NCBI GenBank assembly: GCA_016932035.1
Contig: JAFGDR010000025.1
Span: forward strand, 1 to 64,000
Origin: Candidatus Cloacimonadota bacterium
GTDB taxonomy: Bacteria; Cloacimonadota; Cloacimonadia; JGIOTU-2
DNA: 64,000 bases
Reading direction: 5' to 3'
Under the pieces are notes generated by a model. That model saw only the letters and a list, made by a program, of their open reading frames with translations, was not told where the DNA came from and searched no databases. This document shows positions 1 through 64,000 of this stretch, piece by piece. Position 1 is the first letter of the stretch; each line of letters begins with the position of its first letter. Both the position numbers and the translations under genes were made by a program.

Positions 1-118
1 ATAAATAATTAACAATATTAAAAGGGAATAAATTAGAACATGCGGAAGCGAATTTTTGGTTTACAATTTGAGCCACGTAAGCCCCTACAATTACAGATAA
101 ATCTATTATGAACTCCAT
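1..118 (-). CDS. Possible partial gene running off the left edge
   Basis: A minus-strand reading frame opens with ATG at 118 and stays open for 39 codons to the window edge. The N-terminus is hydrophobic (MEFIIDLSVIVGAYVAQIV), which would fit a membrane protein. There is no clear Shine-Dalgarno sequence before the ATG and the piece is too short to assign to a family. It could equally be chance. The rest of the stretch up to the first solid gene (119-432) has no other coding signal; it holds an inverted repeat CGAGAAT/ATTCTCG at 227-233 and 247-253. Confidence 0.25.
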   Translation of the reverse strand, partial: MEFIIDLSVIVGAYVAQIVNQKFASACSNLFPFNIVNYL

Positions 119-432
119 TCTAACAAATAAAATTTATTTAATGAATGATTAACAAAATTTTTTATGCAATTTGAAATTGCTCAACTGAATTCATGTCAAG
201 AATTTCCGGAATTTTCTCCCCACTCCCGAGAATATAAAAATTCATAATTCTCGCCACATTTTAGATTCTGATTTTACTTGTATTTGTTGATGATCTAGCA
301 AATCTAATATTGACTTTATGAAATTGATTCCACTAAATTTATTGACGCAATGATTCAATAAACAGCAATCGAGTGCTATAAAATATTACTCTGCTTGTAT
401 AAAAAGTTAGAGAAACCAGAAAGGAAACATTT

Positions 433-1458
433 ATGCAGGATAAACCAAGGGTAGCGGTGATAGGATCCGGGTCATGGGGTTTTAACCATGTGAGGACATT
501 TTACAACCTCCCGACATGCGAGCTGGTGGGCGTAAGTGATTTCAGCGAGAAGAATCTTAAGAGAGTAAAAACACAATTCCCGGAAGTAAGAACAACAACA
601 AAGTATACTGATTTCACACACAGTGATGAGATCGATGCTGTCGTCATTCCATCCAGCGCAGAAACCCATTACGAGATCGCCAAGAATGCGCTCCTGCACG
701 GTAAACACTGTCTCGTGGAAAAACCGATCACGTTGGACATCGATGAAGCACAGGAGCTGGTGAACTTAGCACAAGAAAAAGATCTGGTTTTGATGGTCGG
801 ACATCTGCTGCTCTATCATGGTGCAGTGGTTTATCTCAAGAAACTCGTCGATGAAAAAGCTATCGGTGATATGCTGTACCTTTACTCACAGCGTGTAAAC
901 CTGGGCAAGGTGAGATCAAATGAGAATGCACTGTGGAGTTTTGCTCCACACGATATTTCGATCATGTTGTATCTGATCGATTCCAAGCCTGTACGAGTAT
1001 CTGCAACAGGACAGAGTTTCCTCCAGAAAAAGAACAATATTCACGATGTGGTATTCTTCACTATATATTTTGAGAACGGAACGATCGCAACAGGTCAGGT
1101 CAGCTGGCTTGATCCGCATAAGATCAGGAAATTCACCATTGTGGGAAGCGAAAAGATGGTTACCTTTGATGATATGGAAGTGAGAGAGAAAATAAGAATA
1201 TATGATAAAGGTGTGGATGCATCTGATGTTTCCTATGATTCCTTTGCTGAGTCCCTTTCCATTCATGACGGAGATATCTCAATCCCTAAAATTACCCTTA
1301 CTGAACCCCTCAAACGAGAGGATGGTCATTTTATCGACTGCATTATTAATAAGAAAAAACCTCTTACGGATGGACAGAATGGCCTTGATGTGCTCAAAGT
1401 TCTCGTCGCAGCCCAGACTTCTCTCGAGAACTATGGTGAACCGCAAGAACTTGCATAA
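433..1458 (+). CDS. Gfo/Idh/MocA family oxidoreductase (WbpB-like)
   Basis: NAD(P)-dependent sugar dehydrogenase of 341 residues. The N-terminal Rossmann fold carries GSGSWG at residues 11-16 and the family's EKP motif lies at 96-98 (HCLVEKPITLD). The C-terminal alpha/beta domain is complete, so the length is normal. It starts at ATG 433 after AGAAAGGAAAC. The next gene begins 8 bases after the stop and encodes a hexapeptide acyltransferase, followed by a DegT-type aminotransferase. That trio matches the WbpB/WbpD/WbpE logic for making 3-acetamido sugars on UDP-sugars for surface polysaccharide (family knowledge; the exact substrate is inference). Confidence 0.85.
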   Translation: MQDKPRVAVIGSGSWGFNHVRTFYNLPTCELVGVSDFSEKNLKRVKTQFPEVRTTTKYTDFTHSDEIDAVVIPSSAETHYEIAKNALLHGKHCLVEKPITLDIDEAQELVNLAQEKDLVLMVGHLLLYHGAVVYLKKLVDEKAIGDMLYLYSQRVNLGKVRSNENALWSFAPHDISIMLYLIDSKPVRVSATGQSFLQKKNNIHDVVFFTIYFENGTIATGQVSWLDPHKIRKFTIVGSEKMVTFDDMEVREKIRIYDKGVDASDVSYDSFAESLSIHDGDISIPKITLTEPLKREDGHFIDCIINKKKPLTDGQNGLDVLKVLVAAQTSLENYGEPQELA

Positions 1459-1466
1459 GGAGTAGT

Positions 1467-2216
1467 ATGAACAATTATATTTCTGAAAAAGCAACAATAG
1501 GAAAAGATACAAAGATAGGCTTAAACGTTATCATAGAAGATAATGTGATCATAGGAGATAACTGCCTTATCGGTCATAACATCATCATTCATGAAGGATC
1601 GAAGATCGGTAGTGGCGTACGCATAGATGACGGAACGATCGTTGGTAAAGAGCCCCTCTTTTCACCGAGAAGTATTTTCAAAAAGAAGACCTTTGACCCT
1701 GCGCAGATTGGTGATGATTGTCTCATCGGAGTAAATGTGGTCATATATGTGGGATGTGTGATAGGAGATAAAAATCTCATCGCAGATTTCTCGACCATTC
1801 GTGAAAATGTAAAAGTTGGAGACATAAATATCATCGGCAGGAACGTGACCATTGAGAACTTCGTGAACATCGGGAGCAGATGTAAGTTCGAGACCAATGT
1901 GTATATTACAGCTTATTCTGAGGTTGGTGATTACTGCTTTGTCGCACCCTGTGTGGCAACAAGCAATGATAATTATATGGCTCGTGACAAAGAGCGTTAT
2001 AACCACTTCAAAGGTGTGACACTTAAGACCGGTGCACGAATAGGTGTGAACGCAACCATCCTACCGGGTAAGATCATTGAGGAAGATGGTATGGTCGCTG
2101 CTGGTTCAGTTGTCTCAAAAAATGTTCCCAAAGAAAAAGTTGTACTTGGACATCCTGCAAAAGTGATTCGGGATGTTGATGAAAAGCAATTACTGAAAAA
2201 TAATCTTGATAAATAA
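1467..2216 (+). CDS. Left-handed beta-helix (hexapeptide) acyltransferase, WbpD-like
   Basis: A 249-residue protein built almost wholly of hexapeptide repeats (for example IGDNCLIGHNIIIHEGSKIG), the signature of trimeric acyl-CoA sugar acetyltransferases. An insertion around residues 65-85 interrupts the helix, then repeats resume and end in the usual GHPAKVIRDV tail. It is longer than the ~190 residues of WbpD because of additional N-terminal coils. It starts 8 bases after the dehydrogenase stop, behind AAGGAG, so the two are co-transcribed. Likely role: N-acetylation of the amino sugar made by the neighbouring aminotransferase. Substrate not determinable from sequence. Confidence 0.8.
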   Translation: MNNYISEKATIGKDTKIGLNVIIEDNVIIGDNCLIGHNIIIHEGSKIGSGVRIDDGTIVGKEPLFSPRSIFKKKTFDPAQIGDDCLIGVNVVIYVGCVIGDKNLIADFSTIRENVKVGDINIIGRNVTIENFVNIGSRCKFETNVYITAYSEVGDYCFVAPCVATSNDNYMARDKERYNHFKGVTLKTGARIGVNATILPGKIIEEDGMVAAGSVVSKNVPKEKVVLGHPAKVIRDVDEKQLLKNNLDK

Positions 2217-2278
2217 TACTTGAACCATGAAAGTCACTAATGGAAACAGAAGCTTTTTTTATTTTAAAATTTATATTT

Positions 2279-2312
2279 CTTTGTTTCGCGATTTTCGTGT
2301 ATTTCGTGGTTA
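2279..2312. repeat. Degenerate TTTCGTG-type intergenic repeat
   Basis: The spacer before the aminotransferase gene contains three successive near-copies of TTTCGNG (TTTCGCG, TTTTCGTG, TTTCGTGG) in about 30 bases. A related stretch lies in inverse orientation near 16420-16445 (CACGAAATTGACGAAAGACAC). Function unknown; it sits between genes of one operon and does not form a strong hairpin. Confidence 0.4.
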
Positions 2313-2329
2313 CATAAAAGGAGAAATGA

Positions 2330-3421
2330 ATGAAAGTCCCAATGCTTGATCTTAATGCACAATATGAACCTATGAAGGAAGATGTATTGAATGCTATGAA
2401 GGACGTGTTTGAATCCAAGCGGTTCATCAACGGTCCTCAGATAAAAGAGCTCGAAGAAAAACTGGCTGAGTATTGCCATTGCAAACACGCGATCGGTGTT
2501 ACTTCAGGAACCGATGCGCTGCTTATCTCGCTCATGGCTTTTGATATCGGTGAAGGTGATGAAGTGATCACCACACCCTTTACCTTTTTTGCCACTGCAG
2601 GTTCTGTATTCCGTACCGGTGCAAAACCGGTATTCGTTGATATCGATCCCAAGACCTACAACATCGATCCCGACCTGATCGAAGCAAAGGTCACGGAAAA
2701 GACCAAAGCGATTATGCCCGTTCATCTGTTCGGCCAATGTGCCGAGATGGACAGAATCAATGAGATCGCAAAGAAGCATAATCTATTCGTGATAGAAGAT
2801 GCTGCTCAGGCAATCGGTTCTGAGTACAAAGGAAAACGGGCAGGATCACTGGGTGATGTTGGCTGCTTCTCATTCTTCCCGAGCAAGAACCTTGGTTGCT
2901 GCGGCGATGGTGGACTCGTTACGACAAACGATGATGAACTTGCTGAAAAGATCAGAATACTTCGTCAGCACGGCAGCAAACCAAAATATTACCATAAGAT
3001 CATCGGCGGTAATTTCCGGATAGATACAATTCAGGCAACAGTGCTTCTTGAAAAGTTCCCTTACCTCGAAGAGTGGCATAAAGGACGCCAGAAAAATGCG
3101 AACTATTATAATGAACATCTGAAAGATGTAATTATTACACCGTATGTGGAATCCTACAATAAAATGATCTATAACCAGTACACGATCCGAACTCTCAAGA
3201 GAGATGAGCTGCAGAACAAACTCGATGAAGCAAATGTTGGCAACGCGATCTACTATCCAGTTCCATTGCATCTGCAGGAATGTTTTGCATTTCTCGGTTA
3301 CAAAGAAGGCGATCTCCCTGAATCTGAAAAAGCAGCGGATGAAGTTATCTCAATTCCCATATATCCCGAACTTACAAAGGAACAAAAGGATTATGTTATC
3401 AGTGTAGTTAAAGAAATCTAA
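2330..3421 (+). CDS. DegT/DnrJ/EryC1/StrS aminotransferase (WbpE-like)
   Basis: PLP-dependent sugar aminotransferase of 363 residues that transfers an amino group to a keto-sugar nucleotide. The opening MKVPMLDLNAQYEPMKEDV, the SGTDALLISL segment and the PLP lysine in FFPSKNLGCCGDGG (K186) are typical of the family. It starts at ATG 2330 after AAAGGAGAA. It follows the dehydrogenase and acyltransferase by 113 bases and ends before a good intrinsic terminator, so it is the last gene of the sugar cassette. By context it probably aminates the C3 keto group produced by the Gfo/Idh enzyme. Confidence 0.88.
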   Translation: MKVPMLDLNAQYEPMKEDVLNAMKDVFESKRFINGPQIKELEEKLAEYCHCKHAIGVTSGTDALLISLMAFDIGEGDEVITTPFTFFATAGSVFRTGAKPVFVDIDPKTYNIDPDLIEAKVTEKTKAIMPVHLFGQCAEMDRINEIAKKHNLFVIEDAAQAIGSEYKGKRAGSLGDVGCFSFFPSKNLGCCGDGGLVTTNDDELAEKIRILRQHGSKPKYYHKIIGGNFRIDTIQATVLLEKFPYLEEWHKGRQKNANYYNEHLKDVIITPYVESYNKMIYNQYTIRTLKRDELQNKLDEANVGNAIYYPVPLHLQECFAFLGYKEGDLPESEKAADEVISIPIYPELTKEQKDYVISVVKEI

Positions 3422-3444
3422 AAAATATATTTAAAAGTACTCAC

Positions 3445-3474
3445 AGGGCTGGAGAAATTCAGCCCTATTTTTAT
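3445..3474 (+). terminator. Intrinsic terminator of the sugar cassette
   Basis: Perfect 7-bp stem AGGGCTG/CAGCCCT with an 8-base loop, followed by ATTTTTATTA, 24 bases after the aminotransferase stop codon. Confidence 0.8.
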
Positions 3475-3515
3475 TACGGTTTTAATTTCAAATACAAAAC
3501 TTGAGTAAGGTTTTA

Positions 3516-3552
3516 TTGACAAAATTTATTAAGGTAACGGTCATTACCTTAA
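3516..3552 (+). promoter_or_regulatory. Promoter with palindromic operator
   Basis: A TTGACA -35 box (3516-3521) is followed by a perfect 9-bp inverted repeat TTAAGGTAA/TTACCTTAA (3529-3537 and 3544-3552, 6-base spacer) placed over the spacer and -10 area. A third half-site (GGTTACCTTA) lies at 3557-3566. The arrangement matches that in front of the TetR gene at 45070 (TTGACA followed by a palindrome). What follows here is only a 20-codon open frame, so the regulated gene is missing or decayed. Confidence 0.55.
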
Positions 3553-3771
3553 CAGAGGTTACCTTATGAGATTTGATCAATATGTCCCAAAAATCACAAG
3601 TTTGTCTTTGAGCAGGAAGAACGGGTAGTAAGTACATTTTATCATAGGTAAATCTATAGAGCTGCTTGCTGAAATGATCTCATCAATGAATTCCATATGA
3701 ATACTTTTCATAATCCTTGACGTTATGAATATGAATATTTAAAAAAATTATAAAATTTATGAAGGTGCCCT
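3553..3771 (+). other. Non-coding stretch with possible gene remnant
   Basis: Directly after the operator an ATG (3566) opens a 20-codon frame that stops at 3626-3628. The bases up to 3771 are interrupted in every frame. This looks like the decayed start of a regulator or target gene behind a still-recognisable operator, but I recognise no family in the fragments. The true next gene starts at 3772 with its own GAAGGTG ribosome-binding site. Confidence 0.25.
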
Positions 3772-5655
3772 ATGCTCATTAAAACATATTTATTAGTAGT
3801 GATTTCCTGCCTATTAGTTGCTCAGCTCTATTCCTTTGCAGGAGGAGACGGCTCAGCGTCTGATCCTTGGCAGATCGCAACTGCTTCACATTTAAATGAA
3901 GTAAGAAATTATCTCGGGACAACACATGCAGATAAACATTTCATCCTGATAAATGATATCGATCTAGATATCTCCCCTTATAATGTCGATCCGGGCTGGG
4001 AACCGATAGGGAATGCATCAAACCAGTTTACGGGAAATTTCAACGGCTGCAACTACAGAGTTGAAAACCTATTCAGCAATCGACCTGATAATTGGTATAT
4101 TGGATTATTTGGTTATGTTGGTTCAAGTGCTCAAATAACAGGTCTCATTTTAACAGGAGTAGATGTTACCGGTTATAGTATGGTCGGGGGCGTTGCTGGA
4201 TTTCAAAAAGGTGCAATTTCAAGCTGCTCAATAAGTGGCAGTATAACTGCTGAATCAAGAGTAGGTGGTTTGACAGGACGTAATGAAGGCACAATCGATA
4301 ACTGCTCTTCCTCTGGAACGATCACTGCAACCACGGGGAATAATGCTGGCGGATTAGTGGGGCGTCACTACGCTGGAAGTATAACATATAGTTTTTCGTC
4401 ATGCCAGGTTTTGGGGTACGGCAACAACAGTTTTGGAGGTCTGGTCGGATGGAATGAAAGTACGATCGATCATTGTCATGCTGCCGGTGATGTCGATGGC
4501 TATCTCTATACTGGAGGTCTCGTGGGAAGAAATTACGATGGAACGATAAGTTATTCTTATGCGACCGGCAATGTGACCAGCACCACAAATTGTACAGGCG
4601 GTCTGGTTGGTTCGAACGGTGGGCTGCCCGGAATGGATGATCCGATCATTCAGTATTGTTATGCGACAGGTGATGTTGACGGTGACGGAAGTGTCGGTGG
4701 TCTTGCGGGTGAGAATCTAAACCTGATATCAAATTCCTATGCAACCGGTTCAGTGCATGGCACCAACTCTGTTGCCTATCAGAAAGGTATTGGTGGGCTG
4801 GTCGGCGAACAGGGTGAAGATGCAATCGTGGAGTATTCTTACTCAGTCGGAAATGTATCTGGAAATTCTCCAACCGGTGGCTTGATAGGATATAATAACC
4901 GGGGTATCGTGCAATATGGATTTTGGAATATCGAGACTTCCTCCCAGTCCTCGAGTGCTGGAGGAGTCGGGCTAACAACAAACCAGATGATCCAGAAAGA
5001 TTCTTTTACAAATTGGAACTTTGTCGATACATGGATATTGGAAGAAAATGTGACCTATCCCTATCTTATAAGCATTCCGCAAAATCCACCTCCATCTCCA
5101 TTCCTGCCTGCACCAACAGGGCTGACGGTTGATCCTATTACAGGGCTTTTTTCCTGGAATGAACCGGATTATTCAGGGATTGTTCTTCTTCATTATGATG
5201 TCTATCTCGACGGCAGCTATGTTGCTTCAACAGGTGATTTATTTTACCTGTATGAGGATCTTGTTAATGGGCAGCAATATATCGCAGGGGTAAAAGCTAT
5301 ATACGATGAGGGGGAGTCAGCAATAATTTCGATCCAATTCACCTATCAGGGGGTTGGAGTTAGCAATAATGATTTACAGAATTTCGAATTTCTTTCATGT
5401 TTTCCTAATCCTTATTCCCATGGAACGACAATTCATTTTTATCAGAAGGATGGTTCATCTTGCACTTTGACCATTTTTAATCAAAAGGGACAGAAAGTTC
5501 GAACACTCCTTCAAAATGAATTTGTTCAGAATGAATTTTCAATTTTCTGGGATGGCAAGGATGATTATAGGAATGATCTGGAAAATGGAATATATTTCTA
5601 CAAATTACAATACGATGATAATCAGTCTTTTGGAAAGATGGTTATGATTAAATAG
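3772..5655 (+). CDS. Secreted GLUG-repeat protein with FnIII-like and FlgD/T9SS-like C-terminal modules
   Basis: A 627-residue exported protein. Residues 1-22 form a signal peptide (cleavage probably after LYSFA). Residues ~70-390 are a run of GLUG-type repeats with recurring GGLVG or GGLAG cores spaced 25-40 residues apart, as in bacterial surface adhesins and IgA-peptidase-like proteins. Residues ~443-525 look like a fibronectin type III domain. The last ~90 residues (CFPNPYSHGTTIHFY to the GKMVMIK end) match the FlgD Ig-like or T9SS type A sorting module common at the C-terminus of FCB-group secreted proteins. Probably surface-attached or released; ligand unknown. It is transcribed alone, converging on two tRNA genes. 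Confidence 0.8.
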   Translation: MLIKTYLLVVISCLLVAQLYSFAGGDGSASDPWQIATASHLNEVRNYLGTTHADKHFILINDIDLDISPYNVDPGWEPIGNASNQFTGNFNGCNYRVENLFSNRPDNWYIGLFGYVGSSAQITGLILTGVDVTGYSMVGGVAGFQKGAISSCSISGSITAESRVGGLTGRNEGTIDNCSSSGTITATTGNNAGGLVGRHYAGSITYSFSSCQVLGYGNNSFGGLVGWNESTIDHCHAAGDVDGYLYTGGLVGRNYDGTISYSYATGNVTSTTNCTGGLVGSNGGLPGMDDPIIQYCYATGDVDGDGSVGGLAGENLNLISNSYATGSVHGTNSVAYQKGIGGLVGEQGEDAIVEYSYSVGNVSGNSPTGGLIGYNNRGIVQYGFWNIETSSQSSSAGGVGLTTNQMIQKDSFTNWNFVDTWILEENVTYPYLISIPQNPPPSPFLPAPTGLTVDPITGLFSWNEPDYSGIVLLHYDVYLDGSYVASTGDLFYLYEDLVNGQQYIAGVKAIYDEGESAIISIQFTYQGVGVSNNDLQNFEFLSCFPNPYSHGTTIHFYQKDGSSCTLTIFNQKGQKVRTLLQNEFVQNEFSIFWDGKDDYRNDLENGIYFYKLQYDDNQSFGKMVMIK

Positions 5656-5672
5656 AATTGGCTGTAAAAAAA

Positions 5673-5748
5673 TGGGGTGGATGATGGGATTCGAACCCAC
5701 AACAACTGGAACCACAATCCAGGGCTCTGCCATTGAACTACATCCACC
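5673..5748 (-). tRNA. tRNA-His (GTG)
   Basis: The minus strand folds into a full cloverleaf: 7-bp acceptor GTGGATG/CATCCAC, anticodon loop TTGTGGT with anticodon GTG, T-arm GGGTTCGAATCCC. The histidine identity features are encoded: an extra G at -1 opposite C73, then CCA at the 3' end (TGG at 5673-5675 on the plus strand). Confidence 0.95.
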
Positions 5749-5754
5749 ACATAA

Positions 5755-5833
5755 TGGTCGGGGTGCCGAGATTCGAACTCGGGACCTCTTGAACCCCATT
5801 CAAGCGCGCTAGCCGGGCTGCGCCACACCCCGA
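5755..5833 (-). tRNA. tRNA-Pro (GGG)
   Basis: The minus strand gives acceptor TCGGGGTG, anticodon stem CTTGA/TCAAG enclosing ATGGGGT (anticodon GGG), T-arm CCGAGTTCGAATCTCGG, and an encoded CCA. It lies 6 bases upstream of tRNA-His on the same strand, so both probably come from one transcript. Confidence 0.93.
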
Positions 5834-5844
5834 AAAGAGATACT

Positions 5845-5874
5845 CTTGTACAAATGAAGTGTAATTTCGGTCAA
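5845..5874 (-). promoter_or_regulatory. Probable promoter of the tRNA-Pro/tRNA-His pair
   Basis: On the minus strand, TTGACC (5869-5874) and TACAAG (5845-5850) are separated by 18 bases, ending 11 bases before the tRNA-Pro 5' end. The -35 is good and the -10 modest. Confidence 0.45.
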
Positions 5875-5910
5875 GTTTTTCAAATAACTCAAAAAGTATA
5901 TGAACAAAAA

Positions 5911-6690
5911 CTAAGATGACAATGATATTCCCTTCAACATTTCTTTGTGAACTTTTCCATTCGAAGCGACAATCTCTTTATCAAATATTGAAAATTGTAA
6001 CCCATCAAATGTCGTAACTTTCCCGCCAGCTTCTTCAACAATGATCAATCCCGCTGCAGTATCCCACGGAAAAAGCTCGAGTTCCCAATAGCCATCAAAT
6101 ATACCACATGCAACATAACACATATCAAGTGCTGCAGCGCCTGGACGTCTTATACCACGACATTGTTTTATCATTTTTGAAAAATATCTGATATTATTTC
6201 TTTCTTCATTATACATGTCATATGGAAAACCTGTTGCAAGAAGGGATTTTGAAAAATCTGCATTGTAAGAGACTGAAATGGTTTGATCGTTTCTGAAACT
6301 GCCTTTGCCTTTTTCAGCATAAAACAATTCATCGAGGATGGGATTATATACAACACCGAGGATACTTTCATCATCTTTTTGGAGTGCTATTGAAACGCAC
6401 ACAAAAGGAAATCCGTGAACATAATTTGTCGTACCATCCAATGGATCGATCACCCAACGATAGGATTGGTTATTATCCTGTTTATGCTTAGTTTCTTCAG
6501 TAAGGATATTGTGTTTGGGATAATATTTTGAGATTGTTTCTATTACTACTGCTTCAGCTTCTTTATCGACATTTGTCACCAAATTGATTCGCCCTTTATA
6601 GTCGATTTCCTTCTTTTTATGAAAATTCTCTTTGATAATTTCACTGCCTTTTCGAGCAGCTTCTATAGCAATATCAAGATAGGATTTCAT
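5911..6690 (-). CDS. Inositol monophosphatase family protein
   Basis: Mg-dependent phosphatase of 259 residues. The metal-binding motif DPLDGTTNYVHGFPF (D82, D85) and the preceding TEE (65-66) are present, as is the second motif PWDTAAGLIIVEEAGG near residue 209. These are all catalytic ligands of the IMPase/SuhB/FBPase superfamily, and the length is normal. Substrates in the family include myo-inositol-1-phosphate, histidinol phosphate and 3'-phosphoadenosine phosphate; sequence alone does not choose. It starts directly after the radical SAM stop codon, as the last gene of an eight-gene operon. Confidence 0.88.
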   Translation of the reverse strand: MKSYLDIAIEAARKGSEIIKENFHKKKEIDYKGRINLVTNVDKEAEAVVIETISKYYPKHNILTEETKHKQDNNQSYRWVIDPLDGTTNYVHGFPFVCVSIALQKDDESILGVVYNPILDELFYAEKGKGSFRNDQTISVSYNADFSKSLLATGFPYDMYNEERNNIRYFSKMIKQCRGIRRPGAAALDMCYVACGIFDGYWELELFPWDTAAGLIIVEEAGGKVTTFDGLQFSIFDKEIVASNGKVHKEMLKGISLSS

Positions 6691-7764
6691 TTATCTTTCC
6701 TTTGCAGCTCCTTTAAGATTAAACAGTTTTCTCCCATGCGCCAAGACTTGTGAGAAATTCTGGGGATGGAAGAGTAAATATTTCTGGGTGTAACAGCTGC
6801 TCCAGCATCCATCGCAGGTCGAATATTCTTCAAGGGTTCTACGATATTGGTCGTTTTCCATGATATTTTCAAGGTCTTGGTCAAGCAGATTTCCAACCGC
6901 ATCACCTTTACAGAGATGAACCTCTCCATTATGCATAATTGTTAGACGTGTTGCAGTTCTCTTACCGTCGACAAATGGACAGAAATCCGGGAAATCATTA
7001 TCAAGAATGCGCGGAATGCCTTCAATAAATGAATTAAGGTTAAGGATCGAAGGATTATCTGTAAGAAAATCAATTGTATTGTGCAAGGCTTCGGCATCTG
7101 TGATCTTCATCTCATCATCTTCTTTTGTCGTATCGAGCAGAGAATGATAAACACCAACCGTTACTTCCCATCCTGCATCCTTACTTGCTTCAATTATTTC
7201 CGGAACTTGATGGAGATTCTTTGCACTGAGAACGCAGTTCACATACGTAAAGGAAGAGGAGTTGAATTCCTTTTTGCGTTCAGTTATTTTTTTCATGTTC
7301 GACAAGATTATTGCAGGATGATTTTCCACCCCCCTGAGATAGGAACCGGTTTCTTCAAGCCCATCTAACGATGTCTGGATATTTATACCGTTCTTCAAAC
7401 AAAAATCAATGACATCAGAAATTTTCTCATAATCGAAGTACAATCCTGTCACAAGAGAAACGGAAAGAGGAAATGTTTTTTGAGCGTGCTTTAGTATTTC
7501 AATAATATCTGGATGCAAGAGCGGTTCACCGCCACTGATCATGCCAACGAGACTGCCGTATTTTTTTAATCTTCGGAGTACAAGCATGTATTCTGACAAA
7601 CTCATATAAGGATTACCAGTTAGATCTTCGTGGATGTTGCATTGCCGGCAGCGTTGATTGCACAGACGGGTAATTTTTATTTCCGTAACGGAATTTATCG
7701 GTTTATTCTGAAGGAAGTGTTGCGCTACTTTCGGAAGTGTTTTGAGCAGTTTTTTTTTTCTCAT
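6691..7764 (-). CDS. Radical SAM protein with SPASM-like C-terminus
   Basis: A 357-residue radical SAM enzyme. The cluster-binding CxxxCxxC is in KITRLCNQRCRQCNIHEDL (residues ~33-40), followed by the GGEPLLHPDI segment typical of the fold. The C-terminal third has further cysteines (CPF, HLCKGDAVGN, CDGCWSSC), as in SPASM or twitch-type proteins that bind auxiliary Fe-S clusters. Its start overlaps the upstream TPR gene by 62 bases and no better internal start exists, so translation is probably coupled. Product unknown; relatives modify peptides, sugars or lipids. The adjacent zinc-finger/TPR protein could be a partner (inference). Confidence 0.82.
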   Translation of the reverse strand: MRKKKLLKTLPKVAQHFLQNKPINSVTEIKITRLCNQRCRQCNIHEDLTGNPYMSLSEYMLVLRRLKKYGSLVGMISGGEPLLHPDIIEILKHAQKTFPLSVSLVTGLYFDYEKISDVIDFCLKNGINIQTSLDGLEETGSYLRGVENHPAIILSNMKKITERKKEFNSSSFTYVNCVLSAKNLHQVPEIIEASKDAGWEVTVGVYHSLLDTTKEDDEMKITDAEALHNTIDFLTDNPSILNLNSFIEGIPRILDNDFPDFCPFVDGKRTATRLTIMHNGEVHLCKGDAVGNLLDQDLENIMENDQYRRTLEEYSTCDGCWSSCYTQKYLLFHPQNFSQVLAHGRKLFNLKGAAKER

Positions 7765-8962
7765 TGATTCTTTCTAAATTTTTTTGAGCAAGTTCAAAAT
7801 TAGGGTCGAGTTCAAGTGCTTTTTTCAAAAGGACGATTGCCTGGTCGAGTTGTCCGTCTTGTTCATAAATAACTGCAAGATTATTCAAGGTCTTTTTCTC
7901 TTCTTTTTTTTCGAGAATTTCTTCATACAGTTCGCGGCATTTCTCGATATTACCCTCTGCCTGGAAAAGGAACGCATAATTGTATTTCGCTTCGATGAAT
8001 TCCGGATCTAATTCCATTGCATGAAAGAAATGTTCTTTCGCTTTCTCGATCTTGCCTTTTGTCGAATAATAGATACCAAAATAGTAGTGAAGATCAGCCG
8101 AATCGGGGAAGACTTCCAGGTATTTTTTAAGATCATTATACGCTTTGTCAAAGTGCTGCTGAGCATAGTTATACGCAATGCGCTGTATAAACTCACTTTC
8201 GGACAAAACCATACCAGATTCACCAAACACCTTTTCTTTTATGAACCAATTACCGTTTATTCTTTGAAGAACGAGAGATAGGGGATATTTGCCATTGATC
8301 TCAAATTCGACGATTGCCTGATCCTGCTCCTTGCTCAGAGCGGAACGAACAAGATCGTATTCTTTGATCGCCTTGAATGCTTTCAATCCGAGATTTCGCT
8401 TTAGATAATTTTGGACCAAAACATCACCTTTATAGATGTCGTGATGAACAAGAAGTCGAAGGGATTTCTCGTGATCATAATTGATGACATATTCCAGGAA
8501 TTTCTGAGCTATATCCTCGTGAGTTTCAATTGTTTTCTTGATTTGCGGGATGCCAAGTTCTTGCCTAACAAAATTGTATGTTAGGTGACCTTTGAGTGCT
8601 TGCTCGTGATTCTTTAAAAATTTATCGATCTTCTTTTTTCCCTGCTCTGTTTCAGCATATGCCCGAGGGGTTTTATTATCGAAGGATGGATTTTCAGTCT
8701 TTAACCACTCATTAAGATGCAGATCAAGAAGCTCCTGCTGCTCGGTGATAGATTCCGAATAATTGTTCAACTGGAGATTCTTTTTTTCATGGGTGCTTTT
8801 AAGCGCATATTTACAATCCGAAGGACAGTCCATCTTTATGCGAATCTCATTGCAGCAATGAAAGCAGATCTTTTTATGGGTTTTGGGACATGTTCTCGTT
8901 GCTTTATGCTTTTTACATAATTGGCAGCGTTTGGGCTGGAGTATTCCAAAATAGGTCTTCAT
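7703..8962 (-). CDS. Cys-rich zinc-finger and TPR-repeat protein
   Basis: A 419-residue cytoplasmic protein. The first ~55 residues hold a Cys/His cluster (C13, C16, then CPKTHKKICFHCC and CPSDC) that should bind zinc. A middle region of ~200 residues contains a TPRAYAETEQGKKKIDKFL segment and a YchJ/SEC-C-like alpha+beta domain. Residues ~265-400 are at least four tetratricopeptide repeats (for example ADLHYYFGIYYSTKGKIEKA). It is probably a scaffold; no enzymatic motif is visible. It starts 12 bases after nadE and overlaps the radical SAM gene. Confidence 0.7.
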   Translation of the reverse strand: MKTYFGILQPKRCQLCKKHKATRTCPKTHKKICFHCCNEIRIKMDCPSDCKYALKSTHEKKNLQLNNYSESITEQQELLDLHLNEWLKTENPSFDNKTPRAYAETEQGKKKIDKFLKNHEQALKGHLTYNFVRQELGIPQIKKTIETHEDIAQKFLEYVINYDHEKSLRLLVHHDIYKGDVLVQNYLKRNLGLKAFKAIKEYDLVRSALSKEQDQAIVEFEINGKYPLSLVLQRINGNWFIKEKVFGESGMVLSESEFIQRIAYNYAQQHFDKAYNDLKKYLEVFPDSADLHYYFGIYYSTKGKIEKAKEHFFHAMELDPEFIEAKYNYAFLFQAEGNIEKCRELYEEILEKKEEKKTLNNLAVIYEQDGQLDQAIVLLKKALELDPNFELAQKNLERINEKKKTAQNTSESSATLPSE

Positions 8963-8974
8963 ATGATGTCTTTC

Positions 8975-9754
8975 TTATACGGTTTGATAAGTTTCCGGAT
9001 TAGGAGGTATTGATTGTTTAAAGCGATTTCTCTTTACGATTGATTTAACATGTTGTATTTGTTCTTCTGTAAATCCTTGTGATAGTAATTGATTTAGGGA
9101 GAGTTTTTTCTCATATAAAGCATATAATATTTCATCTGCATCTTTATATGAAAGTCCGAGTTCTTCTTCATCGGTTTGACCTTCCCACAGATCGGCAGTA
9201 GGGGATTTTTGTATGATGTTTTTGGGAACACCCATCATTTCTGCAAGTTTCCATACTTCTGATTTATACAAGCAGCCGAGTGGTTCGAGTGCACAGGCAC
9301 CGTCACCATATTGTGTAACATAACCAAATAGTAGTTCCGTTTTATTGCCTGTACCAAGAACAAGAGCATGTTCCTTTGCAGCAAGGTCATAGAGTGTGGA
9401 CATGCGCATTCGTGCTTTCATGTTCCCTTTTCGCAATCTGTCTGCTTCCGGCTCATAGGTCTCGAAATAGGCATCGACCATTGGCGTGATCTCACGAACA
9501 TAATATTTCATTCCGAGATTTTCTGCAACTAATTTGCCATCATCGAAACTGTCATTCCTGCTGGTTTTGTAAGGCATGAGTACGCCGATCATATTTTCTC
9601 TGCCAAGTGCTTCAACCGCAAGATAAGCTACTAAAGAAGAATCTACTCCGCCAGAAAGTCCAATAATGCCTTTTGAAAAACCTGCGTTTTTGAAATAGGT
9701 TTTGATAAATGTAATAATTTTATCTTTTTCTGAGTTCAAATCGATATTGCGCAT
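8975..9754 (-). CDS. nadE: NAD+ synthetase, ammonia-dependent
   Basis: Catalyses the last step of NAD synthesis, amidation of deamido-NAD. The 259-residue protein has the N-type ATP pyrophosphatase loop SGGVDSS (residues 34-40), GTGNKTELLFGYVTQYGDGA and KSPTADLWEGQTDE, all hallmarks of NadE. The glutaminase domain is absent, so it should use free ammonia. The ATG at 9754 overlaps the upstream HAD gene's TGA stop by one base (TGATG). An in-frame GTG lies one codon earlier, but the ATG fits the coupling better. Confidence 0.93.
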   Translation of the reverse strand: MRNIDLNSEKDKIITFIKTYFKNAGFSKGIIGLSGGVDSSLVAYLAVEALGRENMIGVLMPYKTSRNDSFDDGKLVAENLGMKYYVREITPMVDAYFETYEPEADRLRKGNMKARMRMSTLYDLAAKEHALVLGTGNKTELLFGYVTQYGDGACALEPLGCLYKSEVWKLAEMMGVPKNIIQKSPTADLWEGQTDEEELGLSYKDADEILYALYEKKLSLNQLLSQGFTEEQIQHVKSIVKRNRFKQSIPPNPETYQTV

Positions 9755-10521
9755 CACATAACCTTTATATCATCAATAGAATTTACCACAAAATCCGAAG
9801 CTGGTTCGAGCAGTTCAGCTCCATCCTTGCCTGTAAGTACAGCAATTGTAAGTGTACAACCAGCATTTTTTGCCATATCCATGTCCAATGTGCTGTCACC
9901 GATAACAGCAGTATGTTCCGGAGTTTCATTAAGGAGTTCACATACATAATGCACCATATCTGGAGCTGGCTTATCATTTTTTGTGCTGTCTGCACCGGAA
10001 ATCGCATCGATGTATTCCAGCGCATTAAATGCTTCCATGATCTTTTCACAGCGAACCGCAAGGTCGGATGTAGCAACAGCAATCTTTATCTTATTATCTT
10101 TGAGAGATTTAAAAAGTCCGTGTATATCTCCCAGTGGCATCGCAATTTCACGAAGATCGACAATACTGTCCACTTCTCCAAAAATCTTATGAGTAGCTTG
10201 ATATGCAGTCGGTCGATCAAAACCGAAATCCACTAATTTCATAATAACTTTTTTTTCAGTTATCGGTCTGGAATCAGTTAAGATCGCAACATCGAGAATA
10301 TTAGTGGAAAACGGATCTGCACCCATCGAACGAATGATCTCATTCACTTTTTCTTGCGTGAGGTCAAAATGTTTGCCCAATAATCGAGCTCTCTGTTTGA
10401 TGATCTCGATCCACATGTTCAGGTCCGAGAGTGTGCCATCCTTGTCGAAGATCACTAATTTTATCTTTTCCGGGTCGATGTAAACAATACCTTTTTCATG
10501 ATGAGCTGCACTATGTGTCAT
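9754..10521 (-). CDS. HAD-family phosphatase (phosphoglycolate phosphatase-like)
   Basis: A 255-residue haloacid-dehalogenase hydrolase. Motif I is VIFDKDGTLSD with nucleophile D26 and acid D28, motif II is VATSD, motif III is the lysine in STKNDKPAPD, and motif IV is GDSTLDMDMAKNAG. The helical cap domain between motifs I and II is of the Gph or PGMB type. Substrate unknown. Its ATG overlaps the upstream stop (TAATG) and its stop overlaps nadE, so expression is tightly coupled. Confidence 0.85.
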   Translation of the reverse strand: MTHSAAHHEKGIVYIDPEKIKLVIFDKDGTLSDLNMWIEIIKQRARLLGKHFDLTQEKVNEIIRSMGADPFSTNILDVAILTDSRPITEKKVIMKLVDFGFDRPTAYQATHKIFGEVDSIVDLREIAMPLGDIHGLFKSLKDNKIKIAVATSDLAVRCEKIMEAFNALEYIDAISGADSTKNDKPAPDMVHYVCELLNETPEHTAVIGDSTLDMDMAKNAGCTLTIAVLTGKDGAELLEPASDFVVNSIDDIKVM

Positions 10522-11009
10522 TACAACCTTTCTATTGCCTGAAGAATATCCATTAAGTTGACGTCATCGAGTTTTCTGTTTTTTCCGATAAGTATTGCAA
10601 GCTGTGCAAGAAATTGCTCAACAGTCATGTCTGCATATTTATCAAGGATCAGGTATGATATATCAGAGGTACTCCCTTTTAGGATGTCGTCGAGTTCTTC
10701 TTTCTGCTCTGTTTTCTTTGGTTTTTTTTCCGGTTTGGGCTCTGGCTCTTCAACTTCTTTTTCTTCTTCCTTCGGAATATTGAAGACATCCTTTTCATTG
10801 TCACTCATAACGAACGACCCGATTGCAGCACGATCTTTTTTACTTTTGGAGCTGATGATCTCTTCGAGATAGCTTATCTTTTTATCATAGAATTCATCGT
10901 GCTTTTTCTCGTTCAACTTCTTATACATAATGAGTGCCATTGCGTAGTTGCCCTGTTCTTCATACATTTTCGCAAGAGCCGGTGAAGCTGCGACATCCTG
11001 AAATTCCAT
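10521..11009 (-). CDS. Hypothetical protein with TPR-like N-terminus
   Basis: A 162-residue acidic, charged protein. The start at 11009 is preferred to an in-frame start 20 codons upstream because GAGGTG lies 6 bases ahead of it and it then clears the upstream gene by one base. Residues ~8-50 (SPALAKMYEEQGNYAMALIM) resemble one TPR helix pair. Residues ~75-115 are low-complexity Lys/Glu/Pro, and the C-terminal ~40 residues form a small helical segment. It resembles small TPR/linker proteins of unknown role; nothing enzymatic is visible. Confidence 0.65.
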   Translation of the reverse strand: MEFQDVAASPALAKMYEEQGNYAMALIMYKKLNEKKHDEFYDKKISYLEEIISSKSKKDRAAIGSFVMSDNEKDVFNIPKEEEKEVEEPEPKPEKKPKKTEQKEELDDILKGSTSDISYLILDKYADMTVEQFLAQLAILIGKNRKLDDVNLMDILQAIERL

Positions 11010-11010
11010 A

Positions 11011-11646
11011 TTACACCTCAATGTCGTTTTTGATCGTATCAAAGGTACCTTGCCCGATCCCTTTGACATTCATGATATCTTCTATGGTTTGAAAAGAGCC
11101 ATGTTCATTTCTATAGTCAATAATTGCTTGTGCTTTTGTTTTACCGATCCCTTTTAAGGTCTGGAGCTGCTCAACAGTAGCAATGTTTATATTTAACTTT
11201 TGACCATCCATTAAGGATTCTTCAGAAAAAGACGTTTGAGTATCCTCAGCAACGTATGCATAAACTTCTGCTGAATCACCGATCATTTCGAGGTAGGGGA
11301 GTAATTTTGCCAGTGTTTTTTTGCCGATGCCTTTGATATTTGTCAATTCACAAAGAGTGGAGAGAGTTCCCTGTTCGGTTTTATAATCATATATTGCCTG
11401 CGCTTTTACAGGTCCTATTCCCGGCAGTTCGGCAAGGGTTTCTATGTCGGCATCATTTATATTGATCATCATTGGTTCGTGAGATTTATCAACCACTTTT
11501 TTGATGCTATCCTGAATATTAAGTGTTGAGTCAGCCTCCAGAATGGATGAGATATTTCGCACATTCATGACCACAAGCCCCACGACCAGAAAGGCGACAA
11601 TGAAGATGATAATATTTCGTTCGTCGGGAGTAAAATATTTATTCAT
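11011..11646 (-). CDS. Membrane-anchored helix-hairpin-helix (ComEA-like) protein
   Basis: A 211-residue protein with an N-terminal membrane segment (residues ~11-28, IIIFIVAFLVVGLVVMNV) and two ComEA-type HhH modules. One is at ~58-95 (INDADIETLAELPGIGPVKA) and one at ~150-200 (INIATVEQLQTLKGIGKTKA), each with the GIG hairpins that contact DNA backbone. The family binds double-stranded DNA outside the inner membrane during natural transformation; two modules are more than the usual one. Its ATG overlaps the M28 peptidase stop by 8 bases. A role in DNA uptake is inference, as no other competence genes are nearby. Confidence 0.82.
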   Translation of the reverse strand: MNKYFTPDERNIIIFIVAFLVVGLVVMNVRNISSILEADSTLNIQDSIKKVVDKSHEPMMININDADIETLAELPGIGPVKAQAIYDYKTEQGTLSTLCELTNIKGIGKKTLAKLLPYLEMIGDSAEVYAYVAEDTQTSFSEESLMDGQKLNINIATVEQLQTLKGIGKTKAQAIIDYRNEHGSFQTIEDIMNVKGIGQGTFDTIKNDIEV

Positions 11647-12538
11647 AGATCAGATGCATAAGCATTGTGCCTACGCTTTGTAAGCTTTTTGGACTACATT
11701 TGTCGGGTGTGTCTTCTGTCGTGTGCCAGTATGGATAATCCAGATCAATGATGTCGATCGCATCATAGCTGGCTTCAAGAAAGGGATAATGATCATCGTA
11801 AATATAGGTTGTGACTTTTGATGAAAATCCCTTCAGATTATTTTTCTTTGCTATTTTCCATACTCTATCAACCAGCTCGGGAGATGACATCAGAGAGAAT
11901 GGCTCTTTTTTTATTTCCAGTTCGTTATCACCGATCATGTCGATCACGATAACAAATTCGGGTTCTTTTCCATGATAATGTTCAACAAAATACTGCGAAC
12001 CAAGACACCAGTTTTTTGTTTTTCCATATGAACCTGCATCCTCTCCATCGAAAAAGATAAGATCATATCCATAAACCGGAGGTTCATTTATTTGCAGGAT
12101 CGTTGCTAACTCCAAAAGTACCGCAACTCCAGACGCAGCATCATTAGCGCCGAGGATGGGTGTATTATGCTTTGTGCTATCTGCATCTCTATCAGCCCAG
12201 GGACGGGTATCCCAATGTGCCCCGATGAAAATTCGCTGAGGTCTTTCAGGATAATAGGATGCTATAATATTTGTGAATTTGAATTCGTCACCTCGAACTG
12301 ATGCAGTGAAATCCTGTGTGCGAACCTCAGCACCATGATCTTCCATGAACTTGATAATATAATTTTTGCAGAGCTCATGACCTTCTGAGCCGGGATTCCG
12401 TGGACCGAACGTGCATTGTTCTTCGAGGTATTTGAATGCTTTCTCTCCATCAAAAGTTGGAATTGCACTATTGCATCCAGCAAATAACACCGCACAAACG
12501 ATAAGCAAGCTGATAATCTTCATAACTTTTTTATACAA
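11639..12538 (-). CDS. M28-family lipoprotein peptidase / glutaminyl cyclase-like
   Basis: A 299-residue lipoprotein. The signal peptide ends in a lipobox LFAGC, so the mature protein is a lipid-anchored periplasmic or surface protein. The zinc-dependent M28 core is clear: GAHWDTRPWADRDAD, then LGANDAASGVAVLLELA, FFDGEDAGSYG and a C-terminal YWHTTEDTPDKC. The spacing and the TRPWAD sequence resemble secreted glutaminyl-peptide cyclotransferases, which share the M28 fold, more than broad aminopeptidases. Which activity it has cannot be decided here. First gene of the eight-gene operon. Confidence 0.85.
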   Translation of the reverse strand: MYKKVMKIISLLIVCAVLFAGCNSAIPTFDGEKAFKYLEEQCTFGPRNPGSEGHELCKNYIIKFMEDHGAEVRTQDFTASVRGDEFKFTNIIASYYPERPQRIFIGAHWDTRPWADRDADSTKHNTPILGANDAASGVAVLLELATILQINEPPVYGYDLIFFDGEDAGSYGKTKNWCLGSQYFVEHYHGKEPEFVIVIDMIGDNELEIKKEPFSLMSSPELVDRVWKIAKKNNLKGFSSKVTTYIYDDHYPFLEASYDAIDIIDLDYPYWHTTEDTPDKCSPKSLQSVGTMLMHLIYE

Positions 12539-12559
12539 TTAGTATTTTCCTTTGATGTA

Positions 12560-12587
12560 ACGATATTGAGAATGAATTTGATGTCAA
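12560..12587 (-). promoter_or_regulatory. Probable promoter of the M28-to-IMPase operon
   Basis: On the minus strand, TTGACA (12582-12587) and TATCGT (12560-12565) are separated by 16 bases, upstream of the M28 gene start at 12538. The -35 is perfect and the -10 partial. Confidence 0.4.
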
Positions 12588-12593
12588 TATTTT

Positions 12594-13412
12594 CTATTGA
12601 TGAAAGTCACGGGTGTATATGAGTTGTGTAAATTCCTCGGGGATCTCAGCAAGGCATGTTTCTCTTGGATAGATTCGTAGGGGATTAATATCAATACCGC
12701 CGCGTCGGGTGTATTTGCAGATCAGTGCAAGCTTGTCCGGTTCAAGAATGTGCACCAAATCATACAGTATTCTCTCGCAGCACTCTTCATGGTATTCATT
12801 GTGAAGTCTATATGAAATGATATATTGTACGAATGATCCTGGTTGCAGTGTTTTATCATCTGCACGATAATACAAATACACCGAACCCCAATCGGGCTGG
12901 TTTGTTATGGGACAGTTTGATCTGAGAAGGTGAGATGAGAAATAATAATCCAAACTTTTCGCATGAGCAGTTTTCAGCAATTCTGGATTTGGTGTGTATT
13001 CTGAGATATCATCGATATCTATATCATCCAAACAGAGGAATTGAGAGCTGTCTGTAAAATTATTAGTGAAAGAAGCATTTGATTCATATGAAAGCTGTAA
13101 GTTTTTTGTACCAAGAGTTTTTCCCAGGTCTGTTTCTATAATATGCAGCACTTCTTCTAAAGAAGTGAAGCGTTTCATGGAATAGGAATTCAAGTATAAC
13201 TTGAGTGACTTGCTTTCAACAATATTTTGAGAATCTGCATCATATTCGATAGTGAGAATTCCTGCAGTTGGTTTACCGTCTGGTCGCAGGAATGAGAATT
13301 CATAGGTGTTCCAGATATCTGAACCTTGAAATGGGACCGGTTCTTTCCAACCGATGGCGTCTCTTCCTTTTGATCTTGGAATTGCTATTAATTCCGAAAC
13401 ATGCACTTTCAT
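12594..13412 (-). CDS. queF: NADPH-dependent 7-cyano-7-deazaguanine reductase
   Basis: Reduces preQ0 to preQ1 in queuosine biosynthesis. The 272-residue length is that of the tandem-domain (E. coli-type) QueF. The nucleophilic cysteine is in RSNCPITNQPDWGSV (C167, with D174), the NADPH-binding ESKSLKLYLNS is at 66-76, and HEECCERI provides the conserved histidine/glutamate. It lies 31 bases downstream of thrS with only a weak ribosome-binding site, so it is probably on the thrS transcript. No other queuosine gene is in the window. Confidence 0.93.
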   Translation of the reverse strand: MKVHVSELIAIPRSKGRDAIGWKEPVPFQGSDIWNTYEFSFLRPDGKPTAGILTIEYDADSQNIVESKSLKLYLNSYSMKRFTSLEEVLHIIETDLGKTLGTKNLQLSYESNASFTNNFTDSSQFLCLDDIDIDDISEYTPNPELLKTAHAKSLDYYFSSHLLRSNCPITNQPDWGSVYLYYRADDKTLQPGSFVQYIISYRLHNEYHEECCERILYDLVHILEPDKLALICKYTRRGGIDINPLRIYPRETCLAEIPEEFTQLIYTRDFHQ

Positions 13413-13443
13413 ATTTCAAAAGAAAAAAGGGAGAAGTTCTCCC

Positions 13444-15360
13444 TTATTTTTTATTTTTGATTTCTTGTTTAATGTATTCAATGAAATCTTGAAGAGTAAA
13501 TGATCCGATGTCACCTTTCTGGTGTCTTCGAATAGAGACAGTTCCCTGCTCGATCTCCTTGTTGCCAACGATCACCATATATGGGATTTTCTGTTTTTCA
13601 GCTTCTCTGATCTTATAACCGATCTTTTCGTTCTGCATACTGATATTAGCTCTAATATCAGCATCTCTGAGCGATTGCATTATCTCCTTTGTATAATCAA
13701 GCTGGTTCTCGCTTATCGGAAGAACCTGAACCTGAACTGGAGCAAGCCAAACCGGGAAGTTGCCCATATAATGTTCGATAAGCACACCAAAGAATCGTTC
13801 AAGTGAGCCGAGAAGAGCGCGGTGTATCATATAAGGACGATGTGCTTCGTTATCTTCGCCGATGTAGGTCATATCGAAGCGTTCTGGGAGATTGAAATCA
13901 AATTGAATGGTGGTGCACTGCCATGCTCTATCAAGCGCATCTTTTATTTTGATATCAATTTTCGGTCCGTAAAAAACACCTTCTCCTGGGTCGACAGTAT
14001 AGTCCAAGCCTGAAATTTCAAGAGCTTTTTTCAGTGAATCGGTGGCTCGAATCCACATCTCATTTTCACCAACAAATTTAGCTGGCTGTGTTGAAAGGTA
14101 GATGTCATATCTGTCAAATCCGAATGCTTTGAGGAAGAAGAGCGAGAAATCCAGCAGCTTTACTACTTCATCAACCAGTTGGTCGGGAGTGCACATAATG
14201 TGTGCGTCGTCCTGAGTAAAGCCACGGACTCTCATCAAACCATGCAGAGCACCGGAGCGTTCGTAACGATATACAGTTCCAAGTTCTGCCGACTTGTAGG
14301 GGAGTTCTCTATAACTGCGCAATTTTGATTTATATATCATGATGTGGAAAGGACAGTTCATCGGCTTGATGTAATAATCGATCTCGTCAATTTTCATTGG
14401 TGCATACATGCTGTCCTGGTAGAAATCAAGATGTCCGCTGGTTTCCCAAAGAACAGACTTTCCAATATGCGGAGTATATACAATCTGATATCCGGCTTTG
14501 TAATGTTCCTTTTTCCAGAAATCCTCGATAACATCGCGCATGATCCCGCCGTTTGGATGCCAATGTACAAGACCGGCTCCAACATCTTCATAAAAACCGA
14601 ACAGATCGAGTTCTTTACCGATTTTTCTGTGATCTCTTTTTTCTGCTTCATCCAATTTTTGAAGATGATCTTCAAGTTCTTTTTTGGTTTGGAATGAGAT
14701 GCCGTAAATACGCTGGAGCATCTTATTATGCTCATCACCGCGCCAGTAAGCGCCGGAGAATTTCAGCAGTTTGAAGAATTTGACTTTGTCGGTGGATTGA
14801 AGATGAGGTCCACGGCATAGATCGACGAAATCTCCGAGTACATAGATTGATATGACTTCATCTTCTGGCATGTCATTGATAAGTTCGATCTTATATGTTT
14901 CGCCGAGACTTTCGAATAATTCAAGAGCTTCATCACGATCGAGTACTTTTCTTTCAAAGAAGAAATTCTCATCGACAGCACGCTGCATTTCTTCTTCGAT
15001 CTTAATAAGATCTTCTTCAGTGAAGGGAGTTTCTTTATCAAAGTCATAATAGAAACCATGCTCGATTGAGGGTCCTATTGCGACTTTCACATCAGGAAAA
15101 AGGCGTTTGACTGCCTGTGCCATGATGTGTGAACTGCTGTGCCAGAAAACATCTTTGCCTTTGGCGTCTGGAAATTTATAGAACAGAATGGAACCGTCTT
15201 CTTCAAGGGGACGTGTCATATCGACAGCTTTGTCATTGAATTGTGCGCAAAGAGCTTCTTTTGCCAGCCCCTTGCTGATGCCTTCAGCTATCTTCAATGG
15301 AGTGATCCCATTTGGAAATTCCTGTACAGAACCATCCGGAAATGAAATTTTAATATTCAT
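13444..15360 (-). CDS. thrS: Threonyl-tRNA synthetase
   Basis: Full-length 638-residue class II synthetase. The N-terminal TGS domain (~1-60) is followed by the editing domain with HSSSHIMAQAVKRLF. The catalytic core has zinc and substrate residues in KPMNCPFHIMIY, motif 2 around RYERSGALHGLMRVRGFTQDDAHI, and motif 3 near MIHRALLGSLERFFGVLIEH. The C-terminal anticodon-binding domain ends at the stop. The start at 15360 has AAGGA upstream. No T-box leader is visible. First gene of the thrS-queF unit. Confidence 0.97.
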   Translation of the reverse strand: MNIKISFPDGSVQEFPNGITPLKIAEGISKGLAKEALCAQFNDKAVDMTRPLEEDGSILFYKFPDAKGKDVFWHSSSHIMAQAVKRLFPDVKVAIGPSIEHGFYYDFDKETPFTEEDLIKIEEEMQRAVDENFFFERKVLDRDEALELFESLGETYKIELINDMPEDEVISIYVLGDFVDLCRGPHLQSTDKVKFFKLLKFSGAYWRGDEHNKMLQRIYGISFQTKKELEDHLQKLDEAEKRDHRKIGKELDLFGFYEDVGAGLVHWHPNGGIMRDVIEDFWKKEHYKAGYQIVYTPHIGKSVLWETSGHLDFYQDSMYAPMKIDEIDYYIKPMNCPFHIMIYKSKLRSYRELPYKSAELGTVYRYERSGALHGLMRVRGFTQDDAHIMCTPDQLVDEVVKLLDFSLFFLKAFGFDRYDIYLSTQPAKFVGENEMWIRATDSLKKALEISGLDYTVDPGEGVFYGPKIDIKIKDALDRAWQCTTIQFDFNLPERFDMTYIGEDNEAHRPYMIHRALLGSLERFFGVLIEHYMGNFPVWLAPVQVQVLPISENQLDYTKEIMQSLRDADIRANISMQNEKIGYKIREAEKQKIPYMVIVGNKEIEQGTVSIRRHQKGDIGSFTLQDFIEYIKQEIKNKK

Positions 15361-15377
15361 GAGAAATCCTTGATTAG

Positions 15378-15406
15378 AATATATTTTGAACTCGTAAAAT
15401 GTCCAA
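15378..15406 (-). promoter_or_regulatory. Probable thrS promoter
   Basis: On the minus strand, TTGGAC (15401-15406) and TATATT (15378-15383) have an ideal 17-base spacer, giving a short leader of about 10 bases before the AAGGA-containing start region. Confidence 0.5.
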
Positions 15407-15449
15407 TCTACTAAAATGCAGTCAAGAAAATCGGCATTCCGAGAAAATG

Positions 15450-16400
15450 TTACTCTGTGAAATACTCCCGATTAGTAAGATGGTGATAATCAGTCCACGT
15501 TGAATTCTCTTCTGAAGCTTTATCGATCAGGTCTGATGCCCCAGCAACTTGTGCATCGAGATTGTCTGCATAATGAAGAATAAGCGCTTCCTTTGTTTTG
15601 GGAGGAACAGCCGCACCATACTCCCGTTCACCATGATGACTGAGAAGCAAGTGCTCGACCTTCATCAGGAGGTCTCCAGGAAAATTATTAATTTCTTCGC
15701 ATTTATCAACCACCATCTTATTTCCCATAACAACATGCCCGATCAGACGTCCTTCATCAGTAAAATCGATGAAGGGAGCTAACGTGTATTCCTTTATTTT
15801 TCCAATATCATGCAAGATTGCACAGGTGATGAGAAGGTCTCTATCGATTTCTTCATAGAGCGGACTTACAGCATCACATATTGTCGTGACAGTCGTGGAG
15901 TGATGCAAAAGCCCACCAACTAAGTTATGATGCCAGTTTTTCGCTGCTGGTGCTTTTGAATATTTCTCGAGAAATTCTTTATCATCAAAGAACAGATGGA
16001 GCAACTTTGAGAGGTATTCATTTTTTACAGAATCGATAAAACCAAACAGTCTATCTAATAATTTGTTTGTATCCTTCGTTGTTGTTGGAGAGAAATCTGC
16101 TATATCAAATTCGTTATCTTCAGCTTTTCTGATGTTTCTAATAGATAGTTGTAGATTACCTTCAAAAGTTGTGACAAGCGCTTTAAGTTTTACAATGTCT
16201 CCAACATTGAAACAATCCTGGAATTGAGGAACATTATCCCAAATAAAACCTGTAACTTGTCCCGTTTTATCAAGGCAAAGCACGCGTATAAAAAATTTAC
16301 CATTTCTGCTTTTTCTTATCGATTTTTCGCTTACGGCAAAAAAATCAATGATCTCACTACCTTCCATGGAGTTGAGATCCTGAACAAAAATCTCTTTCAT
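15450..16400 (-). CDS. OB-fold plus HD-domain protein (YhaM-like 3'-5' exoribonuclease)
   Basis: A 316-residue protein. Residues ~15-90 form an OB nucleic-acid-binding fold (GDIVKLKALVTTFEGNLQLS). Residues ~160-285 form a metal-dependent HD domain with HHNLVGGLLHHS, the HD pair in CAILHDIGKIKEY, and a third histidine in LLLSHHGEREYG. This order is that of the B. subtilis YhaM family, which trims RNA or single-stranded DNA from the 3' end. It is monocistronic, between thrS and a 245-base gap. Confidence 0.85.
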   Translation of the reverse strand: MKEIFVQDLNSMEGSEIIDFFAVSEKSIRKSRNGKFFIRVLCLDKTGQVTGFIWDNVPQFQDCFNVGDIVKLKALVTTFEGNLQLSIRNIRKAEDNEFDIADFSPTTTKDTNKLLDRLFGFIDSVKNEYLSKLLHLFFDDKEFLEKYSKAPAAKNWHHNLVGGLLHHSTTVTTICDAVSPLYEEIDRDLLITCAILHDIGKIKEYTLAPFIDFTDEGRLIGHVVMGNKMVVDKCEEINNFPGDLLMKVEHLLLSHHGEREYGAAVPPKTKEALILHYADNLDAQVAGASDLIDKASEENSTWTDYHHLTNREYFTE

Positions 16401-16645
16401 AATACTCCTTCTTAAATATTATTCACGAAATTGACGAAAGACACTAAATCGTAAAAAGCATATTTCTGTCAAAACAAATATGAATTGAGTTTTTGGATGA
16501 ATGTTGTCTACCTTCCTCAATCCGTCCTATCCAGGAAGGATTTGTTATAGTTTTAAATCTCGATTTCCCTTCTCATATTTTAGGAGATGGATTTGCTTGT
16601 CGGGTCGTATCTCGATTTATCGGGTGTAGACTAAGGAGCAGGTTA
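16401..16645. other. Intergenic stretch without a recognisable gene
   Basis: It begins with a TTTCGTG-like repeat in reverse orientation (16420-16445), then an inverted repeat CCTTCCT/AGGAAGG (16511-16517 and 16533-16539, 15-base loop) lacking a T-run. Similar short words (TCTCGATTT, CGGGT) recur between 16558 and 16628. An open frame here runs into the PHP gene on the other strand and has no ribosome-binding site. I see no terminator or RNA gene I can name. Confidence 0.4.
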
Positions 16646-17713
16646 TTACACCACATACATCGGATTAGAGAAGAGCCATCCTTTCAGTCCAATGAAGACT
16701 TCTATTCGATACAATCCCTTTTCTTTAATTGGATATGATATCTTATTTCGATATTCTGTGTGTACTACTTTTCCGTTATGAATAATTTTTACATGGCAAT
16801 CCTGCTGTAGATATATATAGAGATATAATTCTCTTTCAGATATTGAAATTTCTTCACCGGGCAATGCGAAATTCTCTGTGATCTTAGATTCAATTCCGCA
16901 ATAGAACATATAAGGATCAGCATGTGTGTAATTCACAACATATGAATTCCCTGCCTTGAGCTTCGAGAGAATTGCTTGCTCGGGTTTTTTGTCAGAAATG
17001 GGTTCTCTTGTCTGGATATTCGTGCGGATTGTCTTGAATAATTTCTTATGAGGAAGGAAGGATATCGAAAACGGACCAAAAGAATACTTGTTCTGATGAG
17101 AATCAACACTCCCGATGGCTGGAATTCTTCGACCGTTATTGTTCAATTCATCCCATTTTCTGACTGTTTGTTTGTTGGGTCTGCTTATCGAAGTATCGGG
17201 AAATAGTATTTTAGGGATTACGTTCAAGGGAATGCGTAACTTATCAGTCCATTCGGAGATATAATTCCAGATTTCCATACCATCAAATTCCATGACTGAC
17301 CAATCAGTCCAAACATAGGTTCTCAGTGTTCGCCGCGATTTTCTTTTCTCAAAAGGATGTGCTATAAAACCTATTCCACCTTGTTCTCTTGTTTTTGAAA
17401 CATATTCCTCAACTGTCATTGTCAGGGGGTAAACTTCATCAATATCGAAGATTAGGTAGTGGTTATTTTTGTTTGCATCATTCATCTCATAACCGATAAT
17501 TGGTATAACATTATGTGGAAGTAACAAAGATAGTTCTTTTTTCACATCTATATTTCTATGATCGGTAATTATGAGAAAATCAATATGTTCCTGCTGAGCT
17601 ATTTCAACTATTTCTTGTAGTGTGCCGTGTCCATCAAAGGAGTGCTCAGTATGAATATGTATAACTCCTGTATACTCATATATCTCTTTTCCAAAGACTG
17701 ATTTTTTTATCAT
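16646..17713 (-). CDS. PHP-domain phosphoesterase-like protein
   Basis: A 355-residue protein with an N-terminal PHP fold: HIHTEHSFDG (H19, H21) and FLIITDHRNI supply the first metal-binding residues, with AHPFEKRKS and SVDSHQNK further on. The last ~90 residues are a beta-rich domain without catalytic motifs. The start at 17713 has AAGGA five bases upstream; a longer frame would begin at a TTG that coincides with a TTGACA promoter-like hexamer and is rejected. Members hydrolyse phosphate esters or act in polymerase proofreading; this stand-alone form is of unknown substrate. Confidence 0.8.
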   Translation of the reverse strand: MIKKSVFGKEIYEYTGVIHIHTEHSFDGHGTLQEIVEIAQQEHIDFLIITDHRNIDVKKELSLLLPHNVIPIIGYEMNDANKNNHYLIFDIDEVYPLTMTVEEYVSKTREQGGIGFIAHPFEKRKSRRTLRTYVWTDWSVMEFDGMEIWNYISEWTDKLRIPLNVIPKILFPDTSISRPNKQTVRKWDELNNNGRRIPAIGSVDSHQNKYSFGPFSISFLPHKKLFKTIRTNIQTREPISDKKPEQAILSKLKAGNSYVVNYTHADPYMFYCGIESKITENFALPGEEISISERELYLYIYLQQDCHVKIIHNGKVVHTEYRNKISYPIKEKGLYRIEVFIGLKGWLFSNPMYVV

Positions 17714-17857
17714 GTAAATCCTTTTGGGTAACCCATTGTTTTGGGTTGAGATTGTCAATAATTATTGAGATAATAAAACTTTATTTTATAAATTCCTAAA
17801 AAAGTTGACTTTTTTTTGTACGACATTTTTTTTTATCATCAACTTTCGGAGTTTGCC

Positions 17858-19843
17858 ATGAAAAAAAATATATTATTGGTTATCCTTACAACATTTTTAT
17901 TTTTTACAGCATGTGAAAATGTAACAGAAACAATAACACAAGATGATCCTATAAACATAAATACAATTCAAGTACCTGAAGATTTTGCGTATGAGACCTG
18001 TATAGATGTCACTGTAGATCTACATGTTACATCTCCTATTGATGAACCTGTTAAAGGTATCAATTTTGAGATCTATGATGCTCATCCTGATGCTGGTGGT
18101 AGATTAGTTGCAAAAGGTATAACACTTGGTGGTGGAAAATATCAAACTCAAATTATTGTTCCTGAAGGTTGTACAGAAGTAGCTGTTGTCAGCCCAATAG
18201 ATATTCGTATGATCCCAATTGTCAATGGCGAACTATACTTTGAATATGGTGATTATACAAAACTTGAAGCCCCATTTCTTGATCCAAAGGGTTACAATCC
18301 CACTACAAAATTAACTAATTATTGCCTAAGCTTTGACGGGGTTAATGACTATGTTGATCTTGGTGATGTTTCAGAATTAAACAATGTTTCGACATTCACT
18401 GTTGAAGGACGGGCATGTCAAGCCAGTAACACTGACAGCGAAATTATATTTTCGAAATATTCTGATGCGAATAATGACATCAGTATATACACAGGTGGTG
18501 GAACATTCTATATCGACCTGGGTAACGGGTCAGACTCCTATGCCACCTGGGCAGGGTATGATGCAGCAATTTCCAGCAACACTTGGTTTCATTGGGCAGT
18601 TGTTTTTGACGGAGCTGGTGGCACGAATGCAGACAGACTAAAATTGTACATTAATGGGAATTCAACACCCATTACATTAGCATTTACGGGAACTATTCCG
18701 GCAACTACTTCTTCCAATCTTTCGGGGAATAATGCATCATTATCAACAACAGCTAGTCCTTTTGGTGGTTACATGGATGAAGTCCGTGTATGGTCAACTG
18801 CACGTTCAGGAGCACAGGTTAATTCAACATATAATAAGCTCATTGATCCATCAACTTCAGGACTTGTAGCATACTGGAGAATGGATGAAGGAACTGGTGC
18901 AACTATGCTATATGATGAAACATCAAATGATTATGACGCACCGATAAATGGTTGCACTTGGGCACAGTTCATCAATGGCTGGGATAGTGACAGTGATGGA
19001 GTGACTGATATGAACGACGATTACCCCATGGACGACGAACGTGCATATGATAGTTATTTCCCTGCACAGGATACGTACTATACATTAGCTTTTGAAGATA
19101 AATGGCCCCGAAAGAATGATTATGATTTTAATGATATTGTCATACACTGGAATTTTACACAGGTTACGAATGCAAGTAATGAACTGGTTGATATACATGG
19201 TTCGTTCAAACTTGAAGCTATTGGAGCAGGCTATCACGATGGTTTTGGTGTGCAGTTTCCTTTTTTGAGGGGCAACTATTATGCGTTCAATAACCATGGA
19301 GATGACCACCAGTATTTCGATAACGGCACCACTAATGCAGTAGTTATTCTTTTCCAGGATGCCTTCAACCTTATGCAGGAAGCACCCGGAGATCCTTCAA
19401 CATGGATCAATACGGTTGAGAGCGAATCATACATAACCCCTGCGGAATTCGAATTCACCTATACACTGGGAACACCAATTGCTGTAGCAAGTCTGACACG
19501 AACACCACCTTATAATCCCTTCATTTATGTTAATAATGACCGTCTTCTGGAAATTCATCTTCCTGATTATGAGCCCACATCAAAGATGGCAGCAACCACT
19601 CATTGGGGAACATACGATGATGACTCCAACCCTGGAACAGATCGGTATTTCAAAACTTCGAACAATTTACCTTGGGTTATCAATGTAGCTGATGAATGGG
19701 AATATCCAATCGAGAAGATTCAGATCACATGGGCATACTTATTCTTTGCCGATTGGGCAGAAAGCGGGGGTGCCTTGCATAATGATTGGTATGACAGCTC
19801 TGTTCCTGCAAACATCGATGCAAATTATATCTATTCACCCTAA
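17858..19843 (+). CDS. LamG and LruC-domain lipoprotein (tandem paralogue A)
   Basis: A 661-residue lipoprotein starting at ATG 17858 behind CGGAG. The signal ends in a lipobox-like FFTAC (C19). Residues ~25-135 are a beta-sandwich carboxypeptidase-regulatory-like domain shared with the next gene. Residues ~155-345 are a LamG/concanavalin-like fold (FDGVNDYVDLGD ... AYWRMDEGTG). A calcium-type DSDSDGVTDMNDD linker leads to a C-terminal LruC/DUF4842 domain (FEDKWPRKNDYDFNDIV). LruC-domain proteins are surface lipoproteins of FCB and spirochaete lineages; function is poorly known. The first and last thirds match the following gene closely, whereas the middle does not. Confidence 0.82.
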   Translation: MKKNILLVILTTFLFFTACENVTETITQDDPININTIQVPEDFAYETCIDVTVDLHVTSPIDEPVKGINFEIYDAHPDAGGRLVAKGITLGGGKYQTQIIVPEGCTEVAVVSPIDIRMIPIVNGELYFEYGDYTKLEAPFLDPKGYNPTTKLTNYCLSFDGVNDYVDLGDVSELNNVSTFTVEGRACQASNTDSEIIFSKYSDANNDISIYTGGGTFYIDLGNGSDSYATWAGYDAAISSNTWFHWAVVFDGAGGTNADRLKLYINGNSTPITLAFTGTIPATTSSNLSGNNASLSTTASPFGGYMDEVRVWSTARSGAQVNSTYNKLIDPSTSGLVAYWRMDEGTGATMLYDETSNDYDAPINGCTWAQFINGWDSDSDGVTDMNDDYPMDDERAYDSYFPAQDTYYTLAFEDKWPRKNDYDFNDIVIHWNFTQVTNASNELVDIHGSFKLEAIGAGYHDGFGVQFPFLRGNYYAFNNHGDDHQYFDNGTTNAVVILFQDAFNLMQEAPGDPSTWINTVESESYITPAEFEFTYTLGTPIAVASLTRTPPYNPFIYVNNDRLLEIHLPDYEPTSKMAATTHWGTYDDDSNPGTDRYFKTSNNLPWVINVADEWEYPIEKIQITWAYLFFADWAESGGALHNDWYDSSVPANIDANYIYSP

Positions 19844-19868
19844 TAAAACAGATAAGCATATAAATTCC

Positions 19869-19897
19869 AAGCCAGGTTTCATGCCTGGCTTTTTTTA
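19869..19897 (+). terminator. Intrinsic terminator after LruC paralogue A
   Basis: Perfect 7-bp stem AGCCAGG/CCTGGCT with loop TTTCATG and a run of eight Ts. The same hairpin is repeated after the second paralogue, which shows the duplicated unit included its terminator. Confidence 0.9.
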
Positions 19898-19978
19898 ATG
19901 TGAGAAATAAATAATAAAAAACTTGACCAACATGGAAGAATATACAAAAATACATTCAACAATTCATTTGGAGGACGA

Positions 19979-22123
19979 ATGAAGAAGATTTGTATATTTT
20001 TAACGTTTGTTTTTTTATTTGTTTTTACTGCTTGTGAACAGACAACAAACATAGGAAATGATGATCCCATTGATATAAATCAAATTCAAGTTCCCGAAGA
20101 TTTCAATTACAGAACAATCCAGTCTGTGTATGTCGATCTTAGTGTCACAGATAACTCGAATGAACCTATTGAAGGGATCATATTCAAGATATATGATAAC
20201 GATCCCGAAGATGATGGACGATTTATTGCAAAGGGCATGACACTGTCTGATGGTGCGTTCAACACGATCGTTGCAGTACCCTGTGACTGTGAACAATTAA
20301 CCGTGGTCAGTCCGTTTGGCACACAGGAGGTGCCGATCATTAACGGGGAGCTGCAGTTTGAATTTGGAGATGATACATATCTTCTTCCCGACACACCCTG
20401 TCTATGTATGTCATCCGGGAAGAGTTCCGATGAGAAAATTTCTGAATCTGCAGATACCAAACGCGGAGGGAGTATTTCTGATCTTGAGGTGAATGAAGAA
20501 TATGAAAGGAGAAAATTACAGGAAACTGCGCACATAACGAATCCACAATCTGGCTTGATCCCCGATGATGTATGCCCAACAAAAACTTTGCCAAATATAG
20601 ATGCACCAGCATCGCACTCCGAAGATGGTGGTAAAAACACAACGTATGTACCCGATGATAACTTTGAACAAGCCTTAATTGATTGGGGCTATGATGATGT
20701 ATTGGATGATTATGTATTAACGGCTAATATTAATACGGTTACGAGTCTTGATGTCACTTCTAGAAGTATTAGTGATTTAACAGGTATTGAAGACTTTGTT
20801 GCTTTAACCGGTTTATATTGCTGGGGGAATCAACTCACGACATTGGATGTATCGGCTAATACAGTTTTAAATGATCTTTATTGTTATGTAAATCAACTCA
20901 CAAGTCTGGATGTATCCGCTAATACGGCATTAACAATCTTATGTTGTACTTATAATCAACTCACAAGTCTGGATGTATCCGCTAATACGGCATTAGAAGA
21001 ATTAAAATGCTGGGACAATCAACTCACAAACTTGGATGTATCTGCTAATACAGCTTTAACTATTCTAGGTTGTCATTTCAATCAACTCACAATGCTGAAC
21101 GTTAAAAATGGGAATAATACAAATTTTACTGAATTTGATGCATCAAATAATCCAAATTTAACATGTATCCAGGTAGATGATGCAGACTGGTCAACAGCTA
21201 ATTGGCCTTATAAAGATCCAACAGCATCGTACTCCGAAGATTGTGCTTATGGGACAGATACCGATGGAGATGGTGTTCCGGACGATGAAGATGATTATCC
21301 CGACGATCCCGATAGAGCATTTAATAACTATACCCCGTCAGAAAATACCTATTATACCCTTGCTTTTGAGGATAAATGGCCCAGTAAAGGCGATTATGAT
21401 TTCAATGATATTGTAATACTTTGGAGTTATATGCAGGTGACCAATGCGAGTAATGAACTTGTTGATATTCACGGTTCATTTAAGCTTGAAGCTATTGGAG
21501 CAGGCTATCACAATGGCTTTGGTGTACAGTTCCCCTTTGCAATCTCAAATTTCAGTGCCTTTGATGATCACGGAGATGCCCATCAATATGTTGATACTGG
21601 TACGAACAATGCAGTGGTCATTCTCTTCCAGGATGCATTCAACCTGATGCAGGAAGCACCTGGAGATCCTTCAACATGGATCAATACGGTTGAGAGCGAA
21701 ACATACATCACACCTGCAGAGTTCGAGTTCACATATACTTTAGACACACCGATCGCTGTAGCTAGTCTGACAAGAACTGCTCCTTACAATCCATTCATAT
21801 ACGTTAATGATGACAGACAAAAAGAGATTCATCTTCCCGATTATGAGCCCACGATCAAGATGGCTGGCACACCCCATTGGGGAACCTGTGACGATGACTC
21901 AGATCCTACTGCTCCCGATCCCAAATACTTTAAAACATCAAATAATTTACCATGGGCGATTAATGTAGCAGATGAATGGGATTATCCTATTGAACTATCT
22001 CCAATTAATTGGGCATATTTGTTCTTTGTGGATTGGGCAGAAAACGGTGGTAACACACACACAGATTGGTATGATAGCTCTGTTCCTGCAAACATTGATG
22101 CCAATAATATCTATTCACCCTAA
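19979..22123 (+). CDS. LRR and LruC-domain lipoprotein (tandem paralogue B)
   Basis: A 714-residue lipoprotein, start ATG 19979 behind GGAGG. The signal ends at FVFTAC. The N-terminal beta-sandwich (to ~residue 130) parallels paralogue A (DDPIDINQIQVPEDF against DDPININTIQVPEDF). A linker (~140-225) precedes four and a half 21-residue leucine-rich repeats (~283-380; NQLTSLDVSANTALxxLxC), then TDTDGDGVPDDEDDYPDD and the LruC/DUF4842 domain, nearly the same as A in protein and DNA. The LRR block probably mediates binding. The pair looks like a duplication in which the middle module was exchanged. Confidence 0.82.
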   Translation: MKKICIFLTFVFLFVFTACEQTTNIGNDDPIDINQIQVPEDFNYRTIQSVYVDLSVTDNSNEPIEGIIFKIYDNDPEDDGRFIAKGMTLSDGAFNTIVAVPCDCEQLTVVSPFGTQEVPIINGELQFEFGDDTYLLPDTPCLCMSSGKSSDEKISESADTKRGGSISDLEVNEEYERRKLQETAHITNPQSGLIPDDVCPTKTLPNIDAPASHSEDGGKNTTYVPDDNFEQALIDWGYDDVLDDYVLTANINTVTSLDVTSRSISDLTGIEDFVALTGLYCWGNQLTTLDVSANTVLNDLYCYVNQLTSLDVSANTALTILCCTYNQLTSLDVSANTALEELKCWDNQLTNLDVSANTALTILGCHFNQLTMLNVKNGNNTNFTEFDASNNPNLTCIQVDDADWSTANWPYKDPTASYSEDCAYGTDTDGDGVPDDEDDYPDDPDRAFNNYTPSENTYYTLAFEDKWPSKGDYDFNDIVILWSYMQVTNASNELVDIHGSFKLEAIGAGYHNGFGVQFPFAISNFSAFDDHGDAHQYVDTGTNNAVVILFQDAFNLMQEAPGDPSTWINTVESETYITPAEFEFTYTLDTPIAVASLTRTAPYNPFIYVNDDRQKEIHLPDYEPTIKMAGTPHWGTCDDDSDPTAPDPKYFKTSNNLPWAINVADEWDYPIELSPINWAYLFFVDWAENGGNTHTDWYDSSVPANIDANNIYSP
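20828..21091 (+). repeat. 63-bp in-frame tandem repeats encoding leucine-rich repeats
   Basis: Four full units of exactly 63 bases begin at 20828, 20891, 20954 and 21017, each opening AATCAACTCACA or AATCAACTCACG, with a partial fifth at 21080. Units two and three are almost identical over their first 45 bases, so copy number may change by slippage or recombination. Confidence 0.9.
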
Positions 22124-22148
22124 TAAAACAGTTAAACATATAAATTTA

Positions 22149-22178
22149 AAGCCAGGTTTCATGCCTGGCTTTTGTTTT
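22149..22178 (+). terminator. Intrinsic terminator after LruC paralogue B
   Basis: Same stem-loop as after paralogue A (AGCCAGG, TTTCATG loop, CCTGGCT) followed by TTTGTTTT. Confidence 0.85.
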
Positions 22179-22187
22179 GAAAGAAGA

Positions 22188-22217
22188 TTGACATTTTTTT
22201 TCATTGAGTTTTGAAAT
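22188..22217 (+). promoter_or_regulatory. Possible promoter of the permease gene, almost leaderless
   Basis: TTGACA at 22188-22193, an 18-base spacer rich in T, and TGAAAT at 22212-22217 as -10 candidate. The preferred ATG is at 22222, so a transcript from here would have virtually no 5' leader. The -10 is weak. Confidence 0.35.
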
Positions 22218-22221
22218 AATT

Positions 22222-24093
22222 ATGGCGGAAAAACAGATACTCCAAAAAAAATTAAATCTAATCGATGTGTTTAGCATAGCGAGTGGCGCAATGATAAGTT
22301 CCGGGTTGTTCGTGTTACCCGGTCTTGCCTTTGCAAAAGCAGGTCCTGCAGTTGTTGTCGCATATATTTTAGCAGGTTTAATAGTGATCCCAGGAATGCT
22401 TGCTCAAATCGAACTCAGCACTGCAATGCCCAAAGCCGGAGGCAGTTATTTCTTTATTGAACGTAGTATGGGTCCCGTTGCCGGTACTCTTGGGGGATTT
22501 GCAAGCTGGTTAAGCCTGGCTTTAAAAAGTGCCTTTGCACTTATCGGGATCGGTGCATTTGCCAATTTACTTTTTCCAGGATTATCGGAAATTCATATCA
22601 AAGTAATTGCTATTGCTTTCTGCTTGTTGTTTGCTCTTATCAACATCAGAAGTGTGAAAAATACGAGCAGGTTTCAGATATTCCTTGTTATCTCATTACT
22701 TGCTATTCTGTTTTTATACTGCTTACTCGGAGTCACAAAGGTAAATTTACACAATTTTATACCCTTTTCACCAAAAGGTTTTGGTGCAGTCATTCCTGTT
22801 GTCGGCCTTGTTTTTGTTTCCTTTGGCGGTTTAACAAAGGTTGCAAGTATTGCTGAGGAGATCCAAAAACCCAAGAAAAATCTCCCTCTTGGTATGTTCA
22901 TTGCTTTTATTGTCGTGATGTTTTTTTATGTAGCAGTTGTGTTCGTAACAGTAGGAATAGTCCGACCTGAAACTCTTGCGAATTCTCTAACACCAATTTC
23001 AAAAGGTGGAGATGTTATCTTTGGAAAGTTCGGCATGATCTTACTTGCTGTTGCTGCTCTTTTCGCCTTTTTCTCGACAGCAAATGCTGGTATCCTGTCA
23101 GCATCACGATTCCCGATGGCAATGAGCAGGGACAGACTTGTTCCAAATATTTTCAGTAAAATGAGCAAAAGTGGACAAACGCCCTATATGTCGATCATGT
23201 TTACTGCACTGTTCATGATCGTTATGATAACATTTCTTAACCTGGAAAACCTCGTGAAAGCGGCATCTACCATGATGATCATCCTCTTCCTCTATACCAA
23301 TGTCGCTTTGATCGTTATGAGAGAGAGCAGGATTGATACCTATCAACCATCATTTAAGGCGCCGCTTTATCCATGGCTGCAGATTGTTGCGATCATCATA
23401 TATGCTTTTCTCATCTTCGAAATGGGAATAATACCCCTCATCATTACAGGAATATTTGTTCTCTTGTGTATTGCCTGGTATTTTCTTTACGTTCGTGTAC
23501 GAGTAGAAAGAAAATCAGCGCTGATTCATATCGTAGAAAGGGTAACCAATAAGAAGATCTCGAGTTCAACATTAATTGATGAATTGAAGGAGATCCTTAT
23601 CCGGCGGGATAATATCGTTGAAGACAGGTTCGATAAACTCGTTCGGTCAGCTGTAATTCTCGATCTTGATTGTCAAATCGGTAAAAATGAATTTTTCACT
23701 ATCGTATCAAAAGAACTCGCTCCTCGACTCGATATTCCATATCATGAACTATATGATCTTTTTTTGGAAAGGGAGCAGCAGTCATCAACAACACTCGAGC
23801 CAGGTCTTGCAATTCCACATATTATCGTTCAGGGTGAGAAGAAATTTGATATCCTCATCGTTCGATGTAAAGAAGGAATAAAATTTGACGAAAATGAACC
23901 ACCTGTCCATACCGTGTTCGTGCTGATCGGTTCGATGGATGAACGCAATTTCCATCTTCGTGCGCTTATGTCAATAGCTCAGATCGTGAAAGAGAAAAAT
24001 TTCTACACAAGATGGAAAAATGCAAAAAATGTCGATGAGTTACGAAATATTATATATTTATCAGCAAGAAAGCGAGAGTCAAATGAGAACTAA
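22222..24093 (+). CDS. APC-family amino acid permease fused to a PTS EIIA-like domain
   Basis: A 623-residue inner-membrane protein. Residues ~10-425 hold about twelve membrane segments with the APC-superfamily opening FSIASGAMISSGLFVLPG and GGLTKVASIAEEIQKPKKN, expected to import amino acids. A cytoplasmic tail (~440-615) is a phosphotransferase EIIA type-2 fold with the phospho-acceptor-like histidine in EPGLAIPH (H533). Such fusions suggest transport is controlled by a phosphorelay or domain sensing rather than sugar uptake. An in-frame TTG six codons upstream is an alternative start; neither has a good ribosome-binding site. It overlaps the PspC gene by 11 bases. Confidence 0.83.
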   Translation: MAEKQILQKKLNLIDVFSIASGAMISSGLFVLPGLAFAKAGPAVVVAYILAGLIVIPGMLAQIELSTAMPKAGGSYFFIERSMGPVAGTLGGFASWLSLALKSAFALIGIGAFANLLFPGLSEIHIKVIAIAFCLLFALINIRSVKNTSRFQIFLVISLLAILFLYCLLGVTKVNLHNFIPFSPKGFGAVIPVVGLVFVSFGGLTKVASIAEEIQKPKKNLPLGMFIAFIVVMFFYVAVVFVTVGIVRPETLANSLTPISKGGDVIFGKFGMILLAVAALFAFFSTANAGILSASRFPMAMSRDRLVPNIFSKMSKSGQTPYMSIMFTALFMIVMITFLNLENLVKAASTMMIILFLYTNVALIVMRESRIDTYQPSFKAPLYPWLQIVAIIIYAFLIFEMGIIPLIITGIFVLLCIAWYFLYVRVRVERKSALIHIVERVTNKKISSSTLIDELKEILIRRDNIVEDRFDKLVRSAVILDLDCQIGKNEFFTIVSKELAPRLDIPYHELYDLFLEREQQSSTTLEPGLAIPHIIVQGEKKFDILIVRCKEGIKFDENEPPVHTVFVLIGSMDERNFHLRALMSIAQIVKEKNFYTRWKNAKNVDELRNIIYLSARKRESNEN

Positions 24094-24487
24094 TAGGGTA
24101 TTATATAGAGATCCGAAAAATGGTAAGATCGCAGGTGTTTGCAGCGGCTTATCAGAGTATCTGGATGTAGATGTATCGATTATACGCACTATCTGGGTGC
24201 TATTTATAATATTTGGTGGAGCAGGTTTTCTCATGTATATTGTTGCCGCGTTGATTATTCCGGCAAAATCAGGTGATGATACGGAAATATCGGTCGAAGG
24301 TGATGAAGATAGACATCTGACAAGGGATTCTGAACATGCCGTGATCTGGGGTGTATGCTCAGGTATTGCAAAATATTTCGGCATGGATGTGAGTATTGTG
24401 AGGATCATTTTTGTGCTGCTTGGGATATATTTCGCTTCGGGAATATTTCTTTATATCGTACTTGCCTTAATCCTTCCTAAATCATAG
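24083..24487 (+). CDS. Protein with two PspC domains
   Basis: A 134-residue membrane protein made of two copies of the PspC domain (~2-62: RDPKNGKIAGVCSGLSEYLD; ~78-134: AVIWGVCSGIAKYFGMD), each ending in one hydrophobic helix. PspC domains belong to the phage-shock envelope-stress system, sometimes as toxin/antitoxin-like regulators. It starts at ATG 24083, inside the last codons of the permease gene, so translation is likely coupled. No PspA or PspF is in the window. Confidence 0.82.
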   Translation: MRTNRVLYRDPKNGKIAGVCSGLSEYLDVDVSIIRTIWVLFIIFGGAGFLMYIVAALIIPAKSGDDTEISVEGDEDRHLTRDSEHAVIWGVCSGIAKYFGMDVSIVRIIFVLLGIYFASGIFLYIVLALILPKS

Positions 24488-24493
24488 AGGGGA

Positions 24494-27400
24494 ATGCACT
24501 TTTACCGTTTCATATTCTTTGTACTCGTCATCTGCTGTTTGGCGAGCCCTCTTCTTGGTGAAGAGTTTTCGATTCTTAATAAAACAAATATCATAACTTT
24601 CGAATCAGAAAAAAGTGTATATGATCTTGGGTACGACCATATCATTAATAATTCGGAACGGGTAAGCTATCAGGATACCTTGCTCATTAAAGGAGCGGAC
24701 TATACTCTAAACTACATAAAGGGTACGATTTTCATGCAGAAACAAATTGAACCTTCCCAAAGAATCAAAGTATCTTTTAAGGTTTTTCCCAAAAGTCTAG
24801 TGTATTCATTTCAGAAATTCTTACCTCTTGATAGAATACCCAAAACACAAACAGACAAGCAGAAAACAAAAGAGTTTCAGCAACAGTATGATACCCAAAC
24901 CAATCTGAATATTTCTGGAAGCAAGAGTTTTGCCCTTTCACTCGGAAATAAACAGGATATGGATCTTGATCAGTCACTCTATTTGCAGGTTGATGGAGAG
25001 TTGTCTAAAAATATCTTTTTGAAGGCACAGCTTTCTGACAATACGACCCCAATATCAACTGAAGGCACAACCAAAAAACTTAGCGAGTTCGATAAGATGT
25101 TCATCAAAGTATATTCCGGAAACTATAGTCTGCAGTTCGGTGATTTCTTCACCCGTTTTGATGACACGTATTATGCAAATTACGATTTCAAACTCGAAGG
25201 GGTGACGTTTAACTGGACAAGTGCACAAAAGGTGAATGTGTCGGCAGCAGTATCAAATGGTGACTTTAAAAGTTATTCTTTTTACGGAACAGAAGGGATC
25301 CAGGGACCATATTATTTGCCGGGCAAGAACAGCTCAAGTGTTCGGGTGCTTTCCGGAACTGATAAGATATATTTGAACGGCTCTCTTCTTACGAGAGGGA
25401 ATGATTATTTTATCGATTACAATGAGGGCTCGATCACATTCCAGAATAACAATATCATCACTGAAGAGTCATATATTATTGCGGATTACGAGTACACAGC
25501 AGAGGAATATCGAAGTAATTTCTATCTTGGTGCCGGGGAACTTGCCTTTTTTGATAATGGTCTTAACCTATCACTGAAGATTGTCAGTAATAATGATGAT
25601 AAAGACAATCCATTGAATTTCAGTTTGACCGATGAGGAAAAGCAGATCTTAAAAGAAGCCGGGAATGATCCTGAGAAAGCCCGGATCAGTGGTGTTGATT
25701 CGGTTGCAGTTGGAGATGGAAACTACATTCTTGCAGATTCTCATTATGTGTATGTGGGTTTCGATTCTACAGGGAATTACCTGGTGAGTTTTTCCTATGT
25801 GGGTTCAGGCAAAGGCACATATAATAAGTCGGGCTATATTTCATATGAATGGGTCGGGGAAGGGAAAGGAGAATATATTCCTGAGATCCAACTTCCATTC
25901 CCGGAGAAACGCACAAATGTGGATATGAGGGCACAGCTTGAACTGGGGAGTTTCGAAATTGTTTCTGAGGGTATGTTAACAAACTATGACCAAAACAGCT
26001 TCTCTCCCATCGATGACGATCATAATAACGGTTTTGCGCACTATCATTCATTAAATCTTGAGCTACCATTTTTCTTACAAGGGAAAGCAAAAACCTCAGT
26101 ATATTATCGGGCTCATGATAAGTATTTTCACTCACTTGCACGGGTGGAATCCGCAGAAACCCAGTATCAGACATCTGATTTTGTTGAAACAGATACCGTT
26201 GATGTAACCGAATACGGTGGATCGGTCGATATGTCGATGCCGCGATGGATATCTAATAGAGTACGTTTTTATGAGAAGTATATGAAGGATGTAGCTCATC
26301 AACAAACTTTCTCGAACTCATTTTCATATTCGCAAAATCCGGCTTTTCCCATACTTCCATCTATGCGATACACATTTTCACAAATTACCCAGGAAAGCGA
26401 TTCGACTCTCAGCACAGCAGATGAAAAACTCATTCAAAGAACTCATTCTGTTGATGGGGATTACGCGATAGGTTTTATAAAGTTGAAAGCTGGTTTTTCT
26501 GATAAGATGTTTGAGAATGACGGCATATTGGATTTCGGTTTTAGAACAACCAAATATTTTTACGGCTTCACATCTAATTTCTGGAATACGGAATTCACAC
26601 TCGGTTATGAACACGAGTTCGTTGACAGTCTCAAGATCGACTGGTTCGATTATAAAAAAGCACAACTCTACAAAGCAGGAATATCATATATCCAGGGTAC
26701 GACGAATTTTAAGATCGAATACTCGCACAGAGAAAATAAATATCTTACCGGTGCCAGCAACACGAATTTTGATCTTATGAATTCGCAGCTTTCCTTTGAT
26801 ATGATAAAGAATACTATATCGAATCGCGTAAATTATAAGATCGGGAATCTCGAACTATATCCAAAAGTGAAAGAACTTATCTATGTTGGTGACGGTAACG
26901 GACTGTATGACAGTCTTGGATTTCACCAGGAGGATGGAGATTATGATTATGAGATCACGATCGTGGGAACACCTGAACCGATCACTGAACTTCAGATGAA
27001 CTGGAATCTGCAGATACATCCATCGCGAGGAATCTCTGAAAAATCGTATGGTTTGAATTCTTTTCTTGATAAGATCATCCTCACCTCAGATGTTGCAATT
27101 CAAGAGAAATCCAGCACACCACACAAGCTCGATCTCTACCTCCTCAAGCCGAGTGCTCTTATGAATAAAAAATATACCGATTATGGATATCAGCGATATA
27201 AGGAACAGCTCTGGTATAATATCAAAAAAAACAAGATCGTTCTGCGATTTCTTTATGAAAAGACAAAAAAGATCGATAATCAATATGAAAACGAATTCGA
27301 CGAGTTGGATCAGGACAGCTATACTGCAGCATTGAATTTTTACAAAGTGAGGCAGTGGAATTTCGAGAATGAAGTCAAGTATACTGATGTTATTTCTAAT

Positions 27401-27826
27401 TATCAGACAGCGGATTTTCTCAACTCTAAAGTATGGGGATTCTCGACTGATATTTCATATAAATTCGGGTACAATATGATCATCTCGTCTGAATTTGCCC
27501 TTGACTGCGAAAATGGTGCAAAACTCGACGGTACAGATGATTATACAATTACATCATACACAGTTGAACCTGAGTTCGTGTATAATGCAGGATCGAAGTA
27601 TCATTTTACTGCCCAGGTGCATCTGCAGCAAAATGAACGAAAAGGTTCGGATTATTTTGCGAATATTCTCTATAGCAAAAGAGCCGGACTGAATTCCCGG
27701 GTTACGTTTCAGTTCGATTATAAGTTCAGCAAATACGTGACCGGTTTCCTGAAATATTATCTGGAAAAATATCCAAAATCCGATGCGCGCTACCAGCTTA
27801 AAATGGAAGTGAGAGCAGATTTTTAG
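24494..27826 (+). CDS. Large outer-membrane beta-barrel-like protein
   Basis: A 1110-residue exported protein, start ATG 24494 behind AGAGGGG. Residues 1-22 are a signal peptide (CCLASPLLGE). The rest is beta-rich with alternating aromatic and polar strands and ends with a terminal strand YQLKMEVRADF, typical of outer-membrane barrels. Two segments of the type DYTLNYIKGTIFM and DYFIDYNEGSITFQ recur in large FCB surface proteins, including SprA relatives. Function unknown; it might be a secretion, adhesin or channel component. It follows the PspC gene by 6 bases and precedes the aldolase-like gene with no gap. Confidence 0.6.
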   Translation: MHFYRFIFFVLVICCLASPLLGEEFSILNKTNIITFESEKSVYDLGYDHIINNSERVSYQDTLLIKGADYTLNYIKGTIFMQKQIEPSQRIKVSFKVFPKSLVYSFQKFLPLDRIPKTQTDKQKTKEFQQQYDTQTNLNISGSKSFALSLGNKQDMDLDQSLYLQVDGELSKNIFLKAQLSDNTTPISTEGTTKKLSEFDKMFIKVYSGNYSLQFGDFFTRFDDTYYANYDFKLEGVTFNWTSAQKVNVSAAVSNGDFKSYSFYGTEGIQGPYYLPGKNSSSVRVLSGTDKIYLNGSLLTRGNDYFIDYNEGSITFQNNNIITEESYIIADYEYTAEEYRSNFYLGAGELAFFDNGLNLSLKIVSNNDDKDNPLNFSLTDEEKQILKEAGNDPEKARISGVDSVAVGDGNYILADSHYVYVGFDSTGNYLVSFSYVGSGKGTYNKSGYISYEWVGEGKGEYIPEIQLPFPEKRTNVDMRAQLELGSFEIVSEGMLTNYDQNSFSPIDDDHNNGFAHYHSLNLELPFFLQGKAKTSVYYRAHDKYFHSLARVESAETQYQTSDFVETDTVDVTEYGGSVDMSMPRWISNRVRFYEKYMKDVAHQQTFSNSFSYSQNPAFPILPSMRYTFSQITQESDSTLSTADEKLIQRTHSVDGDYAIGFIKLKAGFSDKMFENDGILDFGFRTTKYFYGFTSNFWNTEFTLGYEHEFVDSLKIDWFDYKKAQLYKAGISYIQGTTNFKIEYSHRENKYLTGASNTNFDLMNSQLSFDMIKNTISNRVNYKIGNLELYPKVKELIYVGDGNGLYDSLGFHQEDGDYDYEITIVGTPEPITELQMNWNLQIHPSRGISEKSYGLNSFLDKIILTSDVAIQEKSSTPHKLDLYLLKPSALMNKKYTDYGYQRYKEQLWYNIKKNKIVLRFLYEKTKKIDNQYENEFDELDQDSYTAALNFYKVRQWNFENEVKYTDVISNYQTADFLNSKVWGFSTDISYKFGYNMIISSEFALDCENGAKLDGTDDYTITSYTVEPEFVYNAGSKYHFTAQVHLQQNERKGSDYFANILYSKRAGLNSRVTFQFDYKFSKYVTGFLKYYLEKYPKSDARYQLKMEVRADF

Positions 27827-28918
27827 ATGGCAGAAATGAGATCAAACAAAATCACGAAACCAACCTTACTTTTAGATGAAGATACATGCAGGAAAAATAT
27901 CCGGAAAATGTATGACAAAGCACAGAGAAATAACGTGATCTTCCGTCCCCATTTCAAAACGCATCAGTCACTTGAGATAGGGAACTGGTTCAGAGAAATT
28001 GGGGTTGATAAAATTACCGTTTCATCTCTTGAGATGGCACAATACTTTTCTGAGGAATGGAGTGATATCACTGTTGCTTTTCCTGTAAATATTCTCGAGA
28101 TCGATACGATAAATGCCCTCGCAGAAATGGTTTCTCTCAATGTATTGGTCGAGTCAGAGGAGGTTGTGCAATTTCTTGCTGAAAATCTGAAAAACCAGGT
28201 TGGATTCTTTATTAAGATAGATGTCGGCTATCATAGAGCCGGAATTCCAGCTAATGATTGTATGATGATCAATTCTATACGTGAATGTGCAGAAGAAAGT
28301 GATTTGTTGAATTTTAAAGGATTTCTCACTCATGCGGGACAAATGTACAATTGTAGGTCACAACCAGAAATTCTAAAGGAGTATAAAAGCTACACAAAAC
28401 AACTATTCGAACTCAAATCAAGGTATCCCGATGCACTTCTCTCGATAGGAGATACGCCAAGCTGTAGTGTGGTTGAGGACTTTTCGGGTATTGACGAAAT
28501 ACGACCCGGCAATTTTGTCTTTTATGATCTCATGCAGTATTATATTGGATCGTGTTCTATTGACCAGGTTGCAGTGGCAATGGCATGCCCGATCGTTGCA
28601 ATACACAAAAAAAGGCATGAGATCGTCATATATGGCGGGGGAGTACATTTTTCCAAAGAACGACTGGAACATCATGAGTATGGAACAATTTATGGACAAA
28701 TTGTTGAGAATATTGGTAAACGTTGGGGAAATATTATTCCGGGCATGTATGTAAAGAATTTATCGCAGGAACATGGTATCGTTGCTGTTCCGGAAGCACG
28801 AATTTCAAATTATAAGATTGGGGATGTGCTCTACATTTTGCCCGTGCATTCCTGCTTAACCGCGAACTTGATGACGGAGTATGTGACGACTGACGGGAGA
28901 GTGGTGGAGAGATTATGA
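27827..28918 (+). CDS. PLP-dependent D-threonine aldolase/DSD1-type protein
   Basis: A 363-residue alanine-racemase-fold enzyme. The PLP lysine is in FRPHFKTHQSLEIG (K44), and the C-terminal metal-binding pair is in PVHSCLTANL, matching the D-threonine aldolase/D-serine dehydratase group rather than true alanine racemase. Expected reactions are cleavage or dehydration of D-beta-hydroxy amino acids. The ATG touches the previous stop (TAGATG); a second ATG three codons on is also possible. No tailored neighbour reveals the substrate. Confidence 0.82.
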   Translation: MAEMRSNKITKPTLLLDEDTCRKNIRKMYDKAQRNNVIFRPHFKTHQSLEIGNWFREIGVDKITVSSLEMAQYFSEEWSDITVAFPVNILEIDTINALAEMVSLNVLVESEEVVQFLAENLKNQVGFFIKIDVGYHRAGIPANDCMMINSIRECAEESDLLNFKGFLTHAGQMYNCRSQPEILKEYKSYTKQLFELKSRYPDALLSIGDTPSCSVVEDFSGIDEIRPGNFVFYDLMQYYIGSCSIDQVAVAMACPIVAIHKKRHEIVIYGGGVHFSKERLEHHEYGTIYGQIVENIGKRWGNIIPGMYVKNLSQEHGIVAVPEARISNYKIGDVLYILPVHSCLTANLMTEYVTTDGRVVERL

Positions 28919-28969
28919 TAATTTTGAAATTGAAATCACATAATCAAAACGATACTAGGAGGTAACAAA

Positions 28970-30010
28970 ATGGAAAAAGAAACTGTGTTTATTCTAGGTG
29001 CTGGAGCAAGTCAGGAAGTCGACCTTCCAACAGGAGTCGAGCTTAAAGATAATATATCATCTTTATTGGATATACATTATGATGATTGGAATAGAAAGAT
29101 AAGTGGAAGTGATCTTATAGATAAAGCATTCCGAATACTTACAAAAACAGGTGGACCTGATGATGACATTAGAACATATATTCAAAAGTCTTGGCAAATT
29201 AGAGATTCTCTTCCTTTAGCAACATCAATTGATGACTTAATAGATTCTCATAGAGATGATAATATGATTGCAACATGTGGGAAACTAGCAATTGTTAATT
29301 CAATATTGGATGCTGAGAAAGGTAGTAAGTTATTTATTGAAACATCTGATATGAATTCCAAAATTGATTTTTCATCTTTATCTAAGACATGGTACAATAA
29401 GTTATTTCAAATTTTAAGAGCTAACTGCACAAAAAATGAACTTAAATCTAGATTTGAATCTACTTCATTTATTATATTTAATTATGATAGATGTCTGGAA
29501 CATTTCATGTTTAATGCCCTTCAAGACTATTATCACTTAGAACAGGATGAAGCAATTGAAATGATGAGTTGTATAAACATTTTTCATCCTTATGGAAGCG
29601 TTGGTCATTTACCATGGTCAAATCAAAGTTGCGTTATGGGTTTTGGTGGTTCTCTTAGCCCAAATAAGCTAATTGAGCTTAGCAAAGGTATTAAAACTTT
29701 TACTGAAGGAACTGATCCTAGTTCAAGCGAAATTTTAGAAATCAAACAAGAGATGAATACTGCAGATAGAATTGTATTTTTAGGTTTTGCATTTCATGAG
29801 TTAAATATGCAGCTTATTTCACCTAAAAAGTTAAATCGTGTTGAAAAGGACTTAAATTGCTTTGCTACAACTTATAATATTTCAGAAAGTGATAAAGAGG
29901 TAATCAAGGGACAGATAAACTCATTGTATATGAAAAAAGTTAAGACTAAAATGATAGATAATAAATGTTTTGAATTCTTTTCAGAATTTTGGAGAAGCTT
30001 AGCTTTTTAA
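28970..30010 (+). CDS. SIR2-like domain protein, orphan
   Basis: A 346-residue protein with very good ribosome-binding site AGGAGG. The opening VFILGAGASQEVDLPTG is the NAD-binding glycine loop of SIR2-like proteins. FIIFNYDRCLEHF (N171, D173) and IFHPYGSVGHL (H206) fit the usual Asn/Asp and His positions, and a C-terminal DRIVFLGFAFHELN completes the fold. Such stand-alone SIR2-like proteins include NAD-consuming anti-phage effectors, though no partner gene is next to it. The gene is visibly richer in A/T than its neighbours and sits alone between unrelated metabolic genes, which suggests acquisition by transfer. Enzymatic activity is not proven. Confidence 0.65.
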   Translation: MEKETVFILGAGASQEVDLPTGVELKDNISSLLDIHYDDWNRKISGSDLIDKAFRILTKTGGPDDDIRTYIQKSWQIRDSLPLATSIDDLIDSHRDDNMIATCGKLAIVNSILDAEKGSKLFIETSDMNSKIDFSSLSKTWYNKLFQILRANCTKNELKSRFESTSFIIFNYDRCLEHFMFNALQDYYHLEQDEAIEMMSCINIFHPYGSVGHLPWSNQSCVMGFGGSLSPNKLIELSKGIKTFTEGTDPSSSEILEIKQEMNTADRIVFLGFAFHELNMQLISPKKLNRVEKDLNCFATTYNISESDKEVIKGQINSLYMKKVKTKMIDNKCFEFFSEFWRSLAF

Positions 30011-30027
30011 ACTATTCTAAATGTTTT

Positions 30028-31206
30028 CTATATCACTCCCAGTTTCTTACCAACCTTTTTGAATTTATCCAGCGCCATATCAATCTGGTCATCTGTATGG
30101 GTAGCCATGAAGCTACAGCGGATCAGGCAGTCATTCGGAGGAGTTGCAGGAGGAATAACAGGATTAATGAACACACCGTCATCGGCCAGCATGCGCCACA
30201 TCTTGAATGCAGTCATGAGTTCACCAACATGGAGCGGAATGATCGGTGTGCAGCTCGTTCCGATATCATAACCTATATCAACGAATCCTTTTTGCATATA
30301 TCTGGTAATTTCCCAGAGACGCTCGATACGTTCCGGTTCGCTCTCCATAATATCCAGCGCAGCGATCACCGTTGCAGCCGAAGCTGGCGGGAGACTAGCA
30401 CTGAAGATAAGCGGTCTGGAGAAGTGCTTCAGATAATGCATCAGTTCTTCATTTCCTGCAATAAAACCACCAACCGAAGCAAGAGACTTACTAAAGGTTC
30501 CCATGATGACATCGGTCTTATCGGTCAATCCGAAATGGTTTGACGTACCTGAACCTTTCTCGCCGAGAACACCGATCGAGTGTGCGTCATCAACCATGAT
30601 CTGCGCATTATATCGTTCTGCAAGGTGTACGATCTGGGGTAGTTTTGTGATGTCACCCTCCATGCTGAATATACCATCAACAACAATAAGTTTCGGAGCT
30701 TCTTCGATGTTTTGCAGCACCCGTTCGAGATCATCCATGTCATTATGATTAAAGCGGAGCATCTTCCCGAATGATAAACGGCAGCCATCGATAATACTGG
30801 CATGATCGAGTTTATCGGTAACGAAGTATTCGCCCCGACCCACGATCGTGCTAAGCACACCAAGGTTTGCCTGGAAGCCGGTCGAATATGCAAGTGCAGC
30901 ATCCATTCCCACAAGATTTGCAAGCCGTTCTTCGAGCTCGATATGGATATCCAGTGTACCATTCAGGAATCGCGAGCCGGCGCACCCGGTACCATATTTT
31001 TTGGTTGCTTCTATAGCAGCTTCTTTGACCTTAGGATGATTGGTGAGTCCAAGATAGCTGTTCGAACCGAGCATTAGGGTTTTCTTGCCGTTGACAATAA
31101 CCTCTGTGTCCTGCTCTGAGCTGATCACGCGGAAGTAGGGGTAAAAGCCCTGTTCTTCGAGGATTTTGGCTTCTGTAAAGCTCGCAAATTTATCATAAAG
31201 ATTCAT
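30028..31206 (-). CDS. spt: Serine palmitoyltransferase-like alpha-oxoamine synthase
   Basis: PLP-dependent condensing enzyme of 392 residues. The lysine Schiff-base site is in GTFSKSLASVGGFIAG (K240). Segments such as FRVISSEQDTEVIVNGKK, CAGSRFLNGTLDIHIELE, GVFINPVIPPATPPND and ATHTDDQIDMAL resemble bacterial serine palmitoyltransferase of Bacteroidota. That enzyme joins serine and a long-chain acyl-CoA in sphingolipid synthesis. Closely related KBL (glycine C-acetyltransferase) and BioF are the alternatives; no biotin or threonine-catabolism genes are near. RBS AAGGAG, promoter at 31284-31312. Confidence 0.75.
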   Translation of the reverse strand: MNLYDKFASFTEAKILEEQGFYPYFRVISSEQDTEVIVNGKKTLMLGSNSYLGLTNHPKVKEAAIEATKKYGTGCAGSRFLNGTLDIHIELEERLANLVGMDAALAYSTGFQANLGVLSTIVGRGEYFVTDKLDHASIIDGCRLSFGKMLRFNHNDMDDLERVLQNIEEAPKLIVVDGIFSMEGDITKLPQIVHLAERYNAQIMVDDAHSIGVLGEKGSGTSNHFGLTDKTDVIMGTFSKSLASVGGFIAGNEELMHYLKHFSRPLIFSASLPPASAATVIAALDIMESEPERIERLWEITRYMQKGFVDIGYDIGTSCTPIIPLHVGELMTAFKMWRMLADDGVFINPVIPPATPPNDCLIRCSFMATHTDDQIDMALDKFKKVGKKLGVI

Positions 31207-31283
31207 GGAATACTCCTTTTTGTCTACAATGAATGTCTCATCGAAACATGAGTAGGATGACGTTTTTATTTTTCATTGCTCGT

Positions 31284-31312
31284 ATTTCATTGAATGGTAA
31301 ATCGGATGTCAA
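31284..31312 (-). promoter_or_regulatory. Probable spt promoter
   Basis: On the minus strand, TTGACA (31307-31312), 17-base spacer, TGAAAT (31284-31289). It faces away from another TTGACA at 31346-31351, making a divergent promoter pair with the patatin gene. Confidence 0.45.
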
Positions 31313-31345
31313 TAAATTCAGATTCTTATTCAACCCGTAAAAATA

Positions 31346-31377
31346 TTGACATCACAACTCTGATTTTTGGTTTTATA
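31346..31377 (+). promoter_or_regulatory. Possible promoter of the patatin gene
   Basis: TTGACA at 31346-31351 lies only 33 bases before the ATG at 31385. The best -10 is TTTATA at 31372-31377 with a long 20-base spacer. If used, the mRNA would start at or near the start codon. Confidence 0.3.
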
Positions 31378-31384
31378 AACACCT

Positions 31385-33706
31385 ATGAAAAAGAAAATTA
31401 TCCTTCTCTTCAGCATATTGTTTATTTGTGCTGTTATGCTCTACGCTGGAGAGCATACTGAACCGACTGTGGGTGTAGTGCTCAGTGGTGGTGGTGCACG
31501 TGGAATTGCACATATCGGTGTGCTTCGCGCTTTGGAGGAGTATAATATTCCTATCAATTATATTGGGGGAACGAGCTTTGGTGCACTTATTGCTGCGTTC
31601 TATGCTTCAGGATATTCAGTTGACCAGATCCAGGAAATAATTGAAAAAACGGACTGGAGCTTTGTGTCAGATTCAGACAGGCAGCAGTACTATTATTACT
31701 CCAGACGCATCAATGAAGCAAACGTTTTGCGTGTACGATTCGAGGATTGGGAATTGAAATTCCCGAACTCACTCGGGAACACGCAGGAGATCACGAGCCA
31801 GCTTGATTATTATTTTACGCGTTCAAACTATCTCAGTAGGGGGGATTTCCTGAAATTGAATCCACCGCTCTTTATTTCAACAACTGATATCAAAACGGGC
31901 ACGAATCACATTTTCACACATGGAGAGCTCCCACAGGTTGTTCAGGCGAGTATGACGGTTCCGTTTCTTCTTTCTCCGGTTTTGATAGATTCCACGCTAT
32001 ATGTCGATGGCGGTATTACGAATAATCTCCCGATCAGCAGTATGCGGGATATGGGGGCAGACATCATCATTGCGTCAAATGCAACGAATTATCTTGCAAC
32101 AGAAACGGATCTTACGAATATTTCAAGTTTTGCAAGTCAGCTCATCAATATTATGATGTTCTCAAAGATCAAAGATGAACTTACACAAGCAGATATCGTT
32201 ATCAGACCTTCGACCCGTCATATCAAAAATACAGAATTTTCTCGTTACAAAGAACTCCTTACACTTGGATATTATCAAACCTATTCGATGATCGATACGA
32301 TCCTCAGTGTTGTAAAACATGATAGTTCATTTGATGTATCGATTGATGAATGTGTATCGATCAAGGATAAAAAGATTTCATTATTTGGAAATACACTTTT
32401 CGCTGCTGATGATATGCTGACTGAGGAGATTTTCGATTCACTTTCTACCTTACAGGAGTTGGAGTCATACATAGAGAATTACTATGTGAGCAGAGGATAT
32501 GTTCTGGTTGAAATCGTCAAAGAATCAGTCAAAGAAGATGAGATATTGATCATGATGACAGAAGGATTGATTAATAATATCCTCATAGATGGGAATTTTA
32601 TAACGCATGAGGGTGTTATTTTAAGAGAAGTCAACACCCAACCCGGGGATATTTTCAATATTTATAAGATTGAAAAAGATATTCAACGGATACACGGAAC
32701 GAATTATTTTAATCTGGTTAATTGCAATGTAAATCCTCATCCAAATGGTGTAGTAGATGTTGAGTTTGTTGTTTCGGAAAAACCCTTCGGTATTATAGAA
32801 GCCGGTGCTCAATATGCATCACAACAGGGCGCATCTGGTTTTATATCAGCTGGTTATGACAATGTTTTCGGTACGGGACAGCTCTTGCAGTCCTACATAA
32901 GATTTGGAAGAGAAAGAAAATATGGCGTACGCTTTAGCACGGATAGGATATTGAATTCAAATTGGAATAATCTCTTACATTTTTACCTTAACGATGATGC
33001 TGAGAACGCAGAGAACAGGTTCTGGAGTTTCCGGGCTGAGAGTGGATTTTTTGATGACCAAAAGCTTGGAATGCTTTCCTTGATAATAGATTACCGTACA
33101 GCTGATTTGAAGCTTAGAAAACGAAGTTCTGGTTTTGGTCTTCAACTCCTTTTTGATAATTTTGATAATATGTTATATCCTTCGAAAGGTATATTTCGAA
33201 AAGCATCATACATCCATTATGACAAAGCATTTGGTTCGCTTGCCACATTTAATGAGGTGAATTTTGAGAATGCTTTTTGTTTTTCTTTCTTAGAAAAATT
33301 TACGCTGGTAAACTGGTTTCGGTTGCATATGCTTGAAAGTGATGAGGGCAGCATTCCGGAAAATAGATTTTTCTTTCATCGACCGGAGAATACGTTTTAT
33401 GGATTCGGTTACGATGATGTAGATGGAGAGGACATGTTCTATACCTCTATTTCATTGCGTTATCTGATACGGCAATTTTCAATCAGCGATCCCCGTCGAG
33501 AGCTCTTCTTGATAGGCAAGATTGGCATTGGTGATTTTGGGAAAATAGACTCAATGGAAGATTTTTGGGGTATTTTTGATAAGGGTGAGAAAGTAGGTTA
33601 TTCGATCGGTCTGGAGATGACAACCATCATCGGACCTGTCAAGCTTGCATACGAGCAAAGCAAGCACAACAACTTCTGGAAATTCTCAATCGGATATTCT
33701 TTTTAG
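31385..33706 (+). CDS. Patatin-like phospholipase with outer-membrane barrel (type Vd-like)
   Basis: A 773-residue exported protein. A signal peptide (1-22) is followed by a patatin domain (~27-310) with oxyanion loop GGGARG (35-40), nucleophile S64 in GGTSFGA, and catalytic D208 in YVDGG. Next comes a POTRA-like domain (~395-465: ILIDGNFITHEGVILREV), then a surface-antigen/BamA-like barrel to a C-terminal strand FWKFSIGYSF. This is the PlpD layout, in which the barrel anchors or exports a lipase. Expected to hydrolyse phospholipids at the cell surface. Its last 4 bases overlap the convergent glycosyltransferase gene. Confidence 0.9.
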   Translation: MKKKIILLFSILFICAVMLYAGEHTEPTVGVVLSGGGARGIAHIGVLRALEEYNIPINYIGGTSFGALIAAFYASGYSVDQIQEIIEKTDWSFVSDSDRQQYYYYSRRINEANVLRVRFEDWELKFPNSLGNTQEITSQLDYYFTRSNYLSRGDFLKLNPPLFISTTDIKTGTNHIFTHGELPQVVQASMTVPFLLSPVLIDSTLYVDGGITNNLPISSMRDMGADIIIASNATNYLATETDLTNISSFASQLINIMMFSKIKDELTQADIVIRPSTRHIKNTEFSRYKELLTLGYYQTYSMIDTILSVVKHDSSFDVSIDECVSIKDKKISLFGNTLFAADDMLTEEIFDSLSTLQELESYIENYYVSRGYVLVEIVKESVKEDEILIMMTEGLINNILIDGNFITHEGVILREVNTQPGDIFNIYKIEKDIQRIHGTNYFNLVNCNVNPHPNGVVDVEFVVSEKPFGIIEAGAQYASQQGASGFISAGYDNVFGTGQLLQSYIRFGRERKYGVRFSTDRILNSNWNNLLHFYLNDDAENAENRFWSFRAESGFFDDQKLGMLSLIIDYRTADLKLRKRSSGFGLQLLFDNFDNMLYPSKGIFRKASYIHYDKAFGSLATFNEVNFENAFCFSFLEKFTLVNWFRLHMLESDEGSIPENRFFFHRPENTFYGFGYDDVDGEDMFYTSISLRYLIRQFSISDPRRELFLIGKIGIGDFGKIDSMEDFWGIFDKGEKVGYSIGLEMTTIIGPVKLAYEQSKHNNFWKFSIGYSF

Positions 33707-34623
33707 TCCAGCTCCTTTTTGTTTGCTTTTCTATCCCTCTGGCGAGAACTGTATACGATCATTTCCCCAAGTAATCCCAATGAAATTAACTGTACTCCAA
33801 CAACGATAAGTAAGATTCCCAAAAAAAGCAAAGGTCGGTTACTCAGACTCATTCCAAAGAAGATCTTCTTAACTGCCAGCCATACGCTGATAATGAATCC
33901 GATAAGAGAGATGATCAGACCGCTTGCACCAAAAAGGTACAGGGGACTCCGTTGGTATTTCGTGATCATGGTTACGGTGAGGAGGTCAAGGAAACCTCTA
34001 ATAAAACGGTTAGCACCATATTTGGATTTTCCGAATTTACGCTTATGGTGTGTGACCGGTATCTCCGTAACAGAGAAACCTTTTGCCCAAATTATGGCAG
34101 GGATATATCTGTATAATTCTCCATAGATATTCAAAGATTTTACTGCTTCTTTTGTGTATGCTTTATATCCGCAATTGTAGTCGTGGAGACGCAAGTGAAA
34201 AACCATCGATGTGATCAAATTAAAGAATTTTGAGGGCCAGCGCTTTGTGATCGGGTCTTTACGTTTCTTTTTCCAACCGGAAACCAAGTCGTATCCTTCA
34301 TTGATTTTTTCGAGAAATCTGGGTATCTCGACCGGATCGTCTTGAAGATCGGCGTCCATGGTGAAGATGACATCACCCTCTGCTTTGTCAAATCCTGCCT
34401 GGAGTGCTGCAGCCTTCCCAAAATTAGTACGAAAGCGAATCGTTTTTATGTTCTGATCCTGCGCTTCTAATTCCTGTATGACAGAATAGGAATTATCTCT
34501 ACTCCCGTCATCGATGAAGATGATCTCGTAGCTCTGGTTCGGGATATTTTCCACAATTTTGCGATGGAGTTCTCGCAGACTCTCTTCTTCATTATAAACT
34601 GGAATGACAAAAGATAGCTTCAT
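33703..34623 (-). CDS. Glycosyltransferase family 2, polyprenyl-phosphate type
   Basis: A 306-residue GT2 enzyme (GtrB/DPM1-like). The GT-A fold opens with SFVIPVYNEEESLRELH and has DADLQDDPVEI with the metal-binding DxD. Two membrane helices at the C-terminus (~231-253 and ~263-287) are typical of enzymes that put sugar on undecaprenyl or dolichyl phosphate. Product and sugar unknown. Convergent with the patatin gene, and probably co-transcribed with the lipid-kinase-like gene 66 bases upstream. Confidence 0.87.
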   Translation of the reverse strand: MKLSFVIPVYNEEESLRELHRKIVENIPNQSYEIIFIDDGSRDNSYSVIQELEAQDQNIKTIRFRTNFGKAAALQAGFDKAEGDVIFTMDADLQDDPVEIPRFLEKINEGYDLVSGWKKKRKDPITKRWPSKFFNLITSMVFHLRLHDYNCGYKAYTKEAVKSLNIYGELYRYIPAIIWAKGFSVTEIPVTHHKRKFGKSKYGANRFIRGFLDLLTVTMITKYQRSPLYLFGASGLIISLIGFIISVWLAVKKIFFGMSLSNRPLLFLGILLIVVGVQLISLGLLGEMIVYSSRQRDRKANKKELD

Positions 34624-34689
34624 TTCGTCTCCTCAAAATATATTCTGATACAATAAATAAAATTTATACTTCGTTTCATATTTATATCC

Positions 34690-35340
34690 CTAAATAAATA
34701 GATATGCAGCAGTCATTGCCAATGCAGACAGAATCGGAATGCTGATATTATCATTAATATGAAGATTCGCAGATTCTACAATAGCAGCAACGACTGCACC
34801 AATAATGATCATTATTACAGCAAATTCAGGATGGGCGCTATTGAAAGCAAAAACGCGCATGAGAAAGAGAAAATAACATGCAAGTCCATATACTGCACAG
34901 CTTATAAAAGCACCGATAAAACCTTCAAGTGATTTATTCGAGTTCCTAAATTTACGTCTTCCCATAGAAAGCCCGAAGAATGCTGCAAACGTATCTCCAA
35001 CAACAAGATAGGATATCGCGAGAAAAGCAATCTCTTTTGGAAATACTGCAATCGTGATAACCGAAGCAGTCAAGAGATAGGAACCACCAGTGAGTCTGCT
35101 TACCTCTGAGTCTCTCAGATGTGAACCAAAAAGTTTAAGAAATTTATGTCTGAACTTCTTATTTTCGATTCTCGCTGAATCCCAAATAACACAACCGATC
35201 GCAAAGGGGAGCAGTATTGCAATAGAGAGAAGCTGGCTTTTTACCACAAAATAATAGAGTACAGGAATAATGATCGCAAAGAGATGCGTAAATTTTCTGT
35301 ATACTTCAACGTGACCGATCGGTTTGATTTCTGATACCAT
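34690..35340 (-). CDS. CTP-dependent lipid (dolichol/phytol-type) kinase family membrane protein
   Basis: A 216-residue polytopic membrane protein with about six membrane segments. The arrangement RKFTHLFAIIIPVLYY ... EVSRLTGGSYLLTASVIT ... VVGDTFAAFFGLSMGRRKF ... KSLEGFIGAF matches the dolichol-kinase/CTP:phytol-kinase/Dgk1 family, which phosphorylates lipid alcohols with CTP. CDP-diglyceride synthases are relatives and cannot be fully ruled out. Together with the GT2 gene it suggests polyprenyl or lipid-carrier metabolism. Confidence 0.72.
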   Translation of the reverse strand: MVSEIKPIGHVEVYRKFTHLFAIIIPVLYYFVVKSQLLSIAILLPFAIGCVIWDSARIENKKFRHKFLKLFGSHLRDSEVSRLTGGSYLLTASVITIAVFPKEIAFLAISYLVVGDTFAAFFGLSMGRRKFRNSNKSLEGFIGAFISCAVYGLACYFLFLMRVFAFNSAHPEFAVIMIIIGAVVAAIVESANLHINDNISIPILSALAMTAAYLFI

Positions 35341-35410
35341 CGTGTTTATCTAGCAGTGAGGGAATAAATTGTCAAATATTTGAGATAATGGATATTGAAT
35401 TTATATGTGT

Positions 35411-36157
35411 TTATACATCATCTACGTGAATTGAATAAAAATATTTCTTTGCTTTTTTGATCGCTTCTTTTGTCTGTTCACCAAGTGCAAGATACGAAGT
35501 TATAGCAGAAGAGATCAGGCAACCGGTACCGTGTACATCGGAGAGATTACTGTTCGGTGAGGTAAATCGCTCGAGTAATTCTCCCTTCAATAAATAATCA
35601 GTAACAGTTGTAGATGTGGTAAGATGTCCACCCTTTGCAAATATAAGGGAATCATATTTCTCAGACAGAAACCTACTGGCTTTGATCAAATCTTGTTCAT
35701 TTTCAACCGGCATGGCAGTTAGATGTTCGAGTTCAGGTACGTTTGGTGTGATTACATTCGCTTTTGTTAGAAAGGTGTCTCTGAAATGAAGGAAATCCTT
35801 TTCATCGAGAAAAGCATAGCTGTCACTTGCATGAAGAATTGGATCGATGACAATATGTGCTGGTTGATATTTTTCTAGATAATGAGAGATTGTATCCATG
35901 ATTGCACGATTAAATACAACTCCTATCTTTACAGCAGATATGTCATAATTCTGAAAAAGGGTCTTTAGCTGGATGTCAACCGTTACTTCATCTAATGCAT
36001 CAGCAAAAAATACTTTTGTGTCTGTTTGAGCAGTAATTCCAGTTACTACCGATAATCCATTTACTCTAAGATCGTGAAAGGTATTCAGGTCACGCTGGAT
36101 GCCAGCTCCACCGGAAGTGTCGCTTGCTGCTATAGATAAAACATTTATTTTCTTCAT
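35411..36157 (-). CDS. thiD: Hydroxymethylpyrimidine/phosphomethylpyrimidine kinase
   Basis: A 248-residue ribokinase-fold enzyme that phosphorylates HMP twice to HMP-PP. Recognised by NVLSIAASDTSGGAGIQRDL at the N-terminus, AVKIGVVFN, VIDPILHAS, TPNVPELEHL and VHGTGCLISSAITSYLALG. It is the last gene of the riboswitch-controlled thiamine operon, 41 bases after thiC. Confidence 0.93.
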   Translation of the reverse strand: MKKINVLSIAASDTSGGAGIQRDLNTFHDLRVNGLSVVTGITAQTDTKVFFADALDEVTVDIQLKTLFQNYDISAVKIGVVFNRAIMDTISHYLEKYQPAHIVIDPILHASDSYAFLDEKDFLHFRDTFLTKANVITPNVPELEHLTAMPVENEQDLIKASRFLSEKYDSLIFAKGGHLTTSTTVTDYLLKGELLERFTSPNSNLSDVHGTGCLISSAITSYLALGEQTKEAIKKAKKYFYSIHVDDV

Positions 36158-36167
36158 TCTAGTCCCT

Positions 36168-36210
36168 CAACCTTTTAACGTTCTAACATTTAAACTTCCT
36201 AACTTTTCAA
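36168..36210. repeat. Degenerate YTTYTAAC-type short repeats between thiC and thiD
   Basis: The thiC-thiD spacer contains repeated near-copies of TTYTAAC on the plus strand (CTTTTAAC, TTCTAAC, TTTAAAC, TTCCTAAC). The last copy includes the thiC stop codon. Function unknown; no hairpin. Confidence 0.35.
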
Positions 36211-37467
36211 AGTTTTAATGGCACATAGTTTCCCGCACATAGTGCATACATCTTCTGAAAAGTCTTCACTTTCCTTACGTCTACGTTTTGCAAGGAGGGG
36301 ATCGAGAGAAGTTTTGTATTGACCTTCCCAATCAAATTCGGCACGGTACCTGGAGATTTTATTATCTCTTTCCATACTGCCGGGTAACCCAAGGGCAATG
36401 TCTGCAGAATGCGCAGCTATTTTTGCAGCGACAACACCCTCGCGAACATCATCTTTTGTTGGAAGACAGAGGTGTTCTGATGGGGTGACGTAACAGAGAA
36501 AATCTGCACCATAATACGCGGCAAGCGTACCACCGATTGCACTGGTAATATGATCGTATCCCGGTGCTATGTCAGTTGTTATGGGACCAAGTACATAAAA
36601 GGGTGCGCCATGACAAAGGGATTTTTCGAGACGCATATTTGCTTCGATCTGATGAAGAGGAACATGCCCCGGTCCTTCGATCATGACCTGAACATTTTTT
36701 TTATAAGCTCGTTGCTGCAATTCTCCCAAAGTAATGAGTTCCTGGATTTGACCGGCATCGCTGGCATCAGCAAGACAACCCGGGCGTAATCCGTCGCCAA
36801 GACTAAGCGTGATATCATATTTGTATGCAATTTCCAACAACCTGTCATAGTATTCAAAGAGAGGATTTTCTTTCTTGTGAATTTTCATCCATTTTATAAG
36901 CAGAGAACCTCCCCGGCTGACCACACCGAGTAAACGAGGTTGTTGTTTCATGGCGTCTAATGCTTTTTGGGTAATACCACAATGAACAGTTATATAGTCA
37001 ACACCTTCTGCACATTGTTTTTCGATCGATTCAAACAGTTGATCAACAGTCATTTTCGTAATATCTTTATCTTCATCGAGAAGCTCAGCAGCAACCTGAT
37101 AGATCGGAACGGTGCCTACCATGACAGGTGATTGTGCGATGATCGCCTTTCTGATCGCTGATAAATCTCCTCCTGTCGAAAGATCCATCACACTGTCCGA
37201 ACCATATGCAACAGCTACCTTGAGTTTTTCAAGTTCTTCGTCAATATTGAAATGATCGGGAGAAGTTCCAATATTCGCATTGATCTTTGTTTTGAGCTTG
37301 TTGCCGATTCCAACCGGATGGAATTTTCTTCCTACATTTTTAGGGATTACAATATGTCCTGCAGCTATTTCATCTCTGACCCATTCTGGTTCATATTGTT
37401 CGTCCTTGGCGACAAGTTTTATGTCCTCGGTTATCATTCCCTTTTTTGCCTGTTCAAGTAATGTCAT
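36199..37467 (-). CDS. thiC: Phosphomethylpyrimidine synthase
   Basis: Radical SAM enzyme converting AIR to HMP-P. The 422-residue length is the short anaerobe/archaeal-like form without the long N-terminal domain. Segments [32 protein letters not shown] and [11 protein letters not shown] are diagnostic. The C-terminal cluster motif is CTMCGKLCA (CxxCxxxC), as in other short ThiC proteins. It is third in the operon after thiM; Met start at 37467 after GAGAAGGTACC. Confidence 0.95.
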
Positions 37468-37496
37468 GGTACCTTCTCACTAAATGATTAATAATA

Positions 37497-38300
37497 TTAT
37501 GCTTTGAAAATTTTTTGCATCCAATCACACACTTCATCCATCTTATAGAGCTCATCAAAAAACCTCTGTTTGAATTCAAAAGGTGTAGTTGTTTCTCGTG
37601 CAGACTTTTCTGCAGCTATTTCATATATGGCCAGACCTGATGCGCAAGCTTTGCCATAATCTTTTTCAACCGCGCAGAAGCAGCCCAGTACGGATGAAGC
37701 CATACAGCCGGTTCCAACGATCTGTCCCATAAAGGGATGTCCATTTTTCACATTATATACATCATCACGCCAAACGACAATATCTTCAGGTGCAGTTATG
37801 ACCACAGCTGCATTTCGCTCTTTTGCAAGTTTCTTTGCCGCTTCGGCGAGATCGACCTGAACATCGACTGCTTCGACACCTTTTGTGATTACATCTTCGC
37901 CAGCAAGTTTTGCAACCTCTGATGCATTTCCTTTTATGATATCTATGTGGCATTCGTCGAGTAATTCAAAAGCTTTTTTGTCTCGAAAGGTTGTTGCGCC
38001 AACGCCTACAGCATCGAGTACTACAGGGATTCCTTTCTCGTTAGCGGCTTTTCCAGCGATTTTCATTACCGCGATAAGTTCTGTCGTAAGAGTACCAATG
38101 TTAAGAACCAGGGCATTGGACAACTTTGTCATGTCAGCAACCTCTTCCTGGGCATGTGCCATGATTGGCAGACCACCCGTTAGCCGGACTATATTTGCGC
38201 AATCTGCAATAGTAACCCAGTTCGTAATATGATGTATAAGCGGATTGGTTGTTCTAATGCGTTTAAGAAGTTCATAAAGTTGTAAGTGGAGTTCTTGCAT
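37497..38300 (-). CDS. thiM: Hydroxyethylthiazole kinase
   Basis: Phosphorylates 5-(2-hydroxyethyl)-4-methylthiazole, a salvage step. The 267-residue ribokinase-like protein has TNPLIHHITNWVTIADCAN, APEDIVVWRDD and GQIVGTGCMASSVLGCF with the catalytic Cys/Gly loop. It begins 3 bases after the thiE stop. Its presence with no thiazole-synthesis gene (thiG, thiH, thiS) in the operon suggests the cell salvages the thiazole half or encodes it elsewhere. Confidence 0.95.
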   Translation of the reverse strand: MQELHLQLYELLKRIRTTNPLIHHITNWVTIADCANIVRLTGGLPIMAHAQEEVADMTKLSNALVLNIGTLTTELIAVMKIAGKAANEKGIPVVLDAVGVGATTFRDKKAFELLDECHIDIIKGNASEVAKLAGEDVITKGVEAVDVQVDLAEAAKKLAKERNAAVVITAPEDIVVWRDDVYNVKNGHPFMGQIVGTGCMASSVLGCFCAVEKDYGKACASGLAIYEIAAEKSARETTTPFEFKQRFFDELYKMDEVCDWMQKIFKA

Positions 38301-38303
38301 GTC

Positions 38304-38942
38304 TTACCTCGATTTATTAAATTTTTCAATGATATTTTGTATCTTTTGAATTTCTTTTTCCGGATCAGGGGCAGTCAGGATTGCTGAAATGATCGCGACA
38401 CCACTCACACCAGTTTGAAGAACATGCTCAAGATTGTCAGCATTTATGCCTCCAATGGCGACAATTGGGATTGAAGTTTTACCGACAATTTCTTTGAGAT
38501 TTATCAGTCCAATAGGAGGAGGAGTATCAAGTTTGGTTTGTGTAACAAATATCGGTCCAACACCAAGATAATCAGCACCAAGTTTCTCGGCTTCTATGGA
38601 TTCTTCGAGTGTCATCGTACTTACACCGATAATTTTCTCCGGTATCATGCTTCTTACATTATGATAGTTCTCATCTGTCTGCCCAACATGGATTCCATCA
38701 GCTTTTGATTGGATTGCAACTTTTGGAATATCATTCACAATTAAACGGGTATCGGTACCAGCAGTTACATCATGCATTTTGGAAGCATTTCCTATCATTG
38801 CGATAAGATCGGCATTCTTGTCCCTGTACTGTATGATAGAAATGTGGTTTTTTACCGCAATGTGAGCATACTTCTCAAATTGATTTGTATACATTCCATC
38901 AATGATGAAGTAAAGCCCTATGCTCTTTGGCAACATATTCAT
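38304..38942 (-). CDS. thiE: Thiamine-phosphate synthase
   Basis: A 212-residue TIM-barrel enzyme that couples HMP-PP with thiazole phosphate. Diagnostic segments are IQYRDKNADL, LIVNDIPKVAIQSKADGIHVGQTDE, GADYLGVGPIFVTQTK and VAIGGINADNLEHVLQTG. First gene of the operon, immediately after the riboswitch and its terminator; RBS AAAGGA. Confidence 0.95.
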   Translation of the reverse strand: MNMLPKSIGLYFIIDGMYTNQFEKYAHIAVKNHISIIQYRDKNADLIAMIGNASKMHDVTAGTDTRLIVNDIPKVAIQSKADGIHVGQTDENYHNVRSMIPEKIIGVSTMTLEESIEAEKLGADYLGVGPIFVTQTKLDTPPPIGLINLKEIVGKTSIPIVAIGGINADNLEHVLQTGVSGVAIISAILTAPDPEKEIQKIQNIIEKFNKSR

Positions 38943-38956
38943 AGTATCCTTTCAAT

Positions 38957-38986
38957 AAAAAAACCGGTCATCAAAGGATGCCCGGT
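38957..38986 (-). terminator. Riboswitch-linked intrinsic terminator
   Basis: On the minus strand a hairpin ACCGGGCATC/GATGACCGGT (one mismatch, loop CTTT) is followed by TTTTTTT, between the TPP aptamer and the thiE start. This placement fits transcription attenuation when TPP is bound. Confidence 0.85.
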
Positions 38987-38991
38987 ACCAT

Positions 38992-39064
38992 CATTTCCTA
39001 CGCCAGCATTATCTGGATCAGGTTCATAGGGTATGTTCTCAGCTCATGGGAGCACCCCTGAAAA
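38992..39064 (-). promoter_or_regulatory. TPP riboswitch (THI element)
   Basis: The minus strand carries the THI-box core: CAGGGGTGC, CTGAGA, ATACCCT, GAACCTGATC, ATAATGCTGGCGTAGGAA. P1 forms from TTTTC with GGAAA. It precedes thiE-thiM-thiC-thiD, with a terminator 5 bases further on. TPP binding would be expected to favour the terminator and switch the operon off. Confidence 0.96.
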
Positions 39065-39068
39065 GGAT

Positions 39069-39097
39069 AGAATTGCACTATCCAGATATTATGTCAA
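39069..39097 (-). promoter_or_regulatory. Probable promoter of the riboswitch leader
   Basis: On the minus strand, TTGACA (39092-39097), 17-base spacer, and a weak AATTCT at 39069-39074, placed so that the transcript starts right at the aptamer. It lies only 9 bases beyond the upstream gene's stop, so the thi operon is separately transcribed. Confidence 0.4.
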
Positions 39098-39105
39098 ATT
39101 TATGT

Positions 39106-40287
39106 TCAGATATATATCTTGATCAATTCTTTTACGAGAGAGGGCTTGTTTCTAACCGCTGTCTTGAAAAGCTGGAAAAGAGTAAGTTTCTCCTGTGGGA
39201 TATCATGAAGAAGTCCTACGATCTCATTTAATTCCTTATCGGAAAAATCGAAAAATACTTCTTTTAATTTATAATGGACTTTTTGATGATTGCCCTTTTC
39301 TTTCATCCATAATTTATGATACTTTCTAAGAAATCTATGTGAGAAATCCTGAGCTTTGACTGCATCCGCAGATACGGTACCAGCAATACTTCCTGCAGTG
39401 AGAATGTTGCTTAAACCACCTCCTGTAACCGGATTGACCTGGCGTGCAGCATCGCCGACAAGCATGAGGTTGTCTTTCGTAATTTCAGGAAGAGTCTGAG
39501 CTGTAGGCACTGCACCTGTGGTAAATGCCAGCGGTCTGCTATCTGGAAAATTGTTTACAATGAAGTCGTCGAGATACTCTTTTGCATTTTTGCCATTTGT
39601 CCTGTCTGCGCGAATACCAATCCCGACATTTGCCATATTTCTGCTTTTTGGAAAAACCCAGGTATAACCGCCCGGCGCAAAATCATTTCCGAAATAAAAG
39701 TGCGTAAGATCCTGCTCGATGGTTATATCGGTGAGAAGATATTGAACACCTGATTCGATGTCTTTAAGAGAAAGGGTTGTATTAATACCTGCTAATTTTC
39801 CGATTCGGGATTCTGGACCATCAGCGCCTACAACTATATGTGCTTTCACTCGTTTCTTTTCTCCAAGATGCGTAAACTGAACACCGGAAATCTTGTCGCC
39901 ACTAAATAAAAGGTCATGAACATCTGCTTTTGTGAGAATATCAGCACCATTTTTCACTGCTTGTTCACAAATAAATGCATCAAATAATCGACGTTCGAGT
40001 ATATATCCACTTCCAACAGCCCCGGTATTCATAACACATGATCTACCGTTGGGTGCATATAGCTTTGCACCATTGATTCGTTGTGATATCCATCGTTCAT
40101 CCGGGGCGAAGAATTTTTCGAGCCCTCTTCCTGAAATACCCTCAGCACATCGAACAGGTATACCGACCTCACGATCGCGTTCAAGAATGAGCACAGATGC
40201 CCCGTTCTTTGCAGCAAAGAGTGCGGTCATACTTCCTGCTGGTCCGCTTCCAACAACAACGATATCGTAGAATGGTCTAAGCTTCAT
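39106..40287 (-). CDS. Geranylgeranyl reductase family flavoprotein
   Basis: A 393-residue FAD enzyme: dinucleotide motif DIVVVGSGPAGSMTALFAA, then RDREVGIPVRCAEGISG, VVGADGPESRIGKLAG, and the second FAD motif NLMLVGDAARQVNPVTGGG. These identify the geranylgeranyl reductase family, which saturates isoprenoid chains of chlorophyll, menaquinone or archaeal-type lipids. The cysteine before EGISG is typical. The gene overlaps a ferredoxin gene by 11 bases, so the ferredoxin probably donates electrons (inference). Lipid target unknown. Confidence 0.85.
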   Translation of the reverse strand: MKLRPFYDIVVVGSGPAGSMTALFAAKNGASVLILERDREVGIPVRCAEGISGRGLEKFFAPDERWISQRINGAKLYAPNGRSCVMNTGAVGSGYILERRLFDAFICEQAVKNGADILTKADVHDLLFSGDKISGVQFTHLGEKKRVKAHIVVGADGPESRIGKLAGINTTLSLKDIESGVQYLLTDITIEQDLTHFYFGNDFAPGGYTWVFPKSRNMANVGIGIRADRTNGKNAKEYLDDFIVNNFPDSRPLAFTTGAVPTAQTLPEITKDNLMLVGDAARQVNPVTGGGLSNILTAGSIAGTVSADAVKAQDFSHRFLRKYHKLWMKEKGNHQKVHYKLKEVFFDFSDKELNEIVGLLHDIPQEKLTLFQLFKTAVRNKPSLVKELIKIYI

Positions 40288-40462
40288 CTTCCACCTCTTC
40301 TATGGCTGAGATAGGGCAGACGATATAGCAATTTGAGCAACCAATGCACTTCTCAAGGATGATCGTTGCAGTCTGTTCGGAAATTCTGATTGCATCCTGC
40401 GGACAAACAGAAGCACAAGATGCACATACATCGCAGAGATTTTCAATAACTCTATATTTCAT
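40277..40462 (-). CDS. 2[4Fe-4S] ferredoxin
   Basis: A 61-residue protein with two CxxCxxCxxxCP motifs (CDVCASCASVCP and CIGCSNCYIVCP), each binding one cubane cluster. It sits between gcvPB and the geranylgeranyl-reductase-family gene and overlaps the latter. Likely the electron carrier for that reductase. Confidence 0.92.
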   Translation of the reverse strand: MKYRVIENLCDVCASCASVCPQDAIRISEQTATIILEKCIGCSNCYIVCPISAIEEVEDEA

Positions 40463-40464
40463 AA

Positions 40465-41913
40465 TTATGTTTCGAAAGTATATTTAATATTAAGATTTTT
40501 TATCGCATTTGTTTCGTCAAGTCTTGTGACAGGTGTTTTTTGAGGGGCTTCTTTCAGAACTTCAGGATTTATTTCTGCTTCTTTGGCGATATTCAGCATT
40601 ACTTCTGCGAATTTATCAAGTTTTTCTTTACTCTCTGTCTCAGTCGGTTCGATCATAAGTGCTTCGTGAACAATAAGGGGGAAATAGATCGTTGGTGCAT
40701 GATAACCGTAGTCGAGAAGCCTTTTTGCGATATCCAATGTTTTAATACCATATTCTTTAAATTTCTCTCCGCAGGCGACAAATTCGTGCATAATATCTTT
40801 TTGATACGGTACGGGATAGACATCCAATAATTTCTTCATAAGATAATTGGAGTTGATCACCGCATTCTCGGCAACGCGCTTCAATCCTTTATCACCAAGC
40901 ATCTTCAGATAGATATACGCACGAACCATTACAAGGAAGTTCCCAAAAAAGGAATGTACCTTGCCGATTGTATTTTTAACATGATAATCGAGGTAGTAAG
41001 TGCCATCCTGTACTTGTACTATTGGAACGGGTAGGAAATCTACGAGTTTTTCGCTAACACCAATTCCTCCAGCACCTGGACCACCACCCCCATGAGGAGT
41101 TGAGAACGTCTTATGAAGATTGAAATGAACAATATCAAATCCCATATCTCCAGGACGGATGTACCCGAGCATCGCATTGAGATTTGCACCATCCATGTAC
41201 ATTAGTCCATCAACTGAGTGGATGAGTTCCGCAATTTCTTTTACATCCGTTTCAAAGACGCCCAATGTGTTTGGATTGGTAAGCATGAAACCGGCGACAT
41301 CGTCATCAAGAATCTCTTTAAGGGCTTCAATATCTACTTTGCCGTCCTCATTAGATTTGAGTTCGATCACTTCCATGCCGTGCAATGCAGAAGTGGCTGG
41401 ATTTGTTCCATGAGAAGAATCGGGCATGATGATCTTTGTGCGGTGTTGACCTTTGTTTTTATGATAATTATAAATAATATTAACACCGGTAAATTCACCA
41501 TGAGCTCCAGCAACAGGTTGGAGTGAAACCGCAGACATTCCGGAAATTTCAGCCAGGTCTTTTTGCAGTTCATACATCACCTGAAGTGCGCCCTGTATTG
41601 TGTCTTCCGGCTGCATCGGATGGATATCTGTAAAACCTGTAAGTACAGTTACAATATCATTGATCTTCGGATTATATTTCATCGTGCAAGAACCAAGCGG
41701 GTAAAATCCCTTTTCAATAAAATGGTTCTTATCCGAGAGTTCGATGTAATGACGAACTGTATCGAGTTCACTTACCTCAGGCATCCTGGGAATATCTTTT
41801 CGGAGTAGATTCTCAGGAAAAAGGTTATTAATAGTCATCTTGATCTTACATTCAGGAAGTGTATATCCTTTCCGTCCGCTGATACTTTTTTCAAATATTG
41901 TTTTTGTCGCCAT
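40465..41913 (-). CDS. gcvPB: Glycine dehydrogenase (decarboxylating) subunit 2
   Basis: Glycine-cleavage P-protein, C-terminal half (482 residues). It carries the PLP lysine in VHFNLHKTFSTPHGGGG and the AGAHGEFTG and HGTNPATSAL segments. The start at 41913 is supported by GGGAGGTG and lies one base after gcvPA; an in-frame start 15 codons upstream inside gcvPA is rejected. No gcvT or gcvH is in the window, so the partner proteins are elsewhere. Confidence 0.95.
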   Translation of the reverse strand: MATKTIFEKSISGRKGYTLPECKIKMTINNLFPENLLRKDIPRMPEVSELDTVRHYIELSDKNHFIEKGFYPLGSCTMKYNPKINDIVTVLTGFTDIHPMQPEDTIQGALQVMYELQKDLAEISGMSAVSLQPVAGAHGEFTGVNIIYNYHKNKGQHRTKIIMPDSSHGTNPATSALHGMEVIELKSNEDGKVDIEALKEILDDDVAGFMLTNPNTLGVFETDVKEIAELIHSVDGLMYMDGANLNAMLGYIRPGDMGFDIVHFNLHKTFSTPHGGGGPGAGGIGVSEKLVDFLPVPIVQVQDGTYYLDYHVKNTIGKVHSFFGNFLVMVRAYIYLKMLGDKGLKRVAENAVINSNYLMKKLLDVYPVPYQKDIMHEFVACGEKFKEYGIKTLDIAKRLLDYGYHAPTIYFPLIVHEALMIEPTETESKEKLDKFAEVMLNIAKEAEINPEVLKEAPQKTPVTRLDETNAIKNLNIKYTFET

Positions 41914-41914
41914 G

Positions 41915-43261
41915 TTACACCTCCCTCGCAATTTTACCAAGTTCGTCGACAAACGCATCCAGTTCCTCTTTAGTCCGTTTCTCAGTTACAGCTATCAACA
42001 ACTGGTTCTCAAATCCAAAGGGAGTAAGATCAACACCAGCGAAAAATCCTTTTTCCTTTAGTTGTGAAATTATTTCTATGGGAGGTATAGGAGTTTTAAC
42101 AGCAAATTCTTTGAAGAACGGCGCTGTATTTGCCAGTTCGAATTCCGGGATTTCACAGATCTTATCATGAAGATAATGAGCTTTTATCGTAGATTGTTCA
42201 GCAACTTCTCTCAGTCCCTGCTTCCCCATAAGCACCATATACACGGTTGCTGCGAGGGCGCAAAGCGATTCATTCGTGCAGATATTCGAAGTGGCTTTAT
42301 CTCTCCTGATATGCTGTTCACGTGCCTGAAGCGTCAGAACATACCCCCGTTGTCCGTTTGTGTCGATCGTAGCACCGACAATTCTTCCGGGCATCTTTCG
42401 TATTAGTTTTTGATTTACTGCAAAGAAACCGAAAAGTGGACCACCAAGATTTTGCTTATTTCCAAGAACCTGCCCTTCACCAACAACAATATCAGCATTA
42501 TATTTACCAGGAGGATTGAAGAGCATGAGAGAGATGGGATCTGTCGAAACAATAAAAAGTGCTTTCTTGTTTTCATGTATGATCGGTTCGATCGACTCGA
42601 GATCTTCAATAACTCCTAAAAAATTTGGCGACGAGATCAGAACTGCTGAAACATCATCGGACATCTCATCTTTAAGCTTTTTTAGATCGATACGTCCATT
42701 ATTTTGAGGAATATACACGATCTTCGGTTCGAGCGGTTCGATATATGTTTCAATAACTTGTTTGTATTGCGGGTGGATCAGGTCAGAAATGAGAACTTTA
42801 TTATTTTTGTTATGTCTGAGTGCTAGCAGTAATGACTCTGCACATGCTGTTGCCCCGTCATACATTGATGCATTCGATGCATCCATACCGGTCAATTCGC
42901 AGATCATTGTCTGATATTCGTATATGAATTGCAGGGTTCCCTGGCTGACCTCTGCCTGGTAGGGTGTGTATGCGGAATAGAACTCAGGACGTCCAATGAC
43001 GTAATTTACTGCCGCAGGAATGAAATGATCATAAATACTAGCACCGAGAAAAGATACAACTTCCGAGGTATTAATATTCAAAGATGACAGATCCTGGATC
43101 TTTTTTGTGATCTCAAACTCAGAAAGAGGTTTATCGAGTTTGAGAGGATGGCGAATGATAAGGTCTTCGGGAATTCCCTTTAAAAGATCTTCGAAAGATC
43201 GTACGCCGATCTCTTCGAGCATACGCTTCCGCTGTTCATCGGTATTGGAAATAAAGGGCAT
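41915..43261 (-). CDS. gcvPA: Glycine dehydrogenase (decarboxylating) subunit 1
   Basis: N-terminal half of the two-subunit P-protein (448 residues). Segments such as FLGASIYDHFIPAAVNYVIG, YTPYQAEVSQGTLQFIYEYQ and MYDGATACAESLLLALRH are characteristic. RBS AAGGAG. The split P-protein is the form found in Firmicutes, Thermotogae and several FCB relatives. A TTGACA at 43326-43331 (minus strand) may be its promoter; no glycine riboswitch is recognisable in the leader. Confidence 0.95.
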   Translation of the reverse strand: MPFISNTDEQRKRMLEEIGVRSFEDLLKGIPEDLIIRHPLKLDKPLSEFEITKKIQDLSSLNINTSEVVSFLGASIYDHFIPAAVNYVIGRPEFYSAYTPYQAEVSQGTLQFIYEYQTMICELTGMDASNASMYDGATACAESLLLALRHNKNNKVLISDLIHPQYKQVIETYIEPLEPKIVYIPQNNGRIDLKKLKDEMSDDVSAVLISSPNFLGVIEDLESIEPIIHENKKALFIVSTDPISLMLFNPPGKYNADIVVGEGQVLGNKQNLGGPLFGFFAVNQKLIRKMPGRIVGATIDTNGQRGYVLTLQAREQHIRRDKATSNICTNESLCALAATVYMVLMGKQGLREVAEQSTIKAHYLHDKICEIPEFELANTAPFFKEFAVKTPIPPIEIISQLKEKGFFAGVDLTPFGFENQLLIAVTEKRTKEELDAFVDELGKIAREV

Positions 43262-43496
43262 GAATACTCCTTATAGTTAAAATATTAAAAATTAATTTGT
43301 GAAAATTTTCTTTGTATCAAGGGAGTGTCAAATTTTATTGTTTTTTGATGTAACCTTCTTCTATGGAAAATATTATTGACTGTCTATGACATTTACATAA
43401 ACAGCAAAGAGGATCTTACCTCTGTTTTTAGAAAATTATGGACAAGAAATCTTATATATCATGAATCTTAAACATCATATCAAAAATGGAGAAAAC

Positions 43497-44954
43497 ATGA
43501 AAAAATTTACAATTTTATGTGTGATACTCTTATTCATTGGAACGCTGGTCACAAAACTAAATGCAGATGTTTCAAAGGAGATGGATAAACTAAAGATCTA
43601 TACTGAGGAGTTCGTTCCACTTAATTTTATGCAGGATGGAGAGATAACAGGTCAATCAACAGAAGTTGTCAAAGCGCTTCTCGACAGATTGGGAATCGAT
43701 AAGAATATCACCTTACTGCAATGGTCTGATGCCTATCAGAAGCTTATGAATGAAGCCAATATTGCACTCTATTCCACATGCCTTACTGCAGAACGAAAGG
43801 ATTTGTTCAAATGGGTAGGACCAATCAGTTCTGTGGAAATCTATTTCTATACCTCGAAAGATCACATGGTTGATATCACAACTCTCGAGGAAGCAAAAAA
43901 AATAAAGAAGATCGGGGTGTTGAAAGATTATGCGATTACAAGTATTCTCAAGGAAAAAGGTTTTAAAAACCTGGTAGAATTCAGGACAGCAAAAGATGTC
44001 ATCACAAAACTCATAAGCGGTGAAGTCGATCTTTTCCCATGCTCAAACCTTGTTTTGAACAGCCAATTAAACAAACTCAATATTCAAAGCGATAAAATCA
44101 AAAAAGCACTTTTCATTACCTCCGAACTCGAATACATCGCTTTCTCGAAATCAACATCTGATGCACTCATTCAAACATGGCAAAAAGAACTCGATGCAAT
44201 GAAGAATGATGGTTATTTCGATGAGATATTCAAGAAATGGTTGCCTGATGAAATTCCTCCGGGGATCATGCAGATATATACTGAGGATTATCCTCCTCTC
44301 AGTTTTGAGAAAGACGGTGTTATTACTGGTTTTGGAACCGATGTTGTTCGTGAGATCATATCACGACTCGATATTCCGGACAACATCCGAATCTCATCAT
44401 GGGAAAACGGGTATCACTTATGCCTTGTTAACCCCAATGTAGTACTCTATACAATGAAGCGAACTAAATTACGAGAGGATCTTTTCAACTGGATAGGACC
44501 AATTGGCTCAAACAGAACAATGTTCTATGCAAAGAAAGGTTCGAACATCAAGATTGGTAGTATTGATGATGCTAAAAAAATCGGGAAGATCGCTACGTGT
44601 TCCGCCTGGTTCTCAGAACAGGATTTGAAGGATAAGGGATTTACCAACCTGGTGAGTTCACCCGATCCTAAAGAAAATGTTCGTCAGCTCGTTGAGGGAG
44701 AGGTTGATCTTTCGATCTTCACCGATATTACGATTCCTGATATTGCTCAACAAGCTGGATACTCTATCAATGACCTCGTACCTGTATTTACGGTTAGCTC
44801 GGGAGAATTTTATATCGCCCTTTCGAAAGGGACACCTAAATACGTAGTCGATGAATGGCAGCAGGTTTTTTTGGAGATGTATGATGACGGAACATTAGAA
44901 GAAATGTATAAAAAATGGTTACCAAAAAGTAAATTACCTGAAATCAATAAATAG
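43497..44954 (+). CDS. Two tandem family-3 solute-binding domains in one protein
   Basis: A 485-residue exported protein; start ATG 43497 after GGAGAAAAC. A signal peptide (1-23) precedes two copies of the SBP_bac_3 amino-acid-binding fold (~30-255 and ~262-485), both beginning like KIYTEEFVPLNF/QIYTEDYPPLSF and both with a MKRTKLREDLFNWIGPI-type stretch. Domain ends match in KWLP. No permease or ATPase is adjacent, so it could be a receptor for a sensor rather than an ABC transport component. Ligand unknown. Confidence 0.85.
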   Translation: MKKFTILCVILLFIGTLVTKLNADVSKEMDKLKIYTEEFVPLNFMQDGEITGQSTEVVKALLDRLGIDKNITLLQWSDAYQKLMNEANIALYSTCLTAERKDLFKWVGPISSVEIYFYTSKDHMVDITTLEEAKKIKKIGVLKDYAITSILKEKGFKNLVEFRTAKDVITKLISGEVDLFPCSNLVLNSQLNKLNIQSDKIKKALFITSELEYIAFSKSTSDALIQTWQKELDAMKNDGYFDEIFKKWLPDEIPPGIMQIYTEDYPPLSFEKDGVITGFGTDVVREIISRLDIPDNIRISSWENGYHLCLVNPNVVLYTMKRTKLREDLFNWIGPIGSNRTMFYAKKGSNIKIGSIDDAKKIGKIATCSAWFSEQDLKDKGFTNLVSSPDPKENVRQLVEGEVDLSIFTDITIPDIAQQAGYSINDLVPVFTVSSGEFYIALSKGTPKYVVDEWQQVFLEMYDDGTLEEMYKKWLPKSKLPEINK

Positions 44955-44979
44955 ATTTATTCTAACGATATATTCGATA

Positions 44980-45010
44980 AGGGATGCACGTTTGTGTGTC
45001 CCTTTTTTAA
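44980..45010 (+). terminator. Intrinsic terminator after the solute-binding protein
   Basis: Stem AAGGGATGCAC/GTGTGTCCCTT (two G-T pairs) with a four-base GTTT loop, followed by a T-rich run ending TTTTTT. Confidence 0.8.
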
Positions 45011-45019
45011 TATTTAATT

Positions 45020-45061
45020 TGACAAACTTTTTCAAATACAAAAATACTTACCGGTAAGTAA
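45020..45061 (+). promoter_or_regulatory. TetR-type promoter and operator
   Basis: TTGACA (45020-45025), then a perfect 16-bp palindrome TACTTACCGGTAAGTA (45046-45061) overlapping the expected -10/start region, 8 bases before the TetR ATG with AAGGAG between. Standard arrangement for self-repression. Confidence 0.75.
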
Positions 45062-45069
45062 GGAGTATC

Positions 45070-45669
45070 ATGAAAACAAAAGACTTAATTGTGCAAACCG
45101 CACTCAAGCTCTTCCTCTCAAAGGGTTTCAACGAAACGTCTATGAATGAGATAGCGGTGGAAGTCGGCATCTCAAAGCCTGCCATTTACCATCATTTTAA
45201 AAATAAAGACGAACTCGTGCAAGCGATCTTCGATCATTTCACCGCAAAAATGGCGAATTGGACTCAAGCATCTTACAGTGGTCTATCGGACAAAGATAAA
45301 ATTCATAAAATGTTTTCTTCAACGCCAACTTTTATGCACATCGAAGAGGTGCTCCTTGATTCTATTGATACTGACTTGCCATACAGTTACAACATGTTCA
45401 TGCTGCTGATGAGCCGCATGAAATCCGAATATAAAATACGAATTTCAGAAGACTTACTTCTCACGCATCAAAAATTGACTGAATCTTTTACACGTCTTCA
45501 GCAAGAGCAGAATATTCGCAATGACATCGACCCTGAAACACTATCACGTATGATGCATTCGATTCTTGAAGGACTTTCATTTTTGGGAGAACTGACCGAG
45601 TGTGCAGATGTCGAAACAGAAAGTGAAAGCTTGTATCAGGCTTTCTGGAAAATGATACAAAAGGAATAA
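45070..45669 (+). CDS. TetR/AcrR family transcriptional regulator
   Basis: A 199-residue regulator. The N-terminal ~50 residues form the helix-turn-helix (TSMNEIAVEVGISKPAIYHHFKNKDEL), followed by the all-helical ligand-binding/dimer domain. The palindrome just upstream makes autorepression likely. It is followed after 17 bases by an aspartic-protease-like gene, its probable co-regulated target. Inducer unknown. Confidence 0.9.
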   Translation: MKTKDLIVQTALKLFLSKGFNETSMNEIAVEVGISKPAIYHHFKNKDELVQAIFDHFTAKMANWTQASYSGLSDKDKIHKMFSSTPTFMHIEEVLLDSIDTDLPYSYNMFMLLMSRMKSEYKIRISEDLLLTHQKLTESFTRLQQEQNIRNDIDPETLSRMMHSILEGLSFLGELTECADVETESESLYQAFWKMIQKE

Positions 45670-45686
45670 CATTAAAAGGAGCGATC

Positions 45687-46901
45687 ATGTTTAATCGAAT
45701 GAAAATTTTTCCAATTTTACTTTTAGGATTTTTACTCATCTTTGGAACACTTTATGCTCAAACAGAATTTATTGAACAACTGAGAGGAGGTGTTCCCGGA
45801 CCGATAACAAAAGTTGTGTGTCCATTCAATCTAACCCGTTCGCATGTCATTGAAGTACCGGTGACAATCAATGATTGTGATCAGGAGTTTACCTTTGTTT
45901 TTGATACTGCCGGTAACACAATGATAGGTTGGGACCTGGCAGAACAACTCAGACTTGAGATCGACTCGATGGCGACACCCATGCAGACAATGTATTTAAG
46001 TAAAATTGATGAGATTATTGCAGGAGGTCTTACCGTAGAAGATTTTACGTTGTCAGTTATGGATTTCAAAAAAACATTCGAAATTGGAAATGATGAGCTT
46101 GAAGGAATGATCGGACCGGATTTCATACGATTTTATCGAACCACCATCAATTACCAGACCAATCAACTTCTTTTCGAGAACAACGATGTACAGCTTACTG
46201 CAAAAACACCTGATCAGCACCTTCTTGATATGGAGATCATGATGCCATATCACCCGAGCATCCAAATGCAGATTGCGGATTTTTTCCCAATAATGGGAAG
46301 GATCGATACAGGACTTCATTATGGGATTGTCTTGCCGATAATATATATTGAGAATCTTCCTGAAGAAGAGCAGGGAAAACTTGTGTCATGCAAAGGATAT
46401 TTTGCACGCTGGCCCCTTGTCGATTCACATGAGAATTACCTTTATAAATGTCCCGAAATCACCGTTGGAGATATGGTCTTTAAAGATGTGGGCATAATCT
46501 TCGCAAATTTTCCCTTCAATAATTCTGCACTTATCGGAAAAGATTTCCTTGAGCAATTCGTGACCACACTGGATTTTCCAAACAGGAAGGTACTTCTTTC
46601 AAAAGTTGAAGGCTCATCAAAAGATGTTCTTTATTCGACCGGGATCAATGTGCGTAAATTGGATGACGGAACATTTAAAATTGTCGGCATCTGGGAAGGT
46701 TCACCTGCTGATGCTGCAGGAGTAGAGCTGGATGATATTATCACTGAGGTGAATGGAAACCCAGCGAATGATGTTGATACAGGAGAATTTTATCTTATGA
46801 GATTTGATACTAATGTTAAAGACTTGAAACTGAAAATCCATAAAGCTGGAAGTGAGGATGTTCGGGAAATCGTGTTAAAAAAGGAATATTTGGGTGAATA
46901 G
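45687..46901 (+). CDS. Exported retropepsin-like aspartic protease with PDZ domain
   Basis: A 404-residue protein with signal peptide (1-25, GTLYAQ). Two aspartic-protease half-sites, FVFDTAGNTMIGW and GRIDTGLHYGIV, are separated by ~140 residues, as in a tandem retropepsin-like dimer. The C-terminal ~95 residues form a PDZ domain (IVGIWEGSPADAAGVELDDII). This aspartyl protease/PDZ layout occurs in FCB bacteria; substrates unknown, acts in periplasm or outside. The first site is DTA, not the classical DTG, so activity needs proof. RBS GGAG. Confidence 0.83.
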   Translation: MFNRMKIFPILLLGFLLIFGTLYAQTEFIEQLRGGVPGPITKVVCPFNLTRSHVIEVPVTINDCDQEFTFVFDTAGNTMIGWDLAEQLRLEIDSMATPMQTMYLSKIDEIIAGGLTVEDFTLSVMDFKKTFEIGNDELEGMIGPDFIRFYRTTINYQTNQLLFENNDVQLTAKTPDQHLLDMEIMMPYHPSIQMQIADFFPIMGRIDTGLHYGIVLPIIYIENLPEEEQGKLVSCKGYFARWPLVDSHENYLYKCPEITVGDMVFKDVGIIFANFPFNNSALIGKDFLEQFVTTLDFPNRKVLLSKVEGSSKDVLYSTGINVRKLDDGTFKIVGIWEGSPADAAGVELDDIITEVNGNPANDVDTGEFYLMRFDTNVKDLKLKIHKAGSEDVREIVLKKEYLGE

Positions 46902-46942
46902 ATTATAAGGTTTGAAGGTTTTGTAATAAGTAAAACAAATGC

Positions 46943-46970
46943 AGGGGCTGATCGTGCTCAGCCCCTTTAT
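46943..46970 (+). terminator. Intrinsic terminator after the protease
   Basis: Perfect 9-bp stem AGGGGCTGA/TCAGCCCCT, loop TCGTGC, then TTTAT. Confidence 0.75.
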
Positions 46971-47049
46971 AAACCATATCAATAAAAAATTGACATGCCT
47001 GATACCAAATTATCATTTACATTAAGAAATTATAGAAAAGGGGAAAAAC

Positions 47050-47754
47050 ATGGATGAAAAAGCATTTGCCGCATTTTTGAAAAAGAAAGGGAAAAAAACC
47101 AATGTGATCGAAAGAAATATACGATTAGTGAAAACATTCTCAGCATACTTGAATAACGAATTCAATAAACAATTAGAAGATTGTGCAACATATGACATCA
47201 CACAATACGTTGCAACACTCGAATCACAGAAGAAATCTCCCAAAGGACATCTTTATGTACTTATGAATTATTTCAAGTTCACTGGCAATAAGGAATTGTT
47301 AAAGTGCGCAGCAACTCTTCGTCAAAAACGAACTGAAAAATCAAGAAGTGTATTCCTGCTCAAAAATTTCATGCATGTGGACCAGGAATATGTGAAGGTA
47401 TTAGCAAACGCAGGTATAAAGAATGTCGATGACATGCTGAAAGCAGGAAACACGAAAATAAAAAGAGAGATGCTATCTCAGAAACTCAATATTCCTGAGG
47501 ATTCCATTCTCGAACTGGTTAAACTTTCAGATATAACTCGTCTTGGATATGTGAAAACCAAACTGACCCGTCTCTACTACAATGCCGGACTCGATTCACC
47601 GCAAAAGATCGCAGCATTCAAACCGGAAGAACTTCATACATTCTTTGTAAAATTCGTAAAAGAATCCGGATGGGATGGTATGGTACCGAATCTGAAAGAC
47701 CTGGTTGGAAACATTGCCAGTGCCCGAAAATTGAAGAAGGTCGTCCAAGAATAG
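47050..47754 (+). CDS. DUF4332-type helical protein with integrase-like N-terminus
   Basis: A 234-residue cytoplasmic protein. Residues ~1-90 resemble a core-binding (SAM-like) helical domain as in tyrosine recombinases, but no catalytic recombinase domain follows. The C-terminal ~110 residues contain two helix-hairpin-helix-like units (YVKVLANAGIKNVDDML; LTRLYYNAGLDSPQKI) characteristic of DUF4332. DNA-binding or scaffolding is plausible; no enzyme motif seen. A TTGACA at 46990-46995 is likely its promoter; RBS GGGGAA. Confidence 0.6.
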   Translation: MDEKAFAAFLKKKGKKTNVIERNIRLVKTFSAYLNNEFNKQLEDCATYDITQYVATLESQKKSPKGHLYVLMNYFKFTGNKELLKCAATLRQKRTEKSRSVFLLKNFMHVDQEYVKVLANAGIKNVDDMLKAGNTKIKREMLSQKLNIPEDSILELVKLSDITRLGYVKTKLTRLYYNAGLDSPQKIAAFKPEELHTFFVKFVKESGWDGMVPNLKDLVGNIASARKLKKVVQE

Positions 47755-47791
47755 GGCGATAATTTGAGTGTAATAATAAGGCAATGATCGT

Positions 47792-48334
47792 ATGACAGAA
47801 AAGTATAACCATTGGTCAAAAAGTAATATTATATGGAGTACGTTACTCACGATTCTGTGTCTTGCCTGCTTTCCATTTAATCTGCTTGTTATACTCGGGA
47901 TCATCGAGCCTGGTCATAATAGTCTTGCCTATTGGATCGGATGGGTGGTCTGGCTTGTTGGCATGCTTCTGATCATATCACCAATGATATTGTTTCCAAA
48001 ACGTGGCAAAGTTCCTAAAGGAAAAGCATTTGTGCATACAACCAATCTTGTTACAACAGGCATCTATCGTGTTGTCAGGCATCCGCAGTATCTTGGCGGT
48101 ATTTTTGCAGTTTTTGTCACAACATTGCTCTTGTATCCGCATTGGGTGTTCGCAGTGCTTGGTGTCATCGGGACCGCTGTTGTCTATTTTGGCAGCAGGG
48201 AAGAAGATAAGCGTCTGCTCATAAAATTCGGTGACAATTACAAAATATATATGAAAAACGTACCTGGAATGAACATCTTGTTAGGTATATTTCGTCTTAT
48301 AAAAAGGAATCGACAGGAGTATAAAAATGGATAG
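47792..48334 (+). CDS. Isoprenylcysteine carboxyl methyltransferase/phospholipid N-methyltransferase family protein
   Basis: A 180-residue membrane protein with four to five helices. The signature TTGIYRVVRHPQYLGGIF and the EEDKRLLIKFGDNYKIYMKN tail are those of ICMT/PEMT-fold SAM-dependent methyltransferases. Substrate (lipid, prenylated compound or small molecule) cannot be told. It overlaps the small zinc-ribbon gene by 8 bases. Confidence 0.8.
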   Translation: MTEKYNHWSKSNIIWSTLLTILCLACFPFNLLVILGIIEPGHNSLAYWIGWVVWLVGMLLIISPMILFPKRGKVPKGKAFVHTTNLVTTGIYRVVRHPQYLGGIFAVFVTTLLLYPHWVFAVLGVIGTAVVYFGSREEDKRLLIKFGDNYKIYMKNVPGMNILLGIFRLIKRNRQEYKNG

Positions 48335-48581
48335 TCTGCTTTTAATTATGATCTTGGTCTTGTTTATTATCCTTGTGTTCATCTTTTACTACATGCTGTT
48401 CAGAAAGAAAAGCAAATGGGGAATAAATCCAAAACGGATGATCTGCCCGAATTGCAAGAAACCATTACCGATTATCAGGAAACCTAAAAATTTACGCCAA
48501 GCGATGTGGGGAGGGAGCACATGCCCCCACTGCGGTACAGAAGTTGATAAATGGGGAAAAGAGATACACAAATCCGCGTAG
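48327..48581 (+). CDS. Small membrane-anchored zinc-ribbon protein
   Basis: An 84-residue protein with one N-terminal membrane helix (LLLIMILVLFIILVFIFYYM) and a four-cysteine zinc ribbon (CPNCKKPLP ... CPHCGTE). Translation is probably coupled to the methyltransferase (8-base overlap). Function unknown. Confidence 0.75.
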   Translation: MDSLLLIMILVLFIILVFIFYYMLFRKKSKWGINPKRMICPNCKKPLPIIRKPKNLRQAMWGGSTCPHCGTEVDKWGKEIHKSA

Positions 48582-48613
48582 GGATCGAATCATTCAACCC
48601 GATTAATATTTTC

Positions 48614-48844
48614 CTACTTCTCGTTCGTGTTCACACTCTCCACAATTTTTCTTGCTTCATCTTCATCAGCTTTGTTGATAACCACTCCAACACCTTCAGT
48701 GAGTTGTAGTTGAGGCATCATGCCGTCGCAGTCATCTGAAATAATATAGCATTCGATGCCAGCTTGTTTGAGCAGTCCCTCCAGCAGTTCTGCTTCGATC
48801 TTATCATCAAAAACTTCGAGGATTATGTCATCTTCGTTTATCAT
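48614..48844 (-). CDS. DUF2007-family putative signal-transducing protein
   Basis: A 76-residue protein matching the small DUF2007 fold (EVFDDKIEAELLEGLLKQAGIECYI). The fold is a GlnB-like ferredoxin-type domain of unknown role. Its start overlaps the KamA gene's end by 17 bases, implying coupled expression. Confidence 0.75.
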   Translation of the reverse strand: MINEDDIILEVFDDKIEAELLEGLLKQAGIECYIISDDCDGMMPQLQLTEGVGVVINKADEDEARKIVESVNTNEK

Positions 48845-49970
48845 TGGTACTCCATAATATATTTTTTGGATTATTCAGATCATCCAGCCATGTGGCAGCA
48901 GGATTAAGAGGGTGGGAAAAAATTCGTCCAGCATTTCGTTCATCTTTTGCCTGGTGGAATTTGAAGAACATCTCATCTTCCTTAATGCCGATGATCTCGA
49001 TCTTGCCTTTTTTGTGGGACATAACAAATCGGAACCGTTTGCTGTGCCCGTCCAATTGTGCTTTTGCTTTTTCTACTATCGGATAGCCCTTTACAAGTGG
49101 TATCTGGAAATGTCGTTTCACGCGTTTGACCGGTCTGCACTGGAACAGGTAGTACGGATTGATGCCTGTTGCCACGAGCTTTCTCATGAGTGCTGCCAGT
49201 ACATCAGGATCATCATTCACACCGCGCATGAAAACGGTTTGATTATTAATGATCACACCGGCTTTCAGTAATCTTTGCACGATCTCCCGGAGTTCAGGGG
49301 TGATCTCACGAGGATGGTCGATCTGTGTCACAAAATATATTTGTTTTTTATAATGAGTGTAACTTTCGAGCAGATCAAAAAGTGCATTATTTTCTAGAAG
49401 TCTTTTTGGGTAATACACCGGTACTTTTGTGCCGAAGCGGATAAATTCGAGATGGGGGATTGGGGAAAGCAGTTCAAGGAATCTTTTGATAACACGAGTT
49501 GTAAGCATAAGTGGATCACCCCCACTGATGAGTACATTGTTGATCTCATTGTGAGCTTGAATGTATTTCACGGCATGGTTGAAATTTTTGATGATCTCTG
49601 TGGAATCCAATCCTACAAGGCGTTTACGAAAACAAAACCTGCAATAGGAAGCACACCTGTTCGTAGAAAGGATCAGCGCTGTTTGCTTATATTTATGCTG
49701 CAAACCTGACAGTTTTGTGTGTTTGGACTCATCGCTTGTATCGTAAGAACCGGATATGTCCAACTCTGCTGCAGTTGGAACGACCATTTTTTTGAGCGGA
49801 TCATCTTTTTTTGAGAAGTCGATTAAAGAGAGATAAAATTTCGAGATACGCATTGGATGGCGCAGCACTACCTTTCGGAGCTGGATTTCATCTTTCTGGG
49901 TGAGTGGCATATATTGTTTCAACTCACCCACAGATGTAATAAAATCTTTCTCTCTTTTCCAATAGGTCAT
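48828..49970 (-). CDS. KamA-family radical SAM aminomutase
   Basis: Radical SAM/PLP enzyme; the CxxxCxxC is in STNRCASYCRFCFRKR (C106, C110, C113 with the start at 49970), followed by NNVLISGGDPLMLTTRV and the PLP-site region MSHKKGKIEIIG. Family members are lysine 2,3-aminomutase and EpmB, which make beta-lysine. The frame could be extended upstream to a TTG at 50045, but that TTG is part of a TTGACA promoter hexamer, so the ATG at 49970 (380 residues) is preferred. No EpmA or lysine-fermentation genes are adjacent, so the role is open. Confidence 0.88.
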   Translation of the reverse strand: MTYWKREKDFITSVGELKQYMPLTQKDEIQLRKVVLRHPMRISKFYLSLIDFSKKDDPLKKMVVPTAAELDISGSYDTSDESKHTKLSGLQHKYKQTALILSTNRCASYCRFCFRKRLVGLDSTEIIKNFNHAVKYIQAHNEINNVLISGGDPLMLTTRVIKRFLELLSPIPHLEFIRFGTKVPVYYPKRLLENNALFDLLESYTHYKKQIYFVTQIDHPREITPELREIVQRLLKAGVIINNQTVFMRGVNDDPDVLAALMRKLVATGINPYYLFQCRPVKRVKRHFQIPLVKGYPIVEKAKAQLDGHSKRFRFVMSHKKGKIEIIGIKEDEMFFKFHQAKDERNAGRIFSHPLNPAATWLDDLNNPKNILWSTNDKRR

Positions 49971-50151
49971 AGGTTTGCTCGTGAAGTTATTGAAATAATT
50001 GAATTGACTTATCTGTAAGTGTGGCAATGGTTTAAGGGCTGTCAATATATTTTCTGGGAAGATAAAAGTGATAAATTTTAGAAATATTTGTTTTGTTGAA
50101 AAGTGCTATTTTGTGAAGTGTCGATCTTTATATCAAGCCAGAGAACATACG

Positions 50152-50176
50152 AAAAAATCCCTTCTATAGGGGGATT
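50152..50176 (-). terminator. Intrinsic terminator of the kinase/GT9-like operon
   Basis: On the minus strand AATCCC ... GGGATT (6 bp, loop of nine) is followed by TTTTTT, 85 bases past the GT9-like stop codon. Confidence 0.7.
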
Positions 50177-50260
50177 ATTCCTCAGTTTTATTGCTAACTG
50201 AAATTATCTCATTTTACAATCAATACTCATTCATATTTGGGTAAGAGATCCAATCATGGA

Positions 50261-51232
50261 CTATTTTAAAATCTCTTTTATATCGGGTAAGATGTTTTTT
50301 GCTTTCAGACCGGAAAATCGTTGAACAACATGTATGTGGTTTTTGGAGCGCTTACTCAAGTACCTTCGTTCATGGGAAGCTATGATACAGAATGTTGGAA
50401 CCGATGTATATTGCATGCAGTGCACGATTGGTGCATTGGGGGATATAAGAAGACGAGTACTTTTGAGGATTTCAACGCTTTTGTAACAATCGTCGATGAT
50501 GAGGAGTTCTGGTTTTTTCTTGAACTTTTTGTCGGAGAGTTTGCTATAGTAATCCCTATCGCTATCGATCAGGATGATCTCGATTGGAAAACTTTTTTGA
50601 AGGCCATTCACCAGTTCATATATGAGTTTTTTAGAAAATTGCGTATCAAATATTCCATTCGAAATATCGATGCATATCATTCCCATTTTTTGAGGGATTG
50701 TATTTTCATCAGTTATGAATTTAAATTTCTTAATATAGGATTCCCAATCTTCTAAGATGCCTGTAAGTTGCGTTGCGAATGAGAAATACTGATAATAACG
50801 AGACTGCAACTCATTTACACAGATGATGCAGTTTAAAACATGGATATCACGAAAATCGCTTGTACCGGCAATTACTGCATTGGGTATCTTGTTGGGAGCA
50901 GATCGAACATCCTTCGCAAGATTGCACGTGAGTAAAATGATAAGTTCAAAAGAACTGATGTCTTTGTTCATCATGAATTCCGTTAAGGTTGCAACTGAAT
51001 AATCACACTCAGGATACAAGCGCTTTATATACTTTTGCCATTCTCTGTCAGGAAGGATAATAATCGGTTTTGCATAGTACTGGAGCAGGATTCCCAATCC
51101 CCAGAGAGAGGAGATGAATTCGACAAGGTCAGATGAACATACGATAACGGTTGATGTCGGCTGACTGATCTTCTGGCTGAAATTGTGAGCTGGTTTATTT
51201 TTTAAAGAATTTTTGGATGATAGGATTGACAT
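50261..51232 (-). CDS. GT-B/heptosyltransferase-like (GT9-like) protein, divergent
   Basis: A 323-residue protein I cannot assign firmly. The C-terminal half has the GT9-like pattern of a sugar-nucleotide-binding domain (KSTRLLISPNAPIVHCMQYT followed by SVPTFCI), reminiscent of the SNDTGPMHLA region of ADP-heptose transferases. The N-terminal half is Rossmann-like (STVIVCSSDLVEFISSLWGLG). Key glycosyltransferase residues are not clear, so it may be a non-catalytic relative. Its start overlaps the giant kinase stop (51232), so the two proteins are made together. Confidence 0.5.
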   Translation of the reverse strand: MSILSSKNSLKNKPAHNFSQKISQPTSTVIVCSSDLVEFISSLWGLGILLQYYAKPIIILPDREWQKYIKRLYPECDYSVATLTEFMMNKDISSFELIILLTCNLAKDVRSAPNKIPNAVIAGTSDFRDIHVLNCIICVNELQSRYYQYFSFATQLTGILEDWESYIKKFKFITDENTIPQKMGMICIDISNGIFDTQFSKKLIYELVNGLQKSFPIEIILIDSDRDYYSKLSDKKFKKKPELLIIDDCYKSVEILKSTRLLISPNAPIVHCMQYTSVPTFCIIASHERRYLSKRSKNHIHVVQRFSGLKAKNILPDIKEILK

Positions 51233-54200
51233 TAACTGTCCTCCTTCTTTTTCCGTGGTTTAGATGCGAAAGGTAGGGATATGAAGAAGGTCGAACCCTC
51301 TCCCTTAACACTCCTGACCCACATCTTACCGCCATAATGCTCGACAATAGTCTTGGTTATCGGCAGCCCGAGACCTAATCCTGATGATTTGAATTCGATC
51401 ACTCCGGAATGATGAGATTTCAGATCGGTTACTTCATAAAATTCCCTGAAAATATTATCCAGTTCATAAGATGGAATTCCGATCCCATTATCTTTCACAT
51501 ATATAATCAACGATTCTTTACTGTCTGCTTCTTCCTTACGGAATCTCGATTTTCGAGCACCGATCGTTATCTCACCATAATCATCGGTAAATTTGATCGC
51601 ATTGAGCACCAGATTTTTGATCCCGTTTATCAATGTAATACGTTCACCCCTGATCGGTTTGAGTCCCTTTGCAAGTTTCAGGTTCAGTTTCTGCTTCCTC
51701 ATCTCAGCAAGAATATGTGTCTCATCATAGACAATCTTCAGTAAATCATCCGGCTCGATCAACTCTTTATCGAACTGAATACTACGGGTTTCCAGTGCAT
51801 TCATCTGGAGGATGTTATTGATCGCATGGAGAAGACGTTCGACATTTTTTTCCATAATTGATATTGTGTTCTGACGTACTTTATCAGGAGTGTTTGGATC
51901 TTTCAGAATGGAAATGTAACTTTTCAAGGTCTGGATCGGGGTATTAAATTCGTGGGATGATATATTGATAAATTGTGCGCGTTCCTGATCGATCTTCAAA
52001 AGTTCCTTGTTCGCATCGCTGAGTTTTTCATAATCCAGAGTATTTTTGATCGCAGTTTCTGCCATGAGGATAAATATCTCGAGAAGCTTTTCATTGAATC
52101 GTAGTACCTTGCTTGCACTGGTCAGATTGTCGAGGTAAAGGAATCCGTAAATATTATTATTCACATAGAGGGGTGCACAATAAACAGATCGGAGTTCGTG
52201 CCGTTTAATGCTGTCTGAATCTGCGAATCGTTTTTCATCCACAGCATCGAAAGTAGTAAGTGCAACTTGTGACTCATACACGTCTTTCAGCACGGTTTTG
52301 CTTATCTTAAGATTATCTTTATCGATTTTTTCACCGGTACTGAGAAGCGCAACATTAAAAACGAAATTATTATTCTCATCCAGGTTGATAAAGAATCCAC
52401 GCTCGGCGCCGGACAGTTTTATGGCATTGAGTGTGATCTGGTTTTTTAACTCTTCCTGGTTCATGATCTGCAAAATATCTCTGCTGATGGAGATCAGGTT
52501 AGAAAGCTGTTCCCGCTGTTCGATCACTTCCTCATATTCGCCAATTTTTTTGAGGATAATGGTGAGGTAAAATCCAGAGAGTTTAATGATCAATTTCTCA
52601 GATTTGGTGAAAGGATATTCACCTCTGTCTGCAAGGATGGCAATCCCTTCCAATTCATTTTTTAAGGCAAGGGGAACCAGGCAGAAATGCTGATCTTTTA
52701 CCGTATAATACTGGCATTGCAACTCGGTTCTCAGTTTATCAAAATAGCGCTGGTGGACACTTGAAATATCTGATCTTTTCAGATTTTTACTTATCCAGAA
52801 ATCCCCCTCGGCTGTTTGGGCATTGTGAAGAAAGAAGCCGAATTTATCGATTCCAATTACTTCAAGAATATATTTTTTTAAGTAGAATCTGATCTGGTTT
52901 ACACTTGTAAGATGCAGAAGATCAAAGAAGTAATGCTGCAGTTTTGATGGTGATATATTGGTGCGCTGGGAAACAACTTTTCGTAATTGTTGGGGAGATT
53001 GCAATGCATTGTAATGGAATTGATTCCTCATTCTGTTTACATCTGCTTCATCAAGACCCTTACAGATGACATCAAGTTTGCGATTGTATCTTCTCCTGTA
53101 CTTGTATTCCAGGGCTTTCATATGAAGTGTCCTATAGATAAGTGTAATAAGAACAAGGGATTCACACTGCAAACTCCAGTCCTTCATTTTTTTTGCGATC
53201 ACTTCAGCTTTGAGGAGTCTGCGGATAACAGTTCTGAGGTTCAATTCTGGTTTTCGTAATAATATTTTGCATTGAAGAATGCGTGTGTAATTATCCCATC
53301 GGAGGAATTCGTTTTTTGATGCAAGCGCATGTGCCTGTTCGCAATATATCTCCGCCTGTTTATTGTCCGATGCGATAAGACAGGTGTCTGCAATATTCAG
53401 GTAGGACATCATCAATGCATATTCATTTTGATTCTTTTTTGCAAGCGTGCCGGCTTTTTTAAAATTTGTTACAGCTTGTGCATATTTTTTGTCTGCTCTC
53501 GCTAGCCATCCCTCAAGTTGGAGCATAAACTCTTTTTCAAGTGATGTATCAATTTTTTCTGCTTTGATCTGCTCATATACAGCACGTAAACCATCATAGT
53601 TACCTGAGATAACGAGCCAGAAACAGTAATTTTTCAGATAGGAGTTGATGTTTCCAATTGTACCATGCTTGAAATAATTATCGTATTGACTATCGAGAAA
53701 AGCCAGGAATTTTGCCGGTTGGAGGATACGCAATTTCAGAAATGACGACCGGTTGTAAATCTTATTGATAAGTTTGGTGTATTTCAATTTTTTCGCAATG
53801 GTGAGAGCAGTTTCGAAATATCGTTCTGCATCCCTGAAATCTCCAAGCTTGAAGCTTGTCTGGGCAATGTTCAGGTTGACCTCCGCCATACCTGATGAGA
53901 AGTTGATGTGCTTAAAATACGAGAGTGCTTCTTGTGATTTTTCAAGTCCGTCCCTCAGCGAGCCCTGCTTCATGTTGAGAAAACCCCAGTGGGAGAGAAC
54001 GTTTGCTATGTTCAGAATATCACCTTCACGTGTGCTGACCTCAAAAGCTTCCTGGTAATGTTGAACTGCTTTCTCGACTTTATTGAGGATGTTATAGGAA
54101 TCTCCCAGGACTTTCAGAATTCGCCCGAGTCGTATTGGAGCTTCATGTGTTTTTGCAACTTTTTGGGCTTTTTTGAGTTCCTCAATTGCTTGCTCATACG

Positions 54201-56733
54201 CACCGATCGAGTAATAATAATCCCCGCTAAAGAGAAAGTAGTTTATTTCATGAAAAGGTGCCAACTTTTCATTCGAAAGATTTTTTACGATTGCATGAGC
54301 TTTGTCTTCCTCATGAGAGAAATTATAGAGCTCCAGGCGTGCAAGTTCAAGCGAAATTATATCATACGAAAAATTCGAATTCTCAAGTTCATCCAACATT
54401 TTTTCAGCTGCAGAAAATTCCCGGCATGCCATTTTAAGGCGTGCATTCATAAGCATGAGTTCGGGATCTTTTTTTATGTATGACAAATACTGCTGGCAGC
54501 AAATCTCCTTGATATCGCACTTTTTGAGGAGAATACTAAGAGGATAAAGAGCTTTCAGGTAATCGGTTATTGTCTTTTCACGAAGATGCTCTTTTAGTTT
54601 ATTTAATTTAAACAATCCTTTGTAACATGATTTCCACGCTGCAATAATATTCTTTGATTCACTATATCTTTGTGTCTTGAGTAGGTGGTAATGGATCTCG
54701 GCTTCATGGTCTCCTGCTATTTCACAATGATGAATTATTCCATCAATGATGGCTGATTTTGTTACTTCCTTGGACTTGAAGTAGGTAATAACCTGCTTCG
54801 AGATTTTCTTTTTTTCTGATGTACTTATTCCCTTTGCAAGTTCGGCTTTTAGTACAGGATACACAAATTTATAATAACCGTCTTCAATGTAGTCATCATT
54901 TTTTACAAGGATATCCAGACTTTCGACATCCTGGATGAAAAAGAAAAGGTCTTTTGAATCTTTCATCTGAAGTGTGTACTGAATGACCTGTGTGGATAAA
55001 GGTACTTCGAGGACTGCAAGCTGAGAAAGTAATCCCTTGATCTTATCAGGTATTAATGTGATTTTTTCTTCAATGGCAGATAGGATTTTTTTTGGAAGTT
55101 CTACATTCATAATATCCATGTCAAAATGCCAGATATCGTCATCATCGAGAATGATTTTTTTCCCTATCAAATGACTTATTAATTCAAGAATGAAACGCTG
55201 GTTCCCGTTTGTGATCCTATAAACCTGATTGCAGAAGTGTTCAGGGCATTTTTGCCCGATTGTCTCCTGAATAAACGTAAAAGCTTCATCCCTCGAAAGG
55301 GGCTCGATATGTATCCTGTGAACATCCTCGATCGGATCGAGAATATATGGATTGTATGAACTGAGGATTATTGCAATAGGATAGTTGCCAAGGTCTTTTG
55401 AGATGTATTCGAGAAACTGGATCGTTGACGGTTCAACCTTATCTATGCTTGTAATGAAAAACACGATTGGTTTTGTTGCCGAGAAACAGAACATATAATC
55501 TCTCGCAAGATCGAAGTCACGCAAAAGCTCGGATTCATCTTCAATAATCTTGAGTGATTTTTCTTCTGATTTAAAAAGAAATTCGCAGAATTTGTTCGAT
55601 GCGGATTGTTCGAAAAAGTGTTTTCCTTTTTCATCCTGTGAAAGGAATATTTCCTTGCATAACATAAAGAATGGATCACGATGTTCGTCGGTGCAGTTGT
55701 AATAGAACACATGGTAATCTTCAGACAGAATATACCATTTGATGTACTGCATGAGGCTGGTCTTGCCTACGCCTTTTTCACCCGTAACAAAGATGATCTC
55801 ACCTTTTTTGTTCTTCACTTCATTGATCTGGTCACGAAGGGTGATCACATCCTGATCCCTGAAACGGAACTGCTTTGCTTCGATCTGTTTAACAAGTGGA
55901 GGTTCGATTGCTAGAGGATATTTTTTCTCCTGCATCTCGTTGATATTTTGTATGATTTCTTTGGTATCACTTACACGCAAAGCCGGATTGAATTCAATCA
56001 AATTAAAAATAAGGTCTTCGAGTTTTTTATCTACTGCTGGATTGATCTTGCTTGGAAATTGAGGAATGATATTCGGAATTTTCTTCTCGGACATGAGCTT
56101 GATCTCTTCCCTGGAAAACGGAAAAGTGCCGACTGAGAGATAGTACATGATAACACCCAATGCATAGAAATCGCTTTGCGCACTGAAATATGATCCTAGC
56201 AGAAGTTCCGGTGCAATATAGGGGAGACTGACAACCTCGCCTTCCGGGTAGGCGTCTGTTTGGGAAATGATTTTATTAAATCCGTAATCACATACTTTGA
56301 CGTGAAAATCTTCCTCAACTTTCTTATAAAGAACGTTTTCGAGTTTCAGATCCTTGTGAACGATATTATGCTTGTGAAGATGGTTAAGAGCATAACATAT
56401 CTGTGTAATGATATCAAAAAATTCTTGTTTGTTCCTCTTTGTAAGATGAAAATTCTGCAATCCTTTGCTTTCATAGAACTCGGAGAGCAAGTACAAGCTT
56501 TCCTGGTAGATGCCGTAGTCAAAAATCTTTATAAGATTTGGGTGTGATATTTTTGTGATCTCACGCATCACTTTGGGATCCATCTTTTCTCGAATGTCTT
56601 CAAGAGGTATCTTGTCAAAGATCTTGATTGCGAGAATGTTCTTTGTAGCGATATCTTCTACTCTATATACTGTGCCGAAGTTACCGGAACCGATCTTTTC
56701 TTTCAGTTCATAATGCAAAGCGATCAAACTCAT
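51232..56733 (-). CDS. Giant Ser/Thr kinase - AAA/STAND - TPR - GAF - histidine kinase
   Basis: One 1833-residue signalling protein. Residues 1-270 are a eukaryotic-type Ser/Thr kinase with complete catalytic set (GSGNFG 15-20, K37, E58, HKDLKLEN with D128, DYG 149-151). Residues ~295-560 are an AAA/STAND-like ATPase with P-loop GEKGVGKT (318-325). Helical TPR arrays follow (~690-1180). A GAF domain lies at ~1400-1565, possibly with a second, weaker one before it. The C-terminus is a histidine kinase: H-box SSHEF with H1594, N-box N1711, DNGIGI near 1748, GLGLGLPIT. Similar multi-domain kinases occur in several phyla; the stimulus is unknown. Confidence 0.9.
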   Translation of the reverse strand: MSLIALHYELKEKIGSGNFGTVYRVEDIATKNILAIKIFDKIPLEDIREKMDPKVMREITKISHPNLIKIFDYGIYQESLYLLSEFYESKGLQNFHLTKRNKQEFFDIITQICYALNHLHKHNIVHKDLKLENVLYKKVEEDFHVKVCDYGFNKIISQTDAYPEGEVVSLPYIAPELLLGSYFSAQSDFYALGVIMYYLSVGTFPFSREEIKLMSEKKIPNIIPQFPSKINPAVDKKLEDLIFNLIEFNPALRVSDTKEIIQNINEMQEKKYPLAIEPPLVKQIEAKQFRFRDQDVITLRDQINEVKNKKGEIIFVTGEKGVGKTSLMQYIKWYILSEDYHVFYYNCTDEHRDPFFMLCKEIFLSQDEKGKHFFEQSASNKFCEFLFKSEEKSLKIIEDESELLRDFDLARDYMFCFSATKPIVFFITSIDKVEPSTIQFLEYISKDLGNYPIAIILSSYNPYILDPIEDVHRIHIEPLSRDEAFTFIQETIGQKCPEHFCNQVYRITNGNQRFILELISHLIGKKIILDDDDIWHFDMDIMNVELPKKILSAIEEKITLIPDKIKGLLSQLAVLEVPLSTQVIQYTLQMKDSKDLFFFIQDVESLDILVKNDDYIEDGYYKFVYPVLKAELAKGISTSEKKKISKQVITYFKSKEVTKSAIIDGIIHHCEIAGDHEAEIHYHLLKTQRYSESKNIIAAWKSCYKGLFKLNKLKEHLREKTITDYLKALYPLSILLKKCDIKEICCQQYLSYIKKDPELMLMNARLKMACREFSAAEKMLDELENSNFSYDIISLELARLELYNFSHEEDKAHAIVKNLSNEKLAPFHEINYFLFSGDYYYSIGAYEQAIEELKKAQKVAKTHEAPIRLGRILKVLGDSYNILNKVEKAVQHYQEAFEVSTREGDILNIANVLSHWGFLNMKQGSLRDGLEKSQEALSYFKHINFSSGMAEVNLNIAQTSFKLGDFRDAERYFETALTIAKKLKYTKLINKIYNRSSFLKLRILQPAKFLAFLDSQYDNYFKHGTIGNINSYLKNYCFWLVISGNYDGLRAVYEQIKAEKIDTSLEKEFMLQLEGWLARADKKYAQAVTNFKKAGTLAKKNQNEYALMMSYLNIADTCLIASDNKQAEIYCEQAHALASKNEFLRWDNYTRILQCKILLRKPELNLRTVIRRLLKAEVIAKKMKDWSLQCESLVLITLIYRTLHMKALEYKYRRRYNRKLDVICKGLDEADVNRMRNQFHYNALQSPQQLRKVVSQRTNISPSKLQHYFFDLLHLTSVNQIRFYLKKYILEVIGIDKFGFFLHNAQTAEGDFWISKNLKRSDISSVHQRYFDKLRTELQCQYYTVKDQHFCLVPLALKNELEGIAILADRGEYPFTKSEKLIIKLSGFYLTIILKKIGEYEEVIEQREQLSNLISISRDILQIMNQEELKNQITLNAIKLSGAERGFFINLDENNNFVFNVALLSTGEKIDKDNLKISKTVLKDVYESQVALTTFDAVDEKRFADSDSIKRHELRSVYCAPLYVNNNIYGFLYLDNLTSASKVLRFNEKLLEIFILMAETAIKNTLDYEKLSDANKELLKIDQERAQFINISSHEFNTPIQTLKSYISILKDPNTPDKVRQNTISIMEKNVERLLHAINNILQMNALETRSIQFDKELIEPDDLLKIVYDETHILAEMRKQKLNLKLAKGLKPIRGERITLINGIKNLVLNAIKFTDDYGEITIGARKSRFRKEEADSKESLIIYVKDNGIGIPSYELDNIFREFYEVTDLKSHHSGVIEFKSSGLGLGLPITKTIVEHYGGKMWVRSVKGEGSTFFISLPFASKPRKKKEDS

Positions 56734-56923
56734 GTAAACTCCTGGTTAAAATAAATATGCCGCAATTATCGTTTAATCTCGTAAAAATCATTTGTTGGTT
56801 CTCATAATAAACTGTCAATAATTTGGTTGGGATACTCATGATAAGGAGAAATCAGTTTGAAATAAATTTGACAAGTCAACCCCTTACCAGGAAATTTACG
56901 CCATGTTTAACAAAGGGAACTAC

Positions 56924-57856
56924 ATGAAAAAGTTTTTTTTATTAGTGATGAGTTTCACTATAACGACCGGTCTCTTTGCGATAAGTGAAGATGCCGGAAC
57001 AACTGCGTTCAACTTTCTCAATATTCCGATGGGTGCTCGTGGTGCTGGTATGGGCAATTCATTTACCGCTGTTTCTGATGATGCACTTGCACCATTCTGG
57101 AATGCTGCCGGACTGCCAAATGTGAGAGCAAAACTTCTCCAGGTAACATATATCAACTATTTTGCCGGTTACAATGGAGGAGCTGCAAGCTATACCATGC
57201 CATTGAAAGAAGGTTCGACCATTGCCGTTTTCTCAAAATTCATGGGTGTTGGCGGTATTCCTAAGACAGGTATCGATGGGAACCAGAATCTTGTCGATCT
57301 CGGAACCTTCGGCTCATACGATGTCATGCTTGGGGTATCCTACGGGAAATACCTTTCTGAGATCATAAACTGGGGAGTCAACCTTAAAGTGATTTCAGAA
57401 ACTATCGATGAATATTCCTCACAGGCAGTAGCAGCTGACGTATGTATCCTGCATCAGTCTCCGAATCCACGTTTGAAGATCGGTCTTGCTGCAAGAAATC
57501 TTGGCATGCAACTTTCAAAATTCGACCAGGAAAAGGAAAAGCTTCCGCTTACATTCTCATTAGGTTTGGCATATAAACTCAATACTGGTGTGCTTGCTTT
57601 GGATGTTCATAAACCTATGCATACGAATTTCTATGGTACCATCGGTCTTGAAACAACATTCCAGAATAAGTTCACTGTTCGAGCAGGATATCGTACGAAT
57701 GCAAGTGACTGGAAGGTCGGCTCAGGCATAGATTTTCTGTCCGGAATTTCTGCTGGGGTTGGTTTCAGCTGGAAGGATTATCAATTTGATTACGCAGTAA
57801 ATTCATACGGGGAACTCGGTTTCATTCATCAACTATCAGTGGGATATCATTTCTAA
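56924..57856 (+). CDS. PorV/UPF0164-family outer-membrane protein
   Basis: A 310-residue exported protein; start ATG 56924 behind AAAGGGA. Signal peptide (1-20), then NIPMGARGAGMGNSFTAVSD, the hallmark of the PorV/PorQ/UPF0164 family, and a barrel ending in HQLSVGYHF. In type IX secretion PorV shuttles cargo at the outer membrane, which would match the sorting-type C-terminus of the GLUG protein at 3772 (inference). A TTGACA (56868-56873) lies upstream. Confidence 0.85.
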   Translation: MKKFFLLVMSFTITTGLFAISEDAGTTAFNFLNIPMGARGAGMGNSFTAVSDDALAPFWNAAGLPNVRAKLLQVTYINYFAGYNGGAASYTMPLKEGSTIAVFSKFMGVGGIPKTGIDGNQNLVDLGTFGSYDVMLGVSYGKYLSEIINWGVNLKVISETIDEYSSQAVAADVCILHQSPNPRLKIGLAARNLGMQLSKFDQEKEKLPLTFSLGLAYKLNTGVLALDVHKPMHTNFYGTIGLETTFQNKFTVRAGYRTNASDWKVGSGIDFLSGISAGVGFSWKDYQFDYAVNSYGELGFIHQLSVGYHF

Positions 57857-57862
57857 TATTAT

Positions 57863-58306
57863 ATGAGCCTTGAAAACGACACACCTACTGATGTGGGTAA
57901 AGTTGTCGACATTCAGAAGGAAAATGCAATCATTGAATTTTCTCGTTCTGAAGCTTGTAATACGTGCAAACTAAAGGCATTCTGTTTTCATAAAGAGGGA
58001 GATGTAACGAAGCTGACAATAAAAAATGATCTTGGAGCAAAAATTGGCGATGACATTCAATTTGAGATAAATCCCCAAATGCGCATTTTGAGTTCCTTTC
58101 TTGTCTTTATATTACCTATCATTTTCCTGATCGGATCATATTTTCTGTTTAAAAGCGCATTCGGAATTTCCGAGAATCTCTCTATCCTTCTTTCTATAGT
58201 CTCGGTTGCAGTTGCATTTGTTGTGGTCAAACTGATCGATAATCAGATTAAGAAAAAAGCGTTGATCCAGCCCAAGATGGTGGCTATTATAAAATCTGTA
58301 AATTAG
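57863..58306 (+). CDS. rseC: RseC/MucC-family protein
   Basis: A 147-residue inner-membrane protein: an N-terminal cysteine cluster (CNTCKLKAFC) and two membrane helices (~76-95, ~103-122). This is the SoxR-reducing/RseC layout, usually linked to redox or envelope-stress control and often found with Rnf genes. It starts 6 bases after the PorV-like stop. Confidence 0.85.
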   Translation: MSLENDTPTDVGKVVDIQKENAIIEFSRSEACNTCKLKAFCFHKEGDVTKLTIKNDLGAKIGDDIQFEINPQMRILSSFLVFILPIIFLIGSYFLFKSAFGISENLSILLSIVSVAVAFVVVKLIDNQIKKKALIQPKMVAIIKSVN

Positions 58307-58345
58307 AAATAGAAATGTTTGAGTAACAAAATAATTGGACATATC

Positions 58346-58705
58346 ATGAAAATAACATTACAAAATATGATCTTTTACGGCTATCATGGACTGCATGAAG
58401 CAGAACGTACATTAGGTCAGCGATTTGCGATCGATGTGACAGTTTCCAGTGATCCGAAACTTGATTCACAAGTAAAATCCCTCCATGATACAATTGATTA
58501 TACCCAGATATTTGAAGTAGTTAAAGAACATGTGGAGAACTATAAATATCACCTTCTCGAAAAACTGGCAAATGAGATCATCGATGCCATACTTCAGAAG
58601 TTTTTACTCGTTCAGAAAGTATCACTAAAAGTAAGAAAAATTGCAGTACCGATCAATGGTACACTCGATTATGTCGAGCTTGAAATGCAGAGAGAAAGAA
58701 AATAA
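58346..58705 (+). CDS. folB: Dihydroneopterin aldolase
   Basis: A 119-residue enzyme of folate synthesis. Recognised by KITLQNMIFYGYHGLHEAER, TIDYTQIFEVVKEHVENYKY and LLEKLANEIIDAIL. The ATG at 58346 is preferred; an in-frame TTG nine codons upstream is possible. It precedes folK, the next enzyme of the pathway. Confidence 0.93.
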   Translation: MKITLQNMIFYGYHGLHEAERTLGQRFAIDVTVSSDPKLDSQVKSLHDTIDYTQIFEVVKEHVENYKYHLLEKLANEIIDAILQKFLLVQKVSLKVRKIAVPINGTLDYVELEMQRERK

Positions 58706-58725
58706 TAGGAGCAGCCTTCGAAAAT

Positions 58726-59178
58726 ATTTTTATTAGTTTGGGTTCGAATCTCGGGAATAGGAAACAGTTTATCGACTCAGCTATTTCGGCGTTAAGAGAT
58801 GAAAAGAGAATTTCAGTGAAACACATTTCTACTATCATAGAAACAGCTCCAATTGGAAAGAGCGATCAACCCGATTTCCTTAATTGCATTGTGCAATGTG
58901 ATACAGACATGAATCCTGAAGAACTCATGAATACGCTGCTCAGTATCGAGCAAAAATTAGGAAGAGTTCGACGAGAAAAATGGGGACCGAGAACTATTGA
59001 TCTTGATATACTTTTTTTTGATAAAAAAGTCATAGATACACATGAACTGAGAATTCCGCATCCCGAATTCATGAATCGACAATTTTTGAAGCATCTTATG
59101 AACGAACTAAAACCTCAATTCATACATCCTGAATTAAAAAAATCAATGAAAGAACTAAATGATAATGATAAAGAATAA
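58726..59178 (+). CDS. folK: 2-amino-4-hydroxy-6-hydroxymethyldihydropteridine pyrophosphokinase
   Basis: Transfers pyrophosphate to the pterin in folate synthesis. Motifs FISLGSNLGNRKQFIDSA, LGRVRREKWGPRTIDLDILF and LRIPHPEFMNRQF are diagnostic. The first beta-strand (FISLGSN) has no ATG, GTG or TTG before it in frame: the only codons upstream, back to a stop at 58681, are ATT (58726, 58732), ATA and sense codons, while the TTG at 58738 would remove the strand. AGGAG lies at 58707-58711. I therefore place the start at an ATT (58726), a rare initiation codon; this is inference. Last 20 bases overlap the kinase gene. Confidence 0.85.
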   Translation: MFISLGSNLGNRKQFIDSAISALRDEKRISVKHISTIIETAPIGKSDQPDFLNCIVQCDTDMNPEELMNTLLSIEQKLGRVRREKWGPRTIDLDILFFDKKVIDTHELRIPHPEFMNRQFLKHLMNELKPQFIHPELKKSMKELNDNDKE

Positions 59179-59776
59179 GCACATCGCAGTCGAGGGAGTT
59201 ATCGGTGTGGGGAAGACGACATTGGCAAAAATACTCGCAGAGGAACTGCAGGCACAGCTCATTCTCGAAGTAGTCGAGGAAAATCCATTTCTTGCTGAAT
59301 TCTACGACGATATCGAAGGCAAGGCATTTCAGACACAGATGTTCTTCCTCCTGAGCAGGTATCGTCAAATGAAAAAGTACTTCCAGATCGATGCTTTCCA
59401 GACGAATATCGTGAGTGATTATATGTTCACGAAGGATAGTATTTTTGCTGATCTTACACTGGGTGACGCAGAACTCGCGATGTATAAAGCACTCTTTACC
59501 ATACTCAATGATAAACTGGTCCAACCCGATCTGATAATCTATCTTTATGCTGACCTCGATCGAATAATAGATCGTATTCATTACCGAAATCGTTCATTCG
59601 AGCATAACATCCAGCCGGACTATCTTGCCAATCTCTCAATAGCGTATGAGAAGTATGTTTCCACCCATAAAGGATGCCCGATCCTCAAGGTTGATACCAA
59701 TAATATCAATTTCTTGAAGTCCCCTAAACAATTTGACAATTTACTAGGTGACATAAAAAAACTGCTCCAAGATTGA
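59159..59776 (+). CDS. Deoxynucleoside kinase
   Basis: A 205-residue P-loop kinase that phosphorylates deoxyribonucleosides for salvage. The P-loop is GVIGVGKTT (13-21), with VVEENPFLAEFYDD and FQTQMFFLLSRYRQM typical of the dAdo/dGuo kinase group. The lid-type DRIIDRIHYRNR carries arginines. It starts inside folK (20-base overlap). A second ATG two codons later is an equally possible start. Confidence 0.9.
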   Translation: MIMIKNKHIAVEGVIGVGKTTLAKILAEELQAQLILEVVEENPFLAEFYDDIEGKAFQTQMFFLLSRYRQMKKYFQIDAFQTNIVSDYMFTKDSIFADLTLGDAELAMYKALFTILNDKLVQPDLIIYLYADLDRIIDRIHYRNRSFEHNIQPDYLANLSIAYEKYVSTHKGCPILKVDTNNINFLKSPKQFDNLLGDIKKLLQD

Positions 59777-59781
59777 GCAAT

Positions 59782-60525
59782 ATGAAAAAAGAAACATCGA
59801 TAATCATTTTAGCAGCAGGCAAGGGTGTTCGCATGAAATCCGACCTGCCAAAAGTTGCACATCTTCTTGCCGGAAAGCCGCTGGTTGAACGTGTTGTAAC
59901 CACTGCAGAATATTTCAATCCCGAGAAACTCATTGTGGTTGTAGGATACAAAAAAGAAGTCGTACAGAAATGCCTGTCTGGTTTTGATAACCTCACCTTT
60001 GTGGAACAGAAACAACAGCTTGGAACAGGGCATGCAGTGTATGTAACAAGGGATTTCTTTAAGGATTTTGATGGAACAGTCATAATCATGCCCGGTGATG
60101 TTCCTTTGCTGACCAAAGAAACAATCGAAGATCTTATTAGAGTTCATATAGAGAAACGCGCGGTTGCTACCGTCCTCACCGTCGATCTTGAAGATCCGAC
60201 AGGATATGGGCGTATTGTTCGCGATAAGAAGGGCTATGTAGAGAAGATCGTTGAGCATAAAGATGCTTCAGAGGAAATAAAAAGAATAAATGAAATCAAT
60301 ACAGGCATTTTCTGCTTTGATGCTCAGGAACTTTTTTCTGTCCTGCCCAAGATTGGACAGGTTAATTCCCAGAACGAGATGTATCTTACCGATGCGCTTG
60401 AATTATTTAAGGAGGATGGAAAACAGATCGCAGCTGTGAAAGTTCACGATCCCATCGAAGTGGCTGGTATAAACTCAAAAGAACAGTTGCAGGAACTTGA
60501 AAAAGAGTATATTGCACGAACATAA
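59782..60525 (+). CDS. UDP-GlcNAc pyrophosphorylase-type nucleotidyltransferase (GlmU N-domain only)
   Basis: A 247-residue enzyme with LAAGKGVRMKSDLPKVAH, QQLGTGHAV and MPGDVPLLTKETI, the uridylyltransferase half of GlmU. The left-handed beta-helix acetyltransferase half (a further ~200 residues) is absent, and the stop is followed directly by an HIT gene, so this is not a simple truncation at a contig edge. A separate acetyltransferase must supply GlcN-1-P acetylation, or the enzyme uses another sugar-1-phosphate. The ATG at 59782 is chosen over an in-frame TTG three codons earlier. Confidence 0.85.
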   Translation: MKKETSIIILAAGKGVRMKSDLPKVAHLLAGKPLVERVVTTAEYFNPEKLIVVVGYKKEVVQKCLSGFDNLTFVEQKQQLGTGHAVYVTRDFFKDFDGTVIIMPGDVPLLTKETIEDLIRVHIEKRAVATVLTVDLEDPTGYGRIVRDKKGYVEKIVEHKDASEEIKRINEINTGIFCFDAQELFSVLPKIGQVNSQNEMYLTDALELFKEDGKQIAAVKVHDPIEVAGINSKEQLQELEKEYIART

Positions 60526-60529
60526 ATAT

Positions 60530-61018
60530 ATGGAAAAACTCTATTCTCCCTGGCGTCTTGATTATATCCTCGGCGAAAAAGAGGGTGGCTGTATCTTCTG
60601 TGATAAACCTCAAGCTGATGATGACAAAGGACATCTTATTCTCAAGCGAGGTAAACTTACATACATCATCATGAATTTGTATCCGTACAACAATGGACAC
60701 CTTATGATCGTTCCATTCAGACATGTTGACCGATTGCAGGAGCTGACCGATAAAGAGCTGTGTGAACTCGGTACAATGACCAGACTTTGTGAACGAGTCC
60801 TCACCGAAGTATATCATCCTGATGGACTGAATATTGGCATGAACCTTGGAGAAGCTGCAGGGGCAGGCGTTGCCGATCATCTTCATATTCATGTGGTACC
60901 ACGATGGATAGGAGATACGAACTTTGTCTCGACACTTGGTAATACGCGGGTTATTCCCGAAAACATGGAAGAAGCGTATAAAAAATTGAAAAAAGTTTTT
61001 GATACATATGAGTCTTAA
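60530..61018 (+). CDS. HIT-family nucleotide hydrolase/transferase
   Basis: A 162-residue histidine-triad protein. The triad is HLHIHVVPRW (H117, H119, H121); CIFC (C21, C24) may bind zinc. Similar to bacterial AP4A hydrolase/phosphorylase-type HIT proteins. It starts four bases after the GlmU-domain stop; last bases overlap the LytR_C start. Confidence 0.9.
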   Translation: MEKLYSPWRLDYILGEKEGGCIFCDKPQADDDKGHLILKRGKLTYIIMNLYPYNNGHLMIVPFRHVDRLQELTDKELCELGTMTRLCERVLTEVYHPDGLNIGMNLGEAAGAGVADHLHIHVVPRWIGDTNFVSTLGNTRVIPENMEEAYKKLKKVFDTYES

Positions 61019-61432
61019 ACTCTCGAAATTCCTAAAAATCTTCTTGGCTTTTTTTTTATTCTAAATATACTATATCTATGCCTGACGATACTTTTAAGGA
61101 CTCTACCGGATGAAGCAAAACAGGATACCGAACCAATTCCACATAATGAAATCACCTTGCAAGTACTCAATGGATGCGGGAAGAAGGGATTGGCTCGAGT
61201 TGTCAGGAATGTTCTTATCGAAAAGGGATTTGATGTCCTGTCTTTTGACAATGCAGAGAAATTTCTTTATGAAAAAACAGTGATCGTCATCAGGCATATG
61301 AATTACGAGAAATTCGATATTTTATATAAAGAGGTGCCTGTTAAAAAGATATATAGGCAAATAAATGAGCTCTCTATCTATGATTTTACCGTAATCATAG
61401 GAAAGGATTATAAAAAAATTTTTGGATTATAA
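61008..61432 (+). pseudogene. LytR_C-domain protein interrupted by a frame change at T9
   Basis: From ATG 61008 the frame reads MSLKLSKFLKIFLAFFLF then stops at TAA 61062. The frame one base back, entered within a run of nine Ts (61049-61057), continues without stop: FILNILYLCLTILLRTLPDE, then the LytR C-terminal domain (LQVLNGCGKKGLARVVRNVL) to 61432. Joined, they give a membrane anchor plus a LytR_C domain, and the downstream frame has no ATG, GTG or TTG start before the anchor. Either a -1 slip makes the product or one T was miscounted in the assembly. Function of such small LytR_C proteins is unknown. Confidence 0.7.
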
Positions 61433-61438
61433 TTGTAT

Positions 61439-61801
61439 ATGAAAGATACGACAACACAAGAAAAACTCGACTTCATCACCCAGCTTGCGCGGGATAAAAA
61501 AGCTGAAAATATCGTCATCTTGGACGTTGAAGGGACGTCCGACCTGACAGATCGGCTCATTATTTGCAGCGGTGAGGGAGATATTCATACGCGTACAATA
61601 GGGAAGTATGTGATTGAAGAAGCTAAAAAGAACAATATTCTCATTCATCATAAAGAAGGGTTGGAAAACGGTATGTGGATCCTGATCGATTTTGGGGTCA
61701 TAGTTATGCATATTTTTGATAAGGAAACCAGGGATTACTATAAACTTGAAGATCTCTGGGAAGAACTGGTTCGTAAAAGAAAAAATATTCAGGAATCATA
61801 A
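61439..61801 (+). CDS. rsfS: Ribosome silencing factor
   Basis: A 120-residue RsfS (Iojap) protein that binds ribosomal protein uL14 and blocks subunit joining during starvation. The segments ENIVILDVEGTSDLTDRLII, EGLENGMWILIDFGVIVMHI and YYKLEDLW are diagnostic. It starts at ATG 61439, 6 bases after the LytR_C stop; an in-frame TTG two codons earlier is possible. Confidence 0.93.
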   Translation: MKDTTTQEKLDFITQLARDKKAENIVILDVEGTSDLTDRLIICSGEGDIHTRTIGKYVIEEAKKNNILIHHKEGLENGMWILIDFGVIVMHIFDKETRDYYKLEDLWEELVRKRKNIQES

Positions 61802-61812
61802 GTGAGGCGACC

Positions 61813-63468
61813 TTGATAGATATAATCAAAGAAAAAATATGGGATGCGCTGAAAGAACTGAAACTGCAGGCTCCTCCTAAATCCAAAATAAATGTTGAAT
61901 ACCCCAAGCATAAAAATCACGGTGATTATGCAACCAATGTTGCGCTGAGTCTTGCAAAGAAAATCGGACAACCTCCAATGTCCATTGCAAAAAAGCTTGC
62001 GAGTCAGCTGAGTATCGATCCTATGTTTTCTGAAGTAACAGCTGCGAAACCGGGCTTTATAAATTTCCACGTTGCCAATAAGATTATTTTTTCAACACTT
62101 CAGGATATCAATAAACTCGGATTGAAATTCGGAACAAATCACGAACGTGGTGCTGGGAAAAGAGTTCTTATCGAATTTGTTAGTGCAAATCCAACAGGAC
62201 CGCTCAATGTTGTTAATGCCCGAGCTGCAGCTTTTGGAGATTCCCTTGCGAATATTCTCTTTTCTCAGGGTTATAATGTTGAGAGAGAATACTATATCAA
62301 CGACGCCGGACATCAGATCGAGTTACTTGTTGAGTCGATCGAGAATGAGATGAACCGCCTTGAGGAAATACAGGTCGAAGAAATGGAAGAGGGATATAAA
62401 GGGGAATATATTACCGATATAGCTACTCAAATACTGGAAACTGAGGGAGTCGCGCTTCATCAACTTTCTAAAAAAGATAAAGGTGAAAGAATCCGTGATA
62501 TTGCTCTCGATATTCTCATCAATGACCAGAAAGATACCCTCGCACTTTTTAAGGTGAACTTCGATAACTGGATCTCGGAGAATGAATTGCGGCAAAAGGG
62601 AAGTGTCGAGGATGTGCTTGCGTATCTGTCCGAGACTGAAAAGATATATGATAAGGATGGGGCAGTATGGCTTTGCAGTAGTGAGTTTGGTGACTCAAAA
62701 GACCGCGTCATCATGCGTTCAGACGGCACAGTGACCTATCTAGTTCCTGATCTGGCCTATCATATTACGAAGTATAAAAGAGGCTTTGACCGCATCATAG
62801 ATATACTAGGTCCCGACCATCATGGGCATATTCCAAAACTGAAAGCAGGTATTGCGATCCTTGGATATAAACCTTCGCTTATGCAATTCATCCTGTTGCA
62901 GCATGTAAATATTCTCATCGATGAGGAGAGAGTTAAGATGTCCAAACGAGAAGGGAAACTCATAACATTACGGCAGCTTATCGAAGAGGTCGGTTCGGAT
63001 GCAGCGCGTTTCTTCTTTTTGATGAGAAAATCGAATACACCTCTTGATTTCGACATTGAACTCGCGAAAAAACGCACTGCTGAAAATCCGGTCTATTATG
63101 TACAGTATGCGCATGCACGTATTGCGAGTATTGAGAAGAATGCCCGAACAGAAAAGCTCAAAGTAACAGATTTCAAGCCGGAATACTTGCAACGCCTCAG
63201 CCACGAAGAGGAATTGGACATCATCCGCAATCTTATGAAATATCCCGAACTTATTGCACATATCAGTTCTAGCTATGACGTGAACCTTCTCACTTCATAT
63301 TTGATAGATCTCGCAGGAGAATTTCATAGATATTACCAGAAATATAAAATTATTAATAACAGATACAAAGAGCTTTCTCTCGCACGCTTGTTCCTGTGTA
63401 AGGCAGTGCAGACTGTGATCAAAAACGGTCTCACTATGCTGGGTATTTCTGCACCAACAAAAATGTGA
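61813..63468 (+). CDS. argS: Arginyl-tRNA synthetase with altered HIGH motif
   Basis: A 551-residue class I synthetase. The start is TTG 61813 with GAGG five bases upstream; no ATG fits the N-terminus. The N-terminal Add-1 domain (~1-110), catalytic core and anticodon-binding DALR domain (~430-551) are all there. KMSKR is present in VKMSKREGKLITL. The HIGH motif of the canonical SANPTGPxHxGH reads SANPTGPLNVVNARAA, with both histidines replaced by Asn. Length and all other segments are normal, so it is presumably active. Confidence 0.93.
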   Translation: MIDIIKEKIWDALKELKLQAPPKSKINVEYPKHKNHGDYATNVALSLAKKIGQPPMSIAKKLASQLSIDPMFSEVTAAKPGFINFHVANKIIFSTLQDINKLGLKFGTNHERGAGKRVLIEFVSANPTGPLNVVNARAAAFGDSLANILFSQGYNVEREYYINDAGHQIELLVESIENEMNRLEEIQVEEMEEGYKGEYITDIATQILETEGVALHQLSKKDKGERIRDIALDILINDQKDTLALFKVNFDNWISENELRQKGSVEDVLAYLSETEKIYDKDGAVWLCSSEFGDSKDRVIMRSDGTVTYLVPDLAYHITKYKRGFDRIIDILGPDHHGHIPKLKAGIAILGYKPSLMQFILLQHVNILIDEERVKMSKREGKLITLRQLIEEVGSDAARFFFLMRKSNTPLDFDIELAKKRTAENPVYYVQYAHARIASIEKNARTEKLKVTDFKPEYLQRLSHEEELDIIRNLMKYPELIAHISSSYDVNLLTSYLIDLAGEFHRYYQKYKIINNRYKELSLARLFLCKAVQTVIKNGLTMLGISAPTKM

Positions 63469-63582
63469 TAACGATGATCGACTAAGAAATAAACTTTTAT
63501 AGTTTGGAAGAAAGGAATGGGATGAAGAGAGTAGTATTAAAACAATTATACGACTTGTTGTATAAAGATGTAATCAAAAAAA

Positions 63583-63610
63583 TTGACATTCCATTATGTA
63601 AATATATCAA
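63583..63610 (+). promoter_or_regulatory. Probable promoter of the last gene
   Basis: TTGACA (63583-63588), 16-base spacer and TATCAA (63605-63610), about 24 bases ahead of the ATG at 63634, with GGGGGAG between. Confidence 0.5.
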
Positions 63611-63633
63611 TCCAAAAAAATCTTGGGGGAGCA

Positions 63634-64000
63634 ATGAAAATCAGTAGAATATTCGTTGCAGTATTTTGTGCAATACTCATTATTTTTCTATCTTTTTGTT
63701 CAAAAAAAGTACAGCAAGAAAAGGAATTACCTGCGCGAAGCGATGAACTTGTAAAACTGGAAAAATTTATGGATATCCCAATATATCCGAATAGTGTGCT
63801 TGCAGATATTACTACACCATTGCGTGATGACCAAATTCCCGGTGAACCAATGCAGGCACAGGTTATCCTTACTATTGATGAGTATGAGAAAGTGCCCCTT
63901 TTTTATGAAGAGAAACTCGGTAAAAAATTCACGGTCGAAGTGGAAAATGGAAAGAAGTATTATGAACTGCAATTTGAAAAAGGTGACTGGCTTTACATCA
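63634..64000 (+). CDS. Putative lipoprotein, partial at the right edge
   Basis: A lipoprotein of at least 122 residues (incomplete). The signal MKISRIFVAVFCAILIIF ends in the lipobox LSFC (C22). The mature part has ~100 residues with PIYPNSVLADITTPLRD and DEYEKVPLFYEEKLGKKF, a charged alpha+beta region I cannot place in a family. RBS GGGGGAG; promoter-like TTGACA/TATCAA just upstream. Confidence 0.75.
   Translation, partial: MKISRIFVAVFCAILIIFLSFCSKKVQQEKELPARSDELVKLEKFMDIPIYPNSVLADITTPLRDDQIPGEPMQAQVILTIDEYEKVPLFYEEKLGKKFTVEVENGKKYYELQFEKGDWLYI

What the first reader, a model, noticed from the sequence alone, without database searches (positions are those of the whole stretch)
17858..22178. 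Tandem LruC lipoproteins that swapped their middle module
Two adjacent genes share the signal and N-terminal beta-sandwich, the LruC domain (long identical DNA stretches near 19381-19430 and 21655-21705) and the terminator hairpin, but one has a LamG fold and the other leucine-rich repeats in the centre. This is a duplicated cassette with exchange of the probable ligand-binding part, as in antigenic or receptor variation.
Basis: partly seen in the sequence, partly recalled or inferred. Interest (0 to 1): 0.6.

Follow-up and report, generated by a model that had tools for sequence, protein, structure and literature searches.

The report
Tandem lipoproteins with exchanged middle modules
Two neighbouring surface-type lipoprotein genes of an uncultured Cloacimonadota bacterium share the same start and end but carry different binding-type modules in the middle, and related species have the same or yet other modules, or no gene at all, at this spot, so the site shows natural module replacement on an otherwise known family of proteins.

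Summary
Genes A (17858-19843) and B (19979-22123) share a lipoprotein signal, an N-terminal domain (50% aa), the LruC domain (79% aa) and a terminator hairpin found nowhere else in the genome. Between sharp borders they have unrelated middles: LamG in A, internalin-J-like LRRs in B. The pair sits between a PHP-domain gene and an amino-acid permease gene. In relatives that site holds LamG + DUF4114 genes (L075), LamG alone (G002), DUF4114 alone (G007), a LruC remnant (G005) or nothing (G006), with the same module borders. Trees of N domain and LruC both put B among the LamG genes and reject orthology with the DUF4114 genes. So B is most simply a duplicate whose middle was replaced; its LRR occurs once in the genome and in no family mate. 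The duplication predates the nearest species split, but the last ~100 bp were homogenised later. Across 144 LruC proteins there are about 25 kinds of middle. 'Antigenic variation' is not supported: no silent cassettes or recombinase found, and old divergence. Best reading: an outer-membrane lipoprotein frame presenting exchangeable ligand-binding modules. LruC proteins are known; the site-level module turnover is the new part.

The parts
17858..19843 (+). gene A: 661-aa lipoprotein, N domain + LamG + LruC
   Evidence: ORF; Pfam/NCBIfam
17858..17914 (+). A: lipoprotein signal peptide, lipobox ..FFTA-C19
   Evidence: sequence; C19 invariant in a 37-sequence alignment
17915..18265 (+). A: N-terminal beta-sandwich domain (residues 20-136)
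   Evidence: shared with B and with most other LruC proteins surveyed; AF2 pLDDT mostly 80-95
18266..18976 (+). A: exchangeable middle module, LamG (Pfam match residues 160-321)
   Evidence: Pfam; no similarity to B here
18983..19057 (+). A: Asp-rich linker DSDSDGVTDMNDDYP (calcium-binding-type), 3' border of the module
   Evidence: sequence; BLASTP similarity resumes at residue 374
19079..19792 (+). A: LruC domain
   Evidence: TIGR04456 E 4.5e-67
19790..19892 (+). A copy of homogenised 3' tract (95/103 identical to 22070-22172)
19869..19894 (+). A: intrinsic terminator hairpin AAGCCAGGTTTCATGCCTGGCTTTTT
   Evidence: only two copies in genome
19979..22123 (+). gene B: 714-aa lipoprotein, N domain + LRR + LruC
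   Evidence: ORF
20036..20383 (+). B: N-terminal beta-sandwich domain (residues 20-135)
20564..20630 (+). direct repeat left of the LRR array (73% to 21179-21245), looks like a remnant LRR cap
20645..21244 (+). B: exchangeable middle module, internalin-J-like leucine-rich repeats
   Evidence: single copy in genome, absent from all family mates searched
21263..21337 (+). B: Asp-rich linker DTDGDGVPDDEDDYP
   Evidence: sequence
21353..22072 (+). B: LruC domain
   Evidence: TIGR04456 E 7.5e-65
22149..22173 (+). B: terminator hairpin identical to A's
16646..17758 (-). PHP-domain gene, left border of the syntenic site
22204..24093 (+). amino-acid permease gene, right border of the syntenic site

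Best explanation
The locus encodes outer-membrane lipoproteins built as a fixed frame (lipid anchor, N-terminal beta-sandwich spacer, Asp-rich linker, C-terminal LruC domain) that holds one exchangeable ligand-binding module. Best supported by the sequence: a gene of this site's LamG lineage was duplicated before the window species and its nearest relative separated, and the second copy, B, has an internalin-J-like LRR where A has LamG, with borders at residue ~135 and at the Asp-rich linker. The same borders enclose a DUF4114 module in relatives. Later the 3' ends of A and B were made alike by short recombination. Inferred: the LRR came from outside the genome, from the LRR type seen in Bacteroidota; the conserved N and LruC parts supply homology for such exchange; the proteins sit on the cell surface, where LamG binds glycans and LRR binds protein, for capture of substrates or attachment.
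For: Sharp borders in pairs with different middles: N part ends at about residue 133-136, C part begins at 374-387 (A), 425-440 (B), 387 (G007) (a few pairs give joined or longer HSPs with low identity between). Syntenic site: window LamG+LRR; L075 LamG+DUF4114 (second gene 76% identical to G007's over 311 aa); G002 LamG; G007 DUF4114; G005 LruC remnant; G006 empty. Trees: the site genes form one clade for LruC (99/99) and N (100/99); B lies with LamG genes (100/99 LruC, 98/97 N); B with DUF4114 genes rejected (p-AU 0.0007 LruC, 0.006 N). 79 Cloacimonadota LruC domains: at least 18 changes of middle type on the LruC tree, 45 on average for shuffled labels. LRR single in genome, absent from family mates, best relatives up to 56% identical in other genomes that carry LruC genes, mostly Bacteroidota. 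3' tail A/B 48/52 identical against 34/47 for A/ortholog. LruC homogenisation in another tandem pair (L048: 819 bp at 98.5%, upstream ~57%). Fold: best PDB hit is B. ovatus lipoprotein BACOVA_00967.
Against: Function is untested. [quoted passage not shown] The exact branching of B differs between the N tree (with G002 LamG) and the LruC tree (outside the LamG genes), so whether LamG was replaced by LRR, or both replaced DUF4114, is not settled. No strain-level data. LamG and LRR ligands unknown.
Confidence: 0.72

Rival explanations
1. B is a whole gene acquired from another species of the same genus (xenologue), already carrying the LRR, that landed beside A; no exchange took place in this genome.
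For: B's N domain groups with G002's LamG gene and not with A (87/81), and B's LruC lies outside the three LamG genes (86/91); exclusive A+B sisterhood in LruC is rejected (p-AU 0.036).
Against: Still needs a LamG/LRR exchange somewhere in the genus; no other LRR-LruC gene seen in 125 Cloacimonadota genomes; A and B share a derived terminator, though conversion could explain that.
Confidence: 0.18
2. Plain tandem duplication followed by fast divergence of the middle, without exchange.
For: Middle parts evolve faster than LruC in several tandem pairs.
Against: LamG and LRR are unrelated folds, each matched to its own family; no residual similarity; L075 and G007 show a third unrelated module at the same borders.
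Confidence: 0.02
3. Programmed antigenic or phase variation with cassette switching within a population.
For: Tandem copies, conserved flanks, variable centre; LruC homogenisation in L048.
Against: No silent LRR or N-domain cassettes elsewhere, no inverted repeats of note, no recombinase recognised among the ORFs read beside the genes, synonymous positions close to saturated.
Confidence: 0.04
4. The LruC part and the N part are just promiscuous domains and the two genes were assembled independently.
For: LruC occurs with and without the N domain and with ice-binding DUF3494 domains (PMC9957290).
Against: A and B are in one clade for both parts, are adjacent and share a terminator found nowhere else in the genome.
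Confidence: 0.03

Closest known systems
LruC domain (TIGR04456) / DUF4842 (PF16130) proteins: Leptospira LruC, LIC13086, Bacteroides ovatus BACOVA_00967 (PDB 3oqq)
   Same: Lipoprotein signal, C-terminal LruC/DUF4842 domain of Ig-like beta-sandwich type; both genes exceed the curated cut-offs; 3oqq is the top fold match.
   Different: Middle modules LamG and LRR; two unlike modules in adjacent copies; LIC13086 and LruC were studied as single proteins (PMC8280789).
Ice-binding proteins with C-terminal DUF4842 (PMC9957290)
   Same: DUF4842 as a constant C-terminal part behind a variable functional domain; ice-binding proteins often in tandem.
   Different: The functional domain is DUF3494, not LamG/LRR; no site-level module replacement described in the passages read.
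DUF1735 / BACON spacer lipoproteins of polysaccharide utilisation loci (PMC11216935)
   Same: Works alike: lipid-anchored Ig-like N-terminal spacer holding varied binding modules, LamG the commonest.
   Different: Not the same family: no LruC domain at the end, nearly confined to Bacteroidota PULs; no DUF1735 match here.
Internalin J LRR domain (PDB 3bz5)
   Same: Sequence match of B residues 222-375, E 4.9e-47.
   Different: Here in a lipoprotein with LruC, not a wall-anchored protein; the match says fold, not virulence.

Membership tests
LruC domain-containing proteins (TIGR04456/PF16130) | C-terminal LruC domain above curated cut-off | tested here: met
   A 223.8, B 216.4 bits against cut-off 36
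LruC domain-containing proteins (TIGR04456/PF16130) | lipoprotein signal with lipobox cysteine | tested here: met
   FTAC at residues 16-19 in both; C19 invariant in a 37-sequence alignment; no signal-peptide predictor run
LruC domain-containing proteins (TIGR04456/PF16130) | outer-membrane location | not testable with these tools
   Inferred; residue +2 after the cysteine is Glu, not Asp
LamG (Laminin_G_3) proteins | LamG/ConA-like fold in the middle of A | tested here: met
   E 1.7e-18; fold matches to laminin/agrin/neurexin LG domains despite low model confidence
Internalin-type LRR proteins | LRR array with cap | tested here: met
Internalin-type LRR proteins | LPXTG or GW wall attachment | tested here: not met
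   B ends with LruC and has a lipoprotein anchor instead
Phase- or antigenic-variation cassette loci | silent cassettes or invertible segment with recombinase | tested here: not met
   LRR single in genome; with A as query the N domain is hit only at A and B; no matching inverted repeats; genome is 66 contigs, 95% complete
DUF1735 spacer lipoproteins | DUF1735 domain | tested here: not met
   no Pfam match at E<=1

The most novel reading that the evidence does not exclude
LruC lipoprotein sites act as recombination platforms: conserved N and LruC ends, kept alike by conversion between tandem copies, let Cloacimonadota plug in foreign binding modules at fixed borders, so that surface binding specificity turns over between species at one chromosomal site.
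Probability: 0.3. Interest if true: 0.65.

Novelty: new variant of a known kind. Interest (0 to 1): 0.42.

Why it matters
LruC/DUF4842 is common and its function is unknown. One site in one genus that shows LamG, LRR, DUF4114, a remnant and an empty state gives a natural series for asking what the constant LruC part does and how binding modules are exchanged in uncultured bacteria. It also warns that the annotation 'LruC domain-containing protein' hides proteins with quite different likely ligands.

Tried and rejected
Antigenic variation by silent cassettes: rejected. Even decline of identity: rejected. B as ortholog of the DUF4114 gene with its middle replaced: rejected by both trees. Tandem pairs usually having different middles: no; of the other neighbouring pairs listed only L049 (convergent) and L107 differ, plus L075. 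A first synteny table used LruC queries translated out of frame and suggested that G002's LruC had been replaced; the corrected run gives 75% identity, and the idea was dropped. Plasmid and phage collections gave only distant LruC hits, none covering 80% of A. Papers on Cloacimonadota lipoproteins: none relevant. Structure prediction of the middles: too few relatives, low confidence.

Full report
Observation. Genes A (17858-19843, 661 aa) and B (19979-22123, 714 aa) are adjacent, same strand, 135 bp apart. Both have a lipobox (FTAC, residues 16-19), a common N-terminal domain, a middle, an Asp-rich linker (DxDxDGVxDxxDDYP) and an LruC/DUF4842 domain. A's middle is LamG (E 1.7e-18), B's is an array of four 63-nt LRR units related to internalin J. 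BLASTP finds two A/B segments only, 1-136 (50%) and 374-661 (78%). Third-position identity is about 0.44 in the N part and 0.54 in LruC, so this is not a young duplicate. The terminator AAGCCAGGTTTCATGCCTGGCTT occurs twice in the 2.44 Mb genome, once behind each gene; a relaxed pattern finds no more.

Organism. The window's genome is a Cloacimonadota: a congener, G007, has a contig of the same length (8548) and content as MVCT01000034.1, Candidatus Cloacimonas sp. 4484_140. The genome has four LruC genes.

Same site in relatives. Between the PHP gene and the permease gene: L075 (a contig filed under a Woesearchaeota bin, but with thrS-yhaM-PHP at 74-87% protein identity to the window) has a LamG-LruC gene 81% identical to A, then a second gene whose 312 readable residues match G007's DUF4114-LruC protein at 76%. 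G002 has one LamG-LruC gene. G007 has one DUF4114-LruC gene. G005 keeps only about 110 C-terminal codons of LruC and the terminator. G006 has no LruC match in about 530 bp. G001 and G004 contigs end there. The N part ends near residue 133-136 and the C part resumes just before or at the Asp-rich linker whichever modules are compared.

History. In a tree of 79 LruC domains the five site genes with a full LruC are one clade (SH-aLRT 100). Careful trees put B with the LamG genes for LruC (100/99) and for the N domain (98/97), and reject B as kin of the DUF4114 genes (p-AU 0.0007 and 0.006). A is closer to its L075 ortholog (LruC 91%) than to B (79%), and exclusive A+B is rejected (0.036), so the duplication predates that split. 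But the 3' tail of A and B is 48/52 identical, while A and its ortholog have 34/47; the relatives read have the loop form GGCAT..GTCTGG or close to it, and only A and B share GGTTTCATGCCTGG. The tract 19790-19892 is 95/103 identical against 558/726 upstream (Fisher p 1.6e-4). This is best read as a short later homogenisation. A stronger case is the tandem pair L048 (G046): LruC 819 bp at 98.5%, upstream about 57%. Its contig ends at the repeat, so assembly may have hidden single differences.

Source of the LRR. It occurs once in the genome and in none of the 16 family mates; elsewhere in the phylum the best hit is 51-54% in a distant family. Other genomes that hold LruC genes, mostly Bacteroidota, have it at up to 56% over the N-terminal 152 residues; none of the LRR loci fetched carries LruC within the DNA held. 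LRR GC is 0.348 against 0.41-0.42 for the B N domain and LruC. Import from outside is inferred, not shown.

How general. 144 LruC proteins fall into about 25 middle clusters: DUF4114 44, a short 'MECV' domain 14, RCC1 propeller 8, Ig-like 8, LamG 6, others; 14 have no middle or are cut; LRR only in B (Pfam check). Most tandem pairs have the same kind of middle, so the window pair is an exception. On the LruC tree there are at least 18 changes of middle type, against 45 on average (minimum 39) in shuffles: modules are mostly inherited, now and then replaced.

Mechanism, shown and inferred. Shown: frame conserved, middles of unrelated folds at the same borders, one site with three module types, loss and absence, later 3' homogenisation. 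Inferred: lipid-anchored outer-membrane display; LamG as glycan binder (the DUF1735-LamG protein BT3986 is described as a surface sugar-binding protein in PMC11216935) and LRR as protein binder; exchange by homologous recombination in the conserved parts or by illegitimate joining. The AF2 models give both constant domains at high confidence and Foldseek finds BACOVA_00967 first.

Relation to the known. Both genes are LruC family members by curated cut-offs. They work like DUF1735/BACON spacer lipoproteins but do not belong to them. DUF4842 behind other functional domains is already reported for ice-binding proteins (PMC9957290). What is added is the documented replacement at one chromosomal site and the homogenisation of the constant end.

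Noticed in passing
L074 (own genome contig C57, about 53.9-55.3 kb, reverse strand): Another LruC gene of the same genome has an in-frame TAA at codon 142 between N domain and LruC; the G007 ortholog (L058) is open throughout.
   Followed up: partly
20564-20630 and 21179-21245: Imperfect 67-nt direct repeats flank the LRR array; the upstream copy (..PNIDAPASHSEDGG) looks like the remnant of an LRR C-terminal cap, perhaps a scar of LRR insertion or an earlier longer array.
   Followed up: no
L048 (G046 contig C30): Tandem LruC pair with 819 bp of LruC at 98.5% identity and N + middle at about 57%: recent homogenisation; contig ends at the repeat.
   Followed up: partly
L075 (JAIPIC010000093.1): Contig in a MAG labelled Woesearchaeota archaeon is Cloacimonadota by gene content and synteny: apparently misbinned.
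   Followed up: yes
17858-18265: A's N-domain DNA has third-position GC of 0.08-0.22 against about 0.2-0.4 in the rest and in relatives.
   Followed up: no
38978-39069 (-): TPP riboswitch (Rfam RF00059, 62 bits).
   Followed up: no
L064, L066, L068, L071, L195, L199, L200: Family f3 Cloacimonadota have LruC proteins with RCC1-repeat propellers and no N domain: a further architecture.
   Followed up: no
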